A stretch of 37,627 bases of DNA from Acidimicrobiaceae bacterium (GTDB lineage: Bacteria; Actinomycetota; Acidimicrobiia; Acidimicrobiales; Bog-793). Position 1 is the first letter of the stretch; every line of letters begins with the position of its first letter. The position numbers were made by a program, and so were the translations under genes. The notes under the pieces are model-generated. The model ran no database searches. It was not told where the DNA came from and saw nothing but the letters and a program-made list of their open reading frames with translations. The stretch covers positions 1 to 37,627 of the forward strand of contig DAHUXW010000030.1 of NCBI GenBank assembly GCA_027306925.1, read 5' to 3'. Below, in pieces: positions 1 to 37,627 of this stretch.

Positions 1-62
1 TGCTCGCGGGTGCGCCCGCGCGCACGTCGCTCTTCGCGCCGCGGCGGCCCGCCGCGCGGTGA
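1..62 (+). CDS. possible C-terminal end of an upstream gene (partial)
   Basis: The frame starting at base 3 stays open to a TGA at 60-62. Its A/T bases fall mostly in codon positions 1 and 2, as in the other genes here, and the other two frames fit less well. It would be the last 19 residues of a gene that begins outside the window. A GCGGCGG/CCGCCGC inverted repeat (41-55) sits at its end. The stretch is too short to recognise a family, and it may simply be intergenic DNA. Confidence 0.3.
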   Translation, partial: LAGAPARTSLFAPRRPAAR

Positions 63-65
63 CGG

Positions 66-71
66 TACGAT
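66..71 (+). promoter_or_regulatory. candidate -10 element of the ABM-domain gene
   Basis: The hexamer TACGAT matches TANNNT and the same hexamer seen before the adenosine-kinase-like gene at 32761. It would place the transcript start about 40 bases before the ATG at 118, which has its own Shine-Dalgarno sequence. No clear -35 box is visible. Confidence 0.35.
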
Positions 72-117
72 CCGGCCCGAGCCGCGTCCCGCGGCGGACG
101 ATCGGTCGGAGGTCGAG

Positions 118-411
118 ATGAGCATCCTCGTTCTGCTGAGCTGCGAGGCGCCCGAAGGACGCGAGGACGCGGTGCGCGACAAGCTGCGTGAGATCCTCGT
201 CGCCACGCGCGCCTTCGACGGGTGCGAGGACGTGACCGTGTGGCAGGACGAGGACCACCCGACGTCGTTCGTCGTCGTCGAGCGGTGGGTGAGCCGCGAG
301 CACTCCGACGTCTACAGCGAGTGGCGCTCGGGACGCGTCGAGCAGGACGGCCTGAGGTCGATGCTCGCGGCGCCGGCGATCAAGCGCCACTACGACCTCA
401 CCGACGCGTGA
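118..411 (+). CDS. putative quinol monooxygenase-like (ABM domain) protein
   Basis: This 97-residue protein looks like a single antibiotic-biosynthesis-monooxygenase (ABM) ferredoxin-like domain. It has an N-terminal strand (ILVLLSCEA), a helix (DAVRDKLREILVATR), the turn FDGCEDVTVWQDEDHPTSF, then VVVERW and a helix with SEWRSG. Family members are small dimers that act on quinols or heme-like substrates, or have no known substrate, so the function here is unassigned. The ATG at 118 was chosen over an upstream GTG at 10 because GGAGG lies at 108-112, five bases ahead, and the upstream extension is Arg/Pro-rich with no domain character. It stands alone, convergent with the methyltransferase, with six bases between the stops. 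Confidence 0.7.
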   Translation: MSILVLLSCEAPEGREDAVRDKLREILVATRAFDGCEDVTVWQDEDHPTSFVVVERWVSREHSDVYSEWRSGRVEQDGLRSMLAAPAIKRHYDLTDA

Positions 412-417
412 CCCGCG

Positions 418-1128
418 TCAGCGAGCGGCGGCCCGCCGGCCGGCGACCCGCCTGAGCACGCGCAGGCTGCCGCGCGACGCCGCGGCCTCCTCGACGAGCT
501 CGCCGCTCGCGAGCGCGTCCCGGTAGCACTCGTAGGGGGGCCGGCCGCCGTCGGCCGGGTCGGGGAAGACGTCGTGGAGCGCGAGCCAGCCGCCGGGCGC
601 CACGTGCGGTCCCCAGCCGCGGTAGTCGGCCCACGCGACCTCGTCCGCGTGGCCGCCGTCGAGCAGGACGAGGCTCGCGTCGCGCCTCCAGTCCGAGGCG
701 ACCGCGCGTGAGTCGCCGACGACCGCGACCGCGAGGTCCTCGGCGCCAGCGGACTCGACCGCCCGGCGCCACCGCGGCAGCGAGTCCATGCGCCCGGTCG
801 CCGGGTCGACGAGGGAGGGGTCGTGGTGCGGCCAGCCCTCCTGCATCTCCTCGGAACCCCGGTGGTGGTCGACGCTGTAGACGCGCGCGGCGCGCGGCGC
901 GTCCGCGCACGCGGCGACGCCGGACACGAGGTACAGCGTCGAGCGGCCGCAGTACGCGCCGACCTCCACGACCGGCCCGAGCCCGGAGCGGGCGGCCCGT
1001 CGCGCGAGGAGGTGGAGCGCGACGCCTTCGCGGTCGGGCATGAAGCCCGGGGTCGCCCGCGCGGCTGCGAGCAACGCCGCCGCGCGCTCCGCCGCCGGCC
1101 CGGCGCCCGCGGCCCGGTGCGCGGTCAT
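418..1128 (-). CDS. class I SAM-dependent methyltransferase
   Basis: The 236-residue protein carries a Rossmann-type methyltransferase core. The glycine-rich SAM motif VVEVGAYCGRST is at about residues 53-64, and the acidic second strand is SVDHHRG at 85-91. Further on, LVLLDGGHADEVAWADYRGW and GGWLALHDVF match the late motifs of the Methyltransf_24 type, in which the nucleophile-region Asp and a metal-binding His/Asp pair are common. The substrate cannot be read from the sequence; related proteins act on small molecules or sugars. The gene is last in a - strand run after pepN and the GDT1-like gene, 40 bases downstream of the latter. The ATG at 1128 gives a normal family length; the longer frame upstream is antisense shadow. 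Confidence 0.78.
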   Translation of the reverse strand: MTAHRAAGAGPAAERAAALLAAARATPGFMPDREGVALHLLARRAARSGLGPVVEVGAYCGRSTLYLVSGVAACADAPRAARVYSVDHHRGSEEMQEGWPHHDPSLVDPATGRMDSLPRWRRAVESAGAEDLAVAVVGDSRAVASDWRRDASLVLLDGGHADEVAWADYRGWGPHVAPGGWLALHDVFPDPADGGRPPYECYRDALASGELVEEAAASRGSLRVLRRVAGRRAAAR

Positions 1129-1168
1129 CGGTGCGTCGGAGCCCGTCGGGAGCGCGCGGCGTTCACGG

Positions 1169-1783
1169 CTAGGCGCCGGCCGCGCCGACGGCGCTCGCGA
1201 TGCCCAGTCCGAGGAGCACGACGCCGGAGACCCGGCGCACGAGCTCGAGCGGGACGACGCGCACGATCGTCCGGCCGGCCCCGACGCCGACGGCGGCGAC
1301 GAGCAGGAAAGCGAAGGACGACCCGACGAAGACGCTGAACGCGTCCCGGTACCGCGCCGAGAGGTTCGCGACGACGACCTGGGTGAGGTCCCCGAGCTCC
1401 GCGAGCGCGACGACGCCGAACGTCGTCGCCGCGATCCGCAGCGAGGACGGCTCGCCCGCCGTGCCGAACTCGCGCGCCTCCTCCTCGGCAAGCATCTCGC
1501 CCTCGTGCTCCTCGCTCGACTCGCGGCGGAGCAGCATGTACGCGGCCCCCGCGAGGAACAGCGCGGCTACCACGCCCTCGACGACGCGGTGCGGCGCGAG
1601 CGCGACGAGCCGTCCCGCGGCCGAGCCGACACCGGCCTGGAGCACGAGGCCGGCCGCCGCGCCGCACCACACCGGGAAGGGCCGGTAGCGGGCGCCGAGC
1701 ACGACGCAGGAGACGAACGTCTTGTCCGGCAGCTCGGCCGGCACGACCACCGCGAACGTCGCGGCCGCGAGCCCGAGGTTCAC
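1169..1783 (-). CDS. GDT1/TMEM165 (UPF0016) family cation transporter
   Basis: This 204-residue membrane protein has the UPF0016 layout: two homologous halves of about three membrane helices joined by an acidic loop (residues 88-112, rich in Glu). The family exports Mn2+ or Ca2+, using one E-x-G-D-[KR]-[TS] motif per half. Here the first motif reads ELPDKT (17-22) and the second ELGDLT (129-134), so the Gly of one and the basic residue of the other are replaced. The key acidic residues E17/D20 and E129/D132 remain. It starts with GTG, 12 bases after the pepN stop, so it is probably cotranscribed with pepN. Transport is likely; the ion is unknown. Confidence 0.8.
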   Translation of the reverse strand: MNLGLAAATFAVVVPAELPDKTFVSCVVLGARYRPFPVWCGAAAGLVLQAGVGSAAGRLVALAPHRVVEGVVAALFLAGAAYMLLRRESSEEHEGEMLAEEEAREFGTAGEPSSLRIAATTFGVVALAELGDLTQVVVANLSARYRDAFSVFVGSSFAFLLVAAVGVGAGRTIVRVVPLELVRRVSGVVLLGLGIASAVGAAGA

Positions 1784-1795
1784 GGCGGACCCCGG

Positions 1796-4498
1796 TCAGC
1801 CGGGCGGCACGAGCTCGCGGAGCTCGACGGGCAGGCGCCGGGCGAGCCGCACGTTCACCTCGAGACGCTCGAGGCTCTGGTCGACCAGGCGCTTGTGGCC
1901 GCCCTCGACCCGGTGCGCGAGGAACGCCCGGATCCCGTCCGCGTGGAGCGCGGCGCCGTCCGCGTCGACCTGCGCGAGGCCGACGACGCCCCCGAGCGTG
2001 CGGTGGATCGAGTGCGCGGGGAACCGCTCGACGAGTTCGTCGAAGCGCGCGGTCACGAACTCCCACGTCGCGGGCCCGGTGGCGCGGTTCGACAGCAGCG
2101 TCGCGAGAAGGAACGGGGCGCTCTGGTTGCGGATCTCGGTGAGGCAGAGCTCGCGCACCCGGCGCGCCGCGTGCGCGTCGGTGACCCTGCCGAGCGCGCC
2201 GAGGTGCCGGTCCTCGTCGAGCGGGTCCCGGGGGTTCCGGTAGCGGGCGAGGATCGCGTCGAGCTCGGGCTCGTGGCCGTGGTGGGCGACGACGCCGATC
2301 ACGGCTGCCGCGATGTCCGCCGGTAGCGGGGCGCCGCCCGAGCGGTCCGCGGCGTAGAGCGCCGCGCAGTGTCGCGCGACCGCGTCGTCGCCGCCGAAGG
2401 TCCCGAGCGCGGCGACGAGCGCGGCGCGAAGCGTCGGGGTCATCTCGTCCTCGTCCTGCGCCCGCTCCCAGCCGACGCGCGCGAGCTGCGGCGCGAGCAG
2501 GCCGCGCGCGTGACCGGCGAGACCCGGGCGGAGCTCGTCGGGTGCGAGCAGGTCGAGCAGGTCGAGCAGGCCGAGCGCGCCGATCGCGACCGACCACACG
2601 TGGGGGTCCGACTCGGTCGCGACGCGGGCGAGGACCTCGGACACCTCGCGGAGCGACGCTCGGCCCGCGAGGCACGAGGCCCAGGTGTCCGCGACGAGCG
2701 CGTACCGCTCGACCGCGAGCAGGGACTCGTATCCCGCGAGCAGGCCGGAGCGCAGCGCCGCGTCGTACGCGACGCGGTAGAAGCCCGACCCGCCCGCGTT
2801 CACGACGACCGGGCTCGCGCCCGCGGCGAGCTCGGTGCCGCCGGCGCCGAGCACGACCCGCTCGACCTGACCGCCACCCGAGCGCGCGAGGACCGGCACG
2901 AGCCACTCCGAGCCGATCTCGCTCGCCCGGACGTCGGCACCGGGGGGCGGGGCGGGCAGGTAGGCGAAGGGGGCCTGGGTGAGCCCGACGACCTCCGTGC
3001 CGTCGGGCGCGACGCGCGACTCCGCGGAGACGAGCGGGTAGCCGCCCTGGAAGATCCAGGTCTCCATGATCGCCCGGATCGGGACGTCACCGGCCTCGGC
3101 CTCGATCGCGTCCCAGAGGTCGTGCGTCTCGGTGTTCCCGTACGCGTGCGCGGCGAGGTAGCGGCGGATCCCGGCGCGGAACGCCTCCGTGCCGAGGTAC
3201 CGCTCGATCATCCACAGCACGCTCGCGCCCTTCTCGTACGTGAGCACGTCGAACATGGCCGCAGCCTCGTCGGGCTGCTCGACCCGGTACTCGACGGGGC
3301 GTGTCGCGTGGAGGCCGTCGATGCCGAGCGCGGCGCCTTTCGACCTCGCGAAGCTCGTGAACACCTCCCACTCGGGCCGGAAGTCGTCCTCGCAGCACAG
3401 CGCCATGAAGGTCGCGAACGCCTCGTTCAGCCAGATCCCGTTCCACCAGCGCATCGTCACGAGGTCGCCGAACCACATGTGCGCGAGCTCGTGCTCGACG
3501 ACCTCGGCGAGCCGCTCCATCTCGACGCGCGAAACGTTGTCGGGGTCCGCGAGCAGGATCGACTCCCGGAACGTCACGCAGCCGAGGTTTTCCATCGCGC
3601 CGGCGGCGAAGTCCGGGATGGCGACGAGGTCGACCTTCGTGCCCGGGTAGGGGATCGCGAAGTAGTCGGAGAAGTACCGGAGCGCGTGCGCGCCGGCCTC
3701 GAGCGCCGGCCCGGCGAGGCGCTCCTTGCCCGGGAGGTGGACGACCCGGAGCGCGACGCCGTCGACGTCGACGGCCGGTGTCGCCTCGAGCGGCCCGACG
3801 ACGAAGGCGACGAGGTACGTCGACATCGGGACCGTATCGGCGAAGCGCACCCTGCGCCGCCCGCCGCCGAGGTCGCTCGAGGAGACCTCCGGGCCGTTCG
3901 ACACCGAGAGCATCCCGGGCGGCGTGTCGATGGCGACCGAGAAGACGGCCTTGCGGTCGGGCTCGTCGACGCACGGGAACGCGCGGCGCGCGTCCGTCTG
4001 CTCGAACTGCGTCGTCGCGACGACGCGCGTCTCGCCGGTGTCGTCGGTGAACCGGCTCCGGTAGAAGCCGTGGAGCTTGTCGTTCAAGGTGCCCGCGAAC
4101 GCGCACGACAGCGTGTAGCGGCCGGGCGGCACGTCCTCGGAGGGAGCGAGGAATGCCACGCGCTCGAGCGGCTCGTCGATCTCGGCCCCGAGGCTGAACG
4201 ACTCCGCCGTCGCGAGGTCGTCGCCGGCGCTCGCCCAGCCGAGCGCGAGGCTCGCGCCGTGGATCTCGAGCTCGACCGCGTTCATGACGACGCGCTCGAC
4301 CGGCTCGAGGATCTCGATCTCGACCCGCTCCTCGCCCGAGAAGCTGGCCGCGTCGAGGTCGGGCGCGATGGTGAGCTCGTAGCGGCGCGGCACGACCGAG
4401 TAGGGCAGCCGGTAGGGGGGAGCTTCGCCGCGCGCCGGCGCGTCCGCGCCGGTCGCGGCCCGGCCGGTCGGAGTCTCGTGGTCCTCGGGGCTCGTCAT
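1796..4498 (-). CDS. pepN: aminopeptidase N, M1 family zinc metallopeptidase
   Basis: The 900-residue protein has the full M1 architecture. An N-terminal beta domain (about 30-240) is followed by the substrate-recognition motif GAMEN (300-304). The zinc site is HELAH (336-340), with the third ligand Glu359 in WLNEAF. The C-terminal helical region is of the ERAP1-like type. It is a cytoplasmic enzyme that trims N-terminal residues from peptides; no signal peptide is seen. The ATG at 4498 was chosen because the preceding frame is low-complexity and a TANNNT box (4506-4511) lies seven bases upstream, which suggests a leaderless mRNA. It heads the run with the GDT1-like and methyltransferase genes and diverges from the nucleoside transporter operon. 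Confidence 0.93.
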   Translation of the reverse strand: MTSPEDHETPTGRAATGADAPARGEAPPYRLPYSVVPRRYELTIAPDLDAASFSGEERVEIEILEPVERVVMNAVELEIHGASLALGWASAGDDLATAESFSLGAEIDEPLERVAFLAPSEDVPPGRYTLSCAFAGTLNDKLHGFYRSRFTDDTGETRVVATTQFEQTDARRAFPCVDEPDRKAVFSVAIDTPPGMLSVSNGPEVSSSDLGGGRRRVRFADTVPMSTYLVAFVVGPLEATPAVDVDGVALRVVHLPGKERLAGPALEAGAHALRYFSDYFAIPYPGTKVDLVAIPDFAAGAMENLGCVTFRESILLADPDNVSRVEMERLAEVVEHELAHMWFGDLVTMRWWNGIWLNEAFATFMALCCEDDFRPEWEVFTSFARSKGAALGIDGLHATRPVEYRVEQPDEAAAMFDVLTYEKGASVLWMIERYLGTEAFRAGIRRYLAAHAYGNTETHDLWDAIEAEAGDVPIRAIMETWIFQGGYPLVSAESRVAPDGTEVVGLTQAPFAYLPAPPPGADVRASEIGSEWLVPVLARSGGGQVERVVLGAGGTELAAGASPVVVNAGGSGFYRVAYDAALRSGLLAGYESLLAVERYALVADTWASCLAGRASLREVSEVLARVATESDPHVWSVAIGALGLLDLLDLLAPDELRPGLAGHARGLLAPQLARVGWERAQDEDEMTPTLRAALVAALGTFGGDDAVARHCAALYAADRSGGAPLPADIAAAVIGVVAHHGHEPELDAILARYRNPRDPLDEDRHLGALGRVTDAHAARRVRELCLTEIRNQSAPFLLATLLSNRATGPATWEFVTARFDELVERFPAHSIHRTLGGVVGLAQVDADGAALHADGIRAFLAHRVEGGHKRLVDQSLERLEVNVRLARRLPVELRELVPPG

Positions 4499-4505
4499 GG
4501 GCCCG

Positions 4506-4511
4506 ACGCTA
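4506..4511 (-). promoter_or_regulatory. -10 element for leaderless pepN
   Basis: On the - strand the hexamer TAGCGT ends seven bases before the pepN ATG. There is no Shine-Dalgarno sequence, so transcription would start at or next to the start codon. The same arrangement recurs before cdd, add, pnp and the adenosine kinase gene. Confidence 0.55.
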
Positions 4512-4662
4512 GCTCGACGTCCCCGCCGGATCTCCGCCCGCGGGCTCCGGCCGGGGCGCTCGCTCGGAGGGTGGCGCCGCGCGCCGCGCGCCGCGCGCGG
4601 CCGCGATCGACCCTGGCTCGCGGCGCGCGGGCAACGTAACCTGGTAGCCATCCGACTGTAAG

Positions 4663-4688
4663 GTCCCGCCGGCTCGCGACGGCGGGAC
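4663..4688. promoter_or_regulatory. 9-bp perfect inverted repeat (operator or leader hairpin)
   Basis: GTCCCGCCG (4663-4671) pairs with CGGCGGGAC (4680-4688) around an 8-base loop. It overlaps the candidate -10 box TAAGGT, so it could be an operator, or a hairpin at the very 5' end of the transporter transcript. No U-tract follows, so an intrinsic terminator is unlikely. Confidence 0.45.
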
Positions 4689-4715
4689 GGGAGGCGTGTG
4701 GGCCGGGGTGCTGGC

Positions 4716-4757
4716 GATACACCATGTGCTTCGCAGGGCGAAGTCCGATACATCGTG
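4716..4757 (+). repeat. pair of direct repeats GATACAYCRTG, candidate operator
   Basis: GATACACCATG at 4716-4726 and GATACATCGTG at 4747-4757 are 31 bases apart, close to three helical turns, so a regulator could contact both on one face. They stand out as A/T-containing words in a GC-rich region upstream of the nucleoside importer. Which regulator binds is unknown; the PucR-like protein of this window is one candidate. Confidence 0.4.
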
Positions 4758-4938
4758 CATCTTGATCGCCCACAGGGCGGGCCCGATGATGGCGTGTCCG
4801 GACGGCACCCGGGTGGCGTGTGGCCGCACCGGCCCGCAGGTCGCACCGGGTTGCGCGCGAGCACGAGGTGGACCGGTGTCGAGGAGCCGTCCGAGGCGAG
4901 AGCCCGTGCCGGCACGAACAGCTAAGGAGACGATGGCC

Positions 4939-6093
4939 ATGAACGACCAGCATCGCAACGACGCGGGAGCGCGGCACCGGCGTCTGCCGGCGCGCGCGAC
5001 CGTCGTGCTCGCGACGGCGGCCCTTGCCGCGACGGGGCTGACCGCCGGCGTCGCCTCCGCGAGCGCGACGCGTGCGACGCGCGCGGTCGCACACGCGTCG
5101 CACTTCCTCGCCTGCGAGGTCACCGACACCGGCGGCATCAACGACCGCTCGTTCAACGCCTCGGCCTACCTCGGGCTCCAGCTCGCGGCGAAGAAGATCC
5201 CGGGCCTCAAGTACACGTACCTCTCGTCGACCTCGACGAGCGACTACACGCCCAACATCAACGCGCTGATCGCGAAGAAGTGCGGGATCATCATCACGGT
5301 CGGCTTCGACATGGCGAGCGCGACACAGACCGAGGCGAAGGCGCATCCCGGCCAGAAGTTCTCGATCGTCGACTTCACCTACGCGCCGGCGCTGAAGAAC
5401 GTCCTCGCGCTGCACTACGAGACGGACCAGGACGGCTTCCTCGGCGGCTACCTGGCCGCGGCGATGAGCAAGACGGGCAAGGTCGGCACGTTCGGCGGGC
5501 AGGACATCCCGACGGTGACCATCTACATGGACGGCTTCGTCGCCGGGGTGCGCTACTACGACATGCTGAACCACGCGCACGTCGTCGCGCTCGGCTGGAA
5601 CCCGGCGAAGAAGCGCGCGAAGGGCAGCTTCGCGGGCACGGGCGTGTTCACGAACGACTTCACGAACCAGGGCCTCGGCAAGACCGACGCGACGACGCTC
5701 ATGGCCCAGGGCGCCGACGTGATCTTCCCGGTCGCCGGCTCGGTCGGCCTCGGTGCGGCGGCGGCGGTGAAGCAGGCCGGCCCGGGCCACTACATGGAGT
5801 GGGTCGACACGGACGGCTGCGTCTCCGCCCCGCAGTACTGCTCGCTGTTCCTCACGAGCGTGACGAAGGGCATCGCGCCGTCGGTCGAGGCGGCTGTCGT
5901 GAGCGCCGCGGCCGGCAAGTTCAAGGGCGGGAACTACAACGGCACGCTCGCGAACAACGGCGTGTCCCTCTCGCCGTTCCACACGTTCGCGAACAAGGTC
6001 CCCGCGAAGGTCAAGACGGAGCTCGTGAAGCTGAAGGCGGACATCATCGCCGGGAAGGTCAGCACCGACCCGAACTCGTACCCGGCGAGCTAG
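4939..6093 (+). CDS. BMP-family nucleoside-binding protein of ABC importer
   Basis: This 384-residue secreted protein captures substrate outside the cell for the importer encoded just downstream. It opens with a basic stretch and a hydrophobic signal segment (about 20-43, ending ASASA). The BMP/PnrA signature EVTDTGGINDRSFNASAY follows, then a periplasmic-binding-protein fold with ITVGFDMA, IVDFTYAP and VFPVAGSVGLGAAAAVK. BMP proteins bind nucleosides. Relatives in monoderms are usually lipoproteins, but no lipobox Cys is present at the end of the signal segment. Two in-frame ATGs exist (4933, 4939); the second was chosen because AAGGAG at 4924-4929 is nine bases before it. A strong hairpin follows the stop. 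Confidence 0.9.
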   Translation: MNDQHRNDAGARHRRLPARATVVLATAALAATGLTAGVASASATRATRAVAHASHFLACEVTDTGGINDRSFNASAYLGLQLAAKKIPGLKYTYLSSTSTSDYTPNINALIAKKCGIIITVGFDMASATQTEAKAHPGQKFSIVDFTYAPALKNVLALHYETDQDGFLGGYLAAAMSKTGKVGTFGGQDIPTVTIYMDGFVAGVRYYDMLNHAHVVALGWNPAKKRAKGSFAGTGVFTNDFTNQGLGKTDATTLMAQGADVIFPVAGSVGLGAAAAVKQAGPGHYMEWVDTDGCVSAPQYCSLFLTSVTKGIAPSVEAAVVSAAAGKFKGGNYNGTLANNGVSLSPFHTFANKVPAKVKTELVKLKADIIAGKVSTDPNSYPAS

Positions 6094-6099
6094 TCGCCG

Positions 6100-6141
6100 G
6101 CGCCGCTCCCCCGGCGACACCCGCCGCCGGGGGAGCGGCGC
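6100..6141 (+). terminator. strong intercistronic stem-loop after the binding-protein gene
   Basis: A perfect 17-bp stem (6100-6116 with 6125-6141) encloses the 8-base loop ACACCCGC. It lies seven bases after the binding-protein stop and has no T-tract, so it is not a classic intrinsic terminator. In ABC operons such hairpins often protect the binding-protein mRNA end, or cause partial termination, so that the binding protein is made in excess. A promoter-like box just downstream (6199) fits this. Confidence 0.65.
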
Positions 6142-6198
6142 GCACCCCCACCGGAACGACAGCCCGGCGCGTCCTCGCCGCCGCGCGGGCGGGCGTCC

Positions 6199-6204
6199 TA
6201 CGCT
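6199..6204 (+). promoter_or_regulatory. candidate internal -10 box before the ATPase gene
   Basis: The hexamer TACGCT lies 21 bases before the ATPase ATG. It is identical to the boxes before add (21644) and ychF (35538). It could supply ATPase/permease transcripts independently of the hairpin upstream. A weak Shine-Dalgarno TGAGG is at 6216-6220. Confidence 0.35.
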
Positions 6205-6225
6205 CCTCGCGATGATGAGGTCCGC

Positions 6226-7839
6226 ATGAGGCTCGAGCTGCGCGGCGTGACGAAGCGGTACGGACCGCTCGTCGCGAACGACCACGTGGACCTCACCGTG
6301 GAGCCCGGCGAGATCCACTGCCTGCTCGGTGAGAACGGCGCAGGCAAGAGCACGCTCATGAACGTGCTCTTCGGCATGGCACGTGCCGACGAAGGGGAGG
6401 TCCGGATCGACGGCTCGCCGGTCCGCTTCGCCGACCCGGGCGAGGCGGTCGCGCACGGGATCGGCATGGTTCACCAGCACTTCATGCTCGTGCCGGTCTT
6501 CACCGTCGCGGAGAACGTCGTGCTCGGGTTCGAGCCCACGCGAGCGCTCGGCTTCCTCGACCGCCGGCGCGCCCGGGCGGACATCCGGCTGCTGTCCGAG
6601 CAGTTCGGCCTGGAGGTCGACCCCGACGCGGTCGTCGAGGACGTGCCCGTCGGGGTCCAGCAGCGCGTCGAGATCCTGAAGGCGCTCCAGCGCGACGCGA
6701 AGCTGCTCATCCTCGACGAGCCGACCGCGGTGCTCACGCCGCAGGAGTCCGAGGCGCTCTTCGCGATCGTCCGCTCGCTCGCGCGGGCCGGCCGTTCGGT
6801 GCTGTTCATCACGCACAAGCTGAAAGAGGTGCTCGCGGTCGCGGACCGGATCACCGTCATGCGCCTCGGACGGGTCGTCGGCACGACGACCGCGTCCGAG
6901 AGCGGGGAGAGCGAGCTCGCGACCATGATGGTCGGGCGAGCGGTCGAGCTCGTCGTGCGAAAGGGGCCGGCGCGCCCGGGCGCGGCCGTGCTCGAGATCT
7001 CGGGCCTGACCGTGGTGGACGAACGCGGGCTCGTCGCGGTCGACGGCGTCGACCTCGAGGTGCGCGCGGGCGAGATCCTGGCGGTCGCGGGGGTGCAGGG
7101 CAACGGCCAGACCGAGCTCGCGCAGGCGATCACGGGGTTGCGCCCGGCCGTGGCCGGGTCGATACGCATCGACGGCGAGGAGCTCGCGGGCGCGACCCCC
7201 GAGGCCGCGATCGCGGCGGGCGTCGCGAACGTCCCCGAGGACCGCCAGGTCGACGGGCTCGTCCTCGACATGGCAGTCGAGGACAACCTCGTCCTCGACA
7301 TCTTCGACCGCGCGCCCTTCGCCCGCCACGGCGCCCGCGACCTCGCCGCGGTGCGGTCGAACGCCGAGCGCAAGCTCGTGGACTTCGACATACGGGCGCC
7401 GTCGGTCCTCACGCCGGTCGGCTCGCTCTCCGGCGGGAACCAGCAGAAGGTCGTCGTCGCCCGAGAGCTCTCGCGTCCCGTGAAGCTGCTCGTCGCGTCG
7501 CAGCCGACGCGGGGGCTCGACGTCGGCTCGATCGAGTACGTGCACCGGCGCATCGTCGAGGAGCGCGACCGGGGCGTCGCGGTCCTCATCATCTCCTCCG
7601 AGCTCGACGAGGTGCTCGCGCTCGGCGACCGCGTCGCGGTCATGTACCGGGGAAAGATCACGGGCGTCGTCGACCCCGCTGCCGGCCGGGACCGCATCGG
7701 GCTGATGATGGCCGGCGCGGCCGCCGACCCGGTCGCGCCCGCCGCCCCCCCGGAGGCGGGACCACCGGATCGCCCGGAGACCGGAGCGGCGGACCCCCCG
7801 GAGGCGGGACCACCGGCTTGCCCGGAGACCGGAGCGTGA
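6226..7839 (+). CDS. nucleoside ABC importer ATP-binding protein (two ABC domains)
   Basis: The 537-residue protein has two fused nucleotide-binding domains, the normal form for BMP-linked nucleoside importers. Domain 1 has Walker A GENGAGKST (35-43), a divergent signature VPVGVQQRVEI (140-150) and Walker B LLILDEPTAVL. Domain 2 has a degenerate Walker A GVQGNGQTE (289-297), signature LSGGNQQK (401-408) and the family-typical VASQPTRGLDVG in place of Walker B. Only one ATP site is therefore expected to be canonical. The C-terminal tail (about 507-537) is a Pro/Glu/Gly-rich duplication encoded by a 48-bp tandem repeat. The gene overlaps the next permease by four bases (GTGA), which implies translational coupling. 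Confidence 0.93.
   Translation: MRLELRGVTKRYGPLVANDHVDLTVEPGEIHCLLGENGAGKSTLMNVLFGMARADEGEVRIDGSPVRFADPGEAVAHGIGMVHQHFMLVPVFTVAENVVLGFEPTRALGFLDRRRARADIRLLSEQFGLEVDPDAVVEDVPVGVQQRVEILKALQRDAKLLILDEPTAVLTPQESEALFAIVRSLARAGRSVLFITHKLKEVLAVADRITVMRLGRVVGTTTASESGESELATMMVGRAVELVVRKGPARPGAAVLEISGLTVVDERGLVAVDGVDLEVRAGEILAVAGVQGNGQTELAQAITGLRPAVAGSIRIDGEELAGATPEAAIAAGVANVPEDRQVDGLVLDMAVEDNLVLDIFDRAPFARHGARDLAAVRSNAERKLVDFDIRAPSVLTPVGSLSGGNQQKVVVARELSRPVKLLVASQPTRGLDVGSIEYVHRRIVEERDRGVAVLIISSELDEVLALGDRVAVMYRGKITGVVDPAAGRDRIGLMMAGAAADPVAPAAPPEAGPPDRPETGAADPPEAGPPACPETGA
7746..7836 (+). repeat. 48-bp tandem duplication at the 3' end of the ATPase gene
   Basis: Two copies (7746-7788 and 7794-7836), offset by 48 bases, differ mainly in a 4-base block (ATCG versus CTTG). 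They encode a repeated 16-residue tail module containing PPEAGPP and CPETGA or RPETGA. Each copy carries CCCGGAGACCGGAGCG, but only the second leads into the GTGA stop/start overlap. The copied block therefore also contains the Shine-Dalgarno sequence (GGAGA) of the downstream permease. Confidence 0.85.
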
Positions 7840-9128
7840 CACCGGACGTGACGCCCGGCGTCGCCGCGGGAGCGGCCGGAGCGACCGCCGGAGGCGGGCC
7901 GGAGCCGGCGGTCCCGGCGCGGCGCAATCCGCTGCGCGGGCTCGTCGAGGCCAACGTCGTCGTCGTGACCGCGCTTGCGATCGTGAGCTCGCTGCTCATC
8001 GGGGGCGTGCTCATCATCGCGACCTCGCCGACCGTCCTCCACGCCCTCGGTCGCATCGGCTCGTCGCCCGGCCGCGCGCTCGGCGTCGCGGGCTCGACGG
8101 TCGGCGACGCGTACGCCGCGATGTTCACCGGCGCGATCGTGAGCCCGTCGGGGCTCGGCCACGCGATCACGACGGGCCACGGGTGGACCGCGGTGCTCAC
8201 GCCGATCTCCGAGACGCTCGTGTCCGCGACGCCGCTCATCCTCGCGGGCCTCGGGGTCGCGCTCGGGTTCAGCACCGGGGTGTTCAACATCGGGGCGCAG
8301 GGTCAGCTCATCGCGGGCGCGCTCGCGTCGCTGTACGTCGGCTTCGAGGTCCACCTGCCGATCGGCATCCACCTCCCGCTCGTCGTGCTCGCGGGTGCCG
8401 TCGGGGGCGCGGTCGCCGGCTTCGTCCCCGGCTACCTGAAGGCGCGCACGGGGGCGCACGAGGTCATCACGACGATCATGATGAACTACGTATTCCTCGA
8501 CCTCTTGAACGAGCTGCTCGCGACCCAGCCGTTCCAGCAGCCGGGGCAGTCGAACGCGATCTCGCGGTCGATGCCGGCGACCGCGCGCCTGCCGCACCTG
8601 TTCGGCGCGGGGCTGCGTGCGAACCTCGGCTTCGTCGTCGCGCTCGCGCTCGTCGTCGCGGCCGCGTGGTTCATGCGACGGAGCACGTCCGGCTTCGCGT
8701 TCCGGGTGATCGGGTCGAACCCGAAGGCCGGCCGGACCGCGGGCATCGACGTGCGCAAGGTGACGACCGCGGTGCTCGTCATGTCCGGCGCGCTGGCCGG
8801 CCTCGCGGGTATGGCGACGCTCTCGGGCACGGACTTCTTCCTGTCGAGCGGGTACGGCGGCAACATCGGATTCGACGCGATCACCGTCGCGCTGCTCGGG
8901 CGCAACCGTCCGGTCGGCGTGCTGCTCGGGGCGCTGTTGTTCGCGGCGCTCGACGTCGGGGGGCGGAACATGCAGGCCGCGACGGGCATCCCGCTCGACC
9001 TCGCGTTCGTCATCCAGGCGATCATCGTCTTTTTCGTCGCGACCCCCGCACTGGTCCGCGAGGTCTACCGGCTGCGCGAGACCGGGGCGAGCCTCGGGCA
9101 GGTCCTCTCGAAGGGCTGGGGCGGATGA
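7836..9128 (+). CDS. nucleoside ABC importer permease 1
   Basis: This 430-residue integral membrane protein is of the BPD_transp_2 (branched-chain/ribose/nucleoside) permease type. An Ala/Gly-rich N-terminal tail is followed by several hydrophobic helices. The family stretch GLGVALGFSTGVFNIGAQGQ comes next, and the cytoplasmic coupling region TGAHEVITTIMMNY contacts the ATPase. A later conserved segment is GSNPKAGRTAGIDV. The GTG at 7836 was chosen because it overlaps the ATPase stop (GTGA) with GGAGA seven bases upstream; a TTG at 7818 is an alternative. It ends in an ATGA overlap with permease 2. The two permeases presumably form the heterodimeric channel. Confidence 0.9.
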   Translation: MTPDVTPGVAAGAAGATAGGGPEPAVPARRNPLRGLVEANVVVVTALAIVSSLLIGGVLIIATSPTVLHALGRIGSSPGRALGVAGSTVGDAYAAMFTGAIVSPSGLGHAITTGHGWTAVLTPISETLVSATPLILAGLGVALGFSTGVFNIGAQGQLIAGALASLYVGFEVHLPIGIHLPLVVLAGAVGGAVAGFVPGYLKARTGAHEVITTIMMNYVFLDLLNELLATQPFQQPGQSNAISRSMPATARLPHLFGAGLRANLGFVVALALVVAAAWFMRRSTSGFAFRVIGSNPKAGRTAGIDVRKVTTAVLVMSGALAGLAGMATLSGTDFFLSSGYGGNIGFDAITVALLGRNRPVGVLLGALLFAALDVGGRNMQAATGIPLDLAFVIQAIIVFFVATPALVREVYRLRETGASLGQVLSKGWGG

Positions 9129-10414
9129 GCCTGCTCGAGCCGGAGGGGGTCGCGGGTCTTCCCGGCTCGCCGGACAGCCGCGTCGTGACGGCGGGACGCG
9201 TCCGGGGGATGGGCGCCTTCCTCGTCGCGATCGCGGTGCTCGCGGCGCTCGCGTTCGGCGTCGCGACGCCCGCCGGGGCGCACGCGACGTTCACCCTCGG
9301 CGCGCCCCCGGCCGTCGCGGTCGCGCCGCTCGAGATGTCCGTCCGGTTCGTGGCGGTCGTGTGCGCGCTCGTGTGCGCCGCGCTCGGCGTGCTCCTCGTC
9401 GCCCGGCGCGGCGCGCGCGGCTCGTACCTGATCTTCAGCCTCGGCGTCGTCGCGTTCGTGTGGTCCTTCCTCACCTGGGCGGCGCGTGGCACGGACCTGA
9501 ACTTCGTCCAGATGCTCGCCGCGACGCTGATCTCGACGACACCGCTCGTCTACGGCTCGCTCTCGGGGATCATGTGCGAGCGCTCGGGCGTCATCAACAT
9601 CGCGATCGAGGGCCAGTTCCTCGCGGGCGCGTTCCTCGGCGCGATGATCGCGAGCGTCACCGGCGACCTGTGGCTCGGCGTGCTCGCCGGCGCGGTCGCG
9701 GGCGCCGCGTTCGGCTGGCTGCTCGCGTTCCTGTCGCTGCGCTACGGGGCGGACCAGATCATCGTCGGCGTCGTGATCGTCGCGTTCTGCACGGGCCTCA
9801 CGAACTTTCTCACCGCCCAGGTGCTCACGCCGTACCAGGCGACGTTGAACAGCCCGCAGACGTTCTCCCCGATCGCGATCCCGCTGGTCGACAAGATCCC
9901 GGTCGTCGGACCCGTGCTGTTCGACCAGAACGTCTTCGTCTACCTCGCGGCGGTGCTCGTCGTCGTCGTGAACGTCGGGCTGTTCCGGACCCGTTGGGGG
10001 CTGCGCGTGCGGTCCGTCGGCGAGCACCCGCACGCGGCCGAGACCGTCGGCATCCACGTGCTGTCCGTCCGCTACCGCAACGTCGTGCTCGGCGGGCTGA
10101 TCGCGGGCATCGGCGGCGCCTCGTTCACGATCGGCTCCGTGGGCGAGTTCTCTTCGGAGATGACCGCCGGCCTCGGCTACGTCGCGCTCGCCGCGATGAT
10201 CTTCGGGCGGTGGCGCCCGTTCGGCGCGCTCGGCGCGGCGCTGCTGTTCGGCTTCTCCGTGTCGCTGCAGAGCTTCCTCGCCGTGCTGAACGTGGGCATC
10301 CCGTCCCCGTTCCTCGCGATGGCGCCGTACGTCATCACGGTCGCGGTCGTCTCCGGGCTCGTCGGCAGGGTGCGCCCGCCGGCCGCGGACGGCGTCCCCT
10401 ACCGGCGAGAGTGA
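9125..10414 (+). CDS. nucleoside ABC importer permease 2
   Basis: This 429-residue membrane protein is the second BPD_transp_2 permease. The diagnostic stretch SLSGIMCERSGVINIAIEGQFLAGAF near residues 145-170 matches the NupQ/BmpD-type subunit of nucleoside importers. RYGADQIIVGVVIVAF is the expected ATPase-coupling region, and SVGEHPHAAETVGI is the next conserved loop. The N-terminus carries two extra hydrophobic segments (about 28-50 and 70-90) before the core, so it is longer than minimal relatives. The start overlaps the permease 1 stop (ATGA). The gap to psuG is 29 bases and includes the psuG Shine-Dalgarno sequence, so all six genes look like one operon. Confidence 0.9.
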   Translation: MSLLEPEGVAGLPGSPDSRVVTAGRVRGMGAFLVAIAVLAALAFGVATPAGAHATFTLGAPPAVAVAPLEMSVRFVAVVCALVCAALGVLLVARRGARGSYLIFSLGVVAFVWSFLTWAARGTDLNFVQMLAATLISTTPLVYGSLSGIMCERSGVINIAIEGQFLAGAFLGAMIASVTGDLWLGVLAGAVAGAAFGWLLAFLSLRYGADQIIVGVVIVAFCTGLTNFLTAQVLTPYQATLNSPQTFSPIAIPLVDKIPVVGPVLFDQNVFVYLAAVLVVVVNVGLFRTRWGLRVRSVGEHPHAAETVGIHVLSVRYRNVVLGGLIAGIGGASFTIGSVGEFSSEMTAGLGYVALAAMIFGRWRPFGALGAALLFGFSVSLQSFLAVLNVGIPSPFLAMAPYVITVAVVSGLVGRVRPPAADGVPYRRE

Positions 10415-10443
10415 CCGGCACCCGAACGAGGAGGCGCGCCGAG

Positions 10444-11394
10444 ATGGCCGAGCCCGACCGAACCGCCGCCGCGACCGGCGTCGTCTGCGCCGCGGAGGTC
10501 GGCGAGGCGCTCCGCTCCGGCCTCCCGGTCGTCGCCCTCGAGTCGACGATCATCTCGCACGGCCTGCCGCGGCCGGCCAATCTCGCGGTCGCCCGCGAGC
10601 TCGAGGCGCTCGTGCGCGACGGCGGCGCGTGCCCTGCGACGATCGCCGTGCTCGACGGCGTCGCGCACGTCGGGCTCGCGGACTCCCAGCTCGAGCGCGT
10701 CGCCGACGACACCTCGATGCGAAAGCTCGGCTTTCGTGACCTCGCGCCCTCGATCGCGAGGCGCGCGAGCGGCGCGACGACCGTCTCCGCGACCGCGTTC
10801 CTCGCGTCCCGCTGCGGGATCCGGGTGTTCGGGACGGGCGGCCTCGGTGGGGTCCATCGCGGGTACCGGGACTCCTTCGACGAGTCGGCCGACCTCGCGC
10901 TGCTCAGCCGGACGCGCGTCACGGTCGTCTCCGCCGGCGTGAAGTCGATCCTCGACATCGGCGCGACGCTCCAGCGGCTCGAGACGCTGAACGTCACGGT
11001 CGTCGGCTACCGGACACGGACGTTCCCCGCGTTCTACGTGCACAGCTCGGGGTTCGATCTCGACTGGACGCTCGAGACCCCCGAGCAGGTCGCGCGGACC
11101 ATGCTCGCCCAGGACGCGCTCGACGGCCCGGAGAGCGCGCTCCTCGTCGCGAACCCGGTGCCGCGCGAGCACGAGCTCGACCCCGCGCTGCACGACGCGG
11201 TGCTCGCCGAGGCGCTCGAGTCCGCGGCGCGCGACGGCGTGAGCGGCCAGGCGATCACGCCGTACCTGCTCGACTACATGGCGCGCGGCACCGGCGGGGC
11301 GTCGCTCGCCGCGAACCTCGCGGCCGTGCGCGCCAACGTGTCGCTCGCGACCGAGATCGCCTGCGCGTACGCGGGCGCCGCGCACCGCGCGTGA
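10444..11394 (+). CDS. psuG: pseudouridine-5'-phosphate glycosidase
   Basis: The 316-residue enzyme cleaves the C-C glycosidic bond of pseudouridine 5'-phosphate reversibly, giving uracil and ribose 5-phosphate. The three catalytic residues known from E. coli PsuG are present at matching spacing: Glu33 in ALESTIISHG, Lys94 in MRKLGFRDL and Lys167 in GVKSILDIG. Other family stretches include FGTGGLGGVHRG and the C-terminal SGQAITPYLLDYM. AGGAGG (10429-10434) is nine bases before the ATG. The stop overlaps the kinase start (GTGA). Its place directly after the importer suggests that pseudouridine is one imported substrate, with the released uracil feeding Upp or the pyrimidine degradation operon. 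Confidence 0.95.
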   Translation: MAEPDRTAAATGVVCAAEVGEALRSGLPVVALESTIISHGLPRPANLAVARELEALVRDGGACPATIAVLDGVAHVGLADSQLERVADDTSMRKLGFRDLAPSIARRASGATTVSATAFLASRCGIRVFGTGGLGGVHRGYRDSFDESADLALLSRTRVTVVSAGVKSILDIGATLQRLETLNVTVVGYRTRTFPAFYVHSSGFDLDWTLETPEQVARTMLAQDALDGPESALLVANPVPREHELDPALHDAVLAEALESAARDGVSGQAITPYLLDYMARGTGGASLAANLAAVRANVSLATEIACAYAGAAHRA

Positions 11395-12293
11395 GCGAGC
11401 CGGCACCGGCCGATCCGCGGGCGGCGGACGGGGCGGCGGCGCGGGCGGTCGGAGGCGTCGCGCGTCTGTGCGCCTTCGGCGACGCGGTGCTCGACGTCGT
11501 CGTGGCGCTCGAGCGCCCGACCGTCGTCGACGACGACGTGCCCGCGCGGATCACGCTCTCCGCGGGCGGCCAGGCCGCGAACGTCGCGGCGTGGGCCGTC
11601 GCGCTCGGGGTGCCCGCGGCCGTCGTCTCGCGCGTCGGCGCGGACGCGTCGGGGCGGCTCCTGCGCGACCTTCTCGTCCTCCAGGGCGTCGAGCTGCTCG
11701 CGCCGGGCGACGGTGCGCGGACCGGAGCGGTCACCTCGATCGTGACGCCGGACGGTCGGCGGACCATGGCCTCGGACCGGGGCGCGACCGAGTCCTTCCC
11801 GGTCGGCGAGCTCGATCCCGGGTGGTTCCGCGGGCGCGACTGGCTGCACGTCTCCGGGTACGCGCTGTTCGGTGCCGGGTCGAGCGACGCGGCGCTGCGG
11901 GCGGCCGTGCTGGCCCGGAGCGCGGGCGCCCGCGTGAGCGTCGACCTCTCGTCGGTCACGGTGGTCGAGGCGGCCGGGCGCGCCGAGATCCGGCGGCTCG
12001 TGGCCGCGGCGGCGGCGACCGTCGTGTTCGCCAACGCGGCCGAGCACGCGGCCGCCGGCCCGCTCGACGTCGCGACCCTCGTCGTGAAGCACGGCCCGGC
12101 CGGATGCGAGGTCCACGAGGCCGGCGCCGTGCACGCGCACCCGGCGCCCGAGGCGGTCGTGCTCGACACGACCGGCGCGGGCGACGCGTTTGCCGCCGGC
12201 TGGCTCGTGGGCGGACCGCCGCTCGCGCTCGCGGCCGCCCGCTCGTGCGTCGGGCTGCACGGCGCGATGCCGCCGCCCGGCCGCACGCCGTGA
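11391..12293 (+). CDS. psuK: PfkB-family kinase, probable pseudouridine kinase
   Basis: The 300-residue protein belongs to the ribokinase/PfkB family. The early Gly-rich substrate segment is SAGGQAANVAAWAVALG. The C-terminal anion-hole and catalytic-Asp motif DTTGAGDAFAAGW is complete. Family members phosphorylate sugars or nucleosides at the 5'-hydroxyl. The four-base overlap with psuG is the classic psuK-psuG arrangement and is the main reason to assign pseudouridine as substrate; residues alone do not prove it. The sequence between is short and ends with GMPPPGRTP, so the final helices are slightly trimmed. It starts with GTG at 11391 and relies on translational coupling. It is the last gene of the importer operon. 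Confidence 0.85.
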   Translation: MSEPAPADPRAADGAAARAVGGVARLCAFGDAVLDVVVALERPTVVDDDVPARITLSAGGQAANVAAWAVALGVPAAVVSRVGADASGRLLRDLLVLQGVELLAPGDGARTGAVTSIVTPDGRRTMASDRGATESFPVGELDPGWFRGRDWLHVSGYALFGAGSSDAALRAAVLARSAGARVSVDLSSVTVVEAAGRAEIRRLVAAAAATVVFANAAEHAAAGPLDVATLVVKHGPAGCEVHEAGAVHAHPAPEAVVLDTTGAGDAFAAGWLVGGPPLALAAARSCVGLHGAMPPPGRTP

Positions 12294-12294
12294 G

Positions 12295-12304
12295 CCCCGC
12301 GGGG
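12295..12304. terminator. short palindrome between convergent stops
   Basis: CCCCGCGGGG is a perfect 10-bp palindrome filling almost the whole 11-base gap between the psuK and acuI stops. It might act as a weak bidirectional stop signal, but it has no T-tract and almost no loop. Confidence 0.25.
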
Positions 12305-13297
12305 TCAGGCGTGCGGGTCGACGACGACGCGGCCGCGCACCGACCCCGCGAGGATCTCCTGCGCGAGCGCGTGGATGTCGCTCATCGGCCGCACCTCGGT
12401 CACGCGGTCGAGGACCGCGGCGGGAAGGTCGCTCGCGACCCGCGACCACGCGACCGTGCGGAGCGCGTTCGGGCAACGCACGGAGTCGACGCCGAGCAAC
12501 GCCACGTTGCGGAGGATGAACGGGAGCACGCTGGTCGCGAGCTCGCTCCCGCCGGCGAGACCGCACGCGGCGACGGCGCCCCGGTAGCGGACCTGGCCGA
12601 TCACGCTCGCGAGCGTCGTGCCCCCGACCGTGTCGACCGCACCCGCGTACCGCTCGGGCCCGAGCGGGCGCTCCGGCGCGACCGCGAGCTCGGCGCGGTC
12701 GACAACGCGCCCGGCGCCGAGGTCGCGCAGGTACGGCTCGAGCTCCGCACGACCGGTCGAGGCGACGACGCGGTGGCCGAGCGCGGACAGGAGCGCGACC
12801 GCGATGCTGCCGACACCACCCGCGGCGCCGGTGACGAGCACCTCCTCGCCCGGGTCCGGTCGCAGGCCCGCCCCCTCGAGCGCGAGGACGCAGAGCATCG
12901 CGGTGAGGCCGGCCGTGCCGACGGCCATCGCCCGGCGCAGGTCCAGCCCCGGCGGCGGCGGGAGGAGCCAGCCTGACTCGAGGCGCTCGCGCTGGGTGTA
13001 GCCGCCCGGGTGCGTCTCGGACAGCCCCCAACCGGTGACCACGACCTCGTCGCCCGGCCGCCAGCGGTCGGCGGCGCTCGAGCGGACGGTCCCCGCGAGG
13101 TCGATCCCGCAGACCATCGGGAACGTGCGGGCGATGCGCGCGCGCCCGGTCACCGCGAGGCCGTCTTTGTAGTTGAGCGAGGAGTACGCGACGTCCACGG
13201 TCACGTCCCCGTCGGGAAGGTCGGCGTCGGTGAGCGTCACGGTCGACGCCGGTCCGGCGCCCGACGCGACGACCGCCGGGAACCGGTCCGTGCCCAT
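12305..13297 (-). CDS. acuI: AcuI-like acrylyl-CoA reductase / YhdH-type quinone oxidoreductase
   Basis: The 330-residue protein is a zinc-independent medium-chain dehydrogenase of the YhdH/AcuI group. It has the N-terminal SSLNYKDGLAVTG segment (about 39-51), then GIDLAGTV, the domain-join region GTAGLTAMLCV and the NADPH Rossmann motif VTGAAGGVGSIAV (154-167). Characterised AcuI enzymes reduce acrylyl-CoA to propionyl-CoA with NADPH. Its position at the end of the beta-amino acid operon suggests it removes acrylyl-CoA arising from beta-alanine or 3-hydroxypropionate, though general quinone or enoyl reductase activity remains possible. It begins with ATG at 13297, 29 bases after the aminotransferase stop, behind a G-rich ribosome site. 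Confidence 0.82.
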   Translation of the reverse strand: MGTDRFPAVVASGAGPASTVTLTDADLPDGDVTVDVAYSSLNYKDGLAVTGRARIARTFPMVCGIDLAGTVRSSAADRWRPGDEVVVTGWGLSETHPGGYTQRERLESGWLLPPPPGLDLRRAMAVGTAGLTAMLCVLALEGAGLRPDPGEEVLVTGAAGGVGSIAVALLSALGHRVVASTGRAELEPYLRDLGAGRVVDRAELAVAPERPLGPERYAGAVDTVGGTTLASVIGQVRYRGAVAACGLAGGSELATSVLPFILRNVALLGVDSVRCPNALRTVAWSRVASDLPAAVLDRVTEVRPMSDIHALAQEILAGSVRGRVVVDPHA

Positions 13298-13326
13298 GTC
13301 CCGCACGCCCCCCGGCCCCGGTCCCC

Positions 13327-14718
13327 TCAGCTCCCCGTGTAGTGGCGGTCCGCGACCGACAGCGCCTCGTCGAGGATGGCGAGCCCCTCGCGCGCCTCGT
13401 CCTCCGAGGTGGTGCACGGCGGGACCACGTGCAGCCGGTTGAAGTTCGTGAACGGGAGGAGCCCGCGCTCGCGGCAGGCGGCCGCGAGCTCGGCCATCGG
13501 CGCGTTCGCGCTGCCGCTCGCGTTGTACGGCACGAGCATCTGCCGGCTCGCCCGGTCGCTCACGAGCTCGAGCGCCCAGAAGACGCCGAGCCCGCGCACC
13601 TCGCCGACGACCGGGTGCCGCTCGGCGAGCTCGCGAAGACCCGGTCCGAGGACGCGCGCGCCGAGGTCGAGCGCGTGCTCGATGATCCCCTCGTCGGCCA
13701 TCGCGCGCATCGTCGCGACGGCGGCAGCGCACGCGAGCGGGTGCCCCGAGTAGGTGAGGCCGCCCGGGAACGCGCGCTCGGCGAACGTCTCGAAGATCGC
13801 GTCGCTCACGACGACGCCGCCGAGCGGGACGTACCCGGAGTTCACGCCCTTGGCGAACACGACGAGGTCGGGCTCCACGCCGAAGTGGTCGAACGCGTAC
13901 CACGCCCCGGTGCGCCCGAAGCCGGCCATGACCTCGTCGGCGATGTAGACGATGCCGTGGTCGTCGCAGATCCGCCGCACCCCTGCGAGGTAGCCGGGCG
14001 GGGGGACGAGGACGCCCGCGGTGCCGACGACGGACTCGAGCAGGATCGCCGCGACGGTTCCCGGCCCCTCGAGCTCGACGACCTCACGCAGGTGCGCGAG
14101 CGCCCGCTCGCACTCCTGCTCCTCGGTCTCGGCCCAGAACGGGGAGCGGTAGAGGTAGGGGCCGAACGTGTGGACGTGGCCCGCCACGCCGACGTCGTTC
14201 TGCCAGCGGCGCGGGTCGCCGGTCGCGACGATCGCCGCCGCCGTGTTCCCGTGGTACGAGCGGTAGGTCGAGACGACCTTCTGGCGCCCGGTGTGGACCC
14301 GCGCCATGCGGATCGCGTTCTCGATCCCGTCGGCGCCGCCGTTCGTGAAAAAGACGTGGTTCAGCCCGTCGGGCGCCCGCTCGCTGACGAGGCGGGCGGC
14401 CTCGGAGCGGACGTCGTTCGCGTACTGGGGCGCGATCGTGCAGAGCCGGTCCGCCTGCTCCTTGACCGCCGCGACGACCTTCGGGTGCTGGTGGCCGATG
14501 TTCGTGAACACGAGCTGGGAGGAGAAGTCGAGGTAGCGCCGTCCGTCGTAGTCGAACACGTACGAGCCGGAGGCGCCCGCGATCGCCATCGGGGCGATGA
14601 GCCGCTGAGCGGACCAGGAGTGGAACACGTGCGCGCGGTCGAGCGCGGCGACCCGCCGCCCCTCCTCGGGGTTGGCGACCGGGGCGGCCGGTGCGAGGCG
14701 GTGGTCGGTCGCGCTCAT
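13327..14718 (-). CDS. class III aminotransferase, probable beta-alanine/beta-aminoisobutyrate transaminase
   Basis: The 463-residue PLP enzyme has the expected features: LDFSSQLVFTNIGHQHPKV near the N-terminus, the phosphate-binding region FFTNGGADGIENAIRMAR, and STYRSYHGNT. ADEVMAGFGRTG contains the PLP-pyridine Asp, and VVFAKGVNSGYVPLGG contains the Schiff-base Lys. Omega-amino acid aminotransferases of this type move the amino group of beta-alanine or 3-aminoisobutyrate to pyruvate or 2-oxoglutarate. The products are malonate semialdehyde or methylmalonate semialdehyde, the substrates of the MmsA-like enzyme in the same operon. Its ATG overlaps the stop of the LLM oxidoreductase gene (ATGA), so the two are translationally coupled. 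Substrate is inferred from context. Confidence 0.88.
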   Translation of the reverse strand: MSATDHRLAPAAPVANPEEGRRVAALDRAHVFHSWSAQRLIAPMAIAGASGSYVFDYDGRRYLDFSSQLVFTNIGHQHPKVVAAVKEQADRLCTIAPQYANDVRSEAARLVSERAPDGLNHVFFTNGGADGIENAIRMARVHTGRQKVVSTYRSYHGNTAAAIVATGDPRRWQNDVGVAGHVHTFGPYLYRSPFWAETEEQECERALAHLREVVELEGPGTVAAILLESVVGTAGVLVPPPGYLAGVRRICDDHGIVYIADEVMAGFGRTGAWYAFDHFGVEPDLVVFAKGVNSGYVPLGGVVVSDAIFETFAERAFPGGLTYSGHPLACAAAVATMRAMADEGIIEHALDLGARVLGPGLRELAERHPVVGEVRGLGVFWALELVSDRASRQMLVPYNASGSANAPMAELAAACRERGLLPFTNFNRLHVVPPCTTSEDEAREGLAILDEALSVADRHYTGS

Positions 14719-15734
14719 GACGCTGCGAGCCCCGCGCGGGACACGGCCGGGATCACGTGCTCGCCATAGGCGGCGAGCGTCGCGTCCTTCGCGTCGTGCT
14801 GGAGGTAGAGGGCGAACTGGTCGACCCCGAGGTCCCGCATCGCCGTGAGCCGCTCGACGTGGCGCTCGACCGGACCGAGCACGCAGAAGCGGTCGACGAT
14901 CTCGTCGGGGACGAAGTCCGTGTGGGCGCTCCCCGCGCGCCCGTGCTCGTTGTAGTCGTAGCCGGTCCGGCCCGTGATGTAGTCCGTCAGCGCTCTCGGC
15001 ACCGCTCCTCCGTTCTCTCCGTAGCGGGCGACGATGTCCGCGACGTGGTTGCCGACCATCCCGCCGAACCATCGGCACTGGTCGTACTGGTGTGCGAGGT
15101 CGTCCCCCACGTACGCGGGCGCCGCGACGCAGACCGCGAGGGCGTCCGGGTCGCGCCCGGCGCCCTCGGCCGCGGCGCGCACGGCCGCGATGCTCCACGC
15201 GATGACGTCGGGGTCCGCCATCTGGAGGATGAACCCGTCGCCGACCTCGCCGGCGAGCGCGAGCGCCTTCGGGCCGTACGCGGCGACCCAGACCTCGAGG
15301 CGGCTCGACGGGTTCCACCGGAAACGGAGCGCCGTGCCGTTGACGGTCACGACCTCGCCGTTGGCGAGACCGCGGATCACCCCGATCGCCTCGCGCAGCG
15401 TCGCGAGCGTGGTCGGGCGACCCGCGGTCACGCGCACCGCGGAGTCGCCGCGCCCGATCCCGCAGATCGTCCGGTTCCCGAACATCTCGTTCAACGTCGC
15501 GAACAGCGACGCGGTCACGGTCCAGTCGCGCGTGGCCGGGTTCGTGACCATCGGGCCGACGACGATCCGCCGCGTCGTGGACAGGATCTGGCTGTAGATG
15601 ACGAAGGGCTCTTCCCAGAGCAGGTGCGAGTCGAAGGTCCACGCGTGGCTGAATCCGTGCAGCTCGGCCTGGCGCGCGAGCTCGACGACCCGCCACGCGG
15701 GCGGGTCCGTCTGGAGCACGATCCCGAAGTCCAC
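14715..15734 (-). CDS. LLM-class flavin/F420-dependent oxidoreductase in pyrimidine operon
   Basis: The 339-residue protein is a luciferase-like (TIM-barrel) oxidoreductase. Landmarks are MDFGIVLQTDPPAW, HAWTFDSHLLWEEPF, GPMVTNPATRDWTVTAS, LNEMFGNRTICGIGRGDSA and WVAAYGPKALALAGEVGDG. From memory these fit the CPS_4043 subfamily (TIGR03842), usually annotated as F420-dependent. Relatives include F420-dependent reductases such as Mer and oxygen-using flavin enzymes such as the uracil oxygenase RutA. The substrate is unknown. It lies between mmsA (32 bases) and the aminotransferase (ATGA overlap) in an operon that lacks dihydropyrimidine dehydrogenase, so a role on uracil/thymine or a pathway intermediate is plausible. 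The start is GTG. Whether F420 or FMN is used cannot be decided here. Confidence 0.85.
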   Translation of the reverse strand: MDFGIVLQTDPPAWRVVELARQAELHGFSHAWTFDSHLLWEEPFVIYSQILSTTRRIVVGPMVTNPATRDWTVTASLFATLNEMFGNRTICGIGRGDSAVRVTAGRPTTLATLREAIGVIRGLANGEVVTVNGTALRFRWNPSSRLEVWVAAYGPKALALAGEVGDGFILQMADPDVIAWSIAAVRAAAEGAGRDPDALAVCVAAPAYVGDDLAHQYDQCRWFGGMVGNHVADIVARYGENGGAVPRALTDYITGRTGYDYNEHGRAGSAHTDFVPDEIVDRFCVLGPVERHVERLTAMRDLGVDQFALYLQHDAKDATLAAYGEHVIPAVSRAGLAAS

Positions 15735-15766
15735 CTCGACCCCCTCGTCCCGTCGTCCGCGACCGC

Positions 15767-17269
15767 TCAGCGCGTCCCGGGGAACCCGAGGTCGATCGTG
15801 GAGGCCGCCGGCTCGGGCCAGCGCGACGTCACGACCTTCGTGCGCGTGTAGAAGTCGACGCCGGCCGGGCCGTACATGTGGGCGTCGCCGAAGAGCGACG
15901 CCTTCCAGCCGCCGAAGCTGTAGTAGGCGACCGGGACCGGGATCGGCACGTTCACGCCGACCATGCCGCAGTCGACCTCGAACTGGAACCGGCGCACCGC
16001 ACCGCCGTCACGGGTGAAGATCGCGGTGCCGTTCCCGTACGGGTGCGCGTTCACGAGCGCGATCGCCTCGTCGAGGGTGCCCGCACGCACGACGGAGAGG
16101 ACGGGGCCGAAGATCTCCTCGTCGTAGACGCGCATTCCCGGGCGCACCCCGTCGACGAGCGACGCGCCGAGGTAGAAGCCGCGCGGGTCCGCCGCGTCCA
16201 TGAGCTCCTGGGTGCGCCCGTCGACGCGCACCGAGGCGCCCTCGTCCGCCGCGACCGCGAGGTAGCTCGCGACCTTGTCCCGGTGCTCGGCGGTCACGAG
16301 CGGGCCCATCTCGGCGCTCGGGTCGGACCCGGGCCCGACCCGCAGCTCCGGAAGGCGCTTCGCGATCGCGTCGACGAGCGGGTCTGCGATCGACCCGACC
16401 GCGACCACGACCGAGATCGCCATGCACCGCTCGCCGGCGGAGCCGTACGCCGCGCTGACCGCGGCGTCCGCCGCGACGTCGACGTCGGCGTCCGGGAGCA
16501 CGACCATGTGGTTCTTCGCGCCGCCGAGCGCCTGGACGCGCTTGCCGGCCGCGGTCCCGCGCTCGTAGACGTGGCGGGCGATCGCCGTCGAGCCGACGAA
16601 GCTGACCGCGGCGATACCGGGGTCGTCGAGGATCGCGTCGACCGCGACCTTGTCACCGTGGACGACGTTGAGCACGCCGTCCGGCAGGCCCGCCGCGCTG
16701 AACAGCTCGGCGAGGCGCACGCTCGCGGACGGGTCCTTCTCGCTCGGCTTGAGCACGAACGCGTTCCCGCACGCGATCGCGTTCGCGATCATCCACAGCG
16801 GGACCATCATCGGGAAGTTGAACGGCGTGATCCCGGCGACGACCCCGAGCGGCTGGCGGATCGAGTAGAGGTCGACGCCCGTCGACGCCTGCTCCGTGAA
16901 GCCGCCCTTCAGCAGCGGCGCGATGCCGCAGGCGAACTCGACGTTCTCGAGGCCGCGCGCGAGCTCGCCGGCCGCGTCGGACTCGACCTTTCCGTGCTCG
17001 GAGCTCACGAGCGCGGCGAGCTCCGACCGGTGCTCGTGCACGAGCTGGCGGAACGAGAACATGACCTCCGTGCGCCGCGAGAGCGAGACGGCCCGCCACG
17101 AGCGCTGTGCCCCGGCTGCGATCCGCACGGCCGCGCCGACCTCCTCGGCCGACGCGAGGTCCACCTCTGCCTGCACCTCGCCGGTCGACGGGTCGTACAC
17201 CGGGCCGCGACGCCCGGACGTCCCCGGGACGTGCGCGCCGCCGACGTAGTGCTCGATCTTCCGTGTCAT
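15767..17269 (-). CDS. mmsA: CoA-acylating methylmalonate-semialdehyde dehydrogenase
   Basis: The 500-residue enzyme is an ALDH-fold dehydrogenase of the MmsA type. It oxidises (methyl)malonate semialdehyde with NAD+ and CoA, releasing CO2 and giving acetyl-CoA from uracil-derived or propionyl-CoA from thymine-derived semialdehyde. Visible are GVVAGITPFNFPMMVPLWM (142-160), the cofactor Lys in FVLKPSEKDPS, FVGSTAIARHVYERG, ALGGAKNHMVVLPDAD (where CoA-acylating members lack the usual general-base Glu), and the nucleophile Cys282 in GERCMAIS. EEIFGPVLSVV and VPVAYYSFGGWKASLFGD complete the family pattern. The ATG follows GGAG at about ten bases. It sits 83 bases after the dihydropyrimidinase stop. 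Confidence 0.94.
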   Translation of the reverse strand: MTRKIEHYVGGAHVPGTSGRRGPVYDPSTGEVQAEVDLASAEEVGAAVRIAAGAQRSWRAVSLSRRTEVMFSFRQLVHEHRSELAALVSSEHGKVESDAAGELARGLENVEFACGIAPLLKGGFTEQASTGVDLYSIRQPLGVVAGITPFNFPMMVPLWMIANAIACGNAFVLKPSEKDPSASVRLAELFSAAGLPDGVLNVVHGDKVAVDAILDDPGIAAVSFVGSTAIARHVYERGTAAGKRVQALGGAKNHMVVLPDADVDVAADAAVSAAYGSAGERCMAISVVVAVGSIADPLVDAIAKRLPELRVGPGSDPSAEMGPLVTAEHRDKVASYLAVAADEGASVRVDGRTQELMDAADPRGFYLGASLVDGVRPGMRVYDEEIFGPVLSVVRAGTLDEAIALVNAHPYGNGTAIFTRDGGAVRRFQFEVDCGMVGVNVPIPVPVAYYSFGGWKASLFGDAHMYGPAGVDFYTRTKVVTSRWPEPAASTIDLGFPGTR

Positions 17270-17352
17270 CTCGGTGCTCCTGTGGGTCTCGTGCCTCGGT
17301 CTGCCGGCCCGGGCACGCTGTGGACCGGGCCGTTCCGCGCGCGCCCGAGCGC

Positions 17353-18771
17353 TCAGATCAGGTAGTCGGACAACGAGCGCTTGACGAAGCGGCCGTGCCC
17401 GGCGCGCCCGAAGTACTCGCCCGCGTCGACGACGACCGTACCGCGCGAGAGCACGGTGTCGACGTGGCCGGCGACTCGCACGCCCTCGTACGCGGAGTAG
17501 TCCATGTTCATGTGGTGGGCCCGTGCGGAGATCACGGTCTCGCCGTGCGGGTCGTACACGACGATGTCGGCGTCGGAGCCGGGCGCGATCACGCCCTTTC
17601 GCGGGTAGCAGCCGAACATCCTCGCGGGCGTGGTCGAGCAGAGCTCGACCCAGCGGGCGAGCCCGATCCTCTTGTCGACCACGCCCTGGAAGATGAGGTC
17701 CATGCGGTGCTCGACGCCGCCGATGCCGTTCGGGATCCTCGAGAAGTCGCCGAGCCCGAGCTCCTTCTGCTCCTTGTAGCAGAACGGGCAGTGGTCGGTG
17801 CTCACGACCGACAGGTCGTTCGTGCGCAGGTACCGCCAGAGCTCGTCGTGGTGCCCCTCGGCGCGCGACCGCAGCGGGGTCGAGCACACGTACTTCGCCC
17901 CCTCGAAGCCCGGGGCGAACAGGTGCTCCTCGAGCGAGAGGTACAGGTACTGCGGGCACGTCTCGCCGAAGACGTTGAGCCCCTCGTCGCGCGCGGCGGC
18001 GACGGTCGCGACGGCCTGCTTCGCCGACATGTGGACGACGTACAGCGGTGCGTGTGCGATCCGGGCGAGCATGATCGCCCGGTGCGTCGCCTCCTCCTCG
18101 GTCTCCCACGGGCGGGTGAGCCCGTGGTAGCCGGGCGCGGTCTCGCCGCGCGCGAGCGCCTGGGCGACGAGCACGTCGATCGCGATGCCGTTCTCGGCGT
18201 GCATCATCACGAGCGCGCCGTTCTCCGCGGCCTTCTGCATGCCGCGAAGTATCTGGCCGTCGTCGGAGTAGAAGACGCCCGGATAGCCCATGAACATCTT
18301 GAAGCTCGTGACGCCCTCGGCGACGAGCTCGTCCATCGCGCCGACGGCCGCGTCGTCGACGCCCGCGAGGATCTGGTGGAATCCGTAGTCGATCGCGCAC
18401 GCGCCTCCGGACTTCGCGTGCCACGCCGCGATCCCGTCGAGCACGGGCTCGCCCGTGTGGTGGACGACGAAGTCGATGATCGTCGTCGTCCCTCCCCACG
18501 CGGCGGCGCGCGTCCCGGTCTCGAAGGTGTCGGACGCCTTCGTCCCGCCGAAGGGCATCTCCATGTGCGTATGCCCGTCGACCCCGCCCGGCACGACGTA
18601 CTTGCCCGTCGCGTCGATCACGCGGTCCGCGCTGCTCTCGAGGTCGCTCCCGAGCGCGGTCGTCCCGGGCTCGAGCAGCGCGGCCACGCGCTCGCCGTCG
18701 ACGAGCACGTCCGCGGGCGCGGCACCGGTCGCGGACACGACGGTGCCCCCGTGGATGAAGGTCGTCGTCAT
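17353..18771 (-). CDS. hydA: dihydropyrimidinase (D-hydantoinase family)
   Basis: The 472-residue amidohydrolase opens the ring of dihydrouracil or dihydrothymine to N-carbamoyl-beta-amino acids. The binuclear zinc site is intact: His67 and His69 in GVDGHTHMEM, carbamylated Lys158 in SFKMFMGYPG, His191 in MMHAENG, His247 in VVHMSA and Asp326 in STDHCPF. NGIGGVEHRM and the C-terminal metal-domain return (GVIAPGSDADIVVYDP) are typical. Related hydantoinases or allantoinases share the fold. The neighbouring beta-ureidopropionase (31 bases upstream in the operon), MmsA and transaminase favour dihydropyrimidinase. The start is ATG at 18771 with no obvious strong ribosome site. Confidence 0.93.
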   Translation of the reverse strand: MTTTFIHGGTVVSATGAAPADVLVDGERVAALLEPGTTALGSDLESSADRVIDATGKYVVPGGVDGHTHMEMPFGGTKASDTFETGTRAAAWGGTTTIIDFVVHHTGEPVLDGIAAWHAKSGGACAIDYGFHQILAGVDDAAVGAMDELVAEGVTSFKMFMGYPGVFYSDDGQILRGMQKAAENGALVMMHAENGIAIDVLVAQALARGETAPGYHGLTRPWETEEEATHRAIMLARIAHAPLYVVHMSAKQAVATVAAARDEGLNVFGETCPQYLYLSLEEHLFAPGFEGAKYVCSTPLRSRAEGHHDELWRYLRTNDLSVVSTDHCPFCYKEQKELGLGDFSRIPNGIGGVEHRMDLIFQGVVDKRIGLARWVELCSTTPARMFGCYPRKGVIAPGSDADIVVYDPHGETVISARAHHMNMDYSAYEGVRVAGHVDTVLSRGTVVVDAGEYFGRAGHGRFVKRSLSDYLI

Positions 18772-18802
18772 CCGGGCCGCACCGCCCCGGCCGTCGCCGC
18801 GG

Positions 18803-19642
18803 TCACGGCTCCGTGAGCTCCGCGTACGCGTCGGGGCGGCGGTCGCGGTAGAAGGCCCAGCGCTCGCGCACCTCGCCGAGCAGCGCGAGGTCGAGATCGC
18901 GCACGACGACCTCCGGCGCGCCGGCGTCCGCGACGTCGCCGACGAACTTTCCCTCGGGGTCGACGAAGTAGCTCGTGCCGTAGAAGTCGTCGTCCCCGAG
19001 GGACTCGACGCCGACCCGGTTGATCGCGCCGACGAAGTACTCGTTCGCGACGGCCGCCGCGGGCTGCTCGAGCTTCCAGAGGTAGGAGGAGAGACCGCGG
19101 CTCGTCGCCGAGGGGTTGAACACGATCTCGGCGCCGTTCAGGCCGAGCGCCCGCCAGCCCTCGGGGAAGTGGCGGTCGTAGCAGATGTAGACGCCGATCC
19201 TGCCGACCGCGGTCGAGAACACCGGGAAGCCGAGGTTCCCGGGCCGGAAGTAGAACTTCTCCCAGAATCCCGCGACCTGTGGGATGTGGTGCTTTCGGTA
19301 CTTGCCGAGGTAGCGGCCGTCGGCGTCGACGACGGCCGCGGTGTTGTACAGGACGCCGGGCTGCTCCTCCTCGTACATCGGGAGCACCATGACGACCCCG
19401 AGCTCGGCGGCGAGCGCCTGGAACCGCTCGGTCGTCGGCCCCGGCACGCTCTCGGCGTAGGAGTAGTAGCTCGGCTCCTGGACCTGGCAGAAGTAGGGCC
19501 CGTAGAACAGCTCCTGGAAGCAGACGACCTTCGCGCCGCTCGCCGCCGCGTCACGGGCGTAGGCCTCGTGCGCCGCGACCATCGACTCCTTGTCCCCGGT
19601 CCAGCGGGCCTGGACGAGCGCTGCACGCACCAACGGGGCCAT
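18803..19642 (-). CDS. pydC: beta-ureidopropionase / N-carbamoyl-amino acid amidohydrolase (nitrilase superfamily)
   Basis: The 279-residue protein carries the nitrilase-superfamily triad: Glu44 in CFQELFYGPYF, Lys117 in GKYRKHHIP and Cys154 in VYICYDRHFPEG. The stretches FNPSATSRGLSSYLWKLE and YFVGAINRVG agree with the beta-ureidopropionase / N-carbamoylputrescine amidase group. In this operon it should hydrolyse N-carbamoyl-beta-alanine or N-carbamoyl-beta-aminoisobutyrate to the amino acid, CO2 and ammonia. The ATG at 19642 aligns with family starts; GGAAGG lies just ahead (19649-19654). It is first in the - strand operon and diverges from cdd. Confidence 0.9.
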   Translation of the reverse strand: MAPLVRAALVQARWTGDKESMVAAHEAYARDAAASGAKVVCFQELFYGPYFCQVQEPSYYSYAESVPGPTTERFQALAAELGVVMVLPMYEEEQPGVLYNTAAVVDADGRYLGKYRKHHIPQVAGFWEKFYFRPGNLGFPVFSTAVGRIGVYICYDRHFPEGWRALGLNGAEIVFNPSATSRGLSSYLWKLEQPAAAVANEYFVGAINRVGVESLGDDDFYGTSYFVDPEGKFVGDVADAGAPEVVVRDLDLALLGEVRERWAFYRDRRPDAYAELTEP

Positions 19643-19893
19643 GTGCACCTTCCGAGCGACGGTCGCGGGACCCTGGACGTCGGCGGGGACCGGAGTCCTG
19701 GACGGCCCGGACGGGCCGGGGACGCACGGGCACGCGTCGCCCGGGCCCCGGGACGATGTTATCGGCGTGCGGCGGCACGCACAACGCCGGGAGCGGGACG
19801 CTGCCGGTGCGTTCTTCCCCGTGCGACAAGGGATCCGCCGGCGCGTGCGGGCCCGCGGCGCCGTGGAGCGCGCCACGAGTAACGTGCCGGGGC
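19643..19893. promoter_or_regulatory. divergent control region between the pyrimidine-degradation and cdd operons
   Basis: These 251 bases lie between the starts of pydC and cdd and encode nothing convincing. They contain the palindrome CCCGGGCCCCGGG (19740-19752). The inverted repeat GCGTGC-N4-GCACGC (19765-19770/19775-19780) is nested in CGGCGT...ACGCCG (19763-19768/19784-19789). These are possible operator sites for a regulator controlling both operons. The cdd -10 box is at the right end. Confidence 0.45.
19880..19885 (+). promoter_or_regulatory. -10 element for leaderless cdd
   Basis: TAACGT ends eight bases before the cdd GTG codon, which has no Shine-Dalgarno sequence. This is the spacing expected if the first transcribed base is the start codon. 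Confidence 0.55.
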
Positions 19894-20330
19894 GTGGCCC
19901 CGCCGACCGAGTCGCACGCCGACCGAGCGATCGACTGGGCGGCACTTCGCGACGAGGCCGTGCGCAGCGCGGCCCGTGCGTACGCGCCGTACTCGGGGCT
20001 TCGCGTCGGTGCGGCGGCGCTCTGCGACGACGGCCGGGTCGTGCGCGGCTGCAACGTCGAGAACGCGTCCTACGGGCTCACGCTCTGCGCGGAGTGCGGG
20101 CTCGTGTCCGACCTCGCCGCGACGGGCGGTGGGCGCCTCGTCGCGCTGAGCGTCGTCGCGGGCGACGGGAGCCCGCTCGCGCCGTGCGGCCGCTGCCGCC
20201 AGCTGCTCGTCGAGCACGGCGACGCGGGGCTGCTCCTCGACGCCGGCCCGGGCGCGCCCGCCGTGCGCGCCGCCGACCTGCTCCCGGGGGCGTTCACCGG
20301 CGCCGAGCTCGCGGCGCGCCGCGAGCCACG

Positions 20331-20334
<4 letters not shown>
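19894..20334 (+). CDS. cdd: cytidine deaminase
   Basis: The 146-residue enzyme converts cytidine or deoxycytidine to uridine or deoxyuridine. It has the YAPYSGLRVGAA entry motif, the substrate-binding NVEN (54-57), the zinc/catalytic segment CAEC (Cys65 ligand, Glu67 proton shuttle) and the PCGRCRQ zinc ligands Cys98 and Cys101. This is the homotetrameric small-Cdd pattern. The frame is open further upstream to an ATG at 19756, but that extension is low-complexity. The GTG at 19894 gives the normal family length and sits eight bases after a TANNNT box. The stop overlaps deoA (ATGA), so uridine made here passes to the coupled phosphorylase. Confidence 0.93.
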
Positions 20335-21617
<1,283 letters not shown>

Positions 21618-21643
21618 GCGTCCGGCACCGCCGTGCCGGCAGT

Positions 21644-21649
21644 TACGCT
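21644..21649 (+). promoter_or_regulatory. -10 element for leaderless add
   Basis: TACGCT ends six bases before the add GTG, within the 38-base gap after deoA. It implies that adenosine deaminase can be transcribed separately from cdd-deoA and leaderless. No Shine-Dalgarno sequence is visible. Confidence 0.5.
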
Positions 21650-21655
21650 GGCGAC

Positions 21656-22780
21656 GTGCGCGACGCCCCGCCGACGATCGATCAGATTCGTCGGGCGCCG
21701 AAGGTGCTCCTCCACGACCACCTCGACGGCGGGCTCCGCCCCGCGACGGTCGTGGACCTCGCCGCGGCGCACGGGTACACGGCGCTGCCGACGACCGACC
21801 CGGACGAGCTCGCGAGGTGGTTCGTCGAGGACCGTCCGCGGCACGACCTCGTCCGCTACCTCGCAGGCTTCACGCACACGGTCGCGGTCATGCAGCACGA
21901 GGACGCGCTCCGGCGCGTCGCGACCGAGTGCGTCGAGGACCTCGTGGCCGACGGCGTCGTCTACGCGGAGGTCAGGTTCGCGCCGGAGCTCCACACCGAG
22001 GCCGGCCTCTCGCTCGACGCCGTCGTCGAGGCGACGCTCCAGGGCTTCGCCGACGGCACGGCGAAGGCGGCGGCCGACGGCACGCCGATCGTCGTGCGCG
22101 CGCTGCTCACGGCGATGCGGAGCGCGGCGCGCTCGCTCGAGATCGCGGAGCTCGCGGTGCGCTACCGCGACCTCGGCGTCGCCGGGTTCGACGTCGCGGG
22201 CCCCGAGGCCGGCTACCCGCCGACGCGTCACCTCGACGCATTCCAGCTCGTGAAGCAGGAGAACTTCCACGCCACCCTCCACGCCGGCGAGGCGTTCGGG
22301 CTCCCGTCGATCTGGGAGGCGCTCCAGTGGTGCAACGCGGAGCGGCTCGGCCACGGCGTGCGGATCGTCGACGACATCGCGAGCGAGGCGGACGGCTCGG
22401 TGCGCCTCGGCAGGCTCGCGAGCTACGTGCGCGACCGCCGGATCCCGCTCGAGCTCTGCCCGACCTCGAACGTGCACACCGGCGCGGCGCCCTCGCTCGC
22501 CGAGCACCCGATCGGCCTGCTGCGCCGCCTCCAGTTCCGTGTCACGCTCAACACGGACAACCGTCTCATGAGTGGCGTCACGCTGTCGTCGGAGATGGAG
22601 CGGTGCTGCGAGGCCTTCGGGTGGGAGTGGGGCGACCTCGCGTGGCTGTCGATCAACGCGATGAAGAGCGCGTTCTACCCGTTCGACGACCGTCTCGCGC
22701 TCATCAACGGCGTCATCAAGCCGGGCTTCGCGTCGCTCGCCGCGCAGTCCGCGTTCCGCGTCTCCGCCTCGCTCGGCTGA
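21656..22780 (+). CDS. add: adenosine deaminase
   Basis: The 374-residue amidohydrolase turns adenosine and deoxyadenosine into inosine and deoxyinosine. The zinc-binding entry motif is [12 protein letters not shown] (His20, His22), with Gly-rich LDGG as in [14 protein letters not shown] carries the zinc His and catalytic Glu, RLGHGVRI carries the catalytic His, and [11 protein letters not shown] carries the zinc/base-contacting Asp. PTSNVHTG is also present. Motifs and length match the ADA family; adenine deaminase is a less likely alternative. The GTG at 21656 was chosen because of the adjacent -10 box and the family N-terminus. Product inosine is the substrate of the PNP encoded at 28434-27568. 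Confidence 0.92.
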
Positions 22781-22793
22781 CGACCCGCGCCCC

Positions 22794-23432
22794 GTGCACA
22801 CCTCCGCGGCGGCGCTCGCGGCGCTCGCGATCGCCTGCCCGGTCCTCACGATCGGGCGTGGCGTGCCCCAGGCGGTCCGATTGATGCGCAGGGGCGCCGA
22901 CGGGGTGTCGATCCTCACGTGGCAGCTCTGGCTCCTCGTCGGCGAGCCGTGGATCGCGTACGGCGTCATCGCGCACGTCCCGGCCGAGGTCGTGACCAAC
23001 TGTGCGACGACCGTCGTCGGCGCCGTGACGCTCGTGCTCGCGACGCGCGTCGCGGGGACGACCGCACGCGCGGTCACGACCTCGCTCGTCGCGTCGGGAG
23101 CGATCGTGCTGCTCGTCGCCGTGAGCGTCCGCGCGCACGACCTCGCCCCGATCTCGGTCGTCGCGGTCACCGGGTCGATCGCGATGTACCTCCCGCAGGC
23201 AGTCCGGACGTTCCGCGCGCCGTCGGTCACCGGCGTGTCGATGTCGACCTGGGCGCTCGCGCTCGCGACCTCGGTCGCGTGGGGCGCCTACGGCTTGCTC
23301 ATCGCGAAGGTCCCCGTGTGGCTGCCGAGCCTCGTCGCGGTGCCGACGTCCGCGGCGATCGTCGTCCGCCTCTACGCGCGCCGCGCGGGTTCGCCCGAGC
23401 GGATCGTCGCAAGCGCGAGCAGCGCGACGTGA
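22794..23432 (+). CDS. two-repeat PQ-loop (SWEET-like) membrane protein
   Basis: This 212-residue protein has about seven hydrophobic segments and two PQ-loop repeats. The first holds GVPQAVRLMRRGADGVSILTW and the second YLPQAVRTFRAPSVTGVSMSTW, joined by a linker helix. Bacterial SemiSWEETs normally have only one repeat of about 90-100 residues, so this is a full double-repeat form like eukaryotic SWEETs. The fold suggests passive transport of a sugar or other small molecule. The position after add, with a 13-base gap, suggests a purine/nucleoside-related cargo, but that is inference. It starts with GTG. The last 61 bases overlap the 3' end of the regulator gene on the other strand. Confidence 0.78.
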   Translation: MHTSAAALAALAIACPVLTIGRGVPQAVRLMRRGADGVSILTWQLWLLVGEPWIAYGVIAHVPAEVVTNCATTVVGAVTLVLATRVAGTTARAVTTSLVASGAIVLLVAVSVRAHDLAPISVVAVTGSIAMYLPQAVRTFRAPSVTGVSMSTWALALATSVAWGAYGLLIAKVPVWLPSLVAVPTSAAIVVRLYARRAGSPERIVASASSAT

Positions 23433-25003
23433 AGCGAGGCGAGTGACTCGACGGGGTCGAGGCGGACGCCGGCGACGGCCTCGATCCGCTCGAGCCGATG
23501 GTAGTACGCGGCGCGGCTGAGCCCGAAGTCGCGCGCCGCGGCCGCGACGTTCCCCCCGTGGCGGCAGAGCGCGCCGAGCGCGTCGACGAGGCGGTCGTCG
23601 GGCGCGGCGGCGTCGTGCAGGAGCAGCGCGCCGAGCTCGCGCTCGACGAAGCTCTGTAGCCGGGCGTCGTCGCGCAGCAGGTAGAGAAGCCCGCGGATCC
23701 GCACGTCCGGGAGCGCGAAGTACCCGCACTCGGGCGTCGCGTGATCGTCGGCGACGGAGGCGACCTGAACGGCCTCGAGCATCGAGCGGCGGGCGTCCTC
23801 CACGCGGGTGACCACCGACCCGGCGGCGACGACCGTGCGGCGCTCGCCGGCCCCCACCGCCTCCGCGCGGACCCGCTGCGCGAGCTCGCAGAGCGCGCGC
23901 GCCGCGTCGCCGGCGGCGTCGACGGACACGAGCAGGCCGATCTCGGCCTGCCGGAGCGCCCCGACGATCGCGGGCACACCGCAGGCGCGCGCGGCGCGCG
24001 CCGACAGCTCTGCCCGCCGCAGGTCGAGCGCCTGCGCGGCCAGCGGGCTCCCGGGCGACTCGTCCCGGAAGCGCACGACGACGCCCGCGAGCTGGCGAGC
24101 TTCGAGCGCGACGCCGAGCGCGCTCGCTCGTGCCGAGATCGCGCCGGGCGACGCCGCGCCGTGCGCGACGAGGTCCGCGAGCAGGCTCCGGTGGACGTGG
24201 CGCTCGAGCGACTCGCGGTCGCGCTCGGCGAGCCGCTCGATCGCGATCGCGCTCGCGCCGCGCTCCGCCACGAGGTACTGGTGCGCCGACGGCTCGCCGT
24301 CGGGGAGCAGCACGAGCCGGCCCCAAGGCTCGCCCTTCGCCGCGATCCTCGTGACGAGCCAGCCCTCCGGTGGCGCGACGCCGGTGCGCTCGGGGAAGGG
24401 CACCGCGCGCGAGCGGCGCTCCCAGCTCGCGAGGAGCCGCTCGGTCTCGCCGCCGGCGTGCGCGAGCACCTGGTGGCTGAGGTTCTCGAGCACCGCGGGG
24501 CACCGCGCACGGGCCGCGACCTCCCGCACGATCTCGGGGACCGACGCGCCGTCGAGGCTGAGCGCGGTGAAGACCTCGTGGATCTCCTTCGCCTGGCGCA
24601 GCTCGTCGAACTGCTCGTTCACGATCCGGGAGTGCACGGCCTCGGTGACCGCGACGTAGCGGACCTCGGTGCGCAGCTCGACGAGCGGCAGCCCGAGGCG
24701 CTCGGCCGCGCGCGCCATCGCCGGCGGCAGCCGGGAGAAGTGCCGGCCGAGCTCGACGACGATGCCGCACGCGCCCGCGACCGCGAGCTCCTCGACGTAG
24801 CGGGCGAGCCCGCGCGCGTCGTCGGGGAGGGCGATGCCGGTCGTGAGGATCAGCTCGCCGCCCTGGAGCAGGTGGGCGATGTCCGCGACCTCGCTCACGT
24901 GGACCCAGCGGACCGGGGCGTCGAGCCCGCCCGCCCCGGCGAGCACGCGGGGCATCCCCGCGGCGACGGCGGGCAGCGCGAGGACGTCGCGGACCGAGAT
25001 CAC
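23372..25003 (-). CDS. PucR-family transcriptional regulator
   Basis: The 543-residue protein has the three-part PucR layout. An N-terminal PucR sensor domain (about 3-120) contains VLAGAGGLDAPVRWVHVSE and GGELILTTGIAL. A central GGDEF-like/linker region follows. The C-terminal helix-turn-helix (PucR C-terminal domain) has HGGNVAAAARDFGLSRAAYYHRLERIE, with the rest to the end completing the dimer helices. PucR regulators control purine and related nitrogen-compound catabolism. Here the gene sits at the centre of the nucleoside island and is the only regulator seen, so it likely controls one or more of the operons. The GTG at 25003 begins the sensor domain. The gene overlaps the PQ-loop gene tail-to-tail by 61 bases. 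Confidence 0.9.
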   Translation of the reverse strand: MISVRDVLALPAVAAGMPRVLAGAGGLDAPVRWVHVSEVADIAHLLQGGELILTTGIALPDDARGLARYVEELAVAGACGIVVELGRHFSRLPPAMARAAERLGLPLVELRTEVRYVAVTEAVHSRIVNEQFDELRQAKEIHEVFTALSLDGASVPEIVREVAARARCPAVLENLSHQVLAHAGGETERLLASWERRSRAVPFPERTGVAPPEGWLVTRIAAKGEPWGRLVLLPDGEPSAHQYLVAERGASAIAIERLAERDRESLERHVHRSLLADLVAHGAASPGAISARASALGVALEARQLAGVVVRFRDESPGSPLAAQALDLRRAELSARAARACGVPAIVGALRQAEIGLLVSVDAAGDAARALCELAQRVRAEAVGAGERRTVVAAGSVVTRVEDARRSMLEAVQVASVADDHATPECGYFALPDVRIRGLLYLLRDDARLQSFVERELGALLLHDAAAPDDRLVDALGALCRHGGNVAAAARDFGLSRAAYYHRLERIEAVAGVRLDPVESLASLHVALLALATIRSGEPARRA

Positions 25004-25049
25004 CGGCCGGCTGCGCGAGCGTCGCGACGTGTCGCCATAACCGCGGAGA

Positions 25050-25055
25050 ACCCTA
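25050..25055 (-). promoter_or_regulatory. candidate -10 box of the PucR-like regulator
   Basis: On the - strand, TAGGGT lies about 46 bases before the regulator GTG. It fits TANNNT and would give a leader of about 40 bases. Another possible box, TTATGG, lies closer (25035-25040). Confidence 0.35.
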
Positions 25056-25066
25056 CACAGCGTCTC

Positions 25067-25095
25067 TTGATCGCCCGGTGCCCGCCCCCGACAAT
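25067..25095 (+). promoter_or_regulatory. sigma70-like promoter ahead of the mosaic pseudogene
   Basis: TTGATC (25067-25072) and GACAAT (25090-25095) are separated by 17 bases, the best two-box promoter match in the window. It points to the + strand, back-to-back with the regulator promoter, into the aminotransferase remnant. It may be a relic of the intact gene's promoter. Confidence 0.45.
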
Positions 25096-25836
25096 GCGAG
25101 CGCTCCCGGGGCGACTGGCCCCGGTGCCCTGCGACGAAGGACGTGCCGCGCCGATGCCGGACGCGACGGTCTTCTTCGTGAACTCGGGCACCGAGGCCAG
25201 CGAGGCGGCGCTCCTGCTCCGTGCCACCGCCCGCCGCTCCGACCAGGTGCTCACACCGCGCTACAGCTACCACGGGCGGTCGTTCGCGACGACGTCGGTC
25301 ACCGGCAACCGCTCGTGGTCGGCCTCGAGCCTGAGCCCGCTGCGCGTGAGCTTCGTGCACAGCGGCGACCCCTACCGGAGCCCGTGGGCGTCGCGCGGCG
25401 ACGGTGCGCTCGTCGCGGCGTGCGCAGCGGACCTGCGCGAGGTCGTCGGGACGACGCCGTCGGGCGACGTCGCGTGCATGATCGCCGAGCCCGTCCAGGG
25501 CGTCGGCGGCTTCGTGGTCCCGCCGGACGGCTTCTTCGCCGCGACGCTCGTCGAGCCGGGCACGACGACCCCGGCGCCCGGTGCGGCGCGCCTCGCGCTC
25601 GACCACGCGAGGCGCGAGGGCGTCCTCGTCGGCGGGGGAGGGCTGCACGGGAACACGCTGCGCACCTCCCCGCCGCTCTCGATCTCCGACCGGGACGTGC
25701 GGCACGGCCTCGACGTGCTCGTCCACGTGCGCGCCCGCGGGGCGCCAGTCGCGATCGACGACTTCGGGCAGGGCGACTCGAGCCTCGCGCAGCTCCGCCG
25801 GCTCCCGGTGGACGTGCTGACGATCGACCGGGCCGC
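25094..25836 (+). pseudogene. mosaic remnant: class III aminotransferase pieces fused to an EAL-domain fragment
   Basis: One open frame strings together three unrelated-looking pieces. Bases about 25157-25548 encode the central part of an AGXT2-like class III aminotransferase (FFVNSGTEASEAALLLRA, RYSYHGRSFATTSVTG, DPYRSPW, CMIAEPVQGVGGFVVPPDGFF). About 25602-25722 encode its C-terminus (GVLVGGGGLHGNTLRTSPPL). The first ~100 residues and the whole PLP-lysine region are missing. About 25723-25836 then match the EAL phosphodiesterase core DDFG-x-G-x-SSL-x-x-LRRLPVD-x-L-x-IDR. Without the Schiff-base lysine it cannot be an active transaminase. The frame runs on only as antisense of the mutase gene. 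I read it as decayed DNA, though a short protein could still be made. Confidence 0.75.
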
Positions 25837-25840
25837 CCGA

Positions 25841-27571
25841 TCAGCGGGCGCAGCGGCGCGCGACGTCCGCCCGGAGCGCCTCGAGCAGCTCGGACGCCTC
25901 GCGGCGCGCGGCCGAGAGCTCGTCGCGGCGCACCGGAGGGGTCGTGACGAGCAGGTAGGCCTTGAGCTTCGGCTCGGTGCCGCTCGGCCGCACGACGACC
26001 CGTGCGCGGCCCCCGGCCCGCACGACGACCGCGTCGGTCGGCGGGAGCTCCCCGTCGCCGGTCGCGAGGTCGACGGACTCGGTGACCTCGAGGCCGGCGA
26101 GCGTGGCGGGCGGGTCGTGCCGCCAGCGCGCGACGACCCGCGCGATCTCGCTCGGCGCGTCCGGCCCGTCGAGGCGGAGCGACCACTGCGCGCTCTCGTG
26201 GACCCCGAGGCGGGACGAGAGGCCGTCGAGCAGGTCGGGCAGCGTCGTCCCGGACGACTTCGCGCGCGCCGCGAGCTCGGCCGCGACCACCGCGGCGGAC
26301 ACGCCGTCCTTGTCCGCGACCGCGTCGCTCACCGCGTAGCCGAGCGCCTCCTCGTAGCCGAAGAGCAGCCGGTGGCCCGGTCGCCGGGCCGCCGCGCGCG
26401 CGATCCACTTGAAGCCGGTGAGCGTCTCGACGTAGGCGACGCCCTGCTCCGCTGCGAGCGCGGCGAGCATGGTCGAGGACACGATCGTCGTCGCGACGAG
26501 CCGGTCAGCGCCCGAGCTATGGCCGACGAGGTGGTCGGCGAGGAGGATGCCGAGCTCGTCGCCGGAGAGCACGCGCCACTCGCCCGCCCGGGCGCCCGGC
26601 ACGGCGACGGCGAGACGGTCGGCGTCCGGGTCGTTCGCGACGACGAGGTCGGCGCCCGTGCGCCGGGCGTCCGCGATCGCGAGGTCGAGCGCGCCCGGCT
26701 CCTCGGGGTTCGGGAACGAGAGCGTCGGGAAGTCCGGGTCGGGCTCGGCCTGGGCGCTGACGACGAGCGGGCGGGCGAAGCCCGCGCGCTCGAGGAGGTC
26801 CGGCACGACCGCGTTGCCGACTCCGTGCAACGGCGTGTAGACGATCGCGAGCTCGCGCGGCGCGGCCGGGTCGACGAGGGCGAGCACCGCGTCGCGGTAC
26901 GCGTCGAGGACCTCCCGCTCGTCGACGGTCGCGCGCTCGGCGACGCGGCGGGGAGCGCCGCCGGGTTCCGCCACGACCGCCGCGGCCTCGGCGATCTGCG
27001 CGTCGTAGGGGGGGACGACCTGCGCGCCGTCGGCGAGGTAGACCTTCACGCCGTTGTCCCGCGCCGGGTTGTGGCTCGCGGTGACCATCGCCCCGGCGGC
27101 CGCGCCGAGGTGGCGCACGGCGAACGCGGTGATCGGCGTCGGGAGGGGCCGGGCGAAGCTCAGCGCGCGCACGCCATGCGCCGCGACGACCTCGGCCACG
27201 TCGTCCGCGTACTCCGCCGACCCGTGCCGGGCGTCGCGGCCGACGACGACGCCGTGCTCGGCGGCGCGCTCGCCCTGCGCCGCGACGACGCGCGCGAGCC
27301 CGGCCGCGGTCCGTCGCACGACGGCCCGGTTCATGCGGCCGGGCCCGGCGCCCATCTCGCCGCGGATGCCGGCGGTCCCGAACTCGAGCGGCCGGTCGAA
27401 GCGCTCGGCGAGCGCCGCGGTGTCGCCCGCCGCGAGGAGGGCCGCGACCTCCGCGCGCATCGCCGGGTCGGGGTCGTCGCGCATCCACGCCTCGGCGCGC
27501 GCGACGAGACCGGCGTCCGGTGCCGCGGCCCCCTGCGCGCCCGGTCCCGGCGCACCGGCCCGGGCGGTCAC
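25841..27571 (-). CDS. PGM2-type phosphohexomutase/phosphopentomutase
   Basis: The 576-residue alpha-D-phosphohexomutase family protein is in the long PGM2/PgcA branch. It has [13 protein letters not shown] (64-76), the phosphoserine loop [15 protein letters not shown] (Ser166), the metal loop DPDADR (Asp314, 316, 318), the sugar-binding GYEEALGY and the phosphate-binding [10 protein letters not shown]. Some enzymes of this branch act as phosphopentomutases, interconverting (deoxy)ribose 1- and 5-phosphate. That step is required between the phosphorylases and DeoC, and no deoB is present in the window. Glucose-phosphate mutase activity remains possible. The start GTG overlaps the PNP stop (GTGA), which ties the mutase directly to a nucleoside phosphorylase. 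Confidence 0.9.
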
Positions 27572-28434
27572 AGCGTGCCGATCACGGCCCTGACGAGCCG
27601 GGCGAGGCGAGGCGCCGCGGCGGCGCCGGCCGCGAGGACCTCCTCGTGGTCGAGCGGCTCCGCGCTCACGCCGGCCGCGAGGTTCGTGACGAGGGAGATC
27701 GCGAGGACCTCGGCGCCGAGGTGGCGCGCCGCGATCGCCTCGAGCGCGGTCGACATGCCGACGAGGCTCCCGCCGATCCGGCGGACCATCTCGATCTCGG
27801 CGGGCGTCTCGTAGTGCGGGCCGGGGAACGCGGCGTAGACGCCCTCGGCGAGCGTCGGGTCGGCGGCGCGCGCGAGGGCGCGCAGGCGGGCGCTGTAGCA
27901 GTCGGTGAGGTCGACGAAGCGCGGCGCGAACCCCGGCGGGGGCGGGGGGCCGCCGAGCGGCGACCGGCCGGTCAGGTTCAGGTGGTCGCGGACGAGCACC
28001 GCCTGACCCGGTCGCATCGCCCGGTCGAGGCCGCCCGCCGCGTTCGTGAGCACGACCGTGCGCGCGCCCGAGAGCACGGCGGACCGCACCGGGTGCACGA
28101 CCTGCGCGGGCGTGTGGCCCTCGTAGAGGTGGACGCGTCCGGAGATCACGAGCGTCGCGACGCCGGCCACCTCCATCGAGCGCAGCCGACCGTGGTGGCC
28201 CGCGACCGTCGGCGCCGCGAACCCCGGCAGCTCGTCGGTCCTGACCTCGGCGCGTGTCTCGCCGAGCTCGGCGACGGCGTCCTGCCAGCCCGAGCCGAGG
28301 ACGACCGCGACGTCGTGGCGCTCCACCCCGGTCCGCCGTGCGATCGCGGCCGCGGCCTGCCCGGCGAGCGCGTACGGCTCCGGGGTGCCTTCGGGGACAT
28401 GACAGTCCTGAGCTGGTGTTTCGTGTCCGATCAC
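27568..28434 (-). CDS. punA: purine nucleoside phosphorylase (trimeric type)
   Basis: The 288-residue enzyme splits inosine, guanosine and their deoxy forms with phosphate into base and (deoxy)ribose 1-phosphate. The phosphate site GSGW (47-50) is followed by [16 protein letters not shown] (98-107), [17 protein letters not shown] (205-214), [10 protein letters not shown] and TNLAAG with the purine-contacting Asn251. This is the low-molecular-mass trimeric class (PNP-II/MTAP superfamily). MTA phosphorylase is unlikely given the Asn. The GTG at 28434 was chosen because a TANNNT box is seven bases upstream and there is no Shine-Dalgarno sequence. It is coupled to the mutase. Confidence 0.94.
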
Positions 28435-28441
28435 CGCGACG

Positions 28442-28447
28442 ATGCTA
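28442..28447 (-). promoter_or_regulatory. -10 element for leaderless PNP gene
   Basis: On the - strand TAGCAT ends seven bases before the PNP GTG, inside the 29-base gap after upp. PNP and the mutase can therefore be transcribed apart from the deoC-ALDH-upp genes. Confidence 0.55.
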
Positions 28448-28463
28448 CCGGGGGCCGCGCGGC

Positions 28464-29078
28464 TCAGGTCCCGAACAGGCGGTCCCCGAAGTCGCCGAGG
28501 CCGGGCACGATGTACGCGTGGTCGTTCAGGGCCTCGTCGACCGACGCGGTCACGATGTCGACGCGGGGGTGCGCGGCCGCGAGGCGTGCGACGCCCTCGG
28601 GCGCGGCGACGACCGAGAGCAGGGTCACGTGGCCGACGCCGGCCGCGTCGAGCGCGCTGCACGCGGCGGCGGCCGACCCGCCGGTCGCGAGCATCGGGTC
28701 GAGCAGCAGCGCGGAGCGGCCGTCGAGCGGCGGCAGCTTCGAGTAGTACATCGACGGCTCGAAGGTCGCGTGGTCGCGCTCGAGGCCGAGATAGCCGACC
28801 GTGACCTCCGGGAACAGCTCGGTCACCGCCTCGAGCATGCCCAGCCCGGCGCGAAGGATCGGGACCGCGACGAGCGGGCCGAGCCTCGTGCCCGACGTCG
28901 TCGCGAGCGGCGTGTCGACCTCCGTGGCGGACGTCGGCAAGGTGCGGGTCGCCTCGATGCACAGCACGAGCGCCAGCCGCTTCGCGATGAGACGGAACAG
29001 CGGCGGGGGCGTCGACACGTCGCGGAGCGAGGTGAGGAGCGAGCGCGCGAGCGGGTGGTCGACGACGATGAGTGCCAA
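28464..29078 (-). CDS. upp: uracil phosphoribosyltransferase
   Basis: The 204-residue enzyme makes UMP from uracil and [14 protein letters not shown] (72-81), the tetrahedral [16 protein letters not shown] segment, the PRPP-binding loop [13 protein letters not shown] (124-136) and the uracil-binding C-terminus [16 protein letters not shown] (189-204) are all intact. The start is a rare TTG, supported by a perfect AAGGAGG (29086-29092) seven bases upstream. It competes with the degradative operon for uracil released by DeoA and PsuG. It lies between the truncated ALDH-like gene and PNP with gaps of 29 bases each. Confidence 0.95.
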
Positions 29079-29107
29079 CTCGGTCCCTCCTTGTTCGCGC
29101 CGGCGGG

Positions 29108-30061
29108 TCAGATGCCGACGGTGTGCCAGACGGTCTTCGTCTCGACGAACGCGAGGATCCGTCGCAGGCCCGGGTCGCCGTGCCAGTCGGGCTCCGGCTG
29201 GGAGCGCAGCACGCGCTTCACGCTCCCGGCGGCCGCGCGCTCGAGCTCGGTCGCGAGCTCCGCCGGGGCGCCCGCGAGGTCGAGCGCGTCGACGTCGCGG
29301 TGCGCCGCGAGCACCGGGGCGAGCTCAGCGGTCCGGCCGGTCAAGATGTTGACGACCCCGGCGGGCACGTCCGCCGTCGCGAGGACCTCCCCGAGGGTGA
29401 CGGCCGGAAGCGGGCGGTCCTCGCTCGCGATCACGACGACCGAGTTGCCCGAGACGAGCGGGGGCGCGAGGACGCTCACGAGTCCGAGCAGCGACGACGA
29501 CTGCGGCGCGACGACGCCGACGACGCCGGTCGGCTCCGGGAGCGAGAAGTTGAAGTACGGGCCAGCGACGGGGTTCGCCGAACCCGCGACCTGTGCGAGC
29601 TTGTCCGTCCAGCCCGCGTGCCACACGACGCGGTCGACCGCCGCCGCGACTTCGCGGGCCGCCGCCGCCGGCTCGAGGCCTTCGCCGGCGACGACCGCGT
29701 CGCCGAGCTGCCCCGCGCGGTCCTCGAGCATCTCCGCGACCCGGTAGAGCACCTGCCCGCGGTTGTAAGCGGTCGCGCCCGCCCAGCCCGGCTGGGCGCG
29801 CCGCGCCGCGACGACCGCGTCGCGCACGTCCTTTCGCGAGGCGAGCGACGCGTTCGCGAGCGGGGCTCCGTCCGCGCCGATGACGAGGTACGAGCGCCCG
29901 GACTCCGAGCGGGGGAAGGCGCCGCCCACGTAGAGCTTGTAGGTCTTGCGCACCGCGACGCGCGCGGGCGTCGCGCCCCCGCCGGCCGCCCGGCCGGTCG
30001 CGCCCGTCCGCTCGCGCCTCGCCACGCCCCCGCCGGCCGCCGCCCCGTCGCGCTCAGGCAT
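29108..30061 (-). CDS. truncated aldehyde dehydrogenase-like protein lacking the catalytic half
   Basis: The 317-residue protein matches only the N-terminal coenzyme-binding part of the ALDH fold: [18 protein letters not shown], then [70 protein letters not shown] and [13 protein letters not shown]. The substrate-stabilising Asn of the usual PWN is replaced (PQS), and the protein ends before the catalytic Cys domain. It follows the complete ALDH gene with an 8-base overlap. This resembles the C-terminal pseudo-domain of the two-domain ALDH16 family, here as a separate gene. A structural or regulatory partner of the ALDH is the best guess. A Pro/Gly/Arg-rich lead of about 35 residues precedes the fold, so a later start is possible. 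Confidence 0.8.
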
Positions 30062-31538
30062 CGAGGTAGGCCTCGAGGCCGTGGCGCCCGCCCTCGCGCC
30101 CGAAGCCCGACTCCCGGTAGCCGCCGAACGGGCTCGTGGGGTCGAACCGGTTGAAGGTGTTGGCCCACACGACACCTGCACGCAGGTGCTTCGCCATCCA
30201 CAAGATCCTGCTGCCCTTCTCGGTCCAGACCCCGGCGGACAGGCCGTAGGTCGTGTTGTTCGCCTTCGCGACCGCTTCCTCCGGCGTGCGGAACGTGAGC
30301 ACGGAGAGCACCGGGCCGAAGATCTCCTCGCGCGCGATCCGCTGGGCGGGGGAGACGCCCGTGAACACGGTCGGGGGGAACCAGTAGCCGCGTTCGGGGA
30401 TCGCGCACGCGGGCGACCACCGCGTCGCGCCGTCGCGCTCGCCCGAGTCCGCGAGCTCGCGGATCCGCTCGAGCTGCTGCGGCGAGTTGATGGCGCCGAG
30501 GTCGGTGTTCTTGTCGAGCGGGTCCCCGAGCCGCAGCGTCTCGACGCGGCGCTGCAGCGCCTCGACGACCGGGCCGGCCACGGACTCCTGCACGAGCAGG
30601 CGCGAGCCGGCGCAGCAGACGTGGCCCTGGTTGAAGAAGATGCCGTTCACGATGCCCTCGACCGCCTGGGAGAGCGGCGCGTCCTCGAAGACGACGTTCG
30701 CTGCCTTGCCGCCGAGCTCGAGCGTGAGCCGCTTGCCGGTGCCGGCGAGCGCCGACTGGATCGACTTGCCGACCCCGGTCGAGCCGGTGAACGCGACCTT
30801 CGCGACACCGGGGTGGGCGACGAGCGCGGCTCCGGTCGCCCCCGCGCCGGTGAGGACGTTCACTACACCCGGCGGCAGCTCCGCCTGCTGGAGGATCTCG
30901 GCGAGCAGCAGCGCGGACAGCGGCGTCGTCTCGGCCGGCTTGAGCACGCACGTGTTGCCCGCCGCGAGCGCGGGCGCGAGCTTCCACGCGGCCATGAGCA
31001 GCGGGAAGTTCCAGGGCACGACCTGGCCCGCGACCCCGAGCGGGCGCGGCGCAGGCCCGAGCCCCGCGTACTCGAGCTTGTCGGCCCAGCCCGCGTAGTA
31101 GAAGAAGTGCGCCGCGGCGAGCGGGACGTCGACGTCGCGCGACTCGCGGATCGGCTTGCCGTTGTCGAGCGTCTCGAGCACCGCGAGCTCGCGGGAGCGC
31201 TCTTGGACGATCCGGGCGACCCGGAACAGGTACTTCGCCCGCTCGCTTCCCGGCATCGGCCCCCACACGTCGCGCTGGGCGCGCGCGGCGGCCGCGACGG
31301 CGCGCTCGACGTCCGCGGCGCCGGCCTCGGCGACGTGCGCGAGCGTCTCCTCGGTCGCCGGGTTCACGGTCGGGAAGTGCACGCCGCTCGACGGCTCGAC
31401 GAACTCGCCGTCGACGAAGAGCCCGTAGGTCGGGCGGAGCCTCACGACGGCGCGCGACTCGGGCGCCGGCGCGTACGCGAATCGTTTCCCCCCGGCGGCA
31501 CCGCTCGCCACCGGCGCGCTCTCCGGCCGGCCGCTCAT
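30054..31538 (-). CDS. aldehyde dehydrogenase of the deoC operon (ALDH16-like catalytic subunit)
   Basis: The 494-residue NAD(P)-dependent aldehyde dehydrogenase is complete. It has YGLFVDGEFVEPSSG (38-52), VVPWNFPLLMAAWK (173-186), the cofactor Lys in CVLKPAETTP, FTGSTGVGKSIQ, the general base Glu274 in LTLELGGKAANVVFED, nucleophile Cys308 in GHVCCAGSR, EEIFGPVLSVLTF and NRFDPTSPFGGYRESGFGREGG. Its start overlaps the deoC stop (ATGA), so the natural substrate is probably the acetaldehyde released by DeoC, oxidised to acetate or an acyl product. The coupled truncated ALDH-like gene downstream suggests a two-subunit version of ALDH16. CoA use is not indicated by motifs. Confidence 0.91.
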   Translation of the reverse strand: MSGRPESAPVASGAAGGKRFAYAPAPESRAVVRLRPTYGLFVDGEFVEPSSGVHFPTVNPATEETLAHVAEAGAADVERAVAAAARAQRDVWGPMPGSERAKYLFRVARIVQERSRELAVLETLDNGKPIRESRDVDVPLAAAHFFYYAGWADKLEYAGLGPAPRPLGVAGQVVPWNFPLLMAAWKLAPALAAGNTCVLKPAETTPLSALLLAEILQQAELPPGVVNVLTGAGATGAALVAHPGVAKVAFTGSTGVGKSIQSALAGTGKRLTLELGGKAANVVFEDAPLSQAVEGIVNGIFFNQGHVCCAGSRLLVQESVAGPVVEALQRRVETLRLGDPLDKNTDLGAINSPQQLERIRELADSGERDGATRWSPACAIPERGYWFPPTVFTGVSPAQRIAREEIFGPVLSVLTFRTPEEAVAKANNTTYGLSAGVWTEKGSRILWMAKHLRAGVVWANTFNRFDPTSPFGGYRESGFGREGGRHGLEAYLDA

Positions 31539-32557
31539 TCGACGCTGAAGTCGTCGGGGCTCGCGTACGCGCCGCTGCGCTGCTTCGACCGCTGCATGAG
31601 CAGGTCGTTGAGCAGGCTCGACGCGCCGAAGCGGAACATCGCGGGCGTGAGCCACTCGTCGCCGGCGGTCTCGTTCACGACGACGAGGTAGCGGATCGCG
31701 TCCTTCGCGGTGCGGATGCCGCCGGCGACCTTGACGCCGACGCGCCGCCCCGTCGCCTCGAAGAAGTCGCGCACGGCTTCGGCGATCACGAGCGCGACGG
31801 GGAGCGTCGCCGCGGGCGTTACCTTGCCCGTCGAGGTCTTCACGAAGTCCGCGCCGCCGAGCATCGCGATCCACGAGGCGCGCCGCACGTTGTCGTAGGT
31901 CGCGAGCTCCCCGGTCTCGAGGATGACCTTCAGGTGGGCGGGTCCGCACGCCTGCTTCACCGCGCGCACCTCCTCGAGCACCGTCGCGTACCGACCGGCG
32001 AGGTACGCGCCGCGGTCGATGACCATGTCGATCTCGTCGGCCCCCGCGTGGAGCGCGTCGCGCACGTCCGCGAGGCGGACCGCGAGCGGTGCGCGGCCTG
32101 ACGGGAACGCGGTCGCGACCGACGCGACCGCGACCGGGCTCCCCGCGAGCGCCGCCTTCGCGACGGCCACGAGGTCGGGGTAGACACAGACCGCCGCGAC
32201 CGGTGGCACGGAGCCGTCGGCAGGGTCCGGCCGGACGGCCTTCGCGCACAGCGAGCGGACCTTGCCCGGCGTGTCCGCGCCCTCGAGGGTCGTGAGGTCG
32301 ACCATCGAGATCGCGGCGTCGATCGCCCAGAGCTTCGCGTCGTTCTTGATCGAGCGGGTCGAGAGCGCGGCGACCCGCGACTCGGCACCGACCTGGTCGA
32401 CGCCGGGAAGACCGAACAGGAAGCGGCGAAGCGCCGACTCCGACGCGGTCAGCTCGTCGACCACCGGGTGGTGCGCCGGACCCGCGACGGCGGTGTCGCC
32501 GACGGCGCTGCGCGTGCGGTGCCCGGCGCCCACGACGTGCTCGGCGCCCGCGCTCAC
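31535..32557 (-). CDS. deoC: deoxyribose-phosphate aldolase
   Basis: The class I aldolase (about 340 residues) cleaves 2-deoxyribose 5-phosphate to acetaldehyde and glyceraldehyde 3-phosphate. The catalytic residues keep E. coli DeoC spacing: Asp177 in EIDMVID, the Schiff-base Lys240 in GADFVKTSTGKVTP, and the activating Lys276 in GVKVAGGIRT. It ends with an actinobacterial-type extension (FRFGASSLLNDLLMQRSKQRSG). The start is uncertain. The GTG at 32557 has only a distant GGAG and no -10 box, so the true start may be further in. It heads the long - strand operon carrying ALDH, ALDH-like, Upp, PNP and the mutase. Confidence 0.92.
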   Translation of the reverse strand: MSAGAEHVVGAGHRTRSAVGDTAVAGPAHHPVVDELTASESALRRFLFGLPGVDQVGAESRVAALSTRSIKNDAKLWAIDAAISMVDLTTLEGADTPGKVRSLCAKAVRPDPADGSVPPVAAVCVYPDLVAVAKAALAGSPVAVASVATAFPSGRAPLAVRLADVRDALHAGADEIDMVIDRGAYLAGRYATVLEEVRAVKQACGPAHLKVILETGELATYDNVRRASWIAMLGGADFVKTSTGKVTPAATLPVALVIAEAVRDFFEATGRRVGVKVAGGIRTAKDAIRYLVVVNETAGDEWLTPAMFRFGASSLLNDLLMQRSKQRSGAYASPDDFSVE

Positions 32558-32600
32558 TTCTCGACCATCTGCTGCTCCGATGCCGGCCGGCGGGCACGCT

Positions 32601-32659
32601 GCCGCGCCGGGCCCACTGCCGCGTCGGGCCCACTGCCGCGCCGGGCCCACTGCCGCGCC
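32601..32659. repeat. 17-bp tandem repeat, about 3.5 copies
   Basis: The unit GCCGCGCCGGGCCCACT occurs at 32601-32617, 32618-32634 (one C-to-T change) and 32635-32651, followed by a partial copy to about 32659. It lies upstream of deoC and could be a variable-number repeat affecting promoter spacing, or a cluster of binding sites (each unit has GGGCCC). Confidence 0.85.
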
Positions 32660-32760
32660 CGGCGCCGGAGCGGACCCGGGCGCCCGGCGGCCCCACCCTA
32701 GCCGCGCGCCCGCGGCGACCGGCCGTCGCCGCGGGTGGGTGTCACCCCGGTCGCCCACGG

Positions 32761-32766
32761 TACGAT
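32761..32766 (+). promoter_or_regulatory. -10 element for the leaderless adenosine-kinase-like gene
   Basis: TACGAT ends seven bases before the GTG at 32774, and no Shine-Dalgarno sequence is present. This is the same arrangement as pepN and PNP. Confidence 0.55.
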
Positions 32767-32773
32767 TCCCGTC

Positions 32774-33874
32774 GTGCCCGCAGAACCTGTCGACGCGGCG
32801 CGCCGGGCGCGCGCCGGGCGCGCGGCCGCGGGGCGCACGGGGGTCCGGGGTTCGAGCGTCCGGGCCGACGGCCGCGAGATCGACGTCGTGTGCGTCGGCA
32901 ACGCGCTCATGGACTTCCTCGCCTTCGCCGACGTCGAGGTCCTCGACTCGCTCGGCCTCGCGCCGGGCGGGATGACCCTCGTCGACGTCCCGACGACGAC
33001 GAGGATCGCGCACGCGGTCGGTGTGTCGCGACAGGTTCCCGGCGGCACCGTGACGAACACCGCGGTCGGCATCGCCTCGCTCGGCGGGACGCCGGCGTTC
33101 GTCGGCGCGGTCGCGGCCGATGACCTCGGCGACCGGTACGCGGCCGACCTCGAGGCGGAAGGGGTCGTCGCGGTCCTCGAGCGCTTCGACCACGTGCCCG
33201 GCGACCCGGACGCGGCGACGGGCCGATGCCTCGTCGTCGTGACCCCCGACGCCGAGCGCACGATGGCGACCGCGCTCGGGGTCGGTGGGCGCCTCGACCG
33301 GACCGGCGTCCCGTCCGAGGTGCTCGGCGCCGGCCGGCTCGTCTACTTCGACGGCTACCTGCTCGACCTCCCCGACGCCGAGGCGATCGTCGCGACGATC
33401 GTGGCGAGCACGCGAGCGGCGGGAGGGGCGATCGCGCTCGGCCTCGCGGACGCGATGCTCGTCGAGCGCCACCGGGCGACGCTCGACTGGCTCGTCGCGG
33501 ACTGCGTCGACCTGCTGTTCGCTAACGAGCAGGAGGTCGTCGCGCTCACCGGCGAGGCCACCGTGTCCGACGCGCTCGCCGCGCTCGACTACGAGGGGCT
33601 CGTGACGGTCGCGACGTGCGGCGCGGCCGGCGCGCTCGTCTCCCACGGGGGGTCGATCGTCGAGATCCCCGCGGTGCCCGTCGAGACGGTCGTCGACGCG
33701 ACCGGCGCCGGGGACCTGTTCGCCGCGGGAGTGTGCTTCGGCTACACCCACGGGCTCGGCATCGAGGACGCCGCCAGGCTCGGCGCGCTCGCGGCCGCCG
33801 AGGTCATCGGCCACCTCGGGGCGCGCCCCGAGCGCTCGCTCGCGGCGCTCGCGGGGGAGGCCGGGCTGCTCTGA
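32774..33874 (+). CDS. PfkB-family kinase, probable adenosine kinase
   Basis: The 366-residue protein has a Gly/Arg-rich lead of about 35 residues. The adenosine-kinase-like PfkB pattern follows: VVCVGNALMDFLAF, LAPGGMTLVD, PGGTVTNTAVGIASLGG and YFDGYLLDLP. Next comes FANEQEVVALTGEA, then the catalytic motif DATGAGDLFAAGVCFGYTHGLG, which carries the Asp base and anion hole. Such proteins phosphorylate adenosine to AMP or related nucleosides or sugars. The nucleoside context favours adenosine kinase, which would salvage adenosine in competition with Add; ribokinase is the main alternative. GTG at 32774 was chosen from the leaderless signal, and the domain starts well inside. It ends the nucleoside island. 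Confidence 0.84.
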   Translation: MPAEPVDAARRARAGRAAAGRTGVRGSSVRADGREIDVVCVGNALMDFLAFADVEVLDSLGLAPGGMTLVDVPTTTRIAHAVGVSRQVPGGTVTNTAVGIASLGGTPAFVGAVAADDLGDRYAADLEAEGVVAVLERFDHVPGDPDAATGRCLVVVTPDAERTMATALGVGGRLDRTGVPSEVLGAGRLVYFDGYLLDLPDAEAIVATIVASTRAAGGAIALGLADAMLVERHRATLDWLVADCVDLLFANEQEVVALTGEATVSDALAALDYEGLVTVATCGAAGALVSHGGSIVEIPAVPVETVVDATGAGDLFAAGVCFGYTHGLGIEDAARLGALAAAEVIGHLGARPERSLAALAGEAGLL

Positions 33875-33885
33875 GGGCCGGGCGC

Positions 33886-34491
33886 TCAGCCGCTCCCCGG
33901 GTCGTCGGCGGGCAGGCACGGCAGGTCGAGGTCCGCGAGCCGCACGAGCCCGGACGCGATCCAGCGGGCGAGTCCGGCCACCTGGGCGTCGATCTTCTCG
34001 GGATCCTCGAGGACCGCCTCGTCGAGCCGGTACGTGCCCTGGTAGGAGATCTCGATCGCGGACGCGGGAAGCGGCTCGTCCGCGGCGTACACCTGCTCGA
34101 TGGTCGGCCCCGTGCGCTCGAGCGTCTCCCCGGCGATCTCGGGCGCGCTCGGGCCGAGCGCGGCGAGCACGGTCTCGGGGTCGGGGAGCGACGCGAGCCG
34201 CTGGAGGCGGAGCGCGACCTCCACGACGAGCTCGGGCCGCTCGGCCGGCGACTCGCCGATGGACCAGGAGCGGTACGCGCTCTGGCTCCACGTCGGCCAT
34301 TCGAGGCTGAGGTCGGCGCGCACGCGCGGGGGGTTCTGCTCGCCGGGGAGGCTGTACGAGGTCTCGAACGAGACGTCGCCGAGGAACACGTCGACCTGGA
34401 AGCGCTCCTCGACGGCCTGCTGCTCGAGGAGCGACGCCTCGAGCGCCTCGCGGATCGCCCCGATGACGTCGAGGAGGATGTGGTCGATCAT
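33886..34491 (-). CDS. hypothetical protein
   Basis: The 201-residue acidic protein is not a family I recognise. It starts with an amphipathic helix (VIGAIREALEASLLEQQAVEE), continues with strand-like segments (FQVDVFLGDVSFETSY, PRVRADLSLEW) and then mixed helices. No signal peptide, membrane segment or catalytic motif is visible. The codon bias and the -10 box TAGCCT nine bases before its ATG support a real, probably leaderless gene. It is convergent with the kinase gene (11 bases apart) and divergent from the phosphodiesterase gene, with which it shares a 50-base promoter region. Context gives no function. Confidence 0.7.
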   Translation of the reverse strand: MIDHILLDVIGAIREALEASLLEQQAVEERFQVDVFLGDVSFETSYSLPGEQNPPRVRADLSLEWPTWSQSAYRSWSIGESPAERPELVVEVALRLQRLASLPDPETVLAALGPSAPEIAGETLERTGPTIEQVYAADEPLPASAIEISYQGTYRLDEAVLEDPEKIDAQVAGLARWIASGLVRLADLDLPCLPADDPGSG

Positions 34492-34541
34492 GAGCGCGCG
34501 AGGCTACCGCCCCCGGGGGCGCGACCCGCTAGAAACGCCTC
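34492..34541. promoter_or_regulatory. compact divergent promoter region
   Basis: In 50 bases there is a - strand TAGCCT (34501-34506), nine bases before the hypothetical gene, and a + strand TAGAAA (34530-34535), six bases before the phosphodiesterase ATG. The promoters must overlap. The + box departs from TANNNT at its last base. Confidence 0.45.
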
Positions 34542-35426
34542 ATGACGAAGCCGTGGCTCGACCGCAGGGTCATCGCGTACGCGCATCAGGGCGGGGCGAA
34601 GGAGGCGCCGTCGAGCACGCTGTACGCGATCGGCCGGGCCGTTGCCCACGGTGCGACCGCTATCGAGCTCGACGTCCACGCGACGGCCGACGGCGAGCTC
34701 GTCGTCTGCCACGACCCGACGCTCGACCGCACGACGGACGGGGCCGGGCCGATCGCGTCGCGGACGCTCGCCGAGATCGCGGAGCTCGACAACGCGTACT
34801 GGTTCGTCCCGGGCGAGGACGCGTGCCGGGGACGCCCCGAGTCCGCCTACCCGCTGCGCGGGCGCGCCGCGACCGATCCCGGCCTTCGCGTCGCGACGCT
34901 TCGCGACGTGCTCGAGCACTTCCCGGGTCTCGTGCTCAACCTCGACATCAAGCGCACCGCGCCGCAGGTCGCCCCGTACGAGGAGGCCCTCGCCCGGCTG
35001 CTGCGCGACCACGGCCGGACCGACGACGTGATCGTCGCCTCGTTCCACGACCGGGCGACGGACGCGTTCGCCCGGCACGCGCCGGAGATCGCGACGTCCG
35101 CCGGGCGCCGGGCGGTCAGGGCGTTCACGCTCGCGCACTGGGCGCGTCGCCGGCCCGACCCGTCGATCGCCCGTCACGCCGCGCTCCAGGTGCCGGCCCG
35201 GGTGCTCAACAAGGCGGTCGTCGACCGCCGCTACGTGGAGGGCGCGCACCGGCTCGGGCTCGCGGTCCACGTCTGGACCGTCGACGAGGAGCGGGAGATG
35301 GAGCGCCTCGTCGCGCTCGGGGTCGACGGCGTGATCTCCGACCGTCCGAGCGTGCTCGCGAAGGTGCTCGAGCGCGCGGGCGCGACGTGGCGCGACGCGC
35401 CCGGGGTCCCGGGCCCCGCGCGTTGA
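34542..35426 (+). CDS. glycerophosphodiester phosphodiesterase
   Basis: The 294-residue GDPD-fold enzyme hydrolyses glycerophosphodiesters, releasing glycerol 3-phosphate and an alcohol. The catalytic and metal residues are His15 in YAHQGG, Glu42 and Asp44 in IELDVHATADG, His57 in VVCHDPTLDRTTDG, and the later LNLDIKRT and HVWTVDEE segments. The usual HRG is HQG, and the PENT motif reads APSST here, a variant but one that keeps the core ligands. No signal peptide is visible, so it is probably cytoplasmic. It is transcribed alone, with a possible leaderless start, and is followed by 150 non-coding bases. Confidence 0.88.
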   Translation: MTKPWLDRRVIAYAHQGGAKEAPSSTLYAIGRAVAHGATAIELDVHATADGELVVCHDPTLDRTTDGAGPIASRTLAEIAELDNAYWFVPGEDACRGRPESAYPLRGRAATDPGLRVATLRDVLEHFPGLVLNLDIKRTAPQVAPYEEALARLLRDHGRTDDVIVASFHDRATDAFARHAPEIATSAGRRAVRAFTLAHWARRRPDPSIARHAALQVPARVLNKAVVDRRYVEGAHRLGLAVHVWTVDEEREMERLVALGVDGVISDRPSVLAKVLERAGATWRDAPGVPGPAR

Positions 35427-35576
35427 CGCGTCCGCCGGGCCCGAGTGCCGGAGCGGCCGGCGGCGCCGGAAGCTGAACCGGCCGGCGCGCCGCGCCCGCC
35501 CGCCCGCCCGCCGGGCAGCCCCGGGGCGGTGGTCCTCTACGCTCGCGCGTCCGGAGCGTCGTTGGAGGATGCAGCT
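35427..35576 (+). promoter_or_regulatory. intergenic region with ychF promoter
   Basis: These 150 bases are very GC-rich, with CCGGCCGG-type inverted repeats near 35455-35495 that could end the phosphodiesterase transcript. A -10 box TACGCT (35538-35543) and a clear ribosome site GGAGG (35564-35568) precede ychF. Confidence 0.45.
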
Positions 35577-36662
35577 GTGGCCCTGTCCGTCGGGATCGTC
35601 GGTCTGCCGAACGTCGGCAAGTCGACGCTGTTCAACGCGCTCACCCACAACGAGGTGCTCGCCGCCAACTACCCGTTCGCGACGATCGAGCCGAACGTCG
35701 GTGCCGTCGCGGTGCCCGACCCGCGGCTCGAGGTCCTCGCGCGCATGTACGCGAGCGAGCGGATCGTCCCCGCGATGGTGACCTTCGTCGACATCGCGGG
35801 GATCGTCCGCGGCGCGTCCGAGGGCGAGGGCCTCGGGAACAAGTTCCTCGCAGCGATCCGCGAGACGGATGCGATCTGCCAGGTCGTGCGCGCGTTCGAG
35901 GATCCCGACGTCGTGCACGTCGACGGTCGGATCGATCCCGCCGACGACGTCTCGACCGTGAACACCGAGCTCGTGCTCGCCGACCTCCAGACGATCGACA
36001 ACCGGCTCGCGCGGCTCGCGAAGGAGGCGCGCATGCGCCCCGAGCTCGCCCGCCCGCTCGCCGAGGTCGAGCGCGCGCGGGCGGTCCTCGACACGGGCGA
36101 GACCGCGTCGTCCGCGGCGGCGCGCGGCGCGCTCGACCTCGAGCTGCTCGCGGACCTCCACCTGCTCAGCGCGAAGCCGTTCGTCTACGTGTTCAACGTG
36201 GACGAGGACGCGCTCGGCGACGACGCCCGCCGCGGCGAGCTCGCCGCGCTCGTCGCCCCCGCGGAGTCGGTCGTGCTCTGCGCGCAGATCGAGGCCGAGG
36301 TCGCGACGCTGGACGCGCAGGACGCGGCCGAGCTCCTCGCCGGGTACGGCCAGACGACGTCGGGGCTCGTGCAGCTCGTCCACGTCGGCTTCCGCGCGCT
36401 CGGGCTCCAGAGCTTCCTCACCGCCGGGCCGAAGGAGGCCCGCGCGTGGACGATCCACGCAGGCGACCTCGCGCCGCAGGCCGCGGGGGTCATTCACACG
36501 GACTTCCAGCGCGGGTTCGTGAAGGCCGAGGTCGTGAGCTACGACGACCTCGTCGCGGCCGGGTCGGTGCCCGCCGCGCGCGCCGCGGGCAAGGCCCGGA
36601 TCGAGGGCAAGGACTACGTGATGCGCGACGGCGACGTCGTCGAGTTCCGGTTCAACGTCTGA
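35577..36662 (+). CDS. ychF: redox-responsive P-loop ATPase/GTPase YchF
   Basis: The 361-residue Obg-family translation-associated ATPase has the P-loop GLPNVGKST (9-17), switch region NYPFATIEPNVG, DIAGIVRGASEGEGLGN (walker B/G3) and a family-typical NVDE in place of the GTP-specifying NKxD, which is why the family prefers ATP. A coiled-coil insertion (about 130-200) is followed by a C-terminal TGS domain with RAWTIHAGDLAPQAAGVIHTDFQRGFVKAEV and a final MRDGDVVEFRFNV. GTG at 35577 has GGAGG eight bases upstream. It binds ribosomes and takes part in stress responses. The gene is housekeeping and not linked to the nucleoside genes. Confidence 0.96.
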   Translation: MALSVGIVGLPNVGKSTLFNALTHNEVLAANYPFATIEPNVGAVAVPDPRLEVLARMYASERIVPAMVTFVDIAGIVRGASEGEGLGNKFLAAIRETDAICQVVRAFEDPDVVHVDGRIDPADDVSTVNTELVLADLQTIDNRLARLAKEARMRPELARPLAEVERARAVLDTGETASSAAARGALDLELLADLHLLSAKPFVYVFNVDEDALGDDARRGELAALVAPAESVVLCAQIEAEVATLDAQDAAELLAGYGQTTSGLVQLVHVGFRALGLQSFLTAGPKEARAWTIHAGDLAPQAAGVIHTDFQRGFVKAEVVSYDDLVAAGSVPAARAAGKARIEGKDYVMRDGDVVEFRFNV

Positions 36663-36718
36663 CACCCGCTCCGCCGCCGCGCCCCGCGCGCTCGCGCCGC
36701 ACCGTCGCGACCGGCTGG

Positions 36719-36724
36719 CACAAT
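36719..36724 (+). promoter_or_regulatory. candidate -10 box before the YgjP-like gene
   Basis: CACAAT ends six bases before the ATG at 36731, and there is no Shine-Dalgarno sequence. It is a weaker match (C for T at the first base) to the TANNNT pattern used elsewhere in the window. Confidence 0.35.
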
Positions 36725-36730
36725 CGCCAC

Positions 36731-37444
36731 ATGGACGCCGGACCCACCTACTCGGTGCGCACGAGCACGCGCGCACGGTACGCGCATCTCACGGTGTCGC
36801 CGCGCGACGGCGTCGTCGTCGTCGTCCCGCGGCGGTTCGACCGCTCCCGCATCCCCGAGCTCGTCGCGAGCCGGGCGGAGTGGATCCGCAGGGCCGAGCG
36901 GCGCATCGAGCGCGAGCGCGCCTCGGTCGTGAGCGACGACCGCGAGCGGCCTGCGTCCGTCGAGCTCCGGGCGGTCGGCGAGTCGTGGCGGGTCGAGTAC
37001 GCGCCGGGCGACCAGGCGGCGGTCGTGGTCCGGGCACGGCCCGGGGCGGTGCTCGTGGTGTCGGGGACGACCGACGACGCGCCGCAGGTCGCGGCCGGCC
37101 TCGCCCGCTGGCTCGTCGCGCGCACCCGCGCGGACGTCGTCCCGTGGCTCGTCGACCTCGCGGGCGCTCACGGCCTTCGCGTGAGCGGGACGAGCGTGCG
37201 CGCGCAGCGGAGCCGCTGGGCGAGCTGCTCGTCCGCCGGCCGCGTGAGCCTCAGCCGGAACCTGCTGTTCCTGCCGCGTGAGCTCGCGGAGCACGTGCTG
37301 CTGCACGAGATCTGCCACCTGCGCGAGCTGAGCCACTCGCCGCGGTTCTGGCGACTGCTCGAGTCGGTCGACCCGGCCACGGCGACGCGGCGCCGGGACC
37401 TGCTGCACGCCTGGAAGTACGTGCCCGGGTGGGCTCAGCCCTGA
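36731..37444 (+). CDS. YgjP/SprT-like zinc metallopeptidase (DUF45)
   Basis: The 237-residue protein has the DUF45 pattern. An N-terminal strand-rich region has TVSPRDGVVVVVPRRF and RAEWIRRAERRI. The conserved segment RAQRSRWASCSSAGRVSLSRNLLFLP follows, then the zinc site HEICHLRELSHSPRFW with His192, Glu193, His196 and probable third ligand His202. It ends near WKYVPGW. These cytoplasmic proteins are presumed proteases, and their targets are unknown. The start ATG at 36731 is supported by the family N-terminus and a nearby -10 box. It is convergent with the bL37-like gene. Confidence 0.88.
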   Translation: MDAGPTYSVRTSTRARYAHLTVSPRDGVVVVVPRRFDRSRIPELVASRAEWIRRAERRIERERASVVSDDRERPASVELRAVGESWRVEYAPGDQAAVVVRARPGAVLVVSGTTDDAPQVAAGLARWLVARTRADVVPWLVDLAGAHGLRVSGTSVRAQRSRWASCSSAGRVSLSRNLLFLPRELAEHVLLHEICHLRELSHSPRFWRLLESVDPATATRRRDLLHAWKYVPGWAQP

Positions 37445-37462
37445 TCCCGGTCGTGCATCGGG

Positions 37463-37546
37463 TCAGCCGCGACCGCAGTTCGGCTTCTTGCCGTGGTTGG
37501 CCTTCTTCTTCTTGGACAGCTTGCGCTTCGTCGTTCGCTTGGACAC
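37463..37546 (-). CDS. small basic protein resembling ribosomal protein bL37
   Basis: A 27-residue, very Lys/Arg-rich protein is encoded on the - strand. It starts MSKRTTKRKLSKKKKANHG and ends with a KKPN stretch and CGRG. The ANHGK-x-PN motif and the size match, from memory, the actinobacterial 50S protein bL37, which has few residues and packs in rRNA. It starts with GTG and has no Shine-Dalgarno sequence, but a -10 box TACACT (37556-37561) lies nine bases upstream, suggesting leaderless expression. The Lys codons are AAG throughout. Stand-alone small ORFs like this are often missed. Confidence is limited by its length. Confidence 0.72.
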   Translation of the reverse strand: MSKRTTKRKLSKKKKANHGKKPNCGRG

Positions 37547-37555
37547 GAAGGGGGA

Positions 37556-37561
37556 AGTGTA
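37556..37561 (-). promoter_or_regulatory. -10 element for the bL37-like gene
   Basis: On the - strand TACACT ends nine bases before the GTG of the bL37-like gene. It fits the TANNNT pattern shared by other apparently leaderless genes in the window. Confidence 0.5.
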
Positions 37562-37627
37562 GTCGGCCCGCGGTGCCCGGCCCGCACGCCGCGCCGCGCC
37601 GCGCCCGCCCGCCCGGCCCGCACGCCG

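Follow-up and report, generated by a model that had tools for sequence, protein, structure and literature searches.

Between a PucR-family regulator and a phosphomutase gene in the genome of an Acidimicrobiaceae bacterium (draft assembly GCA_027306925.1, 2.87 Mb in 170 contigs) lies a single open frame of 252 codons that spans pieces of an aminotransferase (AT) and a scrap of an EAL domain. The frame is found at 25094-25849 (+ strand) of the 37,627-nucleotide contig DAHUXW010000030.1, which was analysed as a whole and is called the window below, and it raises the question of whether it encodes an unusual fused protein or is the scar of a lost gene. The stretch is very probably a decaying remnant (pseudogene) of a transaminase that stood divergent from the PucR gene and that is paired with methylmalonate-semialdehyde dehydrogenase (MMSDH) in related genera.

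Composition of the open frame

The initial annotation had described two parts of an AT, with the PLP-lysine region missing between them, and an EAL fragment in one frame, and this composition was confirmed by Pfam, phmmer and alignment. Pfam assigned Aminotran_3 to the fused frame in two stretches (E 3.9e-21, above the cut-off) and EAL to residues 207-247 (E 9.6e-9, 35.4 bits versus a cut-off of 31.3). In phmmer searches against PDB chains the fused frame matched GABA transaminases in two separate collinear stretches (for example residues 134-253 and 382-450 of 3q8n). In a separate search, the EAL piece alone (39 aa) matched solved EAL domains with E 1.5e-6 and weaker.

The first AT piece, the central part before the PLP lysine, extends over 25149-25543 (+; DNA comparison and alignment) and shows 75% amino acid and 80% nucleotide identity to the intact AT of genome G033. 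The second, C-terminal piece extends over 25546-25723 (+; phmmer, DNA comparison and alignment). Alignment coordinates against each of G033, G011 and G004 place an in-frame deletion of 399 bp at the junction of the two (25544-25546, +), and the missing middle holds the PLP lysine (TFAKGLGNG region). About 100 codons of the AT N-terminus are also gone according to the alignment, and the 78 bp upstream of 25149 had no match anywhere in the AT. The EAL fragment of about 37 codons, with DDFG...LPVD.L.ID, lies at 25718-25834 (+; Pfam and DNA comparison), the DNA comparison placing it at about 25718/25726-25831; at its start it overlaps the second AT piece, whose end is uncertain, and pairwise comparison leaves the alignment of the joins ambiguous. 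Some 6 bp separate its end from the stop codon (25841, opposite strand) of the phosphomannomutase/phosphoglucomutase-family gene that bounds the scar (25841-27571, -; Pfam PGM_PMM I-IV, syntenic in relatives). An Rfam scan of the window gave no family at its gathering score.

The remnant shares two collinear stretches with class III aminotransferases (PF00202) of the GabT/acetylornithine type, whereas its orthologues have the whole domain and the remnant lacks both the PLP-lysine region and the N-terminus. Given that the PLP-binding lysine required in this family is deleted, no transaminase activity is possible for any product. The EAL scrap shares about 37 core codons, including DDFG and LPVD.L.ID, with the EAL domain (PF00563) and covers positions 137-177 of the 236 in the profile; a phosphodiesterase requires the complete domain with its catalytic residues, and with so few domain codons present no c-di-GMP phosphodiesterase activity is possible for any product. 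Compared with other EAL copies, DDFGTGYSS has become DDFGQGDSS in the scrap and LKID has become LTID, so that a lysine which we take to be catalytic is replaced by threonine.

The openness of the frame is weak evidence in itself, since the GC content of the stretch is 76%, 5% of shuffles are open across 252 codons, and the reading frame of the remnant contains no stop in more than 1,350 codons and runs antisense through both neighbouring genes. Both joins lie in one frame, for which the probability by chance is about 1 in 9, and this counts against decay.

The intact AT in related genomes

The locus was compared across 60 genomes including the window's own, of which 35 were in the same family and 2 in the genus. 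The scar adjoins a regulator, as had been noted from the start: an intact PucR-family gene (23372-25003, -; Pfam PucR 5.6e-40, HTH_30 3.3e-11, GGDEF_2 8.1e-8) divergent from the remnant, whose product is 82% identical to that of G001 (the sister in the same genus), 67% to those of G033, G027 and G016 (three species of another genus in the family) and 65% to that of G011. The gene order in G033 and G016 is thymidine phosphorylase, adenosine deaminase, PucR (-), AT (+), MMSDH (+), phosphomutase (-) and purine nucleoside phosphorylase (-), and then an amidase, a dihydropyrimidinase and an LLM oxidoreductase. G027 has the same order on a contig that starts inside the phosphorylase, and G011 has the divergent PucR and AT with the phosphomutase 4.8 kb further. 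The window has the flanks of the G033/G016 locus with the remnant alone in between. Inspection of the syntenic locus, which the initial annotation had called for, revealed two marks of a pseudogene: relatives (G033, G027, G016 and G011) carry an intact orthologue in the corresponding syntenic position, and essential parts have been lost (the N-terminus and the 399 bp with the PLP lysine).

The sister genome has the same flanks, and there the start codon of PucR and the stop codon of the phosphomutase lie 11 bp apart (locus L107, 6742-6755). The PucR gene there has no upstream region of its own, and its transcription may start at the phosphomutase promoter.

An intact AT with at least 52% identity to the G033 copy was present in 21 of the 60 genomes, in 14/35 of the same family and in 0/2 of the genus; the best matches to it in the window's own genome are paralogues at 37% and 41%. 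It stands beside MMSDH in G033, G027, G016 and G019, beside a ureidopropionase-like amidase in G004 and G022, and inside dihydropyrimidinase operons in G020 (AT-MMSDH-amidase-dihydropyrimidinase-LLM) and G052 (amidase-AT-dihydropyrimidinase-MMSDH-LLM). With intact orthologues at the same place beside pathway genes, the suggestion that an older transaminase of the pathway decayed here is the best reading, and its neighbour genes would suggest beta-aminoisobutyrate as a putative substrate. The label AGXT2-like, in contrast, is not shown: the intact orthologue matched PRK05769 and GabT/ArgD-type models best, all below cut-off among the best 25 NCBIfam matches, in a comparison that included no AGXT2 model, and its best scores against PDB chains were with racemases and GABA transaminases. 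Judged by these similarities it is a class III AT of the GabT/acetylornithine type.

A box with the pattern ACA-N3-TGT-N3-TTGA is located between PucR and AT in all four genomes with this layout (G033, G027, G016 and G011), and comparison with these intact-AT relatives identified its remnant, with one mismatch, at 25055-25070 (+; ACACAGCGTCTCTTGA). This bears on the idea that the AT remnant and the EAL scrap arrived jointly by insertion through horizontal transfer, with no resident gene before them. The lack of any counterpart to the EAL piece at the locus in relatives would fit such an event. The AT pieces, however, are found where relatives carry the gene intact, with the same orientation and behind the same conserved box. 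The synteny largely refutes insertion of the AT part, and we regard a joint arrival as exceedingly improbable.

Selection on the remnant

Constraint was estimated with a codon model on 182 codons from 10 sequences, in which synonymous sites are saturated and the remnant is a single lineage. On the first tree, omega was 0.152 on the remnant branch versus 0.035 elsewhere (2 delta lnL 7.48, with synonymous sites saturated), and omega = 1 was also rejected for the remnant (2 delta lnL 6.87), which counts against decay. With the remnant placed beside G033, G027 and G016 the values were 0.115 versus 0.032 (2 delta lnL 5.97, and 9.89 against omega 1). The first AT piece alone gave 0.120 versus 0.028 (2 delta lnL 7.08, and 5.04 against omega 1), and the second piece alone was uninformative (0.71). 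When the 10 terminal branches were tested singly, a raised omega exceeded 2 delta lnL 3.84 in the remnant alone; the branch of G011 came next (omega 0.095, 2 delta lnL 3.58), and G004 and G022 differed by a lower omega. Because ten branches were tested, the raised omega of the remnant counts as evidence of moderate strength. Of the 89 columns without variation among 9 near orthologues, the remnant was changed at 11 (12.4%), compared with 0 to 7.3% for left-out orthologues. Of the 47 columns without variation among all 18 intact orthologues it was changed at 1 (0.021), which is within the intact range.

The dN/dS check that had been proposed thus cuts both ways, in that omega is raised relative to the orthologues yet stays well below 1, with synonymous sites saturated. 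Most of the remnant branch was under constraint, since omega is below 1, and the mildly relaxed values of 0.12-0.15 against 0.03 suggest that a long period of constraint ended recently.

The omega well below 1, together with a frame open across three pieces, both joins being in frame and a promoter box that survives with one mismatch, would suit a real, expressed short protein with a new role, such as binding to an intact paralogue. However, the constraint is already below that of the orthologues, the frame is open in antisense far past the remnant, and the product would have neither the catalytic lysine of the AT nor most of the EAL domain with its LKID lysine. Moreover, conservation of the same fused frame in many genomes, named in the initial annotation as the sign of a real short protein, was not seen: no second copy was found, and the frame is present in one of the two genomes of the genus, with the whole stretch gone from the other. 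We consider such a protein very improbable, and marginally more so the particular case in which the fused frame is transcribed from the box-bearing promoter to give a new short protein, made of AT fragments and an EAL patch, with a new role.

Origin of the EAL fragment

At least two deletions, one of them joining unrelated genes, had been proposed in the initial annotation. Two or more deletions in the AT are borne out, but a simple join to a neighbour is not. The gap between AT and phosphomutase was read in the six relatives with both genes in the retrieved stretch (loci L108, L109, L110, L111, L113 and L115). It contained MMSDH or an amidase, except in G011, where it is occupied by an E1-E2 ATPase/hemerythrin region. 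An EAL gene was absent from the gap in 6/6, so that a resident EAL neighbour joined by simple deletion is unsupported and the piece probably has a source outside this locus. A tblastn search with the EAL piece in 10 relative loci gave nothing better than E 0.67.

Among 298 genomes of the order, the window's own included and with two candidates scored per genome, no recent EAL donor was found. The best DNA matches were 82% over 82 bases (G207) and 80% over 81-83 bases (G162 and G011), followed by 78% over 106 bases (G027) and 77% over 93 bases (own genome). These values also bear on the possibility that the joins, above all that of the EAL piece, are chimeric or collapsed in a draft of 170 contigs. 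The window's own genome contains many copies of the EAL core, inviting false joins, but a best own-genome match of only 77% over 93 bases means that the piece is not a collapsed repeat of another copy in the assembly. Furthermore, synteny with relatives and sister extends over both flanks, and the sister independently lacks the gene here. An assembly artefact therefore seems to us a very doubtful explanation. Returning to a genuine remnant, our guess is that the EAL fragment was captured at a break; the join is odd and explains nothing further.

A transaminase of a different lineage in the window

The window carries on its minus strand an operon (13327-19654) with the order ureidopropionase-like amidase (18803-19654), dihydropyrimidinase (17353-18771), MMSDH (15767-17260), F420-type LLM oxidoreductase (14715-15734) and, as the last gene, another class III aminotransferase of PRK06062 type (13327-14670). 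In trees, the window copies of MMSDH, dihydropyrimidinase and LLM oxidoreductase lie away from the syntenic genus and group with G052, which belongs to another family (supports 0.97, 1.0 and 1.0, respectively). The amidase tree gave the operon affinity a support of 0.19, with the G052 copy left out as too partial. These affinities suggest that the operon was acquired by horizontal transfer, presumably into rather than out of this lineage.

The PRK06062-type transaminase is likely the replacement for the lost AT, with substrates deduced from its neighbours. At a threshold of at least 61% identity the gene was found in 13/60 genomes, own included. The two transaminases are not strictly exclusive, since G019 and G046 carry both this type and the old AT. 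In the sister G001 the best match to the PRK06062-type gene was 45%, and the contig ends right after the LLM gene, where the transaminase gene would lie. The pathway seems to run on the other MMSDH and transaminase, and the old AT-MMSDH pair would therefore be dispensable.

A TIGR03842-type F420-dependent LLM oxidoreductase is found in the dihydropyrimidinase operon at the loci of the window, G001, G033, G027, G016, G020 and G052. It might supply the first step of pyrimidine breakdown, reductive or ring-opening, as a putative role; a literature search combining F420 with dihydropyrimidinase or uracil found nothing on such an LLM oxidoreductase.

History of the locus

Deletion-type bacterial pseudogenes can remain after displacement of a gene by a non-orthologous one. 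The remnant shares with such pseudogenes truncation, relaxed constraint, full loss in the nearest relative and a likely stand-in, and differs from them by the scrap of an unrelated gene joined in frame. As pseudogenes go it is ordinary, and its history is largely resolved. Synteny in relatives points to an ancestral locus in which PucR (-) stood divergent from AT (+) and MMSDH (+), bounded by the phosphomutase (-). The lineage would then have gained the amidase-dihydropyrimidinase-MMSDH-LLM operon, which shows affinity to another lineage and in the window ends in the different transaminase. The AT-MMSDH pair, now presumably redundant, would have been lost by deletions, which took the N-terminus, the 399-bp middle with the catalytic lysine and the end of the AT together with the entire MMSDH gene; these losses are visible in the window, and their place in the sequence of events is the most plausible one. 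An illegitimate event may subsequently have joined the scrap of an EAL gene. In the sister species deletion apparently ran to completion, leaving 11 bp. Here the apparent displacement of a transaminase by another, from a different lineage, can be followed within a nucleoside/pyrimidine-catabolism island through three stages: the related genus has the gene intact, the window has a mosaic scar and in the sister the gene is fully erased.

A candidate PucR regulon

In Corynebacterium glutamicum, the gene of a PucR-type regulator diverges from those of a class III transaminase and, next to it, a semialdehyde dehydrogenase (gabR-gabTDP; PMC7652997). According to that report, GabR has no GGDEF-like domain and gabD encodes succinate semialdehyde dehydrogenase (PMC7652997). 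The divergent PucR and AT-MMSDH of the window's relatives have the same layout, but the window PucR has a GGDEF_2 domain, the dehydrogenase of the relatives is MMSDH instead of succinate semialdehyde dehydrogenase, and the window locus has a destroyed transaminase gene and no longer any dehydrogenase. A GabR-type module of divergent PucR, transaminase and semialdehyde dehydrogenase is found in G033, G027 and G016, with a relic in the window. By analogy with GabR, the PucR protein may bind the candidate box.

The exact box occurred three times each in G033, G027 and G016 and once in G011, and a reversed control pattern gave zero in all six genomes searched. The three sites precede AT-MMSDH, amidase-dihydropyrimidinase-LLM and a BMP-family (PnrA-like), nucleoside-type ABC transporter operon (in G033, C117:5159, C117:10731 and C50:429, with counterparts in G027 and G016). 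The window has a one-mismatch box at 4750-4765 before its own BMP transporter, and a widened pattern found in the own genome this site and 25055-25070 alone (reversed control, 1); in the sister, one of the four sites of the widened pattern precedes the same BMP transporter gene. All these counts are descriptive because the pattern was read off the same sequences. Matches with at most two mismatches numbered 4 in the window versus 2.2 expected, and 19/100 shuffles reached 4, which is not above chance.

Literature searches on PucR with pyrimidine, beta-alanine, dihydropyrimidinase or MMSDH, and on chimeric pseudogenes, found no description of the locus or the box. The comparison thus proposes a candidate box and a small regulon for an uncharacterised PucR regulator, with the lost transaminase as one of three putative targets. 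A weaker box-like sequence, which may be due to chance, lies at 4719-4734, 31 bp before the box at 4750, and recalls the paired sites of GabR (PMC7652997).
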